Source: a virus. Taken from it: 36,360 bases of DNA. This document shows, in pieces, positions 1 through 36,360 of this stretch; the stretch's first letter is position 1; each line of letters begins with the position of its first letter. Below the pieces are notes generated by a model. It worked only from the letters and a program-made list of their open reading frames with translations. It was not told the origin of the DNA and searched no databases. The stretch spans positions 1 through 36,360 of the IMG/VR virus record IMGVR_UViG_3300020370_000017; one strand, given 5' to 3'. A program made the position numbers and the translations under genes.

Positions 1-2
1 AA

Positions 3-2348
3 GGTTATCCTTCTAAAGGTCGAGTAGCATGGGCCGCATGGGGTGGCGATGCTGGTCAAACATGGGCCAGATCAAAATCTAATTCAATCAAAAAAGCTAG
101 GGAACGCACTATGTCTACTGAAACTGAAAGAGCAGAAGCTGATGCTTTAAGTGTTGGTGATTTTGTTTCTTGGAACGCTTCTGGCAATCGAGCCGAAGGT
201 AAAATTACTAAGGTTGTTAGAGATGGTCGTATAAATGTTCCTGGTAGTAGTTTTGAAATTGTGGGTACAAAAGACAACCCTGCTGCACTAATTAAGATTT
301 ATAGGGATAATAAAGAAACTGATGACATCTATGCTGGTCATCGTTTTAGTGCATTAACTAAAATCAAGCCCATTCGCTCTTCTGAAAACATGGAACAAGA
401 AACACCTATAGAAAGGAGAGATCCTTCTGAAAAATATCAAAGAACTGAACTTACAGAATTTAGAAGTGTTGGGAAAGGTCGTACTTTTGAATTTCCTTTT
501 AGTTCTGAATATCCAGTAGAAAGGTATTTTGGTAAAGAAGTGTTAAAGCATGATGACAAATCAATTGATTTTAGTCGGCTTAATTCTGGGGCTGCTCCAC
601 TACTTTGGAACCATGATCCAGACAGACATATAGGAATAGTCGAACGTGCATATATCGACAAAGATAAAAAAAGGGCTTATGCAAAAGTGCGTTTTTCACG
701 CAATAAATTTGCTTCTGAAGTCTTAGAAGACGTTAAAGATGGAATTTTACGTGGAATATCGTTTGGTTATCAAATAAAGAATATTGAGGAAAAGGATGGA
801 GAGTTCGTAGCAGATGACTGGTTGGTGCATGAAATCAGCGTAACTCCAATTCCAGCAGACCCTACGGTTGGCATAGGACGGTCATTAATCTCACCTGATG
901 AAGAGGTGACTGAAGCCTTACAACCTAATACTATTAATATTGATAACAACTCTCCTGAAGAGGAGATACGTTCTGCGGCACAAACCGCATCACCCTCGGT
1001 TCCATCTATGGAAGAAAAATCACAAGAAACTGTGGTGGATACGGCTCCTGCCGTGGAAGCTCCAGAAGTTGCTGTCGAAACAGCAGAGAGATCTGTTGAA
1101 GTAGATACAGCGGCTGAAGTAAAACGTGCTGTTGAAGAAGAGCAAGTTCGTACTTCCACTATTTATGCCGTTTGCCGCCAACATGGCGCAGACGACCTCA
1201 CCGAAAAATTCATTAAAGACAATAAGTCTGTTAGTGAAGTTAACGGTGAAATCCTAGACCTTATTTCTAAAAGGTCTGAGTCAAGCAACACTCCTATACG
1301 GTCAACAGACATGAACCCAAGTTCCAACGAAGTTGGTTTAGAGGCAAAAGAAGTACAACGCTTTTCTTTCCTCAGAGCTATCACAGCATTAGCTAATCCA
1401 ACAGATAGAAATGCACAAGAAGCTGCTGCTTTTGAGCGTGAAGTTTCTGAAGAAGCTGCAAAGCGTTATGACAAACCTGCTTCTGGAATTTTGGTTCCTA
1501 ATGAAGTTCTCCAAGGATATACAAGAGACTTAAACGTAGGTACTGCAACTGCTGGTGGAAACTTAGTTGAGACTGAGCTTCTTGCTGGTTCATTTATAGA
1601 CATTCTTCGTAACAGAATGGCTGTAATGCAGGCTGGTGTTACTACCTTGAATGGCCTTTCTGGAAACGTAAGTATCCCCAGACAAACTTCAGCGAGTACC
1701 GCATATTGGGTTGGAGAAGGATCTGATGTAACTGAGAGCCAACAGGCTTTCGATCAGGTGAACCTCACACCTAAGACAATTGGTGCTACTACTGATTACA
1801 CAAGAAAGCTTCTCCTTCAGACAAGCATTTCTGTTGAGACAATGGTTCGTAATGATATTGCGAAGCAAATTGCTCTTGCTCTAGATACTGCTGCTATCTA
1901 CGGTTCAGGTTCATCTAACCAGCCAACTGGTATTACAAATACAACTGGTATTGGTACTGCAACAGTTACTGGCGTTGGTACTTTTGCTGAGTTGATTGCA
2001 ATGGAAACAGACGTTGCTGTTGCTAACGCTGATCAAGGCGCACTCAAGTACATCGTTAATGCGACTGCTAGAGGTGGATTGAAGAGCGTTAAGAAAGATG
2101 CTGGATCAGGTGAATTTGTTTTTGCGAACAATGAAATCAATGGTTATCCAGTAATTGTTTCTAACCAGTTAACAAACAACGACTGCTTATTCGGTGACTT
2201 TAGTCAGTTGATAGCTGCGTTCTGGTCTGGTCTTGATTTGACTGTTGATCCTTATGCAATGTCTAAATCAGGAAGCATTAGAATAGTGGCGTTACAAGAC
2301 GTTGATTTCGGTGTTAAACAGCCAACTGCTTTCTGCCTCGGAACATAA
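3..2348 (+). CDS. Head polyprotein: TUDOR-like domain, HK97-type prohead protease and major capsid protein (5' end outside window)
   Basis: This gene makes both the maturation protease and the coat subunit of an HK97-fold capsid. The frame is open to the left edge, so the first in-window ATG (111) is probably internal. The codons before it read GYPSKGRVAWAAWGGDAG, a motif I associate with phage head proteins. Numbering from that ATG, residues 15-90 look like an HVA1/TUDOR domain (VGDFVSW...GKI...GHRFSALTKI). Residues 115-265 are the protease, with likely catalytic His168 (LLWNHD), Ser217 (GISFGYQ) and Glu241 (HEISVTPIPAD). An acidic, Ala/Val/Ser-rich linker (about 270-440) probably acts as a scaffolding delta domain. 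Residues 480-745 are the HK97-type coat protein (GNLVETELLAGSF, STAYWVGEGSDV). Protease-capsid fusions are known. Whether the upstream part is portal or another head protein cannot be seen. Confidence 0.92.
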   Translation, partial: GYPSKGRVAWAAWGGDAGQTWARSKSNSIKKARERTMSTETERAEADALSVGDFVSWNASGNRAEGKITKVVRDGRINVPGSSFEIVGTKDNPAALIKIYRDNKETDDIYAGHRFSALTKIKPIRSSENMEQETPIERRDPSEKYQRTELTEFRSVGKGRTFEFPFSSEYPVERYFGKEVLKHDDKSIDFSRLNSGAAPLLWNHDPDRHIGIVERAYIDKDKKRAYAKVRFSRNKFASEVLEDVKDGILRGISFGYQIKNIEEKDGEFVADDWLVHEISVTPIPADPTVGIGRSLISPDEEVTEALQPNTINIDNNSPEEEIRSAAQTASPSVPSMEEKSQETVVDTAPAVEAPEVAVETAERSVEVDTAAEVKRAVEEEQVRTSTIYAVCRQHGADDLTEKFIKDNKSVSEVNGEILDLISKRSESSNTPIRSTDMNPSSNEVGLEAKEVQRFSFLRAITALANPTDRNAQEAAAFEREVSEEAAKRYDKPASGILVPNEVLQGYTRDLNVGTATAGGNLVETELLAGSFIDILRNRMAVMQAGVTTLNGLSGNVSIPRQTSASTAYWVGEGSDVTESQQAFDQVNLTPKTIGATTDYTRKLLLQTSISVETMVRNDIAKQIALALDTAAIYGSGSSNQPTGITNTTGIGTATVTGVGTFAELIAMETDVAVANADQGALKYIVNATARGGLKSVKKDAGSGEFVFANNEINGYPVIVSNQLTNNDCLFGDFSQLIAAFWSGLDLTVDPYAMSKSGSIRIVALQDVDFGVKQPTAFCLGT

Positions 2349-2352
2349 ACTG

Positions 2353-2568
2353 ATGAAGGTAAAACTCATCAGAGGAGTGATGGTGGCTGGCCTTATTAAA
2401 AAGGCTGGCTCCACACTTGAAGTTGAAGAGAACGTAGGTCGAATGTTACTTAGCAGTAACAAGGCTGAACTATTCGTTGAGCCTGCTGTTAAAAAAGCTG
2501 CACCTGCTGCAAAGAAGGTTGCGGCTCCCAAAGAAAAACCTTCTACTCCTAAAAAGGAGACAGCTTAA
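2353..2568 (+). CDS. Small basic protein downstream of the major capsid gene
   Basis: A 71-residue protein that begins 4 nt after the capsid stop. An upstream in-frame start at 2302 would overlap the capsid gene, so ATG 2353 is preferred. The first 45 residues look folded (MKVKLIRGVMVAGLIKKAGS, then ENVGRMLLSSNKAELF). They resemble short phage proteins that often follow the capsid gene. The last 25 residues are a low-complexity Lys/Ala/Pro tail like the tail of histone H1, probably disordered and perhaps DNA- or capsid-binding. The product is probably a minor head component, but its function is unknown. Confidence 0.7.
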   Translation: MKVKLIRGVMVAGLIKKAGSTLEVEENVGRMLLSSNKAELFVEPAVKKAAPAAKKVAAPKEKPSTPKKETA

Positions 2569-2958
2569 ATGTCAGTTATTCAACAGAACCTCGGCAAATT
2601 AACTTTGATCGCAGGTCATCCAACAGCGGCAAGGACTGCTACAGGCCAAACAAGTGGTATTGATTTAAGAGTTTATGACGGTGACGTTGTATTCGTTTTA
2701 GATTCTGCTGCTGGTGCTGGTACAAGTCCAACTCTTGATGTAACAATCGAAGATTCTGCTGACAACTCCTCATTTGCAGCTATTTCTTCAGGTGCTATTG
2801 CTTTTACTCAGGTAACAGGTACAGCATCTGCTCAAGCAGTTTCTGTAAATAAGGATGATGCAAGACGTTATGTTCGCATCAAGTACACAATTGGCGGTTC
2901 ATCAGGTCAGTCATTTACATTTTCTGTAAATGCGTTTGGCTTGAAGAAGTACGGCTAA
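2569..2958 (+). CDS. Putative capsid decoration or head structural protein
   Basis: A 129-residue protein that starts directly after the preceding stop. It is rich in Ser, Thr, Ala and Gly with alternating hydrophobic residues (GDVVFVLDSAAGAG, PTLDVTIEDSADNSSF, RYVRIKYTIGG). That pattern suggests an all-beta, jelly-roll-like virion protein. It lies between the major capsid gene and the head-tail joining gene, where siphoviruses often encode decoration proteins. It ends just before a strong terminator, so it closes the head transcription unit. No catalytic motif is visible. Assignment as a decoration protein is inferred from position and composition. Confidence 0.6.
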   Translation: MSVIQQNLGKLTLIAGHPTAARTATGQTSGIDLRVYDGDVVFVLDSAAGAGTSPTLDVTIEDSADNSSFAAISSGAIAFTQVTGTASAQAVSVNKDDARRYVRIKYTIGGSSGQSFTFSVNAFGLKKYG

Positions 2959-2968
2959 TTTATTTATG

Positions 2969-3000
2969 GCCCCCTTACGTCTGCGAGGGGGCTTTTTCTT
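2969..3000 (+). terminator. Rho-independent terminator after the head genes
   Basis: A perfect 7-bp stem GCCCCCT / AGGGGGC (2969-2975 and 2986-2992) with a 10-nt loop is followed by TTTTTCTT. It is GC-rich in an AT-rich region. The next gene starts at 3001, immediately after the T-tract, so the tail genes need readthrough, antitermination or their own promoter. Confidence 0.88.
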
Positions 3001-3279
3001 ATGGCATTTACTGAAGACATAGATATTTTCTTTGAGGATTTCCAAGATACTGTCGTGTATTCAAGTTCGACATACAAGGGGATTCTTGATCAACCTGACG
3101 AGGTTGTAGCGGATGGTGTCGTCTTAACAACTGATTATCAATTAACAGCTAAAACAAGTGATCTTGGAGCTTTGGTTTACGGAGCAAGTCTGACTGTTAA
3201 TGGAGCCGCTTATACGATTCGTAGCGTGAGAAAAATAGATGATGGTGTTTTATGCATAGTTTCTCTCACCAAGACTTAA
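3001..3279 (+). CDS. Head-tail joining protein (lambda gpFII-like)
   Basis: A 92-residue protein of the size and layout of lambda gpFII, which joins the filled head to the tail. It begins MAFTEDIDIFFEDFQDTVVY, followed by YKGILDQPDEV, then a beta-rich half ending in LTVNGAAYTIRSVRKIDDGV and LCIVSLTKT. The pattern of an N-terminal FF-D-F segment, a G-I-D turn and a C-terminal 'G..Y.I......DG' hairpin fits the family. Its place after the head genes and before the tail terminator matches lambda order. The start directly abuts the terminator T-tract and has no leader of its own. Confidence 0.75.
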   Translation: MAFTEDIDIFFEDFQDTVVYSSSTYKGILDQPDEVVADGVVLTTDYQLTAKTSDLGALVYGASLTVNGAAYTIRSVRKIDDGVLCIVSLTKT

Positions 3280-3285
3280 ATAACG

Positions 3286-3711
3286 ATGGCTACTAAACGA
3301 GAGCAAATTCTTGCAGCACTAAAAACATCGTTAACAGGAACTACTGGGGCCGGAACAAGAATTTATAGATCTCGTGTAGAGCCTTTTGTAAGAGGAGAAA
3401 GTATTGCCGTAGTTTTAGAGCCTGTTTCAGATACTCCAACAGATCAAACAATATATGAAAAAATTACATGGGATTTCCGTGTAAGAATTTCAGTAATAGT
3501 TAGAGGAAGTATTCCTGATAGTAACGCTGACAGTACGATTGAAAGTCTTCACACCAAAGTGATGACAGATACTACTATTGGAGGTCTAGCTATTGATATA
3601 AGGCCATCTACAACGACTTTTGAAATAGTTGAAGCCGATCAACCTGCTGGTGTTATTTCGTGTGAGTACGACATAGAATATCGAACAAGCTTTAACGATC
3701 TATCAACCTGA
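3286..3711 (+). CDS. Tail terminator / minor tail protein U-like
   Basis: A 141-residue protein beginning MATKREQILAALKTSL. The motifs IYRSRVEPFVRGESIAVVLEP, then WDFRVRISVIVRG and SLHTKVMTD, fit the gpU / tail-completion family. That family caps the growing tail tube and sets its length together with the tape measure. The C-terminal strand ends CEYDIEYRTSFNDLST, as is usual in the family. It lies between the head-tail joiner and the tail tube, the expected place. It begins 6 nt after the preceding stop. Confidence 0.75.
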   Translation: MATKREQILAALKTSLTGTTGAGTRIYRSRVEPFVRGESIAVVLEPVSDTPTDQTIYEKITWDFRVRISVIVRGSIPDSNADSTIESLHTKVMTDTTIGGLAIDIRPSTTTFEIVEADQPAGVISCEYDIEYRTSFNDLST

Positions 3712-3753
3712 TTTAGTAATGAAGTTTAAGCCTAACAACCTGTTTCATTTACT

Positions 3754-3966
3754 ATGACTAATGAAAATCCAACTGAAGGTGGGAGCTACTCGCTTGATCC
3801 TGAAACAGGCGAACGCACTTTAATCAAGCGCACAGCATCATCAACTCAAAATGAGGAAACAGTAAATGGCACTTCTGGACAGAAAAAGAGTAATTCTGCT
3901 GGAACTGGAAAGCAGTTACGGAACAGATCCAACACCAACAGGGGCAGACGCTCTACAAGTAAGTGA
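3754..3966 (+). CDS. Small hydrophilic protein overlapping the tail tube gene
   Basis: A 70-residue, Thr/Ser/Asn-rich, basic-ended protein. The N-terminal motif NPTEGGSYSLDPETGERTLI resembles short proteins placed before tail tube genes in other phages (from memory). That is the reason to accept it despite the overlap. Its last 101 nt overlap the tail tube gene in another frame. The C-terminal third (GTSGQKKSNSAGTG onward) is low complexity and probably disordered. No enzymatic function is suggested; it could be a minor tail component or assembly factor. Confidence 0.55.
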   Translation: MTNENPTEGGSYSLDPETGERTLIKRTASSTQNEETVNGTSGQKKSNSAGTGKQLRNRSNTNRGRRSTSK

Positions 3967-4801
3967 TCTTTCAATAGTTCCACAATCTAGCGATCTTGTC
4001 TCTAGAGATTTAATTAGACCTTTCCTAGGTGCATCTCGTCAGCTTTTGGCTAACACAAAAGTTGAATGTAGTTTTAGCGTAGAATGGTCAGGATCTGGAG
4101 CGGCTGGGACGGCTCCTAGAGTGGGAAAAGCCTTACGTGCGTGTGGGTTTAGTGAGACAATTGCTGCTAATACAAGTGTTACTTACGCACCTGTCTCTGG
4201 TTCCTTTGAATCAGCAACTATTTATTACAACGTAGATGGTGTCTTACACAAGACAACAGGGTGTCGAGGAAGTTTTGTTCTTGAAACGGAAGTAGGTGAT
4301 TTGCCAAAATTAAATTTTACATTTACTGGCATTTATATTCCTCCAACTGACGTTGCACTTCCAGCAATTACTTATGGGCAGCAAAGCACTCCATTGGTTG
4401 TGAAAAACGGAAATACATCTGGTTTCCAATTGCTTTCTTATTCAGGTGCGATGCAAGCTTTGTCTATAGATGCAGGAATAGAAACCGAGTATATGGAGCT
4501 TGTGGGCGGCACAAAAGAAGTGCATTTAGTTAATCGTGCTACTAGCGGTACTGTGACTTTGGAAGCTGTAAAAATGGCAACCAAAGATTATTTTGCTGCT
4601 GCTTTGCTTGATACAAGTTTGGGTAATTTAACTTTGACTCATGGCACTGTTGCCGGAAATATTGTTCAGTTTTCTTCTTCAAATATAGATATAGGTGATG
4701 TTGCATATACTGAGACAAATGGCGTTGTGATGGCTGAAATACCTTTCACAGCAGTACCTTCAACTAGTGGTAACGACGAGTTTTCATTGATATATCGGTA
4801 A
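3866..4801 (+). CDS. Major tail tube protein
   Basis: A 311-residue protein whose N-terminus (LLDRKRVILLELESSYGTDPTP) is the hallmark of phage tail tube proteins that polymerise into the tail. Residues 45-170 carry the long beta-strands and loop (RQLLANTKVECSFSVEWSGSG, YAPVSGSFESATIYYNVDG). The second half (FTAVPSTSGNDEFSLIY at the end) completes a two-domain, gpV-like layout. The start is supported by GAGGA about 9 nt upstream (3852-3856), one of the clearer ribosome sites here. It lies after the tail terminator and before the G/GT chaperones, as in lambda. Confidence 0.88.
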   Translation: MALLDRKRVILLELESSYGTDPTPTGADALQVSDLSIVPQSSDLVSRDLIRPFLGASRQLLANTKVECSFSVEWSGSGAAGTAPRVGKALRACGFSETIAANTSVTYAPVSGSFESATIYYNVDGVLHKTTGCRGSFVLETEVGDLPKLNFTFTGIYIPPTDVALPAITYGQQSTPLVVKNGNTSGFQLLSYSGAMQALSIDAGIETEYMELVGGTKEVHLVNRATSGTVTLEAVKMATKDYFAAALLDTSLGNLTLTHGTVAGNIVQFSSSNIDIGDVAYTETNGVVMAEIPFTAVPSTSGNDEFSLIYR

Positions 4802-4879
4802 AGTCGTAAAAAGACGTAAAAAACATATTTGCGACTGTTCTTATATGCACTAAGCTTAAAAGACTTACTTTTGTAATCA

Positions 4880-5215
4880 ATGGCTTTTGTACGTAAAAAA
4901 AATAAGCATTTCAAATGGCCTGTTGTGGTTAGAGAACCTAGCGAAGAGAATGCTGGTGAATACGCAGAAAATACATTTGTTGCTATTTTTGCAAGATTAA
5001 CAAGAACTGAATATGCAAAGCTTGGAGAAACAAACGATGAGTTGGAGTCGTTAAAAAAAATTCTTAAAGGTTGGGAGCAACTAGAAGAAGAAGATGGAAC
5101 ACCTGTAAAGTATTCGACTAATAATTTAAAAGCTTTATTAGAAGATCCTTTTTGGACTACTGCTGTTTTAGATAGTTATGGAAAAGCGTTAGAAGAAAGT
5201 AAGTTAAAAAACTAA
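4880..5215 (+). CDS. Tail assembly chaperone, gpG-like (unshifted product)
   Basis: A 111-residue acidic protein beginning MAFVRKKNKHFKWPVVVREP. The strand-rich first half is followed by helices rich in Glu, Leu and Lys (YAKLGETNDELESLKKILKG). It sits between the tail tube and tape measure genes, the position of lambda gpG. That protein coats the tape measure during tail assembly. The stop codon lies directly after an A AAA AAC slippery heptamer, so a fraction of ribosomes should continue in the -1 frame. The 78-nt leader (4802-4879) holds an imperfect tandem repeat (GTCGTAAAAA / GACGTAAAAA) and no clear promoter. Confidence 0.82.
   Translation: MAFVRKKNKHFKWPVVVREPSEENAGEYAENTFVAIFARLTRTEYAKLGETNDELESLKKILKGWEQLEEEDGTPVKYSTNNLKALLEDPFWTTAVLDSYGKALEESKLKN
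5206..5212 (+). other. -1 programmed ribosomal frameshift site (A AAA AAC)
   Basis: The gpG frame reads TTA AAA AAC TAA, so the heptamer A-AAA-AAC occupies the two codons before the stop. Slippage by one base places ribosomes in the frame that is open from 5203 to 5556. This is the arrangement and direction (-1) of the lambda G/GT switch. The heptamer is one of the classic -1 slippery sequences, and an immediately adjacent stop is a common stimulator. I did not identify a downstream pseudoknot by eye. Confidence 0.88.
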
Positions 5216-5556
5216 AAGAGGCAGTTCAATACTGGGCAGCAGGAGGTGAAGACACAAGTTTGCAAGCCCATGAAGACGCAAAGATTTTTGGAATTGAATT
5301 GCCACCAAGTAAATCAAAGATAGATGAAGATTTTGTTGTATACCAAGAAAATTGGGACGCAGTTCAGATGTTCATGAGAGGTCAAACTCAATGGAATGTA
5401 GGAATGTCTGGTTTAATTGGATTGAGATATGAGATCTTTATTCTGGCTGGAGGATTATTTGACGTATATGATGTAGAAGATAAAAGAAATACATTGGAGG
5501 GCTTACAAGTTATGGAAGCTGCTGCGATGTCTCTTCTAAACAAGAAAGATTCTTAA
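5212..5556 (+). CDS. gpT-like C-terminal part of the GT tail chaperone (made by -1 frameshift)
   Basis: After slippage, translation continues [22 protein letters not shown] and adds 114 residues to the 111 of gpG, giving a 225-residue GT fusion. This frame has no ATG in its first part and only a TTG at 5260, so separate initiation is unlikely. The domain has the aromatic, W-rich pattern of gpT-like/DUF1799 proteins ([35 protein letters not shown]). In lambda the T part recruits tail tube subunits to the coated tape measure. The stop is 1 nt before the tape measure start. Confidence 0.85.
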
Positions 5557-5557
5557 A

Positions 5558-7894
5558 ATGGCAAATAAAATTGGTGAAATTCTTGTAGATTTTAAAGTTG
5601 ATGGAAATCAAAATGTAGAGGCTGCGTTTGATCGTTTAGGAGGAAGATTAAGAAATTTCAAGCAAGATGTTAGTGAAAGTGTTGCTACGTCAAAAGGGCT
5701 TAAAGCTATTGGAAATGAATTTAAAAAGCTTGGGAAGACTGGTGCTAATAGTATTAATTCTTTTAAAAGTCAAATAGCTGTTTTTGAAGGATTAAGAAAT
5801 CAAGCCGATATTACTAGTGCTGAATTTAGAGAATTTAGTCGAGAGATAGAAAGACTGACGAACAAGATGAACAAAGCCACCGCAAAAGCTGGTGGTTTTC
5901 AAAAGAAATTAAAAGGTTTAGGTCGCTCTGCTGCAACTGTTGTTGGTGCTTCAACTAGTGCTGGGATATTTAGTGGACCAATTGCTGGCGCAAGTACTTT
6001 CTTAGGAGGAAGTATAGGCGCATTGTTAGGTGGACCGGGTGGTGCATTAGGTGGTGTTGCTGTTGGTACTGCTGTTGGTATCGCTGGAGAACAATTCCAA
6101 CAATTTGCTGGAGGAATAGCAGAAAATGTCGCTGCGTTTAGAGGATATCAAATTGCATTAGCTGGTATCAGTACTGATCAAGCTGATTTTGAAAAAAGTA
6201 TGAAAGGAATGACAGAAATATCTAAAACATTTTTAATACCTCAAAAGGATGCAATTAAACAATTTACAAGATTAAAAGCAAGTATTACAGGAGCAGGATT
6301 TACAACTGAAGATACAATTAAAGTATTCAAAGGTATGGGTGCTGCGATATTAGCTACAGGCGGTAATACGAATGATTTAAATAGTGCTTTGATAGCGGCC
6401 AGCCAGGTATTTTCAAAAGGGAAAGTATCAGCCGAAGAGCTTCGTCAACAAATCGGTGAGAGACTGCCAGGTGCTTTTACAACCTTTGCAAACGCAATGG
6501 GCATCAGCACTAAAGAGCTAGATAAGATGTTAGAAAGAGGTGAAGTTAGGCTAGATAATTTCTTAGTATTCTCCGAAGATTTGTTTGCAAAGTATTCAGA
6601 AATATCTGAACAATTAGCAACATCTCCAGAAAAAGCAGGGATGAGATTAGCTTTAGCTTTAAGTATAGCTGAACAAAAATTTGGAGGATATTTTCAAGTT
6701 GTAGGAGCTAAATTTCAAGATAATATGACAGATTTAGTAAACTGGGCAAATGAAAATGAAGACGAATTAAAAAGGAATATTGCTCAATTTGCTATTTGGG
6801 CAGAAGATGTTGTTTATATATTTAAAGAAGTAGGTAAAACAATAATGGGTATCTTTAGACCGATTTTTAAATTTATAGCTGCTGAATTAAATAAACTTAC
6901 TGCTGAGTTAAAAATTGATGTACTAGAAGGCCAATTTAAAGCTTTTGAAAGAAAACAACCTGGTTTTAATAGATTTAAAGGTACTGATCTTTTTGAAATA
7001 AAGAAACAAGCTAGAGATGACGCATTAGCAATGAAAGAAGCTGATGAGATTCCTGAAGATTCAAGTTTTATAGAAGAATTTAGAAAAAAATATACTAAAG
7101 CTTTAATGGAAAGAATGGGTATAGCGGAAGAAGAGGTAGATAAACTTGCAGCTACGTATGAGGAAAGAGTTAATAAAAAACTTGAAGAGTTATTTAGTTT
7201 ACCTAATCTTAAATATGGTACTGCAAATAAAGGTGACACCCAAGGTGGTACTGGTGAGGACGGTGGTGAAGGCCCTCTTGGCCCTCTTAAGAAATTCGCA
7301 GCAGAAGGCTTTAAGGTTGCAGAGCAACTTGAAACTGCTGTAGTTGGTGCATTCACCAAAATGGAAGATGCACTTGTTAAGTTTGCTCAGACAGGAAAAC
7401 TTGAGTTTCAATCTTTAGTATCAAGCATTCTTGCTGACTTGCTGAAGATCGCAATTAGGGCATCAATTACTGCACCTCTAATGAAAGCATTGGGATTCCC
7501 TGTTAGTTTCAATGCAAACGGCAATGCTTTTGCAGCTAATGGAATTGTTCCTTATAGGAAAGGTGGTGTTGTTGATAAACCAACGATGTTCCAATATGGT
7601 GGTTCAAAATTAGGTATCGCCGGGGAGGCAGGCCCGGAAGCGATATTACCTCTCAAGAGAGGATCGAGCGGAAAACTTGGAGTTGAAATGCACGGAGGCA
7701 GAGGTGGCGGTGGGGTCACAACTGTTAATTACACAGGCCCAACATTGAACTTTAATGGTGATGAATATGTTCCTAAGTCTGCTGTGGGTAGCATTATTAA
7801 TTCAGCAGCAAACAAAGGTGCTGCAATGGGAGAGACAAAAACAATGAGATCATTGCAAAATAGTCGCTCATCTAGATCACGGATTGGTATCTAA
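5558..7894 (+). CDS. Tail tape measure protein
   Basis: A 778-residue protein that sets tail length and helps DNA passage. A coiled N-terminal segment (1-120) is followed by a Gly/Ala-rich hydrophobic stretch (about 125-190). Next is the typical tape measure N-terminal domain (about 200-335; [18 protein letters not shown]). The C-terminal part matches lambda-type tape measures: [20 protein letters not shown], then [14 protein letters not shown] and [14 protein letters not shown] near residue 670. At about 0.15 nm per residue it predicts a tail near 115 nm before any processing. It starts 1 nt after the GT stop and its stop overlaps the next start (TAATG). Confidence 0.93.
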
Positions 7895-8415
7895 TGTCAG
7901 GTTTAGTTCCTATAGCTGTTTTTATTGATCTTTATGATCCAAAAACAAACTCTATAGAAGAAAGGTTTCAGAATGCAGATCCAATCAATACAATTTCTTT
8001 TGCCAGTCCTATCTTTGGAACTGATGTTTATAAATATCTAAGTTTTCTTTATTCAGGTGCAACACAATCTAAAAGTGGAGATAATCTTGAAGCGTCTTTA
8101 GTTTTAGCAAATACAAGTACGTTAAGAAATGGAAGTACGACTACCAATAAGTTATCTATGAATTACGCACATGATGCTGTTGATAAAGGTTGGAATGTTC
8201 ATATTCATATTTGCAAAATGAATACAGCGTTTACAACTGTTGAAGATAGGATTTCTACTGATAGTTGGACTGTTACTTCAATGGGATATGACGCAACAAA
8301 TATAGAAGTAATGCTTTCTACAGGTGTTGATGCTGTTGGTGGAAATATTGGAAGATTTTTATCAAGTGCATTAGTTGGTCATTTACCTATAACAGGAAAT
8401 ATAAGAACGAAATGA
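7894..8415 (+). CDS. Minor tail protein at the gpL position (distal tail / hub)
   Basis: A 173-residue protein beginning [16 protein letters not shown]. It has a beta-rich body (ISFASPIFGTDVYKYLSFLY, DNLEASLVLANTS) and a C-terminal LSTGVDAVGGNIGRFLSSAL followed by VGHLPITG. The position between the tape measure and the NlpC-like gene, and the length, match lambda gpL or DUF1833-like minor tail proteins at the tail tip. No Cys cluster like the iron-sulphur site of gpL is visible. The name is therefore by position and weak resemblance. The next gene overlaps it by 4 nt (ATGA). Confidence 0.62.
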   Translation: MSGLVPIAVFIDLYDPKTNSIEERFQNADPINTISFASPIFGTDVYKYLSFLYSGATQSKSGDNLEASLVLANTSTLRNGSTTTNKLSMNYAHDAVDKGWNVHIHICKMNTAFTTVEDRISTDSWTVTSMGYDATNIEVMLSTGVDAVGGNIGRFLSSALVGHLPITGNIRTK

Positions 8416-8783
8416 AAACTGAATTGCTTTTGGGTTTGCCTTATCGTTTAGGCGCAACACCTGATAAGCATAAAGCAGCAGATTGTTTGACTTTAGCTAG
8501 AGAAGTATTGAAAAATTATGGGATTGAAAGTCCTGAACCACCAAGGTCTTGGTACAGGCGTTTAAGAAAAAAAGACTATAAAGTGTTTTCTGATGAATTA
8601 AAAAAGTGGGGAAGACAGACAACAACCGCTAATATTGGTGTTGTAGCTCTGTGTAAAGCAGAAAAAGGCTATGGTATGGCTGTTTACTGGAAAGGCGGTT
8701 GGCTATCATTCGTAGAGAAGACGGTTCGATGGAGTCCTCTAACCTTTTTGGAGGTTTTAGAACTTTATTACCCTATGAAATAG
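8412..8783 (+). CDS. NlpC/P60-like tail tip protein (gpK position), apparently lacking the catalytic His
   Basis: A 123-residue protein whose first part fits the NlpC/P60 fold: LLGLPYRLG (the 'G-x-PY-x-x-G' entry) and AADCLTLAREVL with the nucleophile Cys25. These enzymes cut peptidoglycan peptides and in lambda the equivalent is part of gpK. The usual H-x-G-I-Y strand appears here as GYGMAVYWKGGWLSF, so the catalytic His seems replaced. The protein may be structural or have low activity. It overlaps the tail tip gene by about 55 nt and the gpL-like gene by 4 nt, consistent with coupling. Confidence 0.68.
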   Translation: MKTELLLGLPYRLGATPDKHKAADCLTLAREVLKNYGIESPEPPRSWYRRLRKKDYKVFSDELKKWGRQTTTANIGVVALCKAEKGYGMAVYWKGGWLSFVEKTVRWSPLTFLEVLELYYPMK

Positions 8784-11700
8784 AATTATGTAATGCACTT
8801 GGTATAACTGATAAAGAGTATTTACAGTTTTTAGATTTAACTTATAAATATCATAAAGATTCAAGAAAAGGATATGAATTAATTCCAGATATTAGATGTG
8901 ATCCAGTTTCAATTGGTGCATGGTATATAGCGCAGGCATGGTATGTAAAACTCGCAATTACCGTTGCGATTGCTGCCGCTACATATTTACTTTCCCCTAA
9001 ACCTAAACAACCATCAGAAGCACCAAGTCTTCAAATAGGTGGTGTTCAAGGCAGAAGTAGGTTTAATCCTGTTAGTGGATTTGAATCTGCACAAGATCTA
9101 GCTGTTTTAGGATCTTTTATTCCTTTGGTTTATGCAAGGTTAGGTGTAAGAGTATCTAGCCAATTACTCTGGTCGCAAATTCGTGATAAAAAATATGGTC
9201 AAGAGATTAATGCTATTTGTTTGTTTTCTCATGGTGAAATAGGTTCAACGCCAGAATTTAAAACTTTTGCTTTAGGTGAAACTTTTTTAGATACTTTTCC
9301 AGAATCAAAATTAAAACTTTATTTTTCTAAAGGTGGTCGTGCCAATACAAGAATGCAGGCTACTACACAACAACCAGAACTTAATAAACAAAATCGTTTA
9401 AAGCCATCTGATTTTGTTGGAGGTGCTGCTGTTAATACTCATAATCTTGGTAAACGTGGAAACAGAGAGTATGACGATGATGATCCTTTTATGGTTAAGT
9501 TGCTAGATGGTAATGGTAATTGGGTATGGCAACCAAGTTTTTCAAGCGTAAAAACCCCTTCTTCTAATGTCAAATTTGGAGTTTATTCTCCCATGCCTAA
9601 TGGGAATGCTTACAAAATCAATTGGGAGTTATTGTTATTTCCAAAAGATATGTCATCAACACTTAGAGATGATACAGAAAAGAAAAGACAAAAAATAGTT
9701 CATTTTTATCCAAGATATGTTTGTTTGAAAAGTAGTCAGTATGGAGGAAACTCAGACCATAGATATTTAAGTAAAGGGCATGATTTTGATTTAATTATTG
9801 AAAAGCAAGAAAATGAATTAGCTTTTATTGCTGATGCTAGTGATATAAATCCTGATCGTTCTAAAAGATGGGATAAATTTTCACCTTGGGGTAGCTCAGA
9901 TGCTAAATCTGCTGCTGATTCAACAAGAGAAGACGTTGATACCAACATGGCACTAGGTGAGCAATATATGGTCGGTTCAGCATTGGCAACGGTTTATCAA
10001 GAAACGGATGCAAATATTTGGACTCCTTTTCCTGTAAACGGACAGTTTCAAGGGAAAAGATACAAGATGAAAACAGATGAAGATGGTTGGATGAGTTTTG
10101 CAAATGAAACTGATGCAAGAATGCCTTATGAATCTTTAGTCATTCAAAAGTGTGCAATTGCTACTTTTGCAAATACTAAAGAATGTGATGTAACACAAAT
10201 AGGTATTAAAAGTATTGTATGGAGACAAATTAGTGGTAACGCAAATCTAAATGAAGTACCTAGTAGAGAAAGAATTGTTAGTTATGAAAAAGAACAAGGA
10301 AATATTGGTGTTGGATCAGTTAATAAATATGTTAATCGTTTAAGTTTCTTTAAACTACAAGTAAAAGTTTTAAATACTAATACTGATTGGACAGACGCAT
10401 GTAGTCGAGTCTTTTGTGTAAGAGGTTCCACAAATCAACCTCAGTACAACACAATTAATATAAAACATATTGATTCAAAACCACTTGAATATCGTTTTTT
10501 TCCTGTGCCTGGGAATGTTCTTTTAAATAATGCATCAGATAGACAATTTTATATTTTAAGTTATTCAGCAGACTTATATAGTCATGCTTTTGATTTGTTT
10601 TATGACAATGGAGTAAAAGCTGTAACAGCATATGTTTATTTTCATGCTGAGATTGGAACTCTTCCTAGTAAAAATTCATCAGATATAAATCGTGGAAATA
10701 GGTTTACTAATAATATTGAATGGGTTAGAGGAGGTTTAGGTTCTGGTTACGATTCAGAAGGTAATCCAATAGGAGATGGTAGCGATGCTGTTAGTGATTT
10801 TTCTCCAAAACTTAATCCTCATAGTGCAACTTGGACTTTACCTTCATTTAGTTGGTTGCAAACAGAATTTGCTCCTGCTGTAATAACACCTGCTATTAAT
10901 AATGTTAGAAGTGAGCCTTGGTGTAGAGGAGGAACAAATCCCCAATTAAATGATTATGTTTACTTTGGGACTGGGCCAGGAAATCAATATAACAACTGGG
11001 GAAGAACAGGTACTCCTAGTCCTAGCATAAGAAACTTTAAAGGAACTCCTAGTTATGGTGCGGGAAGTAATGCATATTTTAGTCATTATCACGGTGTTGA
11101 ATTAACTGAAACTGAAATAGGTGGTGGGCAAGTGCGTTGGCAATATTGGTTTGGTGGAACATTAATTCCTTCTGGTTCTTTGGCTGTGATGTTTGCAAAT
11201 AAAGGTGATTATTCGCAAGTTGAAAATTGGTCTGCGGCAGTAGAGGCAAATGATGTTAATGGGAACCCTACTGGTGTATGGCATCGGTTCAAAATAGGTA
11301 GAAATCCAAGTTCTCTAAGTGGTGGGCATGATTGGAGATATTCAAAAACATCTAATGGGGTTAAGACAAATTATTATTCAATTTCAGTTCAAGTTCAAGA
11401 TAGAAATCTTCCTACACCTACTGTTCAAAACCTTACTGTAGTTAATCAAGGAGATGCAACTGGGACTGGCCTTCAAATTACTAGAAGTTCAAGTTCATGG
11501 ACAAATGCTAATGGTCAGACCGTTGCCAACGTAACTTATGCAAAACGAGATGGTTATTCAGGAACAGGTTATTTTACAGGTGATCAAGTTAAATTAGCTA
11601 GTAATGTTGATCCACATGTAACTTTCAATTTAATTGCAGGTACACCGTTTGTAGATCCTGATGAAACTTTTGATGATGGTCAAAACTATGATTTATCAAA

Positions 11701-13129
11701 GTTTCCTTCTCATACAACATATTTCTATGATCAAAGAGATACAAATCCTAACAATGCTATAGCTGATTATTTTATGTATGACACAGAAGACTCTAGTCAT
11801 AGCAACTCACCTGAGCATGAAATAACTCATGTAAATGAAATAATAGATGAAGGGACAAGCAGTGCAAATGCACGTATTAATTATGAAAAACTTGCAATCG
11901 GAGGCTTAAGAATTGGTGCAAGTCAAAACTTTAATCAGTTTACTTCTTTATCTTGTTTTATAGAAGAAGGCATAAAAGTTCAAAGATTAATTAATGATTC
12001 AGGTACGAATAGAACTATTAATCCTGTGACAGGTAAAAGTAATCTTTTTGCTTCTACCGATAATATTGTTGAAATAGTTTATGACTTATTAACTAATACT
12101 GATTATGGGGCTGGTGATATTGCAGGTATAAAAGCTGTAAATGTAAGTGATATGCAAAAAGGTGCAAGATATTGTTTAGTTAATCAATTTAAGTGGAACG
12201 GTATTATTGATAAAGAAATAAATTTAAGAGAGTTTATTTTTGAAAATGCTGGTTATTGTTTCTTAGATTTTTGTATTGTTGGTGGGCAATTTAGTTTAAG
12301 ACCAGGTTTACCTACACATCCTGATGGAAGAATAAAATATAATATCACCAGAACTCAATTAGAGACTGAAGTAAAGGGATTGTTTACTGATGGAAATATG
12401 AAAGATGTACAAGTTACTTTTTTAACTCCAGAAGAAAGAAGAATGTTTAAAGCAACTGTTATTTATAGACAAAATGAAAAAGATGGTTTCCCAGAAACAA
12501 AAGCAAAAACTATTGCTTATAGAAAGGAAAATCAAGGGAATGACGCTTTTTTAAGAGCAGCAGAAGCGTTGCCTGAAGAGGTGTTTGATATGAGTTCATG
12601 GTGTGTTGATGAAAATCATGCCAAAAAATTTGCTGCTTATGCTTTGGCTACAAGAAAAGATGTTGATCATGGTATTACGTTTGAAACAACGCCAATTTCT
12701 GTTTTAAATTTGATGGCTGGTGATTATATTCGAGTAATGACTGAAGCTACTCATACAAGTCGATTTAAAAATGGCAGTGTTGATAGTGATGGAAATATTA
12801 TTAGTAGAGAGACAATAAGTGGTAGTCAGAAAATTTATTTTTGGAAGCCAGGTGAAAATAATGTTGTAAATGACGATACTTTTGTTTTTGCTGGGAATGG
12901 AAAAGCTCCAAGTAATGTTTTAAAAAACACCATATTTACAGTAATTGATGAAACTAATGAAGATCGATTATATAAAATTGAATCAATTACTCATGGAGAG
13001 GAGGGTTTTATTAAAATTGCAGCAAGTCATGTTCCATTCGATGAAGATGGTTACATGAGCGTTCTACGGTACACAGATCCTTCTAGTAGTTACTTTGATA
13101 CTCGTTTCCCTGACGTAAACACACTCTAA
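8729..13129 (+). CDS. gpJ-like tail tip / host specificity protein with gpI-like N-terminus
   Basis: About 1466 residues. ATG 8729 (MESSNLFGGFRTLLPYE) is preferred over a TTG at 8699 because it reduces overlap with the NlpC-like gene. A hydrophobic segment at residues 75-90 (LAITVAIAAATYLLSPKPK) resembles the membrane-like stretch of gpI. It is followed by RFNPVSGFESAQDLAVLGSF, a signature of J-like proteins in cyanobacterial phages. The C-terminal half (residues about 1060-1380) has typical J features, for example VSDMQKGARYCLVNQFKW and FENAGYCFLDFCIVGGQFS. The protein forms the tail tip and contacts the receptor or the fibres. The middle region (about 200-1000) is long and variable. Confidence 0.88.
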   Translation: MESSNLFGGFRTLLPYEIELCNALGITDKEYLQFLDLTYKYHKDSRKGYELIPDIRCDPVSIGAWYIAQAWYVKLAITVAIAAATYLLSPKPKQPSEAPSLQIGGVQGRSRFNPVSGFESAQDLAVLGSFIPLVYARLGVRVSSQLLWSQIRDKKYGQEINAICLFSHGEIGSTPEFKTFALGETFLDTFPESKLKLYFSKGGRANTRMQATTQQPELNKQNRLKPSDFVGGAAVNTHNLGKRGNREYDDDDPFMVKLLDGNGNWVWQPSFSSVKTPSSNVKFGVYSPMPNGNAYKINWELLLFPKDMSSTLRDDTEKKRQKIVHFYPRYVCLKSSQYGGNSDHRYLSKGHDFDLIIEKQENELAFIADASDINPDRSKRWDKFSPWGSSDAKSAADSTREDVDTNMALGEQYMVGSALATVYQETDANIWTPFPVNGQFQGKRYKMKTDEDGWMSFANETDARMPYESLVIQKCAIATFANTKECDVTQIGIKSIVWRQISGNANLNEVPSRERIVSYEKEQGNIGVGSVNKYVNRLSFFKLQVKVLNTNTDWTDACSRVFCVRGSTNQPQYNTINIKHIDSKPLEYRFFPVPGNVLLNNASDRQFYILSYSADLYSHAFDLFYDNGVKAVTAYVYFHAEIGTLPSKNSSDINRGNRFTNNIEWVRGGLGSGYDSEGNPIGDGSDAVSDFSPKLNPHSATWTLPSFSWLQTEFAPAVITPAINNVRSEPWCRGGTNPQLNDYVYFGTGPGNQYNNWGRTGTPSPSIRNFKGTPSYGAGSNAYFSHYHGVELTETEIGGGQVRWQYWFGGTLIPSGSLAVMFANKGDYSQVENWSAAVEANDVNGNPTGVWHRFKIGRNPSSLSGGHDWRYSKTSNGVKTNYYSISVQVQDRNLPTPTVQNLTVVNQGDATGTGLQITRSSSSWTNANGQTVANVTYAKRDGYSGTGYFTGDQVKLASNVDPHVTFNLIAGTPFVDPDETFDDGQNYDLSKFPSHTTYFYDQRDTNPNNAIADYFMYDTEDSSHSNSPEHEITHVNEIIDEGTSSANARINYEKLAIGGLRIGASQNFNQFTSLSCFIEEGIKVQRLINDSGTNRTINPVTGKSNLFASTDNIVEIVYDLLTNTDYGAGDIAGIKAVNVSDMQKGARYCLVNQFKWNGIIDKEINLREFIFENAGYCFLDFCIVGGQFSLRPGLPTHPDGRIKYNITRTQLETEVKGLFTDGNMKDVQVTFLTPEERRMFKATVIYRQNEKDGFPETKAKTIAYRKENQGNDAFLRAAEALPEEVFDMSSWCVDENHAKKFAAYALATRKDVDHGITFETTPISVLNLMAGDYIRVMTEATHTSRFKNGSVDSDGNIISRETISGSQKIYFWKPGENNVVNDDTFVFAGNGKAPSNVLKNTIFTVIDETNEDRLYKIESITHGEEGFIKIAASHVPFDEDGYMSVLRYTDPSSSYFDTRFPDVNTL

Positions 13130-13560
13130 TGGCTGTCTCTTTCCCTCCTAATCTTCCTGCTCCTTCATCAAGAAGTTATTCGCCTGGTGAATATCCTCAA
13201 AATGAATTTCAAGCTTTAAATGGAGTGAAAACCGTTATTCGATACGGCAAACGTAGATATAATTCTACTTTGACATTGGCGTATAACAATATTACTGATG
13301 ATTTAGCTGGTCATATAATTTCTAATTACGTTGAGGTGATGTCTGTTTATGATTACGTTGAGTTTGAAGGAAGTAGAGCTATAGATGGAGTTGAGGATAC
13401 ACAGGCAGGATCAGGGTTTGCGTTAACTAAATATATGAAAGAAGATGATGAATTTTCTGCTCAAAAATGGCGATATGACGGCCCTCCAACGGTAACAAGT
13501 GTCTTCCCTGGACGTAGCAATGTTGAATGTAAATTTGTTGCTTGCCTCGATTCGCCTTAG
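13129..13560 (+). CDS. Structural protein downstream of the tail tip gene
   Basis: A 143-residue protein overlapping the tail tip stop by 1 nt (TAATG). It begins MAVSFPPNLPAPSSRSYSPG and continues NEFQALNGVKTVIRYGKRRY, with WRYDGPPTVTSVFPGRSNVE near the end. I recall similar short proteins following the J-like gene in cyanobacterial phages and prophages, where they accompany the two genes that follow. The mixed beta pattern and location point to a tail tip or fibre-attachment component. No catalytic motif is visible. Confidence 0.68.
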   Translation: MAVSFPPNLPAPSSRSYSPGEYPQNEFQALNGVKTVIRYGKRRYNSTLTLAYNNITDDLAGHIISNYVEVMSVYDYVEFEGSRAIDGVEDTQAGSGFALTKYMKEDDEFSAQKWRYDGPPTVTSVFPGRSNVECKFVACLDSP

Positions 13561-13591
13561 AATATAATGACTGTTTAATTTAAGTATTGTC

Positions 13592-14026
13592 GTGGGCTAC
13601 TATTCAGGCGGTGATGGGTTGATGAAAGTGGGTAGCACCACAGTCGCAACCGTAACTACATGGAGTTTTACTGCATCACAAGAAACCTTAGACATCACAA
13701 CATTAGGTGATCGTGATAGACAACTTATAGGTGGAACTCGCAGCATTTCTGGTTCTGCTTCGATTTCTTGGTATTCCGCTTCAGGGGCAACTACTGGTCA
13801 AACTCAAGCCTCTACCTTGATGGGTAAGTTACTTAAAACAGGTGGTGCGGTTTCGGAGACGGTAGAACTTAGTCTAGGCATTACAGATCATGCGGGTGAT
13901 GCAAAAGTTACCACTATGACTGTTGTTTTAACAAGTATTGCTATGACAAGTAGTCAAGGTGAAGTTTTGTCTGCTGAAGTTTCTTTTGAGGCTGCTTCTG
14001 CACCTACTGCTGTAATTTCTGCTTAA
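13592..14026 (+). CDS. Second tail-tube-like protein
   Basis: A 144-residue protein that starts at GTG 13592. The N-terminus YYSGGDGLMKVGSTTVATVT supports that start; the next ATG (13622) would cut into the conserved region. The sequence TTWSFTASQETLDITTLGDR followed by RSISGSASISWY is typical of tail tube domains that discriminate tube ends, and VLSAEVSFEAAS closes it. A dedicated tail tube gene already exists at 3866. This copy after the tail tip gene probably forms a ring or collar at the tip or a fibre adapter. It is about half the length of the major tube protein. Confidence 0.68.
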   Translation: MGYYSGGDGLMKVGSTTVATVTTWSFTASQETLDITTLGDRDRQLIGGTRSISGSASISWYSASGATTGQTQASTLMGKLLKTGGAVSETVELSLGITDHAGDAKVTTMTVVLTSIAMTSSQGEVLSAEVSFEAASAPTAVISA

Positions 14027-14030
14027 ATAG

Positions 14031-14900
14031 ATGCCCACCTATTTAGGTAGTGGAGGGTTCATTGAACTCAAAAGAACATCAATGGAGCATAGTCTTAATG
14101 CTTCATTAGTTCCTAGTGATGTAAATACAGACAGAAAAAGATTTTCTGTTGATGGTGTAAAAGGAAATATTATTACTGGTGATCGAATTTCAATATCAAG
14201 AACAGATGGATCTGCAAATTTAGAATTAGTTTCTGGTCATAACGCAAGAGATGGTAGTTGGTTTGCTCATGTTGATGATCTTGGAGGATTGCGACTTTAT
14301 ACAACTTTTGCACTTGCAGTTGGTGGAACAAAAGTAAGTGCTTTAGCTTTGGTCGCTCCCTCTGGTAATCAGGAAATTTCAATAATTTCAAGAAATAAGA
14401 ATTACAGACCTTTAGCAAGAATTGAAGAATACGAGTTCACCACACAAAGAGATCAAATAGAAATTAGTCAATTAGGTGATGCTTTTAAGAGGCAATATGA
14501 CAATGGAATGATTCAAGGGCAAGGATCAATGACTTGTTTTTGGGAACACAGGTATGTTACTTCTGACCCTGATTATTCTGCTGACCAAGAATTTTCTTCT
14601 TATTTAGCACGTTTAATATTACGAGTCCAACAAGGTACTGATTTTATTGGTCGATTTTTTCTTTATAGAGAATCTGCTGAATCTGCAAATAATGCTTGGT
14701 ATGAATGTACGGCACAAATAACGAGTTGTAGCATTTCAATTCCTAATGTTGGAATAATAAAAACTCAAATAGAATTTATTACTAATGGTGAGTTTGATCT
14801 TAAAGTAGGCTCAACACCTGGATATATTTTACAGGAATCTACTGACTACATATTGCAAGAAGATGGAAGCAAGCTGTTCTTAGAAGATGATGCGACATAA
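14031..14900 (+). CDS. Tail structural protein between the tip module and the giant fibre
   Basis: A 289-residue protein beginning MPTYLGSGGFIELKRTSMEH. It has a strand-rich first half (GDRISISRTDGSANLELVSG, WFAHVDDLGGLRLYTTFALA) and a second half with EYEFTTQRDQIEISQLGDAF and GSMTCFWEHRY. The latter resembles the 'W-x-F-x-x-x-x-x-x-x-I-x-x-L-G-D' core of the preceding tail-tube-like protein, so the two may share a fold. The C-terminus has a short internal repeat (YILQESTDYILQEDG). It starts 4 nt after its neighbour's stop. A fibre-docking role is inferred from position. Confidence 0.65.
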   Translation: MPTYLGSGGFIELKRTSMEHSLNASLVPSDVNTDRKRFSVDGVKGNIITGDRISISRTDGSANLELVSGHNARDGSWFAHVDDLGGLRLYTTFALAVGGTKVSALALVAPSGNQEISIISRNKNYRPLARIEEYEFTTQRDQIEISQLGDAFKRQYDNGMIQGQGSMTCFWEHRYVTSDPDYSADQEFSSYLARLILRVQQGTDFIGRFFLYRESAESANNAWYECTAQITSCSISIPNVGIIKTQIEFITNGEFDLKVGSTPGYILQESTDYILQEDGSKLFLEDDAT

Positions 14901-14941
14901 TAGATAAAAGGTATAAACTGTCCCTAAAGACAAATAGTTAA

Positions 14942-17900
14942 ATGGCTGATCTTCAAATAAGTCAATTGCCTCAGTTAGCTGAAGCAGATTTAGCGGCTGG
15001 AGATGAATTAGCCGTTGTAGACGGTAGTGCATCAGAAACGAAACGAATTACGGCTAAGGCTTTAGTAGAAAAAGGTGTTGCTTTAATCGATGCAGGTTCC
15101 ATCCCAGGTTCAGCACTTGCGGCTTTAGGAGCAAATACTGTTGTAACGGCAAGTATTACTGACTTAAATGTCACGGCATCAAAAATTGCAAACGCAACAA
15201 TAACAGCAACTCAGATAGCAAACGCAACAATAACTGGAGCCAAATTAGTCAACGATACTATTACTGCTACACAAATAGCTGCTAATGCAATAGGGGCAAG
15301 TGAATTAGCTGATGACGCTGTTGATACTGCTGCGATTTTAGATGCAGCAGTTACTAACGATAAGATTGCAAACGCAACGATTGCTTATGCAAAGTTAAAT
15401 CTAAGTGACGGAGATATTCCTGGTGCAAAATTAACTAATGACTCTGTTACTGCCACACAAATAGCAGCTAATGCAGTTGGTGCTAGTGAATTGGCTGATG
15501 ACGCTGTAGATACAAATGCAATAGCAAATTTAGCTGTTACATCAGGAAAGTTAGCAACTAATTCTGTTACCGCATCTAAAATAACTGATGGTGTTATTAC
15601 AGGTGCAAAACTTGTTAATGACACAATTACAGCTACTCAAATAGCGGCAAATGCTATTACTGCTTCTGAGTTAGCAGATGATGCTGTAGATACAAATGCA
15701 ATTCTTGATGATGCTGTAACTGCTGCAAAACTTGCGGCTGGTGCTGTTGATACAACAGCTTTAGGTGCAGCGGCTGTAACTGGAGCGAAAATTGCTAGTA
15801 CAACGATTACAGCAGCAAACATTGCGGCTGGCACAATTACAGCTACTGAACTTGCAGCAGATTCTGTAGGGGCTAGTGAAATAGCTGCTAATGCTGTAGG
15901 TGCTAGTGAGTTAGCTGACGATGCGGTTGATACTGCTGCCATAGTTAATGCAGCAGTCACCAATGCAAAGATTGCAGATGCAACTATTACTTATGCAAAA
16001 TTAAATCTTTCAGACGGTGATATTCCTGCTGCCAAGATTGCCGCTGGAGCAATTGGTAATACTCAGATAGCAGCAAATGCTGTTGGGGCAACTGAATTAG
16101 CAAATGACGCAGTTGATACCGCTGCAATTCAAAACTTAGCAGTAACTGGAGCAAAGATAGCTGCCAGCACAATTACAGGAGCAAAGATAGCTGCAACAAC
16201 AATTGAAGCTGGAAATATAGCTGCTAATACAATTACAGCCTCAGAAATAGCAGCAAATGCAATAGGTGCTTCAGAGTTAGCAGACAATGCAGTTGATACA
16301 GCGGCGATAGTAGACGCAGCAATTACTAACGACAAAATTGCAAATACAACGATTGCTTATGCAAAATTAAATTTATCAAATGGAGATATTGCTGGAGCGA
16401 AGATTGCTGATAATTCTCTTACAGCAACTCAAATAGCTGCTAACGCTATAGGTTCTAGTGAACTAGCAGATAATGCAGTTGACACCAGTGCTATTGCGGA
16501 TGATGCCGTCACAGGAGCAAAAATTGCAGCAGCAACAATTGAAGGAGCAAATATTGCTACTGGCACGATTACTGCAACTCAACTAGCTGCTGACTCTGTA
16601 GGCGCAAGCGAAATAGCAGCGAATGCGGTTGGGGCTTCAGAACTTGCAGACGATGCGGTAGATACAGCAGCAATAGCAAACTTGGCAATTACAGGAGCCA
16701 AGATTGCAAACGCAACCGTTACGGCGGCAAAGTTAAGTTTGTCTGCTGGAGATATTGATGGAACAAAAATTGCTAATGATTCAATAACAGCGACTCAAAT
16801 AGCAGCAAATGCAATAACAGCGAGTGAGTTAGCTGATGATGCGGTTGACACAGCCGCTATAGCTAATAACGCTGTAACAGCAGCAAAAATAGCAGCAAAT
16901 GCAGTTGGAGCATCAGAACTCGCAGACGATGCTGTTGATACGGCTGCTATTGCAGATGGTGCTGTTACTGCTGCCAAGATTTCAGGCACATTAAATACTG
17001 CAACTATTGCTGATAATGCAATAACAACAGCCAAGATTGCAGACGATGCGGTAACTAGTGCCAAGCTTGGAGCAAATGCAGTTGATGCAGCAGCCTTGGC
17101 TAATACTGCTGTTGGCACAGCAGCTATAGCGGATGCAGCGGTAACAGCAGCAAAAATCGGAACAGGTGCTGTCACAAATGCAAAATTAGGAGCAGATGCA
17201 GTAACAGCAGCAAAAATTACTGATGGAACTATTACAGCAGCAAAATTAGCTACTGCAAATATAGATAGATCGCTAAATGTAGCTTCTGGAAATTTAGGAA
17301 TCAATAATGTTATTTCGGCTGGAACTTCTGCTGGGATTACTTATAACGCCCAAGGCTTAATAACCGCTACAACTGCACTGGTAGCAAGCGATTTGCCTGT
17401 TGCAACTGCTACTGCCGTTGGAAGCGTTTCTGTTCCAACCGCAGGCGGTTTGACTGTTAGCGGTGCTGGTGCGTTGTCAATTGCAGCTACAACGACTGGA
17501 GCTACGGCGACAAAAGTTACTTTTAATAGTTTTGGACAAATAACAGGGACAGCAACATTAGGGGCTTCAGATTTACCTGTTGCAACTGCTAGTGCTGTTG
17601 GTGCGGTTTCCGTCCCAACTGGAGGCCCACTTTCGATAGATTCAAATGGTGCAATTACAGTTTCTGATTCAGGAGTAACAGCAGGTGTAGGTACAAAGCT
17701 TACGGTTGATGCAAAAGGTCGAGTAACTAACCTTGCAAGTCTTTCAGATAGTGATCTTCCTAATCACAGTGCAGCCTTAATTACTTCAGGAAGTATCCCA
17801 ACAGCAAGAATTGCAAATGATGCAATTACAGGAGTAAAACTTGCTAATGCTTCAACAACGCTATTTGGATCTGTAGCTCAGACAGGTTTCCCCACATCCG

Positions 17901-20900
17901 AGTTCACAGGGCAATTTTTCTTCGATTCTGTCTCTGAAGATTTATATATATATGATGGAAATGCTTATCAGCCAGTAACAACTTTAACAAAAGGTTCTCT
18001 GGTATTTGGTGGTACTTTTAACGCTTCAACAAGTAAAGTTGCAAGTGTAACAACCGCAGGTGCAGCAGCAGGTTTGACAGTTGGATCTAATGTTCCAACT
18101 CCGACAACTAGTACGGATGGTTTATATTTAGTGGTTGAAGCTTCTGGTACTCCAAGTGCGCCGGCTCCAGTAGTTGCTCTTGCTCCACCAGATTACATTT
18201 TAGGTGTTACAAATACATCTGGAAGTTCATGGGAAGAAATTGATTTATCGCAGACCGTGGCTGGGCAGGTTGCAAGCAATATTACCTTTACACCTTTTGG
18301 TCAACTTCAAAGTACAAATGTGCAAGATGCTCTTGAAGAATTAGAAACAGAGAAGTTAGCAAAAGCTGGTGGTACTGTTACAGGTGAGGTGCTAATAGGT
18401 AACACAGGAACACTTGTTTTTGAAGGTTCTAGTACAGACGCATATCAGACTACTTTAGGAGTTGTTAACCCAACTACAGCAGATAAAACAATACTTTTAC
18501 CTAATACTTCTGGAACTTTAATAACAAATAGTGATTCTGGCACAGTAACAAGTGCAATGATTGCAGATGCCACCATTGTTAATGGTGATATAAGTACATC
18601 TGCTGCAATTGCGTTTAGTAAATTAGCTGCTTTAACTTCTGCTCAAATTCTTGTTGGTAATGGATCAAATGTAGCCACATCAGTTGCAGTTACAGGGGAT
18701 ATAGCAATATCAAATGCAGGTGTAGTTTCAATTACGGCTAATTCGATTGTTGATGGTGATATATCTGGATCGGCTGCAATTTCTGGATCAAAAATTGTTC
18801 AAGGAACTACTTCTGTTCTAGGTGTTCTTCAACTAACAGACGCAGCAGATAGCACAAGTACTACTACGGCTGCTACTCCTGCTGCTGTTAAGACAGCTAA
18901 AGATGCTGCTGATGCTGCACAGGTAACTGCTGATGCGGCGTTGCCGAAAGCTGGTGGCACAATGACTGGCAATTTGATTCTGGATAATGCTTCGGAATTG
19001 CGTTTTACAGAAGCTGATTCAGATGGTGCGAATTACACAGCATTAAAAGCTCAGGCTCAGACTTCAGACATAACACTTACTCTTCCTGCTACAGCACCAA
19101 CTGCCAACCAAGTTCTTAAGGCTAATGCCAGCACACCTACCACTCTTGAATGGGCAACTGATACAACCAATACTGCTGCTGCTGATCTAACAGGTTCTAC
19201 TCTTGCTAGTGGCGTTACTGCCAGTTCTTTGACTTCGGTTGGGACTCTTTCTTCTCTAACTGTTAGTGGAACAATTACTGGAGATGTAACTGGAGACTTA
19301 ACTGGTAACGCAGATACAGCAACAATACTTGCTACGGCAAGAACAATAGGAGGAGTTAGTTTTAATGGTTCAGCAAATATAGATTTACCAGGCGTTAATA
19401 CTGCTGGCAACCAAAACACCACAGGAAATGCAGCAACAGCAACAAAGTTTGCTTCTGCGGTGACAATTGGTGGTGTGAGTTTTGATGGTTCAGCAAATAT
19501 TGATCTTGCAGGTGTTAATAGTGCTGGTAATCAAGACACTTCTGGAACAGCAGCACTTGCAACTCAGTTCACAGTCACAGCTAATAATTCTACAGATGAG
19601 ACTGTTTACCCTTTATTTGTTGACGGAGCAACAGGATCACAAGGAGCAGAAACAGATACAGGTTTAAGTTATAACCCTTCTTCTGGAGCCTTAACTGCAA
19701 CATCATTTGTAGGTGCATTAACAGGCAACGCTTCAACAGCAACAATCCTTGCCACAGCTAGAGATATTAACGGTGTTAGCTTTAATGGTTCTGCTGATAT
19801 AACAATTACTGCTGCTGCTGGGACTTTAACTGGTGCAACATTGGCTAGTGGGGTAACAGCTAGTTCATTAACTTCAGTTGGAACACTTACAGGTTTAACA
19901 AGTAGTGGTGATATTAATCTGAACGCTCAAGCAGACCTTCGGTTTAAGGATGCTGATAGCTCTCACTATGTCGCTCTTCAATCTCCTGCTTCTATTGCAA
20001 GTAGTTTTACTCTTACTCTCCCTTCGGCTGACGCTGCTGTTTCTGGCTATGTCTTAGCTAGTGATGGAGCAGGGACGTTATCGTGGGTTGATCCTGGTTC
20101 AACATCATCACCAACATTTACAGGAGATGTAAGTCTTACTAATGATGGTGCTTTAGTTGGCTTCTCAAATCTAAATGCAACTTATACAGGTAACGCAAAA
20201 ACATTAACGGTCACAGTTGCAACCAAGACTGGAGCGCATAGATATAACGGTTCTGGTTCTAGTTCTGGATACAAAATTGATGGTAAAGAATCTCCTTTCT
20301 TAACTCTTACACCAGGACGTACATATAAGTTTGATCAGGCTGATAGTTCTAACACAGGTCATCCTCTTCGTTTTTATTTAGAAGCAGATAAGACAACTGC
20401 TTACACCACAGGAGTTACTACTAGCGGAACTGCTGGTTCTTCTGGAGCTTATACACAAATAGCTGTTTCAGATACAACTCCTTCTGTTCTTCATTATCAA
20501 TGTTCTGCTCATTCCTTAATGGGAAATAGCGTTCAAACAAATAGTAATGCAGGAGTTGCTTCACTTGAAGTTAAGGCAGAGACATCAGACACAAGTTGTT
20601 TCCCTCTTTTTGTAAATGAAGCTACTGGTCTTTTAGCTCCAAAGGCAAACAACAGTCTTTTTTATAATTCATCAACTGGACAATTAAATGCAACTATTTT
20701 TTCTGGAACTTCTGCCTCTCTTACAAGTTTGGCACTTACTGGTAATGCCACAATTGGTGGCAATGCAACCATTACTGGAAATTTGGTTGTAAATGGAACC
20801 ACTACAACGGTTTCAAGTACCACAGTTGAAGTAGCTGACAAAAATATAGAACTTGGCAAAGTTTCGAGTCCTGATGATACAACCGCAGACGGAGGAGGTT

Positions 20901-22624
20901 TAACTCTTAAAGGTGCAACAGATAAGACATGGAATTGGGTTAATTCAACTGATGCTTGGACATCTTCCGAACATATTCAAGTTGCTAGTGGTAAGACATT
21001 TATTGGAGATGGCTCAACCTTAACTGCTTTAAATGCTTCAAACTTAAGCTCTGGAACTGTCAATGTCGCAAGACTTGGATCAGGAAGTTCTGTTACTACC
21101 AAGTTCCTAAGAGGAGACAATACATGGCAAACAATTTCTGCTACACCCGAAGGAACAGCAATACTTTCAACAGGCGAATCAGGTGGTACTAAGTTCCTAA
21201 GAGAAGACGGTGATGGAACGTGTTCTTGGCAGGCTGTTCCTGCGGCTGCTGCTGGTACGTTAACTGGCTCAACGCTTGCAAGTGGAGTAACAGCTAGTTC
21301 TCTGACTTCTCTTGGAACATTAACTGGCTTGACTGTTGCTGGAGATATGACATTAGATAACGGAACAAATGCTGGTAAAGATATATCGTGGGACGAGTCT
21401 GCTAATTCTCTAATATTTGAAAACGAAGTCAAAGCTCAGTTTGGCAATAGTACTCTTTTTCATAACAGCATCGATTTATATATTCAAAACGCAGTAGGAG
21501 ATATAAGATTTGAGCCTAAATCAGGTGAGCCTGGCCTTTGGCTGCATCGTGATGGTTCCGTCGAACTTTACGATGGGAACGCTGCTGGGGTGGCTGTTAA
21601 GAAATTTGAGACTACTGCAACAGGTGTAACAATAACAGGAACCTTAGTTGCTGATGGTTTAACTGTTGATGGTGATGTCACTCTGACAGGTGCAGCCGCA
21701 AATATCGTTTTTGATAAGTCAGAAGACGCTCTTGAATTTGCCGATAATTCTAGTGCTTTATTTGGAACTGGTGGTGACTTAACTGTTGCACATTATTCTT
21801 CTGGCAATCTTTCACGAATACATAATTCTGGTGCTGGTGGGTTAGATATTAAATCAACAAGCGGAGCAATAAGATTTAAGAGCGAGTCTGGTGGATCAGA
21901 ACAAACAGGAGCCACTTATACTCCTGCGGCTGGTTGGTCATTTGGACATGCAGGAGGAGAAAAACTTGCTACTAGTTCAACTGGAGTAACAATTACAGGA
22001 ACAGCTACAGCTACTACGTTTAGCGGATCAGGTGCTTCTTTAACAACATTAAATGCGTCAAACATTTCTAGTGGAACAATTGCAGCAGCTAGAGTTCCAA
22101 CACTCAACCAAGACACAACAGGATCTGCTGCAACATTAACAACAGCAAGAAATATTAATGGAACAAGCTTTGACGGCTCTGCAAATATAACGGTCACGGC
22201 TGCTGCTGGCACGTTAACTGGTGGAACTCTTGCCAGTGGAGTAACAGCTTCAAGCCTCACATCAGTTGGAACATTAACTGGGTTGACTGTTAGTGGAAAT
22301 ATTTCAATGACAGGAACAGGAGCAATTGATGTTGCTGCTGGAACAACAGCTCAAAGGCCTGGTTCTCCCTCAACTGGATTATTCAGATACAACACAACAG
22401 AGGGAGAGTTTGAAGGTTATGGAGCTAATGGTTGGGGTGCAATCGGAGGTGGTGGTGGTGGAGCAGTTGCAGGTGGACTTTATGAGTATTTAAGGAATCA
22501 AACTTCTAGTAGTAATTACAGTATTACAGCTAATTCTCAGGCTGATTCTTTTGGAACATTAACTGTTGCTTCTGGAACTTATATTGCAGTGCCATCTACT
22601 GCTAAATGGGTTGCTCACGGTTAA
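14942..22624 (+). CDS. Giant tail fibre protein (2560 aa)
   Basis: The largest gene in the window. Residues 1-60 (MADLQISQLPQLAEADLAAG...ETKRITAKALVE) form an attachment module seen in many phage fibres. Residues about 66-774 are a five-residue-period repeat domain. Residues about 775-1350 contain fibre modules such as GQVASNITFTPFGQLQSTNV and LPKAGGTMTGNL. Four copies of TLASGVTASSLTS(V/L)GTL occur near 19192, 19832, 21266 and 22220. A cupredoxin-like domain lies at about 1743-1870. Residues about 1950-2020 (VNGTTTTVSSTTVEVADKNI, LTLKGATDKTWNWVNSTDAW) match T4-like cyanophage fibres. The end (GTYIAVPSTAKWVAHG) looks natural rather than truncated. The role is host binding. Its stop codon overlaps that of the convergent minus-strand gene. 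Confidence 0.9.
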   Translation: MADLQISQLPQLAEADLAAGDELAVVDGSASETKRITAKALVEKGVALIDAGSIPGSALAALGANTVVTASITDLNVTASKIANATITATQIANATITGAKLVNDTITATQIAANAIGASELADDAVDTAAILDAAVTNDKIANATIAYAKLNLSDGDIPGAKLTNDSVTATQIAANAVGASELADDAVDTNAIANLAVTSGKLATNSVTASKITDGVITGAKLVNDTITATQIAANAITASELADDAVDTNAILDDAVTAAKLAAGAVDTTALGAAAVTGAKIASTTITAANIAAGTITATELAADSVGASEIAANAVGASELADDAVDTAAIVNAAVTNAKIADATITYAKLNLSDGDIPAAKIAAGAIGNTQIAANAVGATELANDAVDTAAIQNLAVTGAKIAASTITGAKIAATTIEAGNIAANTITASEIAANAIGASELADNAVDTAAIVDAAITNDKIANTTIAYAKLNLSNGDIAGAKIADNSLTATQIAANAIGSSELADNAVDTSAIADDAVTGAKIAAATIEGANIATGTITATQLAADSVGASEIAANAVGASELADDAVDTAAIANLAITGAKIANATVTAAKLSLSAGDIDGTKIANDSITATQIAANAITASELADDAVDTAAIANNAVTAAKIAANAVGASELADDAVDTAAIADGAVTAAKISGTLNTATIADNAITTAKIADDAVTSAKLGANAVDAAALANTAVGTAAIADAAVTAAKIGTGAVTNAKLGADAVTAAKITDGTITAAKLATANIDRSLNVASGNLGINNVISAGTSAGITYNAQGLITATTALVASDLPVATATAVGSVSVPTAGGLTVSGAGALSIAATTTGATATKVTFNSFGQITGTATLGASDLPVATASAVGAVSVPTGGPLSIDSNGAITVSDSGVTAGVGTKLTVDAKGRVTNLASLSDSDLPNHSAALITSGSIPTARIANDAITGVKLANASTTLFGSVAQTGFPTSEFTGQFFFDSVSEDLYIYDGNAYQPVTTLTKGSLVFGGTFNASTSKVASVTTAGAAAGLTVGSNVPTPTTSTDGLYLVVEASGTPSAPAPVVALAPPDYILGVTNTSGSSWEEIDLSQTVAGQVASNITFTPFGQLQSTNVQDALEELETEKLAKAGGTVTGEVLIGNTGTLVFEGSSTDAYQTTLGVVNPTTADKTILLPNTSGTLITNSDSGTVTSAMIADATIVNGDISTSAAIAFSKLAALTSAQILVGNGSNVATSVAVTGDIAISNAGVVSITANSIVDGDISGSAAISGSKIVQGTTSVLGVLQLTDAADSTSTTTAATPAAVKTAKDAADAAQVTADAALPKAGGTMTGNLILDNASELRFTEADSDGANYTALKAQAQTSDITLTLPATAPTANQVLKANASTPTTLEWATDTTNTAAADLTGSTLASGVTASSLTSVGTLSSLTVSGTITGDVTGDLTGNADTATILATARTIGGVSFNGSANIDLPGVNTAGNQNTTGNAATATKFASAVTIGGVSFDGSANIDLAGVNSAGNQDTSGTAALATQFTVTANNSTDETVYPLFVDGATGSQGAETDTGLSYNPSSGALTATSFVGALTGNASTATILATARDINGVSFNGSADITITAAAGTLTGATLASGVTASSLTSVGTLTGLTSSGDINLNAQADLRFKDADSSHYVALQSPASIASSFTLTLPSADAAVSGYVLASDGAGTLSWVDPGSTSSPTFTGDVSLTNDGALVGFSNLNATYTGNAKTLTVTVATKTGAHRYNGSGSSSGYKIDGKESPFLTLTPGRTYKFDQADSSNTGHPLRFYLEADKTTAYTTGVTTSGTAGSSGAYTQIAVSDTTPSVLHYQCSAHSLMGNSVQTNSNAGVASLEVKAETSDTSCFPLFVNEATGLLAPKANNSLFYNSSTGQLNATIFSGTSASLTSLALTGNATIGGNATITGNLVVNGTTTTVSSTTVEVADKNIELGKVSSPDDTTADGGGLTLKGATDKTWNWVNSTDAWTSSEHIQVASGKTFIGDGSTLTALNASNLSSGTVNVARLGSGSSVTTKFLRGDNTWQTISATPEGTAILSTGESGGTKFLREDGDGTCSWQAVPAAAAGTLTGSTLASGVTASSLTSLGTLTGLTVAGDMTLDNGTNAGKDISWDESANSLIFENEVKAQFGNSTLFHNSIDLYIQNAVGDIRFEPKSGEPGLWLHRDGSVELYDGNAAGVAVKKFETTATGVTITGTLVADGLTVDGDVTLTGAAANIVFDKSEDALEFADNSSALFGTGGDLTVAHYSSGNLSRIHNSGAGGLDIKSTSGAIRFKSESGGSEQTGATYTPAAGWSFGHAGGEKLATSSTGVTITGTATATTFSGSGASLTTLNASNISSGTIAAARVPTLNQDTTGSAATLTTARNINGTSFDGSANITVTAAAGTLTGGTLASGVTASSLTSVGTLTGLTVSGNISMTGTGAIDVAAGTTAQRPGSPSTGLFRYNTTEGEFEGYGANGWGAIGGGGGGAVAGGLYEYLRNQTSSSNYSITANSQADSFGTLTVASGTYIAVPSTAKWVAHG
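15137..17262 (+). repeat. Pentad (five-residue) repeat array inside the giant fibre gene
   Basis: About 140 tandem units of 15 bp encode a protein in which every fifth residue is Ile, Leu or Val. The intervening positions are mostly Ala, Asp, Asn, Thr and Ser, for example AVTAAKIAANAVGASELADD. Ten copies of a longer unit, close to GASELADDAVDTAAI, recur through the array. A spacer resembling AKLNLSDGDI interrupts it near 15390, 15995, 16360 and 16727. The spacing resembles pentapeptide-repeat or other beta-helical folds; the fold is inferred. Confidence 0.85.
20170..20556 (+). other. Cupredoxin-like domain within the giant fibre
   Basis: Residues about 1743-1870 of the fibre contain a compact, aromatic and His-containing segment unlike the low-complexity neighbours. 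It reads KTGAHRYNGSG, then FLTLTPGRTYKFDQADSS, GHPLRFYLEAD and VLHYQCSAHSLMGNSV. His1807, Cys1854, His1857 and Met1860 are arranged like the H...C-x2-H-x2-M ligand set of blue or red copper proteins. The strand pattern (TPGRTYKFD, HPLRFYL, LHYQCSAH) also fits a plastocyanin-type barrel. Similar segments occur in some cyanophage fibres as far as I recall. Copper binding is inferred from motif only. Confidence 0.65.
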
Positions 22625-23100
22625 ACATTCGCCATTACTTGATCCCATTTTTGAGTTGCTTCGTTCCATTGATACATCTTGCTACCTCCTTTGTTAATTG
22701 AATCACTAGGTTCTTCTACAGGAGGTTTAAAACCGCAAATAGTTTCATCCCATGTCCAAGAACCAAAGCCTACTTTTGCCCATTGATCTTTTATCTCATT
22801 TTGTTTAGCTGTTTTTTCTGCGTCTGTTAAATCTCTTGTGTACCAAACTTGTTTAGCTTTATTTGTACTGCTGTCATAAATATAATCATAAGACTCTCCA
22901 GTAAATGAACTAGTTGTGGTGTCAAACTTTTTATACGGTTGAAAAGAAATATCTGGTGGAGCTGTCATTTCCATTTCGACATAGCCTGATGGAGGATTTG
23001 TAAAATCATGGTCAGGCAAGTTAGCAGCTAAAGCGTTTTTGCCTTCAGGTAAGCCAATAAGCTTGTTATCTGAATCAATTTTTATGTAAAAATCAGCCAT
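22621..23100 (-). CDS. Tail-fibre-associated or fibre-assembly-like protein
   Basis: A 159-residue protein from ATG 23100 (MADFYIKIDSDNKLIGLPEG). A longer reading from 23157 would overlap the adhesin gene and adds an unlikely N-terminus. The C-terminal part is WDETICGFKPPVEEP followed by MYQWNEATQKWDQV. That 'Y-x-W-[ND]-E-x(4)-W' ending is common in short cyanophage proteins and tail fibre assembly proteins encoded beside adhesins. It lies 2 nt downstream of the glycine-rich adhesin, so a chaperone or companion role is plausible. Its stop overlaps the stop of the giant fibre gene within TTAA. Confidence 0.62.
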   Translation of the reverse strand: MADFYIKIDSDNKLIGLPEGKNALAANLPDHDFTNPPSGYVEMEMTAPPDISFQPYKKFDTTTSSFTGESYDYIYDSSTNKAKQVWYTRDLTDAEKTAKQNEIKDQWAKVGFGSWTWDETICGFKPPVEEPSDSINKGGSKMYQWNEATQKWDQVMANV

Positions 23101-23102
23101 AG

Positions 23103-23939
23103 TTAAGGTGTCATGTCTGCTGTGTTTTGTGAAGGATAAGAACGTCCAGCCCCCCAAATAATTCTAACTGAGCCATCTCCTCCTTTTAATGTTCCACCGC
23201 CACTGTATTGATGCCAAGAACCGTTTCCACCTCCTCCAAAATTCCCACCAAACCCAGAGGGTTGTGTGCCTGCACTACCAGAACCATCACCTCCATCTTG
23301 ACCACCTGAACCAGCGTCACCTCCCTCTCTGCCACTACTACCACCAGCTCCATTGCTACCTTCTCCTAAAATTCCTACACCACCACCTGCTCCAGATGTG
23401 CCATTAGTAAAATGTTGACCTGCTGCACCTCCACCTCCTCCACCACTGCCAGATTGCCCATTATATCCTCCACCATTCCCTTGGTATCCGCCAGCACCTT
23501 GTCCACCTGAAAACCAACTTTGACCTGCTGTATTTCCTCCTTGTCCACCTCCATCACCTGTAAAACCACCACCTCCATTTCCTACACCGCTTCCTACTTG
23601 TTGGCCTCCTTCTCCTTCTACTAATACCGTGCTACTTCTTTTTATATTTGAGTCTCCTCCTGCTCCTCCTCCCGACCAAGGGCCACCGCCTGAACCAGGG
23701 CTGCCTACATAAACCGTAAGAGTTTCTCCTGGCGAAGTACCAAATTGTGCATAACCTAAGCCACCTCCACAAGCAACTCCATTGCTATAGCCACCTCCTC
23801 CTGCCCCTGCCCCAATAGCAACAGCAGAAACACTTGTGACTCCATCTGGCACAGTAAAATTAGTTGTACCAGCAGTAAAAACTTGTTGTCCTACTGGCGG
23901 TTTTCCAATCTGACCTACTAATTGTTGATGAATTGGCAT
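23103..23939 (-). CDS. Glycine-rich tail fibre tip adhesin
   Basis: A 278-residue protein. The N-terminal 60 residues (MPIHQQLVGQIGKPPVGQQV, FTAGTTNFTVPDGVTSVSAV) form a structured, strand-rich attachment region. Residues about 70-260 are dominated by polyglycine stretches (GGGGYSNG, GGGGGGAAGQH, GGNFGGGGNGSW) separated by aromatic, polar and charged loops. This is the design of glycine-rich receptor-binding adhesins of T-even-like phages. The end, GGDGSVRIIWGAGRSYPSQN, is a cyanophage adhesin signature that I recognise. It likely binds the host surface. It belongs to a minus-strand group opposed to the giant fibre. Confidence 0.82.
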   Translation of the reverse strand: MPIHQQLVGQIGKPPVGQQVFTAGTTNFTVPDGVTSVSAVAIGAGAGGGGYSNGVACGGGLGYAQFGTSPGETLTVYVGSPGSGGGPWSGGGAGGDSNIKRSSTVLVEGEGGQQVGSGVGNGGGGFTGDGGGQGGNTAGQSWFSGGQGAGGYQGNGGGYNGQSGSGGGGGGAAGQHFTNGTSGAGGGVGILGEGSNGAGGSSGREGGDAGSGGQDGGDGSGSAGTQPSGFGGNFGGGGNGSWHQYSGGGTLKGGDGSVRIIWGAGRSYPSQNTADMTP

Positions 23940-23962
23940 TGCTTTAAATTAGATAGTGATAG

Positions 23963-24352
23963 TTATGAAATACCAGCCCCAGTTATATATCCAGCATTTG
24001 AGGCTGTAAATAATATAGTGCTAAGGCTACGAGGTGCCGCAGTTTTATTTCCTGTTCCTCCATCAGCAGCGTTATAAAGAGTAAAACTACTTCCTTGAGT
24101 AATTGTTATGTTGCTACCACTATTATTTACAATACTGACGCAATGACCAGCACTGAAAACTCCGTTCGGCACTGTGACATTAGCGGTTGTTAAAATGTGC
24201 TTACTGTTGTCGGAAGCAATAAGTGTATAAGCTGACGACTTAGAATTTTGTGGAATATTTCTAAGTTCAGCAAGATCAGAAAGAGCTATAGTTGCATCTG
24301 ATCCTGAATTATCCCAGATTAAAGAATCTGCCTTTATTGAACCGTAGGCCAT
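23963..24352 (-). CDS. Short fibre-like tail protein
   Basis: A 129-residue protein beginning MAYGSIKADSLIWDNSGSDA, the opening of many cyanophage fibre proteins (MAYG-x-I-K). A second part, YTLIASDNSKHILTTANVTV and GHCVSIVNNSGSNITITQGS, is a small beta-sandwich or beta-helix segment that often ends phage fibres. It sits just upstream of the adhesin gene in the same direction, so it probably supplies another tip subunit. A bidirectional hairpin terminator separates it from the oxygenase genes upstream. Confidence 0.68.
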   Translation of the reverse strand: MAYGSIKADSLIWDNSGSDATIALSDLAELRNIPQNSKSSAYTLIASDNSKHILTTANVTVPNGVFSAGHCVSIVNNSGSNITITQGSSFTLYNAADGGTGNKTAAPRSLSTILFTASNAGYITGAGIS

Positions 24353-24378
24353 TAGGAGTAATAGCAGAAAAAACTATT

Positions 24379-24405
24379 GTCATAATAGCTTATGACTTTT
24401 TTTTT
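24379..24405. terminator. Bidirectional rho-independent terminator
   Basis: On the plus strand GTCATAA TAGC TTATGAC (24379-24396), a perfect 7-bp stem, is followed by nine Ts (24397-24405). On the minus strand the same stem is followed by AATAG then six Ts. It would stop plus-strand readthrough coming antisense from the giant fibre. It could also partly stop the minus-strand oxygenase transcript before the fibre genes. Confidence 0.75.
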
Positions 24406-24416
24406 GTCTTTATAAC

Positions 24417-25094
24417 CTATCTTGCAAATGGAGGTGTGGCTGGAAAATGATCATCTATAAAAATATTTAAAGTTAATCGTTCTGTTTCTCCATAACCAAA
24501 TGTTTGTGCAGCATGAAATTGTTGTCCATTAAACAAAAGTAATCTGTTATATACGTTTTTTATATTTATTGTTTCATAAAAATACGATTGATTACGTTCA
24601 AAAGCTTTTATATATTCTTTTTTGTCAAAAGGTTTTCCACTGTAAAGCTTTCTTTTATAGTTTAAGTCTTCTTGATAATAATTATAAATACCATTTTTAA
24701 AATTATAAATAGATGTTCCTGTGTTTTCTTGAGGATCTTTAGAAAGATAGACTAATCCTGCAAGCTGTTTGTAATCTTTGTGTATCCATCCTGTATTTGT
24801 AGGATCAAATTGATCTTTTTTTTCTTTTACAAAAGGTTTAATTTTTTGAAAATGTAATGAAGCAACCGTATTTTCAACTTGCTCTTGCCAAAATAAACTA
24901 TTTACTTTTCTAATAACATATTGACCAAAATCATAACATCGTTGGTCGTTAATAGTTGCTAAATTATCACATCTTATTCCAGGCCATCTGCCGCCACCAT
25001 ATTCGTCTTTTACATATTCAAGAGTATTAGAAAATTCAATAATTTTTTCTGGATCGGGGAAAAAATCGTCTACAACAGTAACAGGGAAAGACAT
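24417..25094 (-). CDS. 2OG-Fe(II) oxygenase-like protein
   Basis: A 225-residue protein with the metal-binding and cosubstrate residues of 2-oxoglutarate/Fe(II) dioxygenases: His105 and Asp107 (WIHKDY), His194 (QQFHAAQ) and Arg206 (ERLTLNIF). GTSIYNF after the first strand pair is also typical. The N-terminus (FPVTVVDDFFPDPEKI) fits DUF6445-like proteins. These enzymes usually hydroxylate proteins, nucleic acids or small metabolites; the substrate is unknown. The upstream neighbour is a clear paralogue whose stop codon directly precedes this start, so the two are co-translated. Confidence 0.8.
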   Translation of the reverse strand: MSFPVTVVDDFFPDPEKIIEFSNTLEYVKDEYGGGRWPGIRCDNLATINDQRCYDFGQYVIRKVNSLFWQEQVENTVASLHFQKIKPFVKEKKDQFDPTNTGWIHKDYKQLAGLVYLSKDPQENTGTSIYNFKNGIYNYYQEDLNYKRKLYSGKPFDKKEYIKAFERNQSYFYETINIKNVYNRLLLFNGQQFHAAQTFGYGETERLTLNIFIDDHFPATPPFAR

Positions 25095-25793
25095 TTAATT
25101 AATTCTTTCTAATGGATTTATTGAATAGTTATTGTTATATTTACATTGAATATTAGACGGAAAAAGTATTAATCTTGCTACATACCTTGTTTCTTCTGTA
25201 AAAGATGTTACACCATGCCAAAGGCTAGATGGAAAAATAACAGCTCTGTTTTGTTTGTTTTGAATTTTTGCAGTTTCTTTAAAGTTATTAAAGTATTTAT
25301 TGAAAATAATTTCTCTTTCTTCTGTTATTTCTTTATCTTGATTATATGCTTGTAAAGCATTTTGAAAATCTTCTACATAAGTATGTCCTTGCAGAAAGAC
25401 ATCTTGTTTTCTTTCGTAAAAACTTGTTCCTACATTAGTTTCTTTATGGTCGCTTAAGTAAATAATTACAGTAAGATTTGCCCCGAAAACATTGTCACAG
25501 TGAATTGCTCCTTTGTTAAAAGTTTGATTTGTTGATTTAAAAGAATCAATTTTATGAAAATCTATTGTAAGATTGCAATTTGCGATGTAGTCATTAGGAG
25601 GCCAAAAAATAGATATTACTTTTTCTGTTATGTAGTTATGTAATCCTAAATCTAATTTTTCCAAGCCTAAGCTTGAAGTTACACCAGTAGCACTGGAGCG
25701 TTTTACTTCGTACTCTGTGTTTTTGGCAATATTTAAAACGTATTCAACGTCAGGGAAAAAATTATCAATAAATAAAACAGGAAAAGATTTCAT
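25095..25793 (-). CDS. 2OG-Fe(II) oxygenase-like protein (paralogue of the next gene)
   Basis: A 232-residue protein with His98 and Asp100 (GAIHCDN), His193 (SSLWHGVTS) and a distal Arg207 (VARLILF). It shares with its neighbour the opening FPVLFIDNFFPDVE, the VGTSFYERK turn and the same spacing of the catalytic parts. The pair therefore arose by duplication, although the sequences have diverged widely. It is the first gene of the minus-strand block and starts about 100 nt from the divergent block. A fibre-modifying role is only a guess from position. Confidence 0.8.
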   Translation of the reverse strand: MKSFPVLFIDNFFPDVEYVLNIAKNTEYEVKRSSATGVTSSLGLEKLDLGLHNYITEKVISIFWPPNDYIANCNLTIDFHKIDSFKSTNQTFNKGAIHCDNVFGANLTVIIYLSDHKETNVGTSFYERKQDVFLQGHTYVEDFQNALQAYNQDKEITEEREIIFNKYFNNFKETAKIQNKQNRAVIFPSSLWHGVTSFTEETRYVARLILFPSNIQCKYNNNYSINPLERIN

Positions 25794-25895
25794 AAAAAAT
25801 AAGGTGTAAAAGATAACCTAAACATAGGTTTAGTAAATAAACTATAGCTATCGTTTGCGAATTTGCTAGTATCGTAAAGCATATACACTTTATCT
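25794..25895. promoter_or_regulatory. Divergent intergenic region with inverted repeats
   Basis: This 102-bp AT-rich region separates the oxygenase pair from the plus-strand block and must hold both start signals. It contains two interleaved inverted repeats: AACCTA/TAGGTT (25815-25830) and CTAAAC/GTTTAG (25818-25833). They could be a protein-binding site. TTTGCGA at 25854 and TATACA at 25882 are 21 nt apart, too far for a standard sigma-70 promoter. No promoter is claimed with confidence. Confidence 0.35.
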
Positions 25896-26099
25896 ATGTC
25901 TGCTATCTCTGAATTTGATGCTGCTGTTGCTGAATACAATGGCATCGTTGCTAGACAACAAGAAGCAAATAAAGCTGAACTTCAGCCTCTTGGTCAAAGA
26001 TTACAAGAATTACAAGCCAAAGTTATAGAAGAAGCTAGAGAAGCTGATAAACATGTTTGTGATCCAAATGCTAATAACGGTGAGGTGTCTCCTGAATGA
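25896..26099 (+). CDS. Small coiled-coil protein
   Basis: A 67-residue protein, strongly helical and charged (FDAAVAEYNGIVARQQEANK, ELQPLGQRLQELQAKVIEEA), ending in CDPNANNGEVSPE. The heptad-like spacing of Leu, Val and Ala suggests a coiled coil of about 50 residues. It begins the plus-strand block and its stop overlaps the next start (ATGA). The function is unknown; structural or assembly help is plausible because the downstream genes include cyanophage structural proteins. Confidence 0.6.
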   Translation: MSAISEFDAAVAEYNGIVARQQEANKAELQPLGQRLQELQAKVIEEAREADKHVCDPNANNGEVSPE

Positions 26100-26302
26100 T
26101 AAAAATAATAACTTGGATTAATTTCGCTGCTTTCATTTTGGGGGTAGCGAGTTTAGGTGGTGCATTTATTTTTAGATCAAAAATCTTTGATGCAGTACTT
26201 GATGGCGTTAAAAAAGAACTTCCTTCTTTAGTTCAAGATGCTATGCCAGAAATTCCAACCATTCCTTCTTCTACTGGCAGTGTTAATCCATTCGCCAAAT
26301 GA
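26096..26302 (+). CDS. Small single-pass membrane protein
   Basis: A 68-residue protein with a hydrophobic N-terminal segment (about residues 4-26, IITWINFAAFILGVASLGGA) followed by FRSKIFDAVLDGVKKEL. It ends in a Pro/Ser/Thr tail (MPEIPTIPSSTGSVNPF). Short cyanophage proteins with the same layout occur near tail and fibre genes, from memory. It overlaps its neighbours on both sides by 4 nt (ATGA), so its synthesis is coupled. A role at the membrane is inferred; no enzymatic motif is present. Confidence 0.6.
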   Translation: MIKIITWINFAAFILGVASLGGAFIFRSKIFDAVLDGVKKELPSLVQDAMPEIPTIPSSTGSVNPFAK

Positions 26303-26850
26303 TTAGTTGTATAGATAATTTTTTAGACCAAGATGATTTTATAAAAGTAAAAGATTTAATAACTTCTCCAATGTTTTCGTGGCATTTTAGTCAAATTTTA
26401 AACGATGAAGATAAAGAAATATCAACCCAAGTAGATAATAAAAAAGTAAAAGAAAAAATTAAACAATCTTTTTGCCAAAGTAATTTTAATTATCAATTTG
26501 TTCATTTATTTTATTATAATAATATTCCTACATGTACTTATTTTCAAAACTATATTGAACCAATTTACAATCTTTTAAAAGGAAAAGCGTTAATTAAAAT
26601 TAAAGCAAATTTAACTTCGCAAACAACAGATCATATTCTTTCGGGTTTTCATATTGATGCTTTTGAAGATAATTACACTTCAATTTTTTATATTAATAAT
26701 AATAATGGTTATACAGAATTTTTAGATGGAACTAAAATTGAAAGTAGAGAAAATCGTATGCTTACTTTTAGAGGAAATTGCTATCATAGTGGAGTTAGTT
26801 CAACAGATCAACTAGCAAGGATTGTTTTAAATTTCAATTACTTTAAGTAA
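26299..26850 (+). CDS. 2OG-Fe(II) oxygenase-like protein (third copy, plus strand)
   Basis: A 183-residue protein with His118 and Asp120 (GFHIDAF), His163 (GNCYHSGVSS) and Arg174 (LARIVLNFNY), the full 2OG/Fe(II) set. The segment SIFYINNNNGYTEFLDGTKI and ESRENRMLTFRG matches cyanophage oxygenases, and the N-terminus (MISCIDNFLDQDDF) also fits. It is only distantly similar to the two on the opposite strand, so it is probably a separate acquisition. The flanking genes look structural, so the substrate could be a virion protein or a host target. Confidence 0.82.
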   Translation: MISCIDNFLDQDDFIKVKDLITSPMFSWHFSQILNDEDKEISTQVDNKKVKEKIKQSFCQSNFNYQFVHLFYYNNIPTCTYFQNYIEPIYNLLKGKALIKIKANLTSQTTDHILSGFHIDAFEDNYTSIFYINNNNGYTEFLDGTKIESRENRMLTFRGNCYHSGVSSTDQLARIVLNFNYFK

Positions 26851-27408
26851 ATGATTCAATTCAAATCATTCAATGGTTTAACTTCTTTGGTTTTAGGCGG
26901 TGGACTTATTGCCACCAATTTTATGAGCTTAAACATGTTAGCTCGTAAAGATTCTGGCATACCTGATATAGCCAAGCTTTCTAATACTCCTTACAGCAGT
27001 CTTCAAATCAGAAGTGAGAAAGGTGCTGATGGTGCAGAAGAATGGAGTTTTGCCAGCCGTCAACACGATCCAAAAACAATGCTTCAGTATGAATCTAGTG
27101 AAGCTCCTAGCTTTAATGGTGGTGTAAAGACTAGACATACGCATAAAGAATCTGTTGCTCAGTTCATTACATATCCGCAAGGCTCAGACGGTAAATTAAC
27201 GGCAAAACAGATTGAATGTATTGAAAAACAAGCCCAAGGACGCAGTAATGGACAGATGATTGCTGATGCTGGATCGGTTCAGGTAACACCAGCCATAGCA
27301 AGCGTTCCAATAGTAGGCCCAGTATTAGCAGGAATCTTTTTTGGTCAGGCTAGGAAACAGGTAGGAAATGTTGCGAGTGATCTTGCTGGTCAATGGAACG
27401 ACTGCTAA
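26851..27408 (+). CDS. Unknown protein with two hydrophobic segments (cyanophage-type)
   Basis: A 185-residue protein that starts directly after the oxygenase stop. Residues about 8-28 (NGLTSLVLGGGLIATNFMSL) form a hydrophobic N-terminal segment. Residues about 143-166 (VTPAIASVPIVGPVLAGIFF) form a second one. The middle is polar (SSLQIRSEKGADGAEEWSFA, TRHTHKESVAQFI) and probably globular. It shares an operon with a conserved cyanophage structural protein downstream. I do not recognise a function. Membrane anchoring or virion location are both possible. Confidence 0.6.
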   Translation: MIQFKSFNGLTSLVLGGGLIATNFMSLNMLARKDSGIPDIAKLSNTPYSSLQIRSEKGADGAEEWSFASRQHDPKTMLQYESSEAPSFNGGVKTRHTHKESVAQFITYPQGSDGKLTAKQIECIEKQAQGRSNGQMIADAGSVQVTPAIASVPIVGPVLAGIFFGQARKQVGNVASDLAGQWNDC

Positions 27409-28227
27409 ATGGAAATAGAAGAGATAGGAATAAGAGAGATACCAGACGCTTCTATTGATACAACAATAATCCGCACATCAAATCCACAAATACCTAGCAA
27501 TATTGGTTTTCCAGTAATTCAAATGCCTGGCTGTGTAAGAGCTAGGACTTTAAAAAATAAGAATTTAGTAACTAATGATCCTAGAGGAAATTTTTATGTT
27601 TGTGATGGAAACGTACCAACGCTTGAAAGCATGGCTGTTGATTGGGACGGATTATCTGCTGTTGGGCCAGTAAAAGCAGAAGAACCAGAAATAGTTCCAC
27701 CTATTCCAAAGTTAAAAGGGAATAAGAGAAAGGAAGTGGAAAAAGAGAATAGCGAAGATAACGAGCAGGGAGAGACCAATGTAGGGCAACAAGATTTTAA
27801 AGTTCCAGATATTGATGGACAGTTTATTGCAGATATTTTACCTTGCCCACCGTTAGACACACTTGCTAAAACTCCTGTTGGTTCGTTAGGTAAAGGCGGA
27901 CTTGCAAGAATTAAAGGCTGGAAAAGAGATGTGCTTACAGGCAAGTGTGAGACTGTTTGGGAAGGTTTAAGTCCTATAGAAATTGCAGGTAATTACGCCC
28001 CACAACCTACAGTTTTAGTAAATACATCTGTGATTGCTGTTACGTCAGTTATTGGTGTTACTGTGATTGGTCAACCGATTGCTAAGTTTTTCCAAAAACA
28101 ACTTAAAGGTCAAGTTAAATCATTTTCTAAGAAGATTACTAAGAAGCTGTTAGCTATTCGGGGGAAGAAACCTCCTGTAAAGTCCCTCGCTGAAAGGAAA
28201 AAGGAACAGAGGTTGTCTCGGAAGTAA
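27409..28227 (+). CDS. Conserved cyanophage structural-type protein
   Basis: A 272-residue protein starting directly after the previous stop. The N-terminal motifs IGIREIPDASIDT, FPVIQMPGCVRARTLKNKN, NDPRGNFYVCDGNVPTLESM follow the pattern 'P-V-x-x-x-PGC-V...DP-x-G-x...CD-x-x-x-P' that I recognise from T4-like cyanophage virion proteins. A Pro/Lys/Glu-rich linker (residues about 90-130) follows. A hydrophobic stretch (about 207-225, VIAVTSVIGVTVIG) and a very basic tail (KKITKKLLAIRGKK onward) end the protein. The last 74 nt overlap the convergent gene on the minus strand. Confidence 0.68.
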   Translation: MEIEEIGIREIPDASIDTTIIRTSNPQIPSNIGFPVIQMPGCVRARTLKNKNLVTNDPRGNFYVCDGNVPTLESMAVDWDGLSAVGPVKAEEPEIVPPIPKLKGNKRKEVEKENSEDNEQGETNVGQQDFKVPDIDGQFIADILPCPPLDTLAKTPVGSLGKGGLARIKGWKRDVLTGKCETVWEGLSPIEIAGNYAPQPTVLVNTSVIAVTSVIGVTVIGQPIAKFFQKQLKGQVKSFSKKITKKLLAIRGKKPPVKSLAERKKEQRLSRK

Positions 28228-29005
28228 TTTCAATACTATGAGTGTGATCTGGCAATGTATTAGGAGGATTGACTAAACGAACATCTTCACAGACAACATA
28301 ACTAGGACTGTCTTTTGCATAAACCACCCCAAGTTTAAGTTGCTCAGCGCATACCTTCAAACGTCCAAGAGCGTAATCTAATTTTTTAGCTTTATATGCT
28401 TGCTCTAAATACTTTACCCTTGTATTCATGGCAGCCACGCAGTTATTAGTCATGCGTCTATCTAGTGGAACGGCAATTGTAGCTGTAATGCCATAGTTAA
28501 AACTTAAGTTATTTTCAGCTTGTCCAGTTCTAATTGGTTTTGTATATAAAACTCCACCAGGGTTAGTTAAGTTTCCATCTGCATCTGTACTATCGTCATA
28601 TACATTTTCATTGTAGTAAGGTTCAAACGGATCCTTCCAAGTGTTGACTTTTGAAATGAAGGGATTGATGGTAAGAGTCGTTCCACTGCAACGGATTCCA
28701 TCGCCTACTTCTTGAAACATGAAGCTCCCCGACTGCACCTGGATTCCCTGGTTAATCACACTGCCCTGGCTAGTAGCTGAAGGTGATGCTATTGTTGTGG
28801 CGTTTGCAAATACTGGCTGACTAAATGTTATTGAGTAAAGACAGATACCGATTCCACAATAGATTCTGTTGTAGTGGTTCGGTTGATTGTCGTTACATTT
28901 GAAAGGCCTGGATTTGATAGAGTTTCTGTGAATGAGAAAGCGTTGCCAGCAGTTTTTATTCCCCAGTCGGGTTTGTTTGCTGGTGTTACATCTACTGATG
29001 TCCAT
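28154..29005 (-). CDS. Secreted cyanophage-type protein with uncertain start codon
   Basis: The reading from ATG 29005 is 283 residues, but its first 48 (MDISRCNTSKQTRLGNKNC onward) look like an out-of-frame shadow of the overlapping gene. The natural protein seems to begin near IYCGIGICLYSITFSQPVFA, a signal-peptide-like stretch (28864-28805). However, this frame has no ATG, GTG or TTG between 28900 and that segment. The body (SQGSVINQGIQVQSG, GDGIRCSGTTLTINPFI, YTKPIRTGQAENNLSFNYGI) matches secreted proteins of T4-like cyanophages. A non-standard start, a -1 shift from the upstream gene or a sequencing indel could explain the start. It is the last gene of the holin-like block. Confidence 0.68.
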   Translation of the reverse strand: MDISRCNTSKQTRLGNKNCWQRFLIHRNSIKSRPFKCNDNQPNHYNRIYCGIGICLYSITFSQPVFANATTIASPSATSQGSVINQGIQVQSGSFMFQEVGDGIRCSGTTLTINPFISKVNTWKDPFEPYYNENVYDDSTDADGNLTNPGGVLYTKPIRTGQAENNLSFNYGITATIAVPLDRRMTNNCVAAMNTRVKYLEQAYKAKKLDYALGRLKVCAEQLKLGVVYAKDSPSYVVCEDVRLVNPPNTLPDHTHSIEITSETTSVPFSFQRGTLQEVSSPE

Positions 29006-29274
29006 GTGAATGTAATGTTATCAACTGTTTGAGGTGCATTTAGTACAGCTTTAGGTGAAATAGTATTTGTATTTATTGGTTCAATATTATGACCAGAAAC
29101 CACATATTCATACCCACTTCGATAATCAACTGATGTTATAGTTTCAGCTACTACAGTCTTAGTTTCCTGTCTGCTATTAAGAGTTCCTGTCGAAAATGTA
29201 GGAACTACAGGAACAGCAGAAACGCTAGTTCCTGTAAAAGATATGAGCAACAATAACTTATATATTTTACTCAT
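28828..29274 (-). CDS. Secreted protein with signal peptide (AFSF-motif family)
   Basis: A 148-residue protein with an N-terminal signal peptide (MSKIYKLLLLISFTGTSVSA, cleavage likely near residue 20). The mature part is Thr/Ser/Val-rich (STGTLNSRQETKTVVAETIT). It contains YEYVVSGHNIE and IKTAGNAFSFTETLSNPGLS. The motif VSG-x-N ... TAG-x-AFSF-x-E is shared with the gene just upstream, so the two are paralogues. Similar proteins occur in T4-like cyanophages, function unknown. It overlaps the downstream gene for up to 178 nt depending on that gene's start. Confidence 0.72.
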   Translation of the reverse strand: MSKIYKLLLLISFTGTSVSAVPVVPTFSTGTLNSRQETKTVVAETITSVDYRSGYEYVVSGHNIEPINTNTISPKAVLNAPQTVDNITFTWTSVDVTPANKPDWGIKTAGNAFSFTETLSNPGLSNVTTINRTTTTESIVESVSVFTQ

Positions 29275-29280
29275 TAAATA

Positions 29281-29781
29281 TCATTTAACGGTAATTTCTG
29301 ATGAATACTGAGCCGTCCCAGTAGTCCCGGCCCCTCCAGCAACGGTTGTTGCAATTCCAGCAGAAGTTACTGTCCCTGCAAGGTTTCCAGCAACTCCGCC
29401 TGATGTCACTACGGTATTACCAAAAGCAGGCATGTCAGCAACAACTCCAGCAGAAACATCTACACCTGAGCCAATGGCAGGGATAGCGTCACCTTGGAGC
29501 CAACTTTCGGAAAACGAAAATGCCGACCCGGCGGTATTTACCTCGTACACACCAACATCAAGTGTTGCTGCTGCTGTAGCTGTACCTGCTGTTAACTTTC
29601 CGAAGTGTTCTCCAGTAGTAACTTTCATGTTGTTACCAGAGACAGCGTAAGTAGATGGAACTCTAATGGCCTGTACTGCTGCTCCATCAACTTTTAAACT
29701 TGTTGAAGCTGTGTGTTTGATTGCTATGTCGGCACTGGCTGGTGCTGCTAATAAAAGCAGTAGGGGAAGAAAGCGTTTCAT
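29281..29781 (-). CDS. Secreted protein with signal peptide (AFSF-motif family)
   Basis: A 166-residue protein with a clear signal peptide (MKRFLPLLLLLAAPASADIA, cleavage after ASA). The mature protein is rich in Ala, Gly, Thr and Val. It contains RVPSTYAVSGNNMKVTTGEH, YEVNTAGSAFSFSESWL and GAGTTGTAQYSSEITVK at the end. That layout matches small secreted cyanophage proteins that I recall but whose function is not known. Its start overlaps the upstream XhlA-like gene by 4 nt (ATGA). It could act in the periplasm or be incorporated into the virion. Confidence 0.75.
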   Translation of the reverse strand: MKRFLPLLLLLAAPASADIAIKHTASTSLKVDGAAVQAIRVPSTYAVSGNNMKVTTGEHFGKLTAGTATAAATLDVGVYEVNTAGSAFSFSESWLQGDAIPAIGSGVDVSAGVVADMPAFGNTVVTSGGVAGNLAGTVTSAGIATTVAGGAGTTGTAQYSSEITVK

Positions 29782-29987
29782 AAGTAAGCCTTACTGATTT
29801 GTGCTAATAGACCTAATAATGCCAGAGCAGCACTAACTACTGCGGCAGCTTGGAATACCCTTTTCTCTAAAAGTCTTACCCTGTCTTCTAAATCTTTTAT
29901 TTTTTCTTCTGCTCGCTTAATTTTCATCTCTTGGCAGACAATACGAGTTTCTTGTCTTGCATCAATCGAAAGATCTTCACTCATCAT
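29778..29987 (-). CDS. XhlA-like coiled-coil membrane protein
   Basis: A 69-residue protein. Residues 10-45 form a charged coiled coil (MKIKRAEEKIKDLEDRVRLL), and residues 46-65 are a membrane segment (AAAVVSAALALLGLLA). This N-coil/C-membrane layout is that of XhlA-type lysis accessory proteins. It starts with tandem ATGs at 29987 and 29984 preceded by GGGAGG, one of the strongest ribosome sites in the window. The site lies at the end of the holin-like gene, whose stop overlaps the start. A lysis role is inferred from architecture and neighbour. Confidence 0.6.
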   Translation of the reverse strand: MMSEDLSIDARQETRIVCQEMKIKRAEEKIKDLEDRVRLLEKRVFQAAAVVSAALALLGLLAQISKAYL

Positions 29988-30421
29988 GTCAACCTCCCAC
30001 TTTCAGGGTCAATAGGCTTGTTTGTAATAGGATCAACTTTTGGCTTGTCTGGTACTAATTTTACTGGAGTTTCAATTCTTACAATTGTGTAAGGTACACC
30101 TCCTATCTCTCCTTCTGCTTTCTTTTTCTCTTCATCAGCCTTGTAAGTTCCATCACCTCTTTTTTTTGCTGTATCAATTCCAAAACTTGCCAGGCACCCG
30201 GTGAAAACACTTGCTATAAAAGTCGGGTCGATCCTTTCTTGTTTACCTAAACCAGGAATAGTTACATAGTTAAGTGTTAAGATAAAACCACTCCAAACTA
30301 CAACTCCTAATCTCACAAATACCGAAAGGACTTGCAGTTGTTCTTCTTTATCATCAAATCCCTCTTTTAATCTTTGTAGGGGATTTTTCTTTTTCGGTTC
30401 GTCTACTTTTGACTCTGCCAT
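29984..30421 (-). CDS. Holin-like membrane protein (candidate)
   Basis: A 145-residue protein with a basic N-terminus (MAESKVDEPKKKNPLQRLKE). Two membrane segments follow at about residues 30-52 (LSVFVRLGVVVWSGFILTLN) and 65-85 (DPTFIASVFTGCLASFG). A long charged cytoplasmic tail ends the protein. This fits class II holins, and similar proteins (NPLQRLKEG...LNYVTIPGL) are found in cyanophages without known function. It is the first gene of the minus block, 51 nt from the divergent plus gene. No endolysin gene is recognisable nearby, so the holin assignment is tentative. Confidence 0.55.
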   Translation of the reverse strand: MAESKVDEPKKKNPLQRLKEGFDDKEEQLQVLSVFVRLGVVVWSGFILTLNYVTIPGLGKQERIDPTFIASVFTGCLASFGIDTAKKRGDGTYKADEEKKKAEGEIGGVPYTIVRIETPVKLVPDKPKVDPITNKPIDPESGRLT

Positions 30422-30472
30422 GCGGAAAAAGCTGAAAACATTACTAATCTAGACATAAATGGATAAAAAGTA

Positions 30473-30664
30473 ATGAAGTTCTTGTCACAAGCGCAAAAAG
30501 AAGTAATAGCCGAGTCTCATGGCATAACTGTTGAATCTATAAATAAAAGAATTGAGCTATGGAGCATTATCAACGATCCAGACATATCAAAACCTGATCT
30601 TGTAGAGGCACAAAAAGCATGGATTAAGATACAGCAAGGAACATGGCCTAATGTAAATGTCTGA
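30473..30664 (+). CDS. Small helical unknown protein
   Basis: A 63-residue protein (MKFLSQAQKEVIAESHGITV, then a helix-rich WSIINDPDISKPDLVEAQKA) ending GTWPNVNV. It is amphipathic and has no membrane segment or metal motif. It starts the plus-strand run of short genes across a 51-bp divergent region, and its stop overlaps the next gene by 8 nt. I do not recognise the family. Confidence 0.5.
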   Translation: MKFLSQAQKEVIAESHGITVESINKRIELWSIINDPDISKPDLVEAQKAWIKIQQGTWPNVNV

Positions 30665-30836
30665 AATCGTTGCTGCTCTAATTGGTGCTATGGTGTCAGC
30701 CTTGCTGATGGTTCTTGGTAATCGCTCTAATAAACGCCAAGGTGACATCCGTGAGATCTTTCATCGCCTCAATGCCATAGACAAAGAATTAGTAAGGCTT
30801 GATTCAAGCAGACCTAGAAATTGGCGTGGGCAGTAG
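30657..30836 (+). CDS. Small N-terminal membrane protein (59 aa)
   Basis: Reading from ATG 30657 gives MSEIVAALIGAMVSALLMVL followed by GNRSNKRQGDIREIFHRLN and IDKELVRLDSSRPRNWRGQ. Residues 4-20 form one membrane helix; the rest is a basic amphipathic helix. This architecture (short TM, then an 'R-x-x-x-I-x-x-x-L-x-x-I-x-x-x-L' coil) is common in small phage lysis-accessory or regulatory proteins. It is a genuine-looking ORF just under typical length cutoffs, and its start overlaps the previous gene's end by 8 nt. Confidence 0.6.
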   Translation: MSEIVAALIGAMVSALLMVLGNRSNKRQGDIREIFHRLNAIDKELVRLDSSRPRNWRGQ

Positions 30837-30841
30837 ATACT

Positions 30842-30880
30842 AAAAAACCCCTAGCGTCCTCTACGAAACTAAGGGTTTAA
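30842..30880 (-). terminator. Hairpin with T-tract on the minus strand
   Basis: AAACCCCTAG (30845-30854) pairs with CTAAGGGTTT (30869-30878), one mismatch in ten. Read on the minus strand, the stem is followed by a run of six Ts (30847-30842). It would block minus-strand readthrough into the 30.4-30.8 kb genes. It is AT-flanked and lies right after the preceding plus-strand stop codon; on the plus strand it has only a short T-run. Confidence 0.55.
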
Positions 30881-30964
30881 TAGCTATCCAATAAACAAAA
30901 TGATAATGCTTGCAATCGGGGGTGAAGTACAAAAATATTTTAATCATTTTCATGAATATTTCAA

Positions 30965-31120
30965 ATGAAAAAACTTTTTTTCAGCAGCGAGCGAGGGAAA
31001 CGCTTTACCCTTTGGGTACTTGAAGCTGCCACCGAACAAACTAACAACAGTCTTAATGAATCAGATGTTGATTTTATAGAAGCTAGACTGTGGCCTAACA
31101 GAACTCTTAAGTTGCAATGA
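30965..31120 (+). CDS. Short unknown protein (51 aa)
   Basis: Reading from ATG 30965 gives MKKLFFSSERGKRFTLWVLE, then AATEQTNNSLNESDVDFIEA and RLWPNRTLKLQ. The start overlaps the end of a possible 22-codon leader ORF (30900-30968; ATGA), and its stop overlaps the next start the same way. The composition is normal for a coding frame, with a basic first half and an acidic middle. No family recognised. Confidence 0.45.
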   Translation: MKKLFFSSERGKRFTLWVLEAATEQTNNSLNESDVDFIEARLWPNRTLKLQ

Positions 31121-31284
31121 TAAATAGAGCTATAAAAACAGTCATGGGCAAAGATGTTGCTCATGCAATGCGATTAGATCGGCTTTACGTTTTAGATGGT
31201 CGTCATCTCCCGAGTCATAAACTTCATAATTCTTATAAAGGATTACTTGCTAAAGCCAATGAGCTAGAAAATGATGAAGCCTGA
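31117..31284 (+). CDS. Short unknown protein (55 aa)
   Basis: Reading from ATG 31117 gives MINRAIKTVMGKDVAHAMRL, then a His-rich segment (DGRHLPSHKLHNSYKGLL) and an acidic end (NELENDEA). The ATGA overlap with the previous gene supports it. Possible DNA- or RNA-binding from the basic first half is speculative. No family recognised. Confidence 0.45.
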   Translation: MINRAIKTVMGKDVAHAMRLDRLYVLDGRHLPSHKLHNSYKGLLAKANELENDEA

Positions 31285-31402
31285 ATGTCAATGCGCTCAT
31301 TGCAAAGAATTAAGACGACAGCAAGTAAGAGCGTATTTGCGTCACGAAAAATTGCTAAAAATAAAACAAAAACATGAAACCAGTAGATCTTACGTTTCTT
31401 GA
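31271..31402 (+). CDS. Possible small Cys-rich protein (43 aa)
   Basis: ATG 31271 opens MMKPECQCAHCKELRRQQVR, with a C-x-C-x-x-C cluster that could bind zinc, followed by a basic helix (AYLRHEKLLKIKQKHETSRS). It overlaps the previous gene by 14 nt and the next by 29 nt. A competing 30-codon frame from 31286 exists. I keep this one because of the Cys cluster, with low confidence. Confidence 0.3.
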   Translation: MMKPECQCAHCKELRRQQVRAYLRHEKLLKIKQKHETSRSYVS

Positions 31403-31652
31403 GGCTTTGGCTTCAAAGCCAACATTAGAGGAGGAATTGATAATTGAAAAAAGAGTTCTTGCGATAAAAGAAACCCACGACATAAACGATTTGCGTAAAT
31501 ATGCAATTGCTTTACAACGCCAAAACTTGCATCAAAGTTATTTTATTGCCACTTGTTTAGAACAAATAGCAAAATTACAAGGAAGACTTGTTGCTCGAGA
31601 ATATCCAGAAAAACAGTCCAGTTTGCTCAGTCGTTTTTTTAAGTTATTTTAA
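31374..31652 (+). CDS. Small helical unknown protein (92 aa)
   Basis: MKPVDLTFLEALASKPTLEE, then an alternating-charge helical body (LAIKETHDINDLRKYAIALQ, YFIATCLEQIAKLQG) ending in ARE and a basic, aromatic tail (LLSRFFKLF). It is highly helical with a coiled-coil tendency. From memory similar short proteins (LTTLEEEL...LA...L..K.AI.L) occur in cyanobacterial phages near early genes. It is followed by two hairpins in the intergenic spacer. Confidence 0.55.
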   Translation: MKPVDLTFLEALASKPTLEEELIIEKRVLAIKETHDINDLRKYAIALQRQNLHQSYFIATCLEQIAKLQGRLVAREYPEKQSSLLSRFFKLF

Positions 31653-31656
31653 GTTT

Positions 31657-31738
31657 GGAGTGGGATGGAATGCACTCCGCACCAGACAGAGAATCCCCTT
31701 TAGTCCTGATCCCCAGCTAAAGGGTTTTCTCGATTCTC
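31657..31738 (+). ncRNA. Structured intergenic RNA with two hairpins (possible terminator)
   Basis: Two stems lie between the flanking genes. GGAGTG/CACTCC (31657-31662, 31673-31678) is a 6-bp stem with a 10-nt loop. A compound hairpin follows: outer GAGAATC/GATTCTC (31689-31695, 31732-31738) and inner CCCTTTAG/CTAAAGGG (31696-31703, 31717-31724), with TTTTCTC on the 3' side. The inner stem plus TTTT resembles a terminator, but a gene starts 23 nt after it (31747). It could be an attenuator or a small RNA. Confidence 0.4.
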
Positions 31739-31746
31739 ATGCCATT

Positions 31747-31926
31747 ATGAATCTACTCGATTGGATTGGTAAACCTTTTGTTTACAGATCACCTAAAGAA
31801 TTAGACGGTTTTAAGTCTCACTTAAGACATTTTCCTAATTGGTATCTGCGGCAAATGGCTGGCAAAAAGCCTATGGTTTATAGAAAGGCAGATCTTATTG
31901 ATCTTATTGTCAATGACCTCAAATAA
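31747..31926 (+). CDS. Short unknown protein (59 aa)
   Basis: ATG 31747 opens MNLLDWIGKPFVYRSPKELD and continues FKSHLRHFPNWYLRQMAGKK and AGKKPMVYRKADLIDLIVND. Longer readings from 31588 (TTG) run through the hairpins and look unnatural, so ATG 31747 is preferred. It is basic in the middle with an alternating helix at the end. It overlaps the next gene by 14 nt in another frame. No family recognised. Confidence 0.5.
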   Translation: MNLLDWIGKPFVYRSPKELDGFKSHLRHFPNWYLRQMAGKKPMVYRKADLIDLIVNDLK

Positions 31927-32149
31927 ATCATGGAGAAAAGCATCAATATCTCTTGAAGATGAATTAGGCATTGAAATTGCTTTACGAATAGCAATCTCTG
32001 AGGCTGGTCCAGAAAGTATTGCAGAATTGATCAGCAAAATGGCTTTTGAAAACTACAAAGCTAGTAAAATGTTAGATCAGGCCGAAGAATATATTTATGA
32101 GTTAGAGGATGTTGTTAATTCTTTGCCCAGAAACAAGCACAATCTTTAG
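31913..32149 (+). CDS. Small helical unknown protein (78 aa)
   Basis: Begins at ATG 31913 (MTSNKSWRKASISLEDELGI) inside the end of the previous gene, preferred over a TTG at 31898. The body (EIALRIAISEAGPESIAELI, NYKASKMLDQAEEYIYELED) is all-helical with coiled-coil character. It ends in the last 35 nt of a convergent gene on the other strand. Function unknown. Confidence 0.5.
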   Translation: MTSNKSWRKASISLEDELGIEIALRIAISEAGPESIAELISKMAFENYKASKMLDQAEEYIYELEDVVNSLPRNKHNL

Positions 32150-32396
32150 CAAAAACACCTCCACTACCTTTTCCTTCGGGGAGTCCCAATCCACACTCAG
32201 CTTTAATAATTAACCAATGCAAGCAGTCAACACATTTTGGTTTGCCCTGACTAATCGCTCTTGCGTCTGCATAAAGATATTCGGCTTGTAAAACAGCTTC
32301 TTCTAAAGTTTTACCGGTTAAAGGTAAATTTAGTTTGCCGTCTTTAGTTTTTATCTTTACACGCCAAGAATTTTCATTCTCTTCGTAGAGAACCAT
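32115..32396 (-). CDS. Small protein with a Cys cluster (zinc-ribbon-like)
   Basis: A 93-residue protein. ATG 32396 (MVLYEENENSWRVKIKTKDG) is preferred over 32426, which would overlap the upstream gene more. The first half has strands and a helix (LPLTGKTLEEAVLQAEYLYA). The second half carries CVDCLHWLIIKAECGLGLPE and VFAKDCACFW: two Cys pairs plus a His, compatible with a zinc site. Similar short Cys-rich proteins are frequent in cyanophage early regions. The end overlaps a plus-strand gene by 35 nt. Confidence 0.5.
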   Translation of the reverse strand: MVLYEENENSWRVKIKTKDGKLNLPLTGKTLEEAVLQAEYLYADARAISQGKPKCVDCLHWLIIKAECGLGLPEGKGSGGVFAKDCACFWAKN

Positions 32397-32575
32397 TCTT
32401 CCTGCGTGGTATCTAAGTGATGGCAATACGTTTTAAATTCTGTTCCATCAGTACAAATATAGTCATCAGGTGGGATTGTCATCCACCTTCTGACTCCATC
32501 TACTATTTGAAAATAATGTCCAGAAGAGTAAATAACTTTGCCTTCATTTTCAGAATCAATTGCTTGCTTGGTCAT
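32357..32575 (-). CDS. Small unknown protein (72 aa)
   Basis: MTKQAIDSENEGKVIYSSGH, then YFQIVDGVRRWMTIPPDDYI and TYCHHLDTTQEEWFSTKRMK. It has a beta-rich aromatic core with two Cys and two adjacent His residues that could bind metal. It overlaps its neighbours on both sides in other frames. No family recognised. Confidence 0.45.
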   Translation of the reverse strand: MTKQAIDSENEGKVIYSSGHYFQIVDGVRRWMTIPPDDYICTDGTEFKTYCHHLDTTQEEWFSTKRMKILGV

Positions 32576-32861
32576 TGTATTTAAGAATAAAAGTTAAACG
32601 AATAAGTTCTGGCAGTTCTGGATCTGCTTTTTGAAGCTTTTGAAATTGTTCCCAAAGACCTGAATAGGTTCCTTTTAGTCCTATAGCTGCGTTGTCTCTG
32701 TCAAATAATTCATAAAGGAAATTAGAGAACTGAGCTTTCCCATTTTCCACTTGCCATGGCTTTAGCTGCTGCTTCAGCCTCGCTTCGAGTAAAACAATGC
32801 TGTCCCCAGTAGACAACTTTTCCGTCTGAGTACCAAGGTTTGAAACAAGAGTCGAGTCCAT
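32556..32861 (-). CDS. Small unknown protein overlapping the neighbouring frame
   Basis: 101 residues from ATG 32861. The most convincing part is the second half: FSNFLYELFDRDNAAIGLKG, TYSGLWEQFQKLQKADPELP and IRLTFILKYNDQ. I recall similar FLYELYDRD...TYTGLW proteins in cyanophages. The first 37 residues overlap the next upstream gene (32722-32931) in another frame, so GTG 32750 (64 aa) is an alternative start. The overlap may be real or one frame may be a shadow. Confidence 0.5.
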   Translation of the reverse strand: MDSTLVSNLGTQTEKLSTGDSIVLLEARLKQQLKPWQVENGKAQFSNFLYELFDRDNAAIGLKGTYSGLWEQFQKLQKADPELPELIRLTFILKYNDQASN

Positions 32862-32931
32862 AAGTAATCATGTTTACGCCAAAAGTGTTTGGCATAGCTA
32901 AATGTGAGTAATTTGTGCTTTTTTTCAGCAT
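32722..32931 (-). CDS. Small unknown protein (69 aa) overlapping the neighbouring frame
   Basis: MLKKSTNYSHLAMPNTFGVN, then ITYGLDSCFKPWYSDGKVVY and WGQHCFTRSEAEAAAKAMAS. The sequence YWGQHCFTRSEAEAAAKAM looks natural, with an amphipathic helix after a strand. Starts at 32931 or 32895 are both possible. Upstream, TTGACT (32956-32951) and TAAAAT (32935-32930) give a weak promoter with a 15-nt spacer; if it is used, 32895 is the better start. Confidence 0.5.
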   Translation of the reverse strand: MLKKSTNYSHLAMPNTFGVNMITYGLDSCFKPWYSDGKVVYWGQHCFTRSEAEAAAKAMASGKWESSVL

Positions 32932-33003
32932 TTTATTTTAATGCCAAAGGAGTCAAGATTAAGTTCTTGAGGGATATCGGATATACATAAATTGTTTATT
33001 AAT

Positions 33004-33429
33004 TTATTTAACTTTGTTTAACTGTACTAAGTCCTCTATCGTCCTATTATGTGCCTCAGTCTTAATGATCTCATACAGAGACTTGCCGATTTTCTCAATA
33101 AGTAAAGAATCCAAGTGACCGTAATAGGTTTCAGTATAAATATTTTCACTTTCATGTGCGAATTGTTCATCATTTAATACTCTTAAGAACCGCTGACAAA
33201 TTGTTATTTTGTTTGTAATTTTATGCATCCAATCTTCATCAATAACTAAACTAGATTGCCGTTCTTTTTTGACATGTTTTTGCATGCCATATAAAGCAAG
33301 AGCTAATTCATCTTTTAGTACAATTCGTTGTGTCCCTGTTAAATGCTGTATTTCATCAATAAATACATTTCTTTTAAGAGTCGTACTTTTATAAAACTGA
33401 CTCATCTCAAGGTGTAATGTTTCAGTCAT
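33004..33429 (-). CDS. Unknown helical protein (141 aa)
   Basis: MTETLHLEMSQFYKSTTLKR followed by long helices (LTGTQRIVLKDELALALYGM, QFAHESENIYTETYYGHLDS) and a charged end (TIEDLVQLNKVK). It is about 16% acidic and contains no recognised domain. Its start overlaps the previous gene by 8 nt. Position next to recombination genes suggests an early accessory role, but I cannot assign one. Confidence 0.6.
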   Translation of the reverse strand: MTETLHLEMSQFYKSTTLKRNVFIDEIQHLTGTQRIVLKDELALALYGMQKHVKKERQSSLVIDEDWMHKITNKITICQRFLRVLNDEQFAHESENIYTETYYGHLDSLLIEKIGKSLYEIIKTEAHNRTIEDLVQLNKVK

Positions 33430-33700
33430 TATATAAATTTTCCACTATATATTCATCGTAATTTGTATCTTCTTCCATATACAAACCAAGTTGAATCATT
33501 CCCAGTCTTGTTCCTACCTTTAAGCAATCAGCATTTGAATAACCATATTGTCTTAGCTGTTTAAATAATTCACTTAAACCTTGCATCGCAGCCCATGTAC
33601 GATCTCGAATAACTTCATCGTCTTCCATTAATTTACGGAGTCGGACCTCCGTCATGCCAGAAGGTCCGTATGTTGCCGTTTGTTTTTTCTTTTCAGACAT
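33422..33700 (-). CDS. Unknown protein (92 aa)
   Basis: Start at ATG 33700, overlapping the previous gene's TGA by one base (TGATG). MSEKKKQTATYGPSGMTEVR, then a helical body (LMEDDEVIRDRTWAAMQGLS, ELFKQLRQYGYSNADCLKVG, MIQLGLYMEEDTNYDEYIVE). It is acidic at the end and has one Cys. No family recognised; it is one of the coupled small genes downstream of recT. Confidence 0.6.
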   Translation of the reverse strand: MSEKKKQTATYGPSGMTEVRLRKLMEDDEVIRDRTWAAMQGLSELFKQLRQYGYSNADCLKVGTRLGMIQLGLYMEEDTNYDEYIVENLYND

Positions 33701-34029
33701 CAAAACATATCCTCTTCGTTCTTGACGACATCTGGATTAATAGTTGCATCCGCTTTTGCTTGACTGCTCTGTAACATTGATTGATCAGGTGTCATCTTCA
33801 ATGAAAGATAGTTATTGCCTGATTTTGCAGTCTTTTTCCAGCCACTAACTCTAAGTAATACATGTTCTCCGGCATAGTCATCACTAGCTGGATCAGCATC
33901 AGCTAAATACTTCATTAAGTCAGGAATCTGAGCAACTGGAACTTTAAATATGCCATTGAAATTTGGCTGGTTTCTTGACTCGTCGCATTTGTCGTTTTTA
34001 AACAAATTACCGTTGATTGCAATGTCCAT
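33700..34029 (-). CDS. Single-stranded DNA-binding-like protein (candidate)
   Basis: A 109-residue protein. The strand-rich core (DIAINGNLFKNDKCDESRNQ, FNGIFKVPVAQIPDLMKYLA, HVLLRVSGWKKTAKSGNNYL) resembles DUF736-type or OB-fold single-strand DNA-binding proteins. 'SGWKK-x-x-K-x-G-x-x-YLSLK' is the clearest match. The C-terminus is acidic and ends EEDMF, like the tip of bacterial SSB. It is encoded next to RecT, which acts on single-stranded DNA. The assignment is by motif and context and has moderate confidence. Confidence 0.5.
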   Translation of the reverse strand: MDIAINGNLFKNDKCDESRNQPNFNGIFKVPVAQIPDLMKYLADADPASDDYAGEHVLLRVSGWKKTAKSGNNYLSLKMTPDQSMLQSSQAKADATINPDVVKNEEDMF

Positions 34030-34045
34030 TGTTAATAAGGAAAAA

Positions 34046-34237
34046 TTAGTTGTTGAGAGTGTTGGCCTGTTCGTAATGCTCTATATCGGCCATTTTATAA
34101 AGCACTTTTTGAGAAATTTTGACGTAAGGAGGTCCATGATTTTGAGAACGCCATTTAAATAGCGTTTCTTTACTCATTCGCCACCTTTCAGCTAATTCCT
34201 CCGGTGTAAGAAACTCAGAAGAGGTCGTCATCGTCAT
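34046..34237 (-). CDS. Excisionase-like HTH DNA-binding protein
   Basis: From ATG 34237 (or 34231) this is a 63-residue protein: FLTPEELAERWRMSKETLFK, then WRSQNHGPPYVKISQKVLYK and MADIEHYEQANT. This is the winged helix-turn-helix layout of the MerR/excisionase (HTH_17) family. These small proteins act as recombination directionality factors or transcription regulators. The start overlaps the end of recT. No integrase gene is in the window, so a regulator of early genes is as likely as an excisionase. Confidence 0.72.
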   Translation of the reverse strand: MTMTTSSEFLTPEELAERWRMSKETLFKWRSQNHGPPYVKISQKVLYKMADIEHYEQANTLNN

Positions 34238-34901
34238 CTGGCTGTTGTTCTTGCAGCTTATCGGATATGGGCTGTTCTGGCAGTACTTCGGATTTAACTG
34301 GTTGTGCAATGGCTGCCTCATGAGGCGTGTTTGGCACGGTTACATTTACAGGTTCAATGTCAACAATTTCGTCTTCAGTTTGAATGCCCAGCAATAAATC
34401 GGCGACATATTGTCTGCCAAAAAAAGTTGCTGCACGATATTTCAATAAATGTTCTGGCATGCTTTTCCATTTGGGATTTTTTACCCAATTTTCTGCTCTT
34501 GCCATTCCGATTGAAACCCATGATCCATAGATTTCTTTTCCATCCTTTATTCGTATTGCTGTACACCTAATTTTCAAATCTTCTCTTTCGCCTTCCATTT
34601 GATAATCAAAGTTTTCAAATCTTCCACAACCAATAATGGTTGCAATAATAAATTGTGCTGACCAGCTTGGCTTACCTTGAATAACATTCATGTTTTGCAT
34701 AACCACTAATGGACTTATATCCATTCGGTTAGCCATTTCTATTGCCACCAGACAATTGGGCAAGCCTTTTTGGCCTTGATATTGTGGTGGTACAAGATTG
34801 CTTTGGGCTAATGATTTAGCCATGCGTTGATACAACTCAAATGATCCTTCGTTTTTGTAAACAGAAGATTTTGGGGTTGTTGTTAAAGATGAATCAGTCA
34901 T
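34215..34901 (-). CDS. recT: RecT-family recombinase (single-strand annealing protein)
   Basis: A 228-residue protein of the RecT family (E. coli RecT is 269). Signature blocks are NCLVAIEMANRMDISPLVVM, NVIQGKPSWSAQFIIATIIG, WVKNPKWKSMPEHLLKYRAA and FFGRQYVADLLLGIQTEDE. The protein anneals complementary strands and can invade duplex DNA, working with the RecE-type nuclease encoded nearby. The C-terminal 35 residues are low complexity and end DDDDDLF. Coupled gene starts overlap at its 5' end (34894-34901) and 3' end. Confidence 0.9.
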   Translation of the reverse strand: MTDSSLTTTPKSSVYKNEGSFELYQRMAKSLAQSNLVPPQYQGQKGLPNCLVAIEMANRMDISPLVVMQNMNVIQGKPSWSAQFIIATIIGCGRFENFDYQMEGEREDLKIRCTAIRIKDGKEIYGSWVSIGMARAENWVKNPKWKSMPEHLLKYRAATFFGRQYVADLLLGIQTEDEIVDIEPVNVTVPNTPHEAAIAQPVKSEVLPEQPISDKLQEQQPDDDDDLF

Positions 34902-35037
34902 TTTTCTTTTTTGGTACAGAACTTAATAGGATTTCAAAAGCACCTAATACTTTGTCGAGTTTGTCCTCAACTCTTTGAATCGCTAAAGAATGAAGGTGCA
35001 GTTCATGTCTTATGTGAGCGTCTAGCTGGTCATTCAT
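34894..35037 (-). CDS. Tiny helical protein between recE and recT (47 aa)
   Basis: Reading from ATG 35037 gives MNDQLDAHIRHELHLHSLAI, QRVEDKLDKVLGAFEILLSS and VPKKKND. It is fully helical and charged, probably a coiled coil. The start overlaps the previous stop (ATGA) and the stop lies just after the start of recT, so it is coupled to both. It is too short to assign a function. Confidence 0.55.
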   Translation of the reverse strand: MNDQLDAHIRHELHLHSLAIQRVEDKLDKVLGAFEILLSSVPKKKND

Positions 35038-35210
35038 GACAATGTCTTTTTAAATAAAATGTTTGCATCAGGAAATTTCCTATCTAGTATTTTTCTTGCC
35101 TCTTCAGGCGTAGGGGCTGTGATTCTTACGTTCCTTCCTTTTGCATTTGGTTTTTCACAAACCCAAAAAAGATGAACTAAAGATCCCCAAGAAGATGAAT
35201 GCCAACTCAT
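35034..35210 (-). CDS. Tiny protein between recE and recT (58 aa)
   Basis: Reading from ATG 35210 gives MSWHSSSWGSLVHLFWVCEK, PNAKGRNVRITAPTPEEARK and ILDRKFPDANILFKKTLS. The second half (PTPEEARKIL-x-x-K-x-P-D-A-N-I-L-F) parallels the same region of the neighbouring 58-residue gene, suggesting a paired duplication. Trp and basic residues in the first half could contact nucleic acid. ATGA overlaps on both sides. Confidence 0.55.
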   Translation of the reverse strand: MSWHSSSWGSLVHLFWVCEKPNAKGRNVRITAPTPEEARKILDRKFPDANILFKKTLS

Positions 35211-35383
35211 TTTTTTTCTGCTAAAAAAGAAATTTCAAGATCTGGATAGATTTTTTGAATTTTTTTGTAAGCTTCTTCTTTTGAGCGTCCATAGCAATAA
35301 AGCTTGTGACGTATTACGTCTGTTCCAAAAACGTAAAAAACATATTTCTTGAGAGAATTTAACTCTTCTGAAAGTTTGTCCAT
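35207..35383 (-). CDS. Tiny protein between recE and recT (58 aa)
   Basis: Reading from ATG 35383 gives MDKLSEELNSLKKYVFYVFG, TDVIRHKLYCYGRSKEEAYK and KIQKIYPDLEISFLAEKK. The strand-helix-strand layout (YVFYVFG...SKEEAYKKI-x-K-x-Y-P-D-L-E-I-S-F) matches the neighbouring 58-residue protein. It starts at the recE stop (TAATG) and its own stop overlaps the next start. Function unknown. Confidence 0.55.
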   Translation of the reverse strand: MDKLSEELNSLKKYVFYVFGTDVIRHKLYCYGRSKEEAYKKIQKIYPDLEISFLAEKK

Positions 35384-36228
35384 TAATAAAGCTCAATATC
35401 CATTGGGGATAAATTAGTCGAATTTTTCTTCCCTTTGGCCCAATCAGGTAAACCAATAATTTCCACAGTTTCGCTGTAATTAGGAAATTCTTTGGCATCT
35501 TCCCAATATTTAATTTTAGATAATCCTCTTCGAGCTTTTTCATAACCCAAAGTAATCATTTCTTCGTCAGCAACGTAAACAGCAACACTAAAAGGTGGCT
35601 GTTTTTCAACAACAATAAAAATAAAATTTTTAGGTCTATGTCCCATAGATTTTTCTATGCCTTCCATGTAAAACCCAGCTTGAATGTCATATCCGTATTG
35701 AACTATTGCCCTTTGGAATCCTTTCTTTGAGGCATCTGTTGTGGTCTTGTAATCAATGACATATTCCAAATTATCAGTTATATAATCTGGCCGACATTTA
35801 CACCTCAAGCCTGTCATTTCGTCTGTCCAGTAATGACTCGTTTCAGATTCACCTTGTATATCCATAAATTCCAAAGCTGGAGAAAAATTAAAGACCGCCT
35901 CGCTCATCCTTTTTAGTTTTTCGCCAAAAGTAGGAAGAAGAATTTGTCTATGAAGTACATTTTCAGCTTTCCATTTTTTACCTTCTTTTGTGCTTAAAGA
36001 TAAGCCTTCTGGTTTCACAATAAATTCAGCATCAAAAATAGCTTGATCTTCCATCATTGCGTGAAAAGCAGAACCTTCAATTAATGCTTGAGTTGGTTCT
36101 TTTTTAGGACCATATTGAGCTTCGTAGTAGTGCTTGCCACTACCAAGAACAGCCGCTTTTACTTTTGTGGAGGATTGTTCCTCCCCTGCGTGATATTCCT
36201 CGTTGGGAATCCTTAAAAATTGAGGCAT
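35383..36228 (-). CDS. recE: RecE-like PD-(D/E)XK exonuclease
   Basis: A 281-residue protein from ATG 36228 (MPQFLRIPNEEYHAGEEQSS); 36279 would add an unlikely N-terminus. PD-(D/E)XK motifs are visible: GSAFHAMMED with His56, RCKCRPD with Asp148, YVIDYKT with Asp159 and Lys161, and IVQYGYDIQAGFY (QxxxY-type). This fits the RecE/DUF3799-like nucleases that resect double-strand ends to give a 3' tail for RecT. It is the first gene of the minus early block and ends against a tiny gene (TAATG), four genes before recT. It is much shorter than E. coli RecE and corresponds to its nuclease domain. Confidence 0.88.
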   Translation of the reverse strand: MPQFLRIPNEEYHAGEEQSSTKVKAAVLGSGKHYYEAQYGPKKEPTQALIEGSAFHAMMEDQAIFDAEFIVKPEGLSLSTKEGKKWKAENVLHRQILLPTFGEKLKRMSEAVFNFSPALEFMDIQGESETSHYWTDEMTGLRCKCRPDYITDNLEYVIDYKTTTDASKKGFQRAIVQYGYDIQAGFYMEGIEKSMGHRPKNFIFIVVEKQPPFSVAVYVADEEMITLGYEKARRGLSKIKYWEDAKEFPNYSETVEIIGLPDWAKGKKNSTNLSPMDIELY

Positions 36229-36275
36229 ACTAAAAAGCCAAGGTAAACAAAAGGTAGCGTGTTCGACGTATATTG

Positions 36276-36290
36276 GCAACTATGAGTTGC
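36276..36290. promoter_or_regulatory. Perfect inverted repeat in the recE/helicase divergent promoter region (operator candidate)
   Basis: GCAACT ATG AGTTGC is a perfect 6+3+6 palindrome between recE and the helicase gene. It overlaps both the plus-strand -35-like TTGCTT (36287-36292) and a minus-strand -35-like TTGCCA (36279-36274). A dimeric repressor bound here would cover both promoters. The binding protein is unknown. Confidence 0.5.
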
Positions 36291-36314
36291 TTTGAACGTA
36301 AAATACCGTATACT
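36287..36314 (+). promoter_or_regulatory. Sigma-70-type promoter for the helicase gene
   Basis: TTGCTT (36287-36292) and TATACT (36309-36314) are separated by 16 nt. The ATG of the helicase gene lies 7 nt after the -10 hexamer, so the transcript may be nearly leaderless. A minus-strand equivalent for recE (TTGCCA then TACCTT) is weak. Confidence 0.45.
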
Positions 36315-36321
36315 TCAAAAC

Positions 36322-36360
36322 ATGGAACAAAGACCCTATCAAAAAAAGCTTATATCGGAT
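36322..36360 (+). CDS. Superfamily 2 helicase, N-terminus only (3' end outside window)
   Basis: Thirteen codons to the window edge read MEQRPYQKKLISD. The RPYQ motif about four residues from the start is the typical opening of SF2 DEAD/DEAH-type helicases and restriction-type helicases that carry a Q motif ('L-RPYQ-x-x-x-I'). It fits a replication or repair gene divergently transcribed from recE. The identification rests on these residues only. Confidence 0.5.
   Translation, partial: MEQRPYQKKLISD

Follow-up and report, generated by a model that had tools for sequence, protein, structure and literature searches.

The locus described here raises the question of whether a phage tail fibre can contain a cupredoxin-type copper site and, if so, what such a site would do there. 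We analysed a virus record of 36,360 bases, the whole of which is referred to as the window; it codes for capsid, tape-measure, tail and fibre proteins. The capsid protein shares 40-44% identity with its counterparts in Roseobacter phage CRP-811 and in Synechococcus phages S-LBS1, S-CBS1 and S-CBS3, and a megablast search with the first 24 kb of the window returned no match among phage records; the phage is uncultured and, judging from its relatives, probably of marine origin. The ORF of interest encodes a protein with short repeats throughout and with 3 Cys, 13 His and 6 Met in its 2560 residues. Its identity as a tail fibre is indicated by whole-protein matches to PHROG families, namely phrog_892 (9.6e-94), phrog_30742 (3.8e-72) and further tail-fibre families, and by the tape-measure and tail genes located upstream of it.

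A first-pass annotation of this DNA had proposed a cupredoxin-like copper-site domain embedded in the fibre, with H1807, C1854, H1857 and M1860 as the ligands. The four residues stand in the ORF where they had been placed, and the segment that contains them is indeed distinct, although its proposed start at 20170 is out of frame (residue 1743 starts at 20168). The family profile bounded the domain at residues 1752-1866 in one search and 1754-1864 in another. Cys1854 sits in Y-Q-C-S-A-H-S-L-M-G, 47 residues past a His, and is one of only three Cys residues in the ORF; the next, C1886, lies 32 residues further on in the following segment. A His-Arg-Tyr triplet at residues 1766-1768 (window 20237-20245) is invariant in the 20 window-type rows of alignment A1 and is missing from the S-TIM66-, S-B68- and P-HM1-type copies of alignment A2.

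Table 1. Positions in the window of the giant fibre ORF, its cupredoxin-like domain, the presumed copper ligands and the flanking segments.
Feature	Position	Strand	Basis
Giant tail-fibre protein, carrier of the domain	14942..22624	+	Open frame of 2560 aa; PHROG tail-fibre families
Fibre segment upstream of the domain, residues 1693-1732, in large part conserved along with it	20018..20137	+	9 clusters in 48 copies
Cupredoxin-like domain, residues 1752-1866	20195..20539	+	Family profile E 4.4e-58; AlphaFold2; structure matches
His1807, presumed first copper ligand, followed by Pro	20360..20362	+	His in 96% of 106 non-redundant copies
Cys1854, presumed thiolate ligand	20501..20503	+	Cys in 95% of 102 non-redundant copies with a residue in this column
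His1857, presumed third ligand	20510..20512	+	His in 96% of 102 copies
Met1860, presumed axial ligand	20519..20521	+	Met in 91% of 101 copies
Downstream segment, residues 1874-1913, varying between close relatives	20561..20680	+	27 clusters in 48 copies

With a single sequence at hand, as was the case at first pass, the motif could have arisen by accident from dispersed residues in a fibre of low complexity. Close relatives were collected from IMG/VR with six peptide patterns that included neither ligand His nor the Cys (one pattern includes the Met), and the best 80 of 351 loci were examined. The order H...C-x2-H-x2-M is kept in all 79 complete copies among them (61 + 18 loci) and is thus real; the 80th relative, L070, ends before the Cys. 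From the composition of the fibre ORF, C-x2-H-x2-M would be expected about 4e-5 times. Together with the confident fold prediction described below, these results refute a chance origin of the motif, whose probability we regard as negligible.

A family-wide profile search extended the comparison to 442 domain copies in 336 records. The four ligand columns read HCHM in 414 copies, HCHQ in 11, HCHA in 5, HCHL in 1 and another combination or a gap in 11, counts that are inflated because part of the collection was gathered with later patterns that themselves include ligand residues. In the five HCHA copies, a Met is found one residue further on. Joint loss of the Cys and the second His is less open to this bias than the ligand counts: among 102 non-redundant copies with letters in both columns, 97 have both residues, 4 have neither and 1 has the His only (Fisher 1.2e-6). 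The equivalent of His1857 is therefore lost in four of the five non-redundant copies without the Cys, the exception being L087. Pro follows the first His in 87% of 106 non-redundant copies.

Replacement and loss of ligands were also observed. Gln is the commonest replacement of the Met (11 of 442 copies), and Gln at this place is the natural axial ligand of stellacyanin-type copper proteins. The motif C-x2-H-x2-Q occurs in 10 copies of large cyanophage-like proteins, in L286 (frame from base 328, residues 1398-1524), L268, L270, L271, L287, L288, L289, L310, L313 and L332; the 11th copy is L200, on a SAR86 contig. In a degenerate fibre copy, L410 (frame from base 3, residues 5-84), the Cys and Met are kept and both His residues are replaced, by Phe and Gln. 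Some copies have lost all ligands (YDYR, YDFG). The four ligands are lost in giant proteins of Flavobacteriaceae, L212 (frame from 2389, residues 58-159) and L214 (frame from 2329, residues 61-161), and a second domain copy in these proteins retains the site.

A disulfide role for the conserved Cys was also considered. Leaving the window itself uncounted, no Cys follows within 60 residues in 76 of 78 close relatives, and a 60-residue stretch upstream is free of Cys in 80 of 81, which makes such a role unlikely for the family; a C1854-C1886 disulfide could still form in the window fibre itself.

The structure of residues 1740-1872 was predicted by AlphaFold2 from a hand-picked alignment of 118 rows. 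The barrel that had been anticipated from the strand pattern at first pass was recovered with confidence (mean pLDDT 90.2, pTM 0.86). In cupredoxins, the first His ligand stands before a strand, the Cys closes the next-to-last strand, and the second His and the Met lie in the loop after it. The model places all four residues accordingly along the predicted strands, with H1807 (model residue 68) just ahead of a strand, C1854 (model residue 115) at the end of the next-to-last strand, and H1857 and M1860 (model residues 118 and 121) in the loop preceding the last strand.

Comparison of the model with solved structures by Foldseek gave cupredoxins for all of the top 50 matches listed, including rusticyanin, multicopper oxidases, two-domain laccases and copper nitrite reductase; these superpositions are loose (TM about 0.4-0.5, rmsd 5-8), with 8 matches at E 0.001 or better. 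The top 50 matches listed by VIA-align are likewise all cupredoxins, and 13 of 999 chains reach Z 8. The best is rusticyanin 2cal (Z 9.5, rmsd 2.8, 110 aligned), followed by the N-terminal domain of the three-domain copper nitrite reductase 2dv6 (Z 9.2, rmsd 2.9, 102 aligned), at 12-17% sequence identity to the window domain. These closest structural matches are cellular enzymes or electron carriers. Among predicted viral structures, 67 share the domain fold at E 0.001 or better; they include "beta-sandwich proteins" from Pithovirus and Marseillevirus records (ranks 26, 27, 29 and 30).

Homology to known blue copper proteins could not be read from the window copy directly. The window domain has no match at E 10 or below to Pfam Copper-bind (PF00127, cut-off 21.2 bits) or to PDB chains, and none in NCBIfam at 0.01, including plastocyanin TIGR02656 (cut-off 87.85 bits) and amicyanin TIGR02657 (cut-off 110.2 bits); a match to Pfam PF25489, "At5g54830-like", is weak (0.0047, 17.3 bits against a cut-off of 27). 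The P-HM1 copy of the domain also falls below these cut-offs, with 19.2 bits for Copper-bind, 19.3 for plastocyanin and 16.6 for amicyanin. This copy does match plastocyanin 1b3i at 7.5e-5, and its model is a cupredoxin (pLDDT 97.7) whose nearest structure is 2dv6 (Z 10.9) and whose Foldseek matches include plastocyanins. When compared by hhalign, window-type alignment A1 and P-HM1-type alignment A5, which is independent of it, match over 76 columns (probability 97.1, E 5.1e-11), and their H, C, H and M positions coincide. It is this link from window-type to P-HM1-type copies that carries the homology argument.

At the far end of the chain, profile A4 found a standalone 134-aa protein with a hydrophobic leader in a Prochlorococcus genome (L426 396-800; E 1.2e-7). 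This protein is 44% identical to the P-HM1 virion-protein copy and passes Pfam Copper-bind (33.8 against 21.2 bits); compared with A1 directly it gives a weak match (probability 73.6, E 2.9e-5). A similar 131-aa protein with a hydrophobic leader, from a Bacteroidetes genome (L427 214-609), passes no cut-off. Of these two cupredoxin-like proteins, the one from Prochlorococcus is a possible host source of the module.

The 118 members of A4 include 6 that match Copper-bind (best 5.1e-5), 6 plastocyanin (best 1.1e-5), 3 amicyanin, 1 pseudoazurin and 1 rusticyanin. Four of the six plastocyanin matches, and every match to the amicyanin, pseudoazurin and rusticyanin models, belong to four P-HM1-type rows. 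Little direct signal thus comes from the rest of the alignment, and the A4 match to the Prochlorococcus protein may be driven by the same four rows. The rusticyanin match, at 0.0063, was discounted because A4 matches at 0.003-0.006 include unrelated NCBIfam models (a lipoprotein, a ribosomal protein and two choice-of-anchor domains). Family profiles gave marginal cupredoxin matches (pseudoazurin 0.0073, plastocyanin 0.0094); both profiles include P-HM1-type rows, and antibody or immunoglobulin chains stand among the weaker matches of each. The argument therefore rests on the homology chain and the fold. The search for cupredoxin profiles suggested at first pass thus failed for the window copy by itself and succeeded by way of the P-HM1-type virion-protein copy as intermediate, and common descent with known blue copper proteins is detectable through P-HM1-type copies only. 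We hold it as nearly certain that the window domain is homologous to cupredoxins.

It could be argued that the domain is a generic immunoglobulin-like or carbohydrate-binding sandwich in which the ligand motif is left over from an ancestor and holds no metal. The copies that have lost every ligand would fit this explanation, as would weak Pfam matches among the 118 members (CBM_4_9 in 4, best 0.0017; Ig_GEX2_N in 3, best 0.00016; Big_1 in 1) and one structural relative among the predicted viral structures that carries an immunoglobulin-domain name. Against it, the ligand columns are the 4th, 5th, 7th and 8th most conserved of 104 and are in most cases lost jointly, cupredoxins are the closest structures, and Copper-bind is matched by some members as given above. 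We consider a generic sandwich unlikely.

The surroundings of the domain show it to be an exchangeable module. Non-redundant close relatives (48 copies) show 9 kinds of upstream flank as against 27 kinds of downstream flank. In the 15 nearest relatives, the domain is 86-96% identical to that of the window and the upstream flank 60-97%, and the downstream flank, with 3-12% ungapped identity, is unrelated. We also examined fibre loci that share a shaft module located downstream of the domain in the window, taking the best 80 of 449 confirmed loci with up to 3 kb on each side. A domain copy, degenerate in one case, was present in at least 4 of the 80, which is a lower bound because some of these loci end early. 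By these sequence comparisons, the domain is optional, and an exchange junction lies just after it.

The first-pass annotation had treated a tail fibre with such a fold as an oddity. This did not hold, as many proteins of marine phages contain a related domain. By tblastn, a window-like query matched 40 of 50,697 phage records, 6 of them with at least 80% coverage; these copies are found in Synechococcus, Prochlorococcus, Methylophilales and Pelagibacter phages, other cyanophages and single-cell marine viruses. An S-B68-type query matched 178 phage records, 51 with at least 80% coverage (60 matches listed), and a P-HM1-type query matched 50, 11 with 80% coverage (40 matches listed); many of the partial matches listed show no complete site because the alignments stop before the Cys loop. 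The proteins that carry the domain are labelled as tail fibre, baseplate wedge (gp7), gp9 connector, virion structural protein, S8/subtilisin-like peptidase or hypothetical and, by label, span fibre, baseplate and structural proteins of cyanophages, pelagiphages and methylophages. All 118 domain-family members match phrog_27200, labelled as of unknown function, and 113 of the 118 match phrog_30742 (tail fibre); neither label mentions copper.

The domain had no match in plasmid records. In the genome collection, the best 80 of 86 confirmed loci were examined, and two lie in contigs longer than 1 Mb. In one, from SAR86, the domain lies at the C-terminal end of a 389-aa ORF. This ORF overlaps another of 139 aa whose start is lipoprotein-like, and the neighbours of the 389-aa ORF look like housekeeping genes by sequence. 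In the other, from a Bacteroidetes single cell, the domain is part of a giant repeat protein. Viral and cell-genome copies interleave in a tree of 130 domain copies, with 25 label changes of which at least 10 are forced by supported branches. We claim no direction of transfer because the tree has few columns, 49 open forks and an unsettled bootstrap, and because "cell" contigs from single-cell or metagenome assemblies may be phage DNA.

Sequence or prediction provides the domain, its fold and ligands, their joint conservation, its modularity, and its relatives in virion proteins and leader-bearing small cell proteins. On this basis we propose that the fibre has taken up, as an exchangeable module, a cupredoxin-family domain with an intact His-Cys-His-Met type-1 site whose loop is of the short kind, C-x2-H-x2-M. 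Each domain would bind one copper ion, which would lock the loop carrying the Cys, His and Met, and the domain would serve the fibre as an element of adhesion or receptor contact. Phage proteins fold in the cytoplasm of the host, which has little free copper, and this counts against loading with copper; the metal would probably be gained outside that compartment, either once the cell has lysed or at the surface of a host. That the domain binds copper in nature is probable, and we give the full explanation (a metal-locked cupredoxin module used for contact or adhesion) the same good measure of confidence. The interpretation made at first pass is supported in fold and ligands; copper binding is a prediction, and the host cupredoxin partner also raised there is a conjecture.

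Adhesion or contact is the reading we favour for the main role of the domain, and we hold it with a confidence somewhat short of even. A close rival is that the metal is purely structural, with copper (or zinc) stapling the barrel in the fibre for mechanical stability and no contact with the host. Metal sites in fibres have precedent in the iron of T4 gp37 and in the HxH sites predicted for an Alteromonas phage (accessible text of PMC11705849), and some carriers of the domain, baseplate wedge proteins among them, are structural proteins with no obvious part in receptor binding. A structural staple sits less easily with segment exchange just after the domain, which resembles host-contact evolution but does not prove it. 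The Cys-His-His-Met set with Met-to-Gln variation is also typical of copper centres and not of zinc staples. We regard a purely structural metal, and mechanical stability as the main role, as a tentative possibility behind metal-locked contact.

The fold and ligands are those of electron-transfer cupredoxins, and small leader-bearing relatives exist in marine bacteria; a working redox centre, through which the virion would give electrons to or take them from a cell surface or seawater copper, was also weighed. A PHROG scan of the 16 other ORFs of the window recognised no redox partner (two of them match 2OG-Fe oxygenase or coat families only), and a particle without metabolism would have no obvious benefit from such a centre. 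Redox work is improbable in our estimation. Contact and stability are favoured over electron transfer because of the place of the domain at an exchange junction, its occurrence in fibres and apparent bacterial surface proteins, and the precedent of the iron sites.

In its beta-barrel and in the order H...C-x2-H...M, the window domain resembles the plastocyanin/azurin family (PF00127; TIGR02656, TIGR02657), from which it differs in being part of a giant fibre instead of a free protein and in matching none of the models. Classical blue copper proteins have Asn or Ser after the first His, with His-Asn in plastocyanin and azurin, whereas the window domain has His-Pro, a feature of the first type-1 ligand of multicopper oxidases. 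Its loop C-x2-H-x2-M is amicyanin-like; that of plastocyanin is C-x2-H-x4-M. Immunoglobulin-like and other add-on domains of phage virion proteins are exchangeable surface modules, as the window domain appears to be, but lack a copper-type ligand set.

The nearest known parallel in a phage fibre is the HxH iron site, found at the tip of the T4 gp37 fibre and predicted in the fibre of Alteromonas phage R22Y, for which a host-contact role has been proposed in the "Ferrojan/Trojan horse" hypothesis (as set out in the available sections of PMC11705849). Both cases place metal ligands in a phage fibre. HxH sites hold iron between His pairs along a trimer, whereas the window has a folded one-chain domain with Cys and Met ligands. 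In the open-licence literature, with subscription papers mostly outside the search, we found no cupredoxin in a phage virion. Viral nirK, in the accounts available in part, is a separate metabolic gene and not a virion domain; the S-SM1 virion is listed with 41 proteins in the accessible text of Sullivan 2010 (PMC3037559); and the Melnitz paper (PMC9004378) describes tail fibres, with the EM grid as the sole "copper" in its accessible text. Cupredoxins and modular fibres are each known, and their combination appears to be new.

Should the domain prove to bind copper, a trace metal would be present at a defined protein site in viruses that are widespread in the ocean, with a bearing on phage adsorption, on marine copper chemistry and on the re-use of redox-protein folds as adhesion modules. 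The analysis also assigns a fold, and a likely cofactor, to a domain whose PHROG families carry the label "unknown function" or are named as no more than tail or baseplate proteins. The cultured phages P-HM1, P-SSM2, Bellamy and Melnitz would be suited to testing it. A broader and more doubtful speculation is that many marine tailed phages are copper particles, which have built small host-type blue copper proteins into their fibres, baseplates and further virion proteins, supply these with copper outside the cytoplasm, and exploit copper state or a copper-handling host surface in adsorption, as a copper counterpart of the "Ferrojan horse".

Elsewhere in the window, three adjacent ORFs at 24417-26850 (two on the minus strand and one on the plus strand) show matches to phrog_274, an endonuclease V by its label, and both minus-strand ORFs also match phrog_1644, a minor coat protein; the three are possibly paralogues with conflicting labels.

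Follow-up and report, generated by a model that had tools for sequence, protein, structure and literature searches.

The stretch analysed here, which we call the window, comprises 36,360 nt of a siphovirus-like genome, and it is incomplete, since it contains neither terminase nor portal genes. On its minus strand, from 30421 down to 28154, lie five open reading frames that a preliminary description had reported at these positions, all of which are indeed present, in the order DUF6450 protein, 69-aa protein, SP1, SP2 and SP3. The first two genes, and likewise the second gene and SP1, are joined by ATGA overlaps; a gap of 6 nt separates SP1 from SP2, and SP2 shares 178 nt with SP3, an overlap absent from that description. 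The leading gene (29984..30421, minus strand) encodes a holin-like protein of 145 aa, belonging to the DUF6450 / phrog_2714, T4-GC218 family (PF20048, E 6e-32; phrog_2714, E 2e-41). The two transmembrane segments claimed for it are borne out by TM-like stretches at residues 31-49 and 64-82, and in size and TM segments it fits the description of a holin, which should be a small protein with at least one TM segment and charged ends. In the phage collection the family has 312 records, every one a cyanophage or an unnamed marine virus. The accessory gene that follows (29778..29987, minus strand), which is preceded by GTGGGAGGTTGACATG, encodes a 69-aa coiled-coil protein with a C-terminal TM segment at 44-62. 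The label of XhlA haemolysin given to this product has to be dropped, as it scores 14.7 bits against Pfam family PF10779, whose gathering cut-off is 34.7, and the gene was found in only 4 of 15 close loci.

The remaining three genes of the block encode exported proteins. SP1 (29281..29781, minus strand; 166 aa) belongs to phrog_564 / T4-GC237 (E 6e-46), a family with 207 phage records, and SP2 (28828..29274, minus strand; 148 aa), a member of DUF6322 / phrog_650 / T4-GC236 (PF19847, E 1e-28), is homologous to it (hhalign 97%). SP3 (28154..29005, minus strand; 283 aa) belongs to phrog_848 / T4-GC235 (E 3e-68), with 437 phage records, and its mature part contains four invariant cysteines. Assessed by eye and hydropathy, the signal peptides of SP1 and SP2 are clearly of the cleavable type and are conserved throughout alignments of 25 sequences each. 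Of the three signal-peptide proteins originally proposed, these two therefore stand as described, whereas in SP3 the hydrophobic segment with its AxA-type site (SITFSQPVFA/NA) comes only after a basic extension of 47 residues. The predicted structure of SP2 is a long beta-hairpin (pLDDT 79). Foldseek returned no significant match to a solved structure in the PDB, and sequence searches of solved structures gave no credible match. The weak Foldseek list for SP2, with its pore-toxin stems and ring proteins, is not evidence, since any long hairpin gives such a list. In BFVD there were five significant matches; those that carry a name are phage members of the same family without a functional annotation.

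The overlap of SP2 and SP3 (28828..29005, minus strand, 178 nt) is of interest in its own right. SP3 starts at an ATG at 29005, inside SP2 and in its -1 frame, and this arrangement is kept across myo-, sipho- and podoviruses; it is lost in one clade only, where an ATGA start of SP3 lies at the SP2 stop codon. Across the overlap, zero stops were counted (0.99 expected) in 44 of the 48 non-redundant sequences with a deep start, and the control clade has no comparable depletion. Moreover, the base that makes the internal ATG is retained while the amino acid of SP2 varies, the T, S, Q and L codons used there all ending in A (44/47, against 3/14 in the control). Together these patterns demonstrate the overlap and indicate that SP3 is translated from the internal ATG in the -1 frame. 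The position of SP3 in the -1 frame could also suggest ribosomal frameshifting that yields an SP2-SP3 fusion, but we reject this very improbable origin, because the ATG is conserved irrespective of the amino acid, one clade has a separate ATGA start, and the open -1 frame mostly begins only 5-10 codons upstream of the ATG. Constraint at synonymous sites in the close group (0.22 in the overlap versus 0.35) is uneven along the gene and was not used as evidence. Because of the overlap, SP3 is missing, truncated or re-started in many GenBank cyanophage genomes. We regard it as a natural experiment on dual coding with good controls.

The unit originally described is too small, since convergent plus-strand genes at 26096-28227 belong to the same module, of which the minus-strand block is one half; the whole spans about 26096-30421 on two strands. 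Nearest to SP3 is the gene of a membrane protein of phrog_570 / T4-GC234 (27409..28227, plus strand; E 3e-32), whose 3' end overlaps that of SP3 by 74 nt and whose product, according to the topology table, has four conserved cysteines, one C-terminal TM segment and a basic C-tail. It is preceded by a gene for a two-TM protein of phrog_605 / T4-GC219 (26851..27408, plus strand; E 1e-14) and by one for a 68-aa protein of phrog_568 (26096..26302, plus strand; E 6e-6) with a single TM segment at 8-26, annotated 'plasmid stability' (T4-GC414). The preliminary description would have been undermined had the block not been conserved as a unit. Examination of 48 loci showed the opposite: in 45 of them SP1, SP2 and SP3 follow one another in this order and are then met by the convergent T4-GC234 gene, so that the block is conserved far beyond chance.

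That related proteins exist in cyanophages was rightly noted, and they were in fact already in print as a conserved cluster of hypothetical genes. Sullivan et al. (2010, PMC3037559) described an unexplained mobile cluster of T4-GC 218/219/234/235/237 and a plasmid stability gene, present in 15 of 16 T4-like cyanophages, S-PM2 being the exception. PHROG and Pfam assignments place the genes of the module in T4-GC 234, 235, 237 (and 236), 219, 218 and the plasmid-stability family, and the T4-GC numbers are annotated for these genes in P-SSM4, P-HM2 and S-SM1. The siphovirus MED4-184 also carries the module, and the podoviruses P-SSP7 and 9515-10a carry a reduced form; the genome of S-CREM2 is without SP2 and SP3. 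Every match to the module families in the phage collection is to a cyanophage or to an unnamed marine or uncultured virus. A bacterial or archaeal origin was considered and set aside, since the 15 matches in genome contigs, mostly MAG or single-cell, are probably cyanophage DNA.

Where does the module lie in genomes of different types? In P-SSP7, gp42 (T4-GC234-like), gp43 (DUF6450), gp44 (an SP2 homologue) and gp45 (SP3) stand between the tail fibre and terminase genes, the interval in which T7 carries its holin and spanin genes. In the window the module stands between tail genes and a RecT/exonuclease block; at this place its capsid relatives S-CBS3 and S-LBS1, from which SP2 and SP3 are absent, have a Phage_lysozyme plus peptidase M15 endolysin. 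By gene order, the module thus occupies the lysis-cassette position in both the window siphovirus and P-SSP7. A stand-alone Phage_lysozyme occurs in 0/20 carriers and in 3/7 non-carriers (S-PM2, S-CBS3 and S-LBS1; Fisher p 0.012), in a comparison of 27 related genomes some of which were picked for known traits. The search for wall hydrolases covered four families in eight carriers and PF00959 alone in the other twelve, so carriers may have an endolysin of another type; the window itself has no match to PF00959, PF13529, PF01510 or PF01464. In S-CREM2, which does not carry the module, the lysis cassette is C39/GH19-like. As for timing, TAAATA occurs at -42 to -22 of SP1 in 23/43 loci (1.1 expected), placing a late-promoter-like motif ahead of the secreted trio in T4-like relatives.

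We propose, with slightly less than even confidence, that the module is a late host-exit cassette of marine picocyanophages that breaches the envelope. The lysis or envelope-remodelling role originally suggested is in this form the best reading of a block conserved as a unit, though its XhlA element has fallen away. The DUF6450 protein would permeabilise the inner membrane as a holin does, while SP1, SP2 and SP3 would be exported late and then oxidised, as the invariant cysteines of SP3 suggest, and would come together in the periplasm or the outer membrane, with SP1 and SP2 forming subunits of long beta-hairpin shape. The T4-GC234 protein, with its cysteine-bearing N-domain, C-terminal TM segment and basic tail, may anchor the complex to the inner membrane, and the complex would breach the outer layers in the role played elsewhere by Rz/Rz1 spanins. 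A more specific version, which we think possible but rather doubtful, is that unrelated marine picocyanobacterial phages share a breach of the outer membrane that depends on neither spanins nor lipoproteins. Here DUF6450 would make the opening in the inner membrane, and the exported beta-hairpin proteins SP1/SP2, joined by disulfide-bearing SP3 and tethered through T4-GC234, would build a pore or a fusion complex in the outer membrane.

For the host-exit reading we count the lysis-cassette position, the lysozyme distribution, the timing suggested by TAAATA and the restriction of the families to cyanophages and marine or uncultured viruses. A need for such a cassette is suggested by a spanin survey that found no candidates in about 20 Prochlorococcus and Synechococcus phages, among them P-SSP7, P-SSM4, P-HM1/2, P-SSM7, S-RSM4 and S-SM1 (Kongari et al. 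2018, PMC6139136); many of the phages so listed carry the module. That survey suggested as substitutes an N-out/C-in protein with a C-terminal TM segment together with an outer-membrane protein, or else that the host outer membrane may be fragile and its disruption perhaps needless. T4-GC234 has features in keeping with an N-out/C-in topology. Against the reading we count that T4-GC234 has no export signal to account for N-out topology, that S-PM2 is spanin-less yet lacks the module, that neither SP3 nor DUF6450 nor Phage_lysozyme was found in Syn5, PSS2 and S-CBS4, that the module of T4-like phages lies near replication or photosynthesis genes in shifting positions, and that Foldseek gave no significant solved match.

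An alternative to lysis is that the surface of the infected host is remodelled, for superinfection exclusion, for adhesion or as a protective coat. The same variable position would suit this, and the exported trio, with its two homologous members, could build a surface layer. We consider this unlikely given the late promoter type, the lysis-cassette position in two unrelated lineages and the lack of any CsgG/curli Pfam match in the module proteins. It is also improbable that the exported proteins are virion parts, such as decorations of the tail tip or fibres that undergo maturation in the periplasm or have signal-peptide-like N-termini: a late-type promoter would suit structural genes as well and the P-SSP7 genes come directly after those of the tail fibres, but conserved cleavable-type signals would divert SP1 and SP2 from virion assembly in the cytoplasm, the module is common to unrelated tail types, and in several T4-like phages it lies apart from the structural block. 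Least probable, at long odds, is the proposal of Sullivan et al. (2010) of an accessory cassette moved by the 'plasmid stability' protein, with no role in lysis; variable position and occurrence in three tail types agree with it, but a 68-aa single-TM protein is by itself no evidence of mobility, its gene was recovered in 17/19 distant and 11/14 named loci with the queries used, and a constrained function is indicated by the dual coding and by the fixed order of SP1, SP2 and SP3.

Prochlorococcus and Synechococcus cells lysed by viruses make up a major carbon flux. Read as a host-exit cassette, the module is so far the strongest candidate for how cyanophages leave their host cells, and it offers a concrete, conserved and testable lysis candidate common to myo-, sipho- and podoviruses.

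How does the module compare with known systems? It has the same gene families in the same convergent order as the cluster of Sullivan et al., which was described in T4-like myoviruses only and without a function, whereas the module extends to a siphovirus-like genome, to MED4-184 and, reduced, to podoviruses; new here are the SP2/SP3 overlap and the late-promoter-like and lysis-position evidence. We found no literature on the function of the cluster or on cyanophage spanins beyond Sullivan 2010 and Kongari 2018. The lysis cassette of S-CBS3 and S-LBS1, small putative membrane proteins with a Phage_lysozyme/M15 endolysin, has the same place after the tail genes, but those phages carry lysozyme without SP2/SP3 and the window SP2/SP3 without lysozyme. 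The module differs from Rz/Rz1 spanins in its three exported proteins, beta-rich SP2 and cysteine-bearing SP3: a rough six-frame scan of the window, with no dedicated lipoprotein predictor, found no lipobox as required of an o-spanin, and no product is a type II i-spanin with an N-terminal TM segment, since SP1-SP3 have cleavable-type signals and the TM segment of T4-GC234 is C-terminal. On the other hand, like the overlapped Rz/Rz1 spanins (PMC6139136), it encodes exported envelope proteins by overlapping genes in different frames, the SP2/SP3 pair matching one of the three spanin architectures; both are poorly annotated because of such overlaps, and in the podovirus and the siphovirus both share the lysis-cassette position. 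Our best reading is that the cassette works like a holin-spanin set, yet is not one.

Our analysis shows that the minus-strand block at 28154-30421, which the preliminary description took for a possible envelope module, is a conserved gene set with a dual-coding start for its last gene and, in T4-like relatives, a late-type promoter. Read from 30421 to 28154, the block encodes a holin-like two-TM DUF6450 protein (29984..30421), a 69-aa coiled-coil/TM protein and three exported proteins, SP1 (29281..29781), SP2 (28828..29274) and SP3 (28154..29005). Convergent with it on the plus strand are genes for a phrog_570 protein with one C-terminal TM, a two-TM phrog_605 protein and, at 26096-26302, a 68-aa single-TM phrog_568 protein labelled 'plasmid stability'. 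Through the T4-GC numbers annotated in P-SSM4, P-HM2 and S-SM1, SP1, SP2 and SP3 are T4-GC237, 236 and 235, DUF6450 is T4-GC218, and phrog_570, phrog_605 and phrog_568 are T4-GC234, 219 and 414. The name 'plasmid stability' has served in the literature as an argument for cassette mobility; members of phrog_568/T4-GC414, including relatives of the 26096-26302 gene, are single-TM proteins of 65-95 aa. Three genes matching PHROGs 1644/274 (24417-25094, 25095-25793 and 26299-26850) flank the plus-strand half; PHROG labels them 'minor coat protein' and 'endonuclease V', which looks doubtful, and one of the three also matches 2OG-Fe(II) oxygenase families.

The module is conserved as a unit and spread over three tail types. 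In 45 of the 48 loci flanked by 3.5 kb or more on each side, SP1, SP2 and SP3 run in the same direction and the convergent T4-GC234 gene follows them; DUF6450 lies either directly ahead of SP1 or past the convergent group. The window virus is siphovirus-like, with tail genes and a protease-major-head fusion akin to those of S-CBS1, S-CBS3 and S-LBS1, and the same module is present in the siphovirus MED4-184. In the podovirus P-SSP7, gp43 is DUF6450, gp44 and gp45 match the SP2 and SP3 profiles (E 9e-9 and 2e-14), and gp42 is T4-GC234-like, judged by architecture; these genes also occur in 9515-10a, where SP2 lacks an annotation. Phage records number 437 for SP3, 410 for SP2, 207 for SP1 and 312 for DUF6450, all of them assigned by name to cyanophages (Synechococcus and Prochlorococcus phages among them) or to marine or uncultured viruses without a name. 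Genome records under names such as Euryarchaeota, Formosa and Nonlabens also contain relatives of SP3, probably because cyanophage DNA was mis-binned into these MAGs or assemblies. The window's fused protease and major head protein occupy one ORF (111-2348). The contig is probably not complete, as it shows neither a terminase nor a portal gene; its 2560-aa tail-region protein (14942-22624) has, in an N-terminal stretch, short repeats of ANAVGASELADDAVDT-like sequence that are nearly identical and number in the dozens.

No standard start codon lies close to the hydrophobic segment of SP3; the sole one is an ATG in the -1 frame of SP2, 178 nt ahead of the SP2 stop. Among 155 loci we found two main arrangements, with other upstream starts in a few. 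In 132, the last 54 codons of SP2 are free of stops in the -1 frame, and an A almost always stands directly before a conserved TGG codon, which creates ATGG whichever codon supplies that A (ACA, TCA, CAA, TTA). In 19, an ATGA at the SP2 stop is the SP3 start and the -1 frame is closed; these form one clade on the SP3 tree, so the arrangement reflects a single change rather than many. Against expectations from synonymous reshuffling, 48 non-redundant deep-start sequences hold 15 -1-frame stops versus 176.5, with none at all in 44 of the 48 versus 0.99 expected, while 14 ATGA sequences hold 70 versus 58.4. On this comparative evidence we regard both SP2/SP3 dual coding and internal initiation of SP3 as established. 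Several annotations miss or shorten these genes, apparently since gene-calling programs avoid long overlaps: S-WAM2, S-PRM1, S-RIM32 and S-T4 carry no SP3 annotation, P-SSM4 and S-H68 have SP3 starting downstream of its conserved ATG, and 9515-10a has no SP2 entry.

In T4-like relatives whose operon begins with SP1, 23 of 43 non-redundant loci have TAAATA between -42 and -22, versus 1.1 expected, with no enrichment further upstream; CTAAATA precedes T4-GC234 in 0 of 50. This is a T4-late-type element (the T4 late consensus used by Sullivan et al., PMC3037559, is TATAAAT), so SP1-SP2-SP3 are probably expressed late in the T4-like phages that bear it.

SP1 is homologous to SP2 (hhalign 97%, in part due to signal peptides). 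The predicted SP2 structure is a long hairpin of two strands of 23-24 residues each (pLDDT 79), and that of SP3, which has four invariant cysteines, a beta part with a 42-residue helix (pLDDT 70). Most T4-GC234 members have four conserved cysteines ahead of the single TM, though podovirus members lack them; the C-tail carries 16-19 K/R in the window and most myovirus members, and fewer in MED4-184 and podoviruses. This pattern suggests that the N-domain would be extracytoplasmic; T4-GC234 has no export signal to account for its crossing, so this topology is one we infer.

We likewise infer export and envelope assembly of SP1-SP3. Late host exit is the favoured, though tentative, role for the module; that the exported proteins remodel the surface is unlikely, and that they are virion parts is improbable. 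As to late host exit, the module genes of P-SSP7 sit between tail fibres and terminase genes, the position of the T7 holin; T7 spanins adjoin the terminase genes. S-CBS3 and S-LBS1, in which SP3 and SP2 are absent, have small putative membrane proteins and a Phage_lysozyme/M15 endolysin after the tail genes, whereas the window has the module but no PF00959, PF13529, PF01510 or SLT domain. S-PM2 is without the cluster, and one of its open frames, of 169 aa, encodes a stand-alone lysozyme; S-CREM2, without SP3, has a C39/lysozyme cassette. Among 20 carriers, PF00959 occurs only within open frames of 925 aa (S-SM1) and 627 aa (Sf-CH8); a stand-alone lysozyme is found in 0 of 20 carriers versus 3 of 7 non-carriers (p 0.012, the genomes being related and not independent). 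In Syn5, PSS2 and S-CBS4, SP3, DUF6450 and Phage_lysozyme are all absent.

On present evidence the module works like a holin-spanin set, but it lacks two marks of two-component spanins, a lipobox (none in a rough six-frame scan of the window) and a type II i-spanin, so it is not to be filed as such a set. P-SSP7 and many T4-like cyanophages are listed as spanin-less by Kongari et al. 2018 (PMC6139136), who suggested an N-out/C-in protein with a C-terminal TM, together with an OMP, as possible spanin substitutes.
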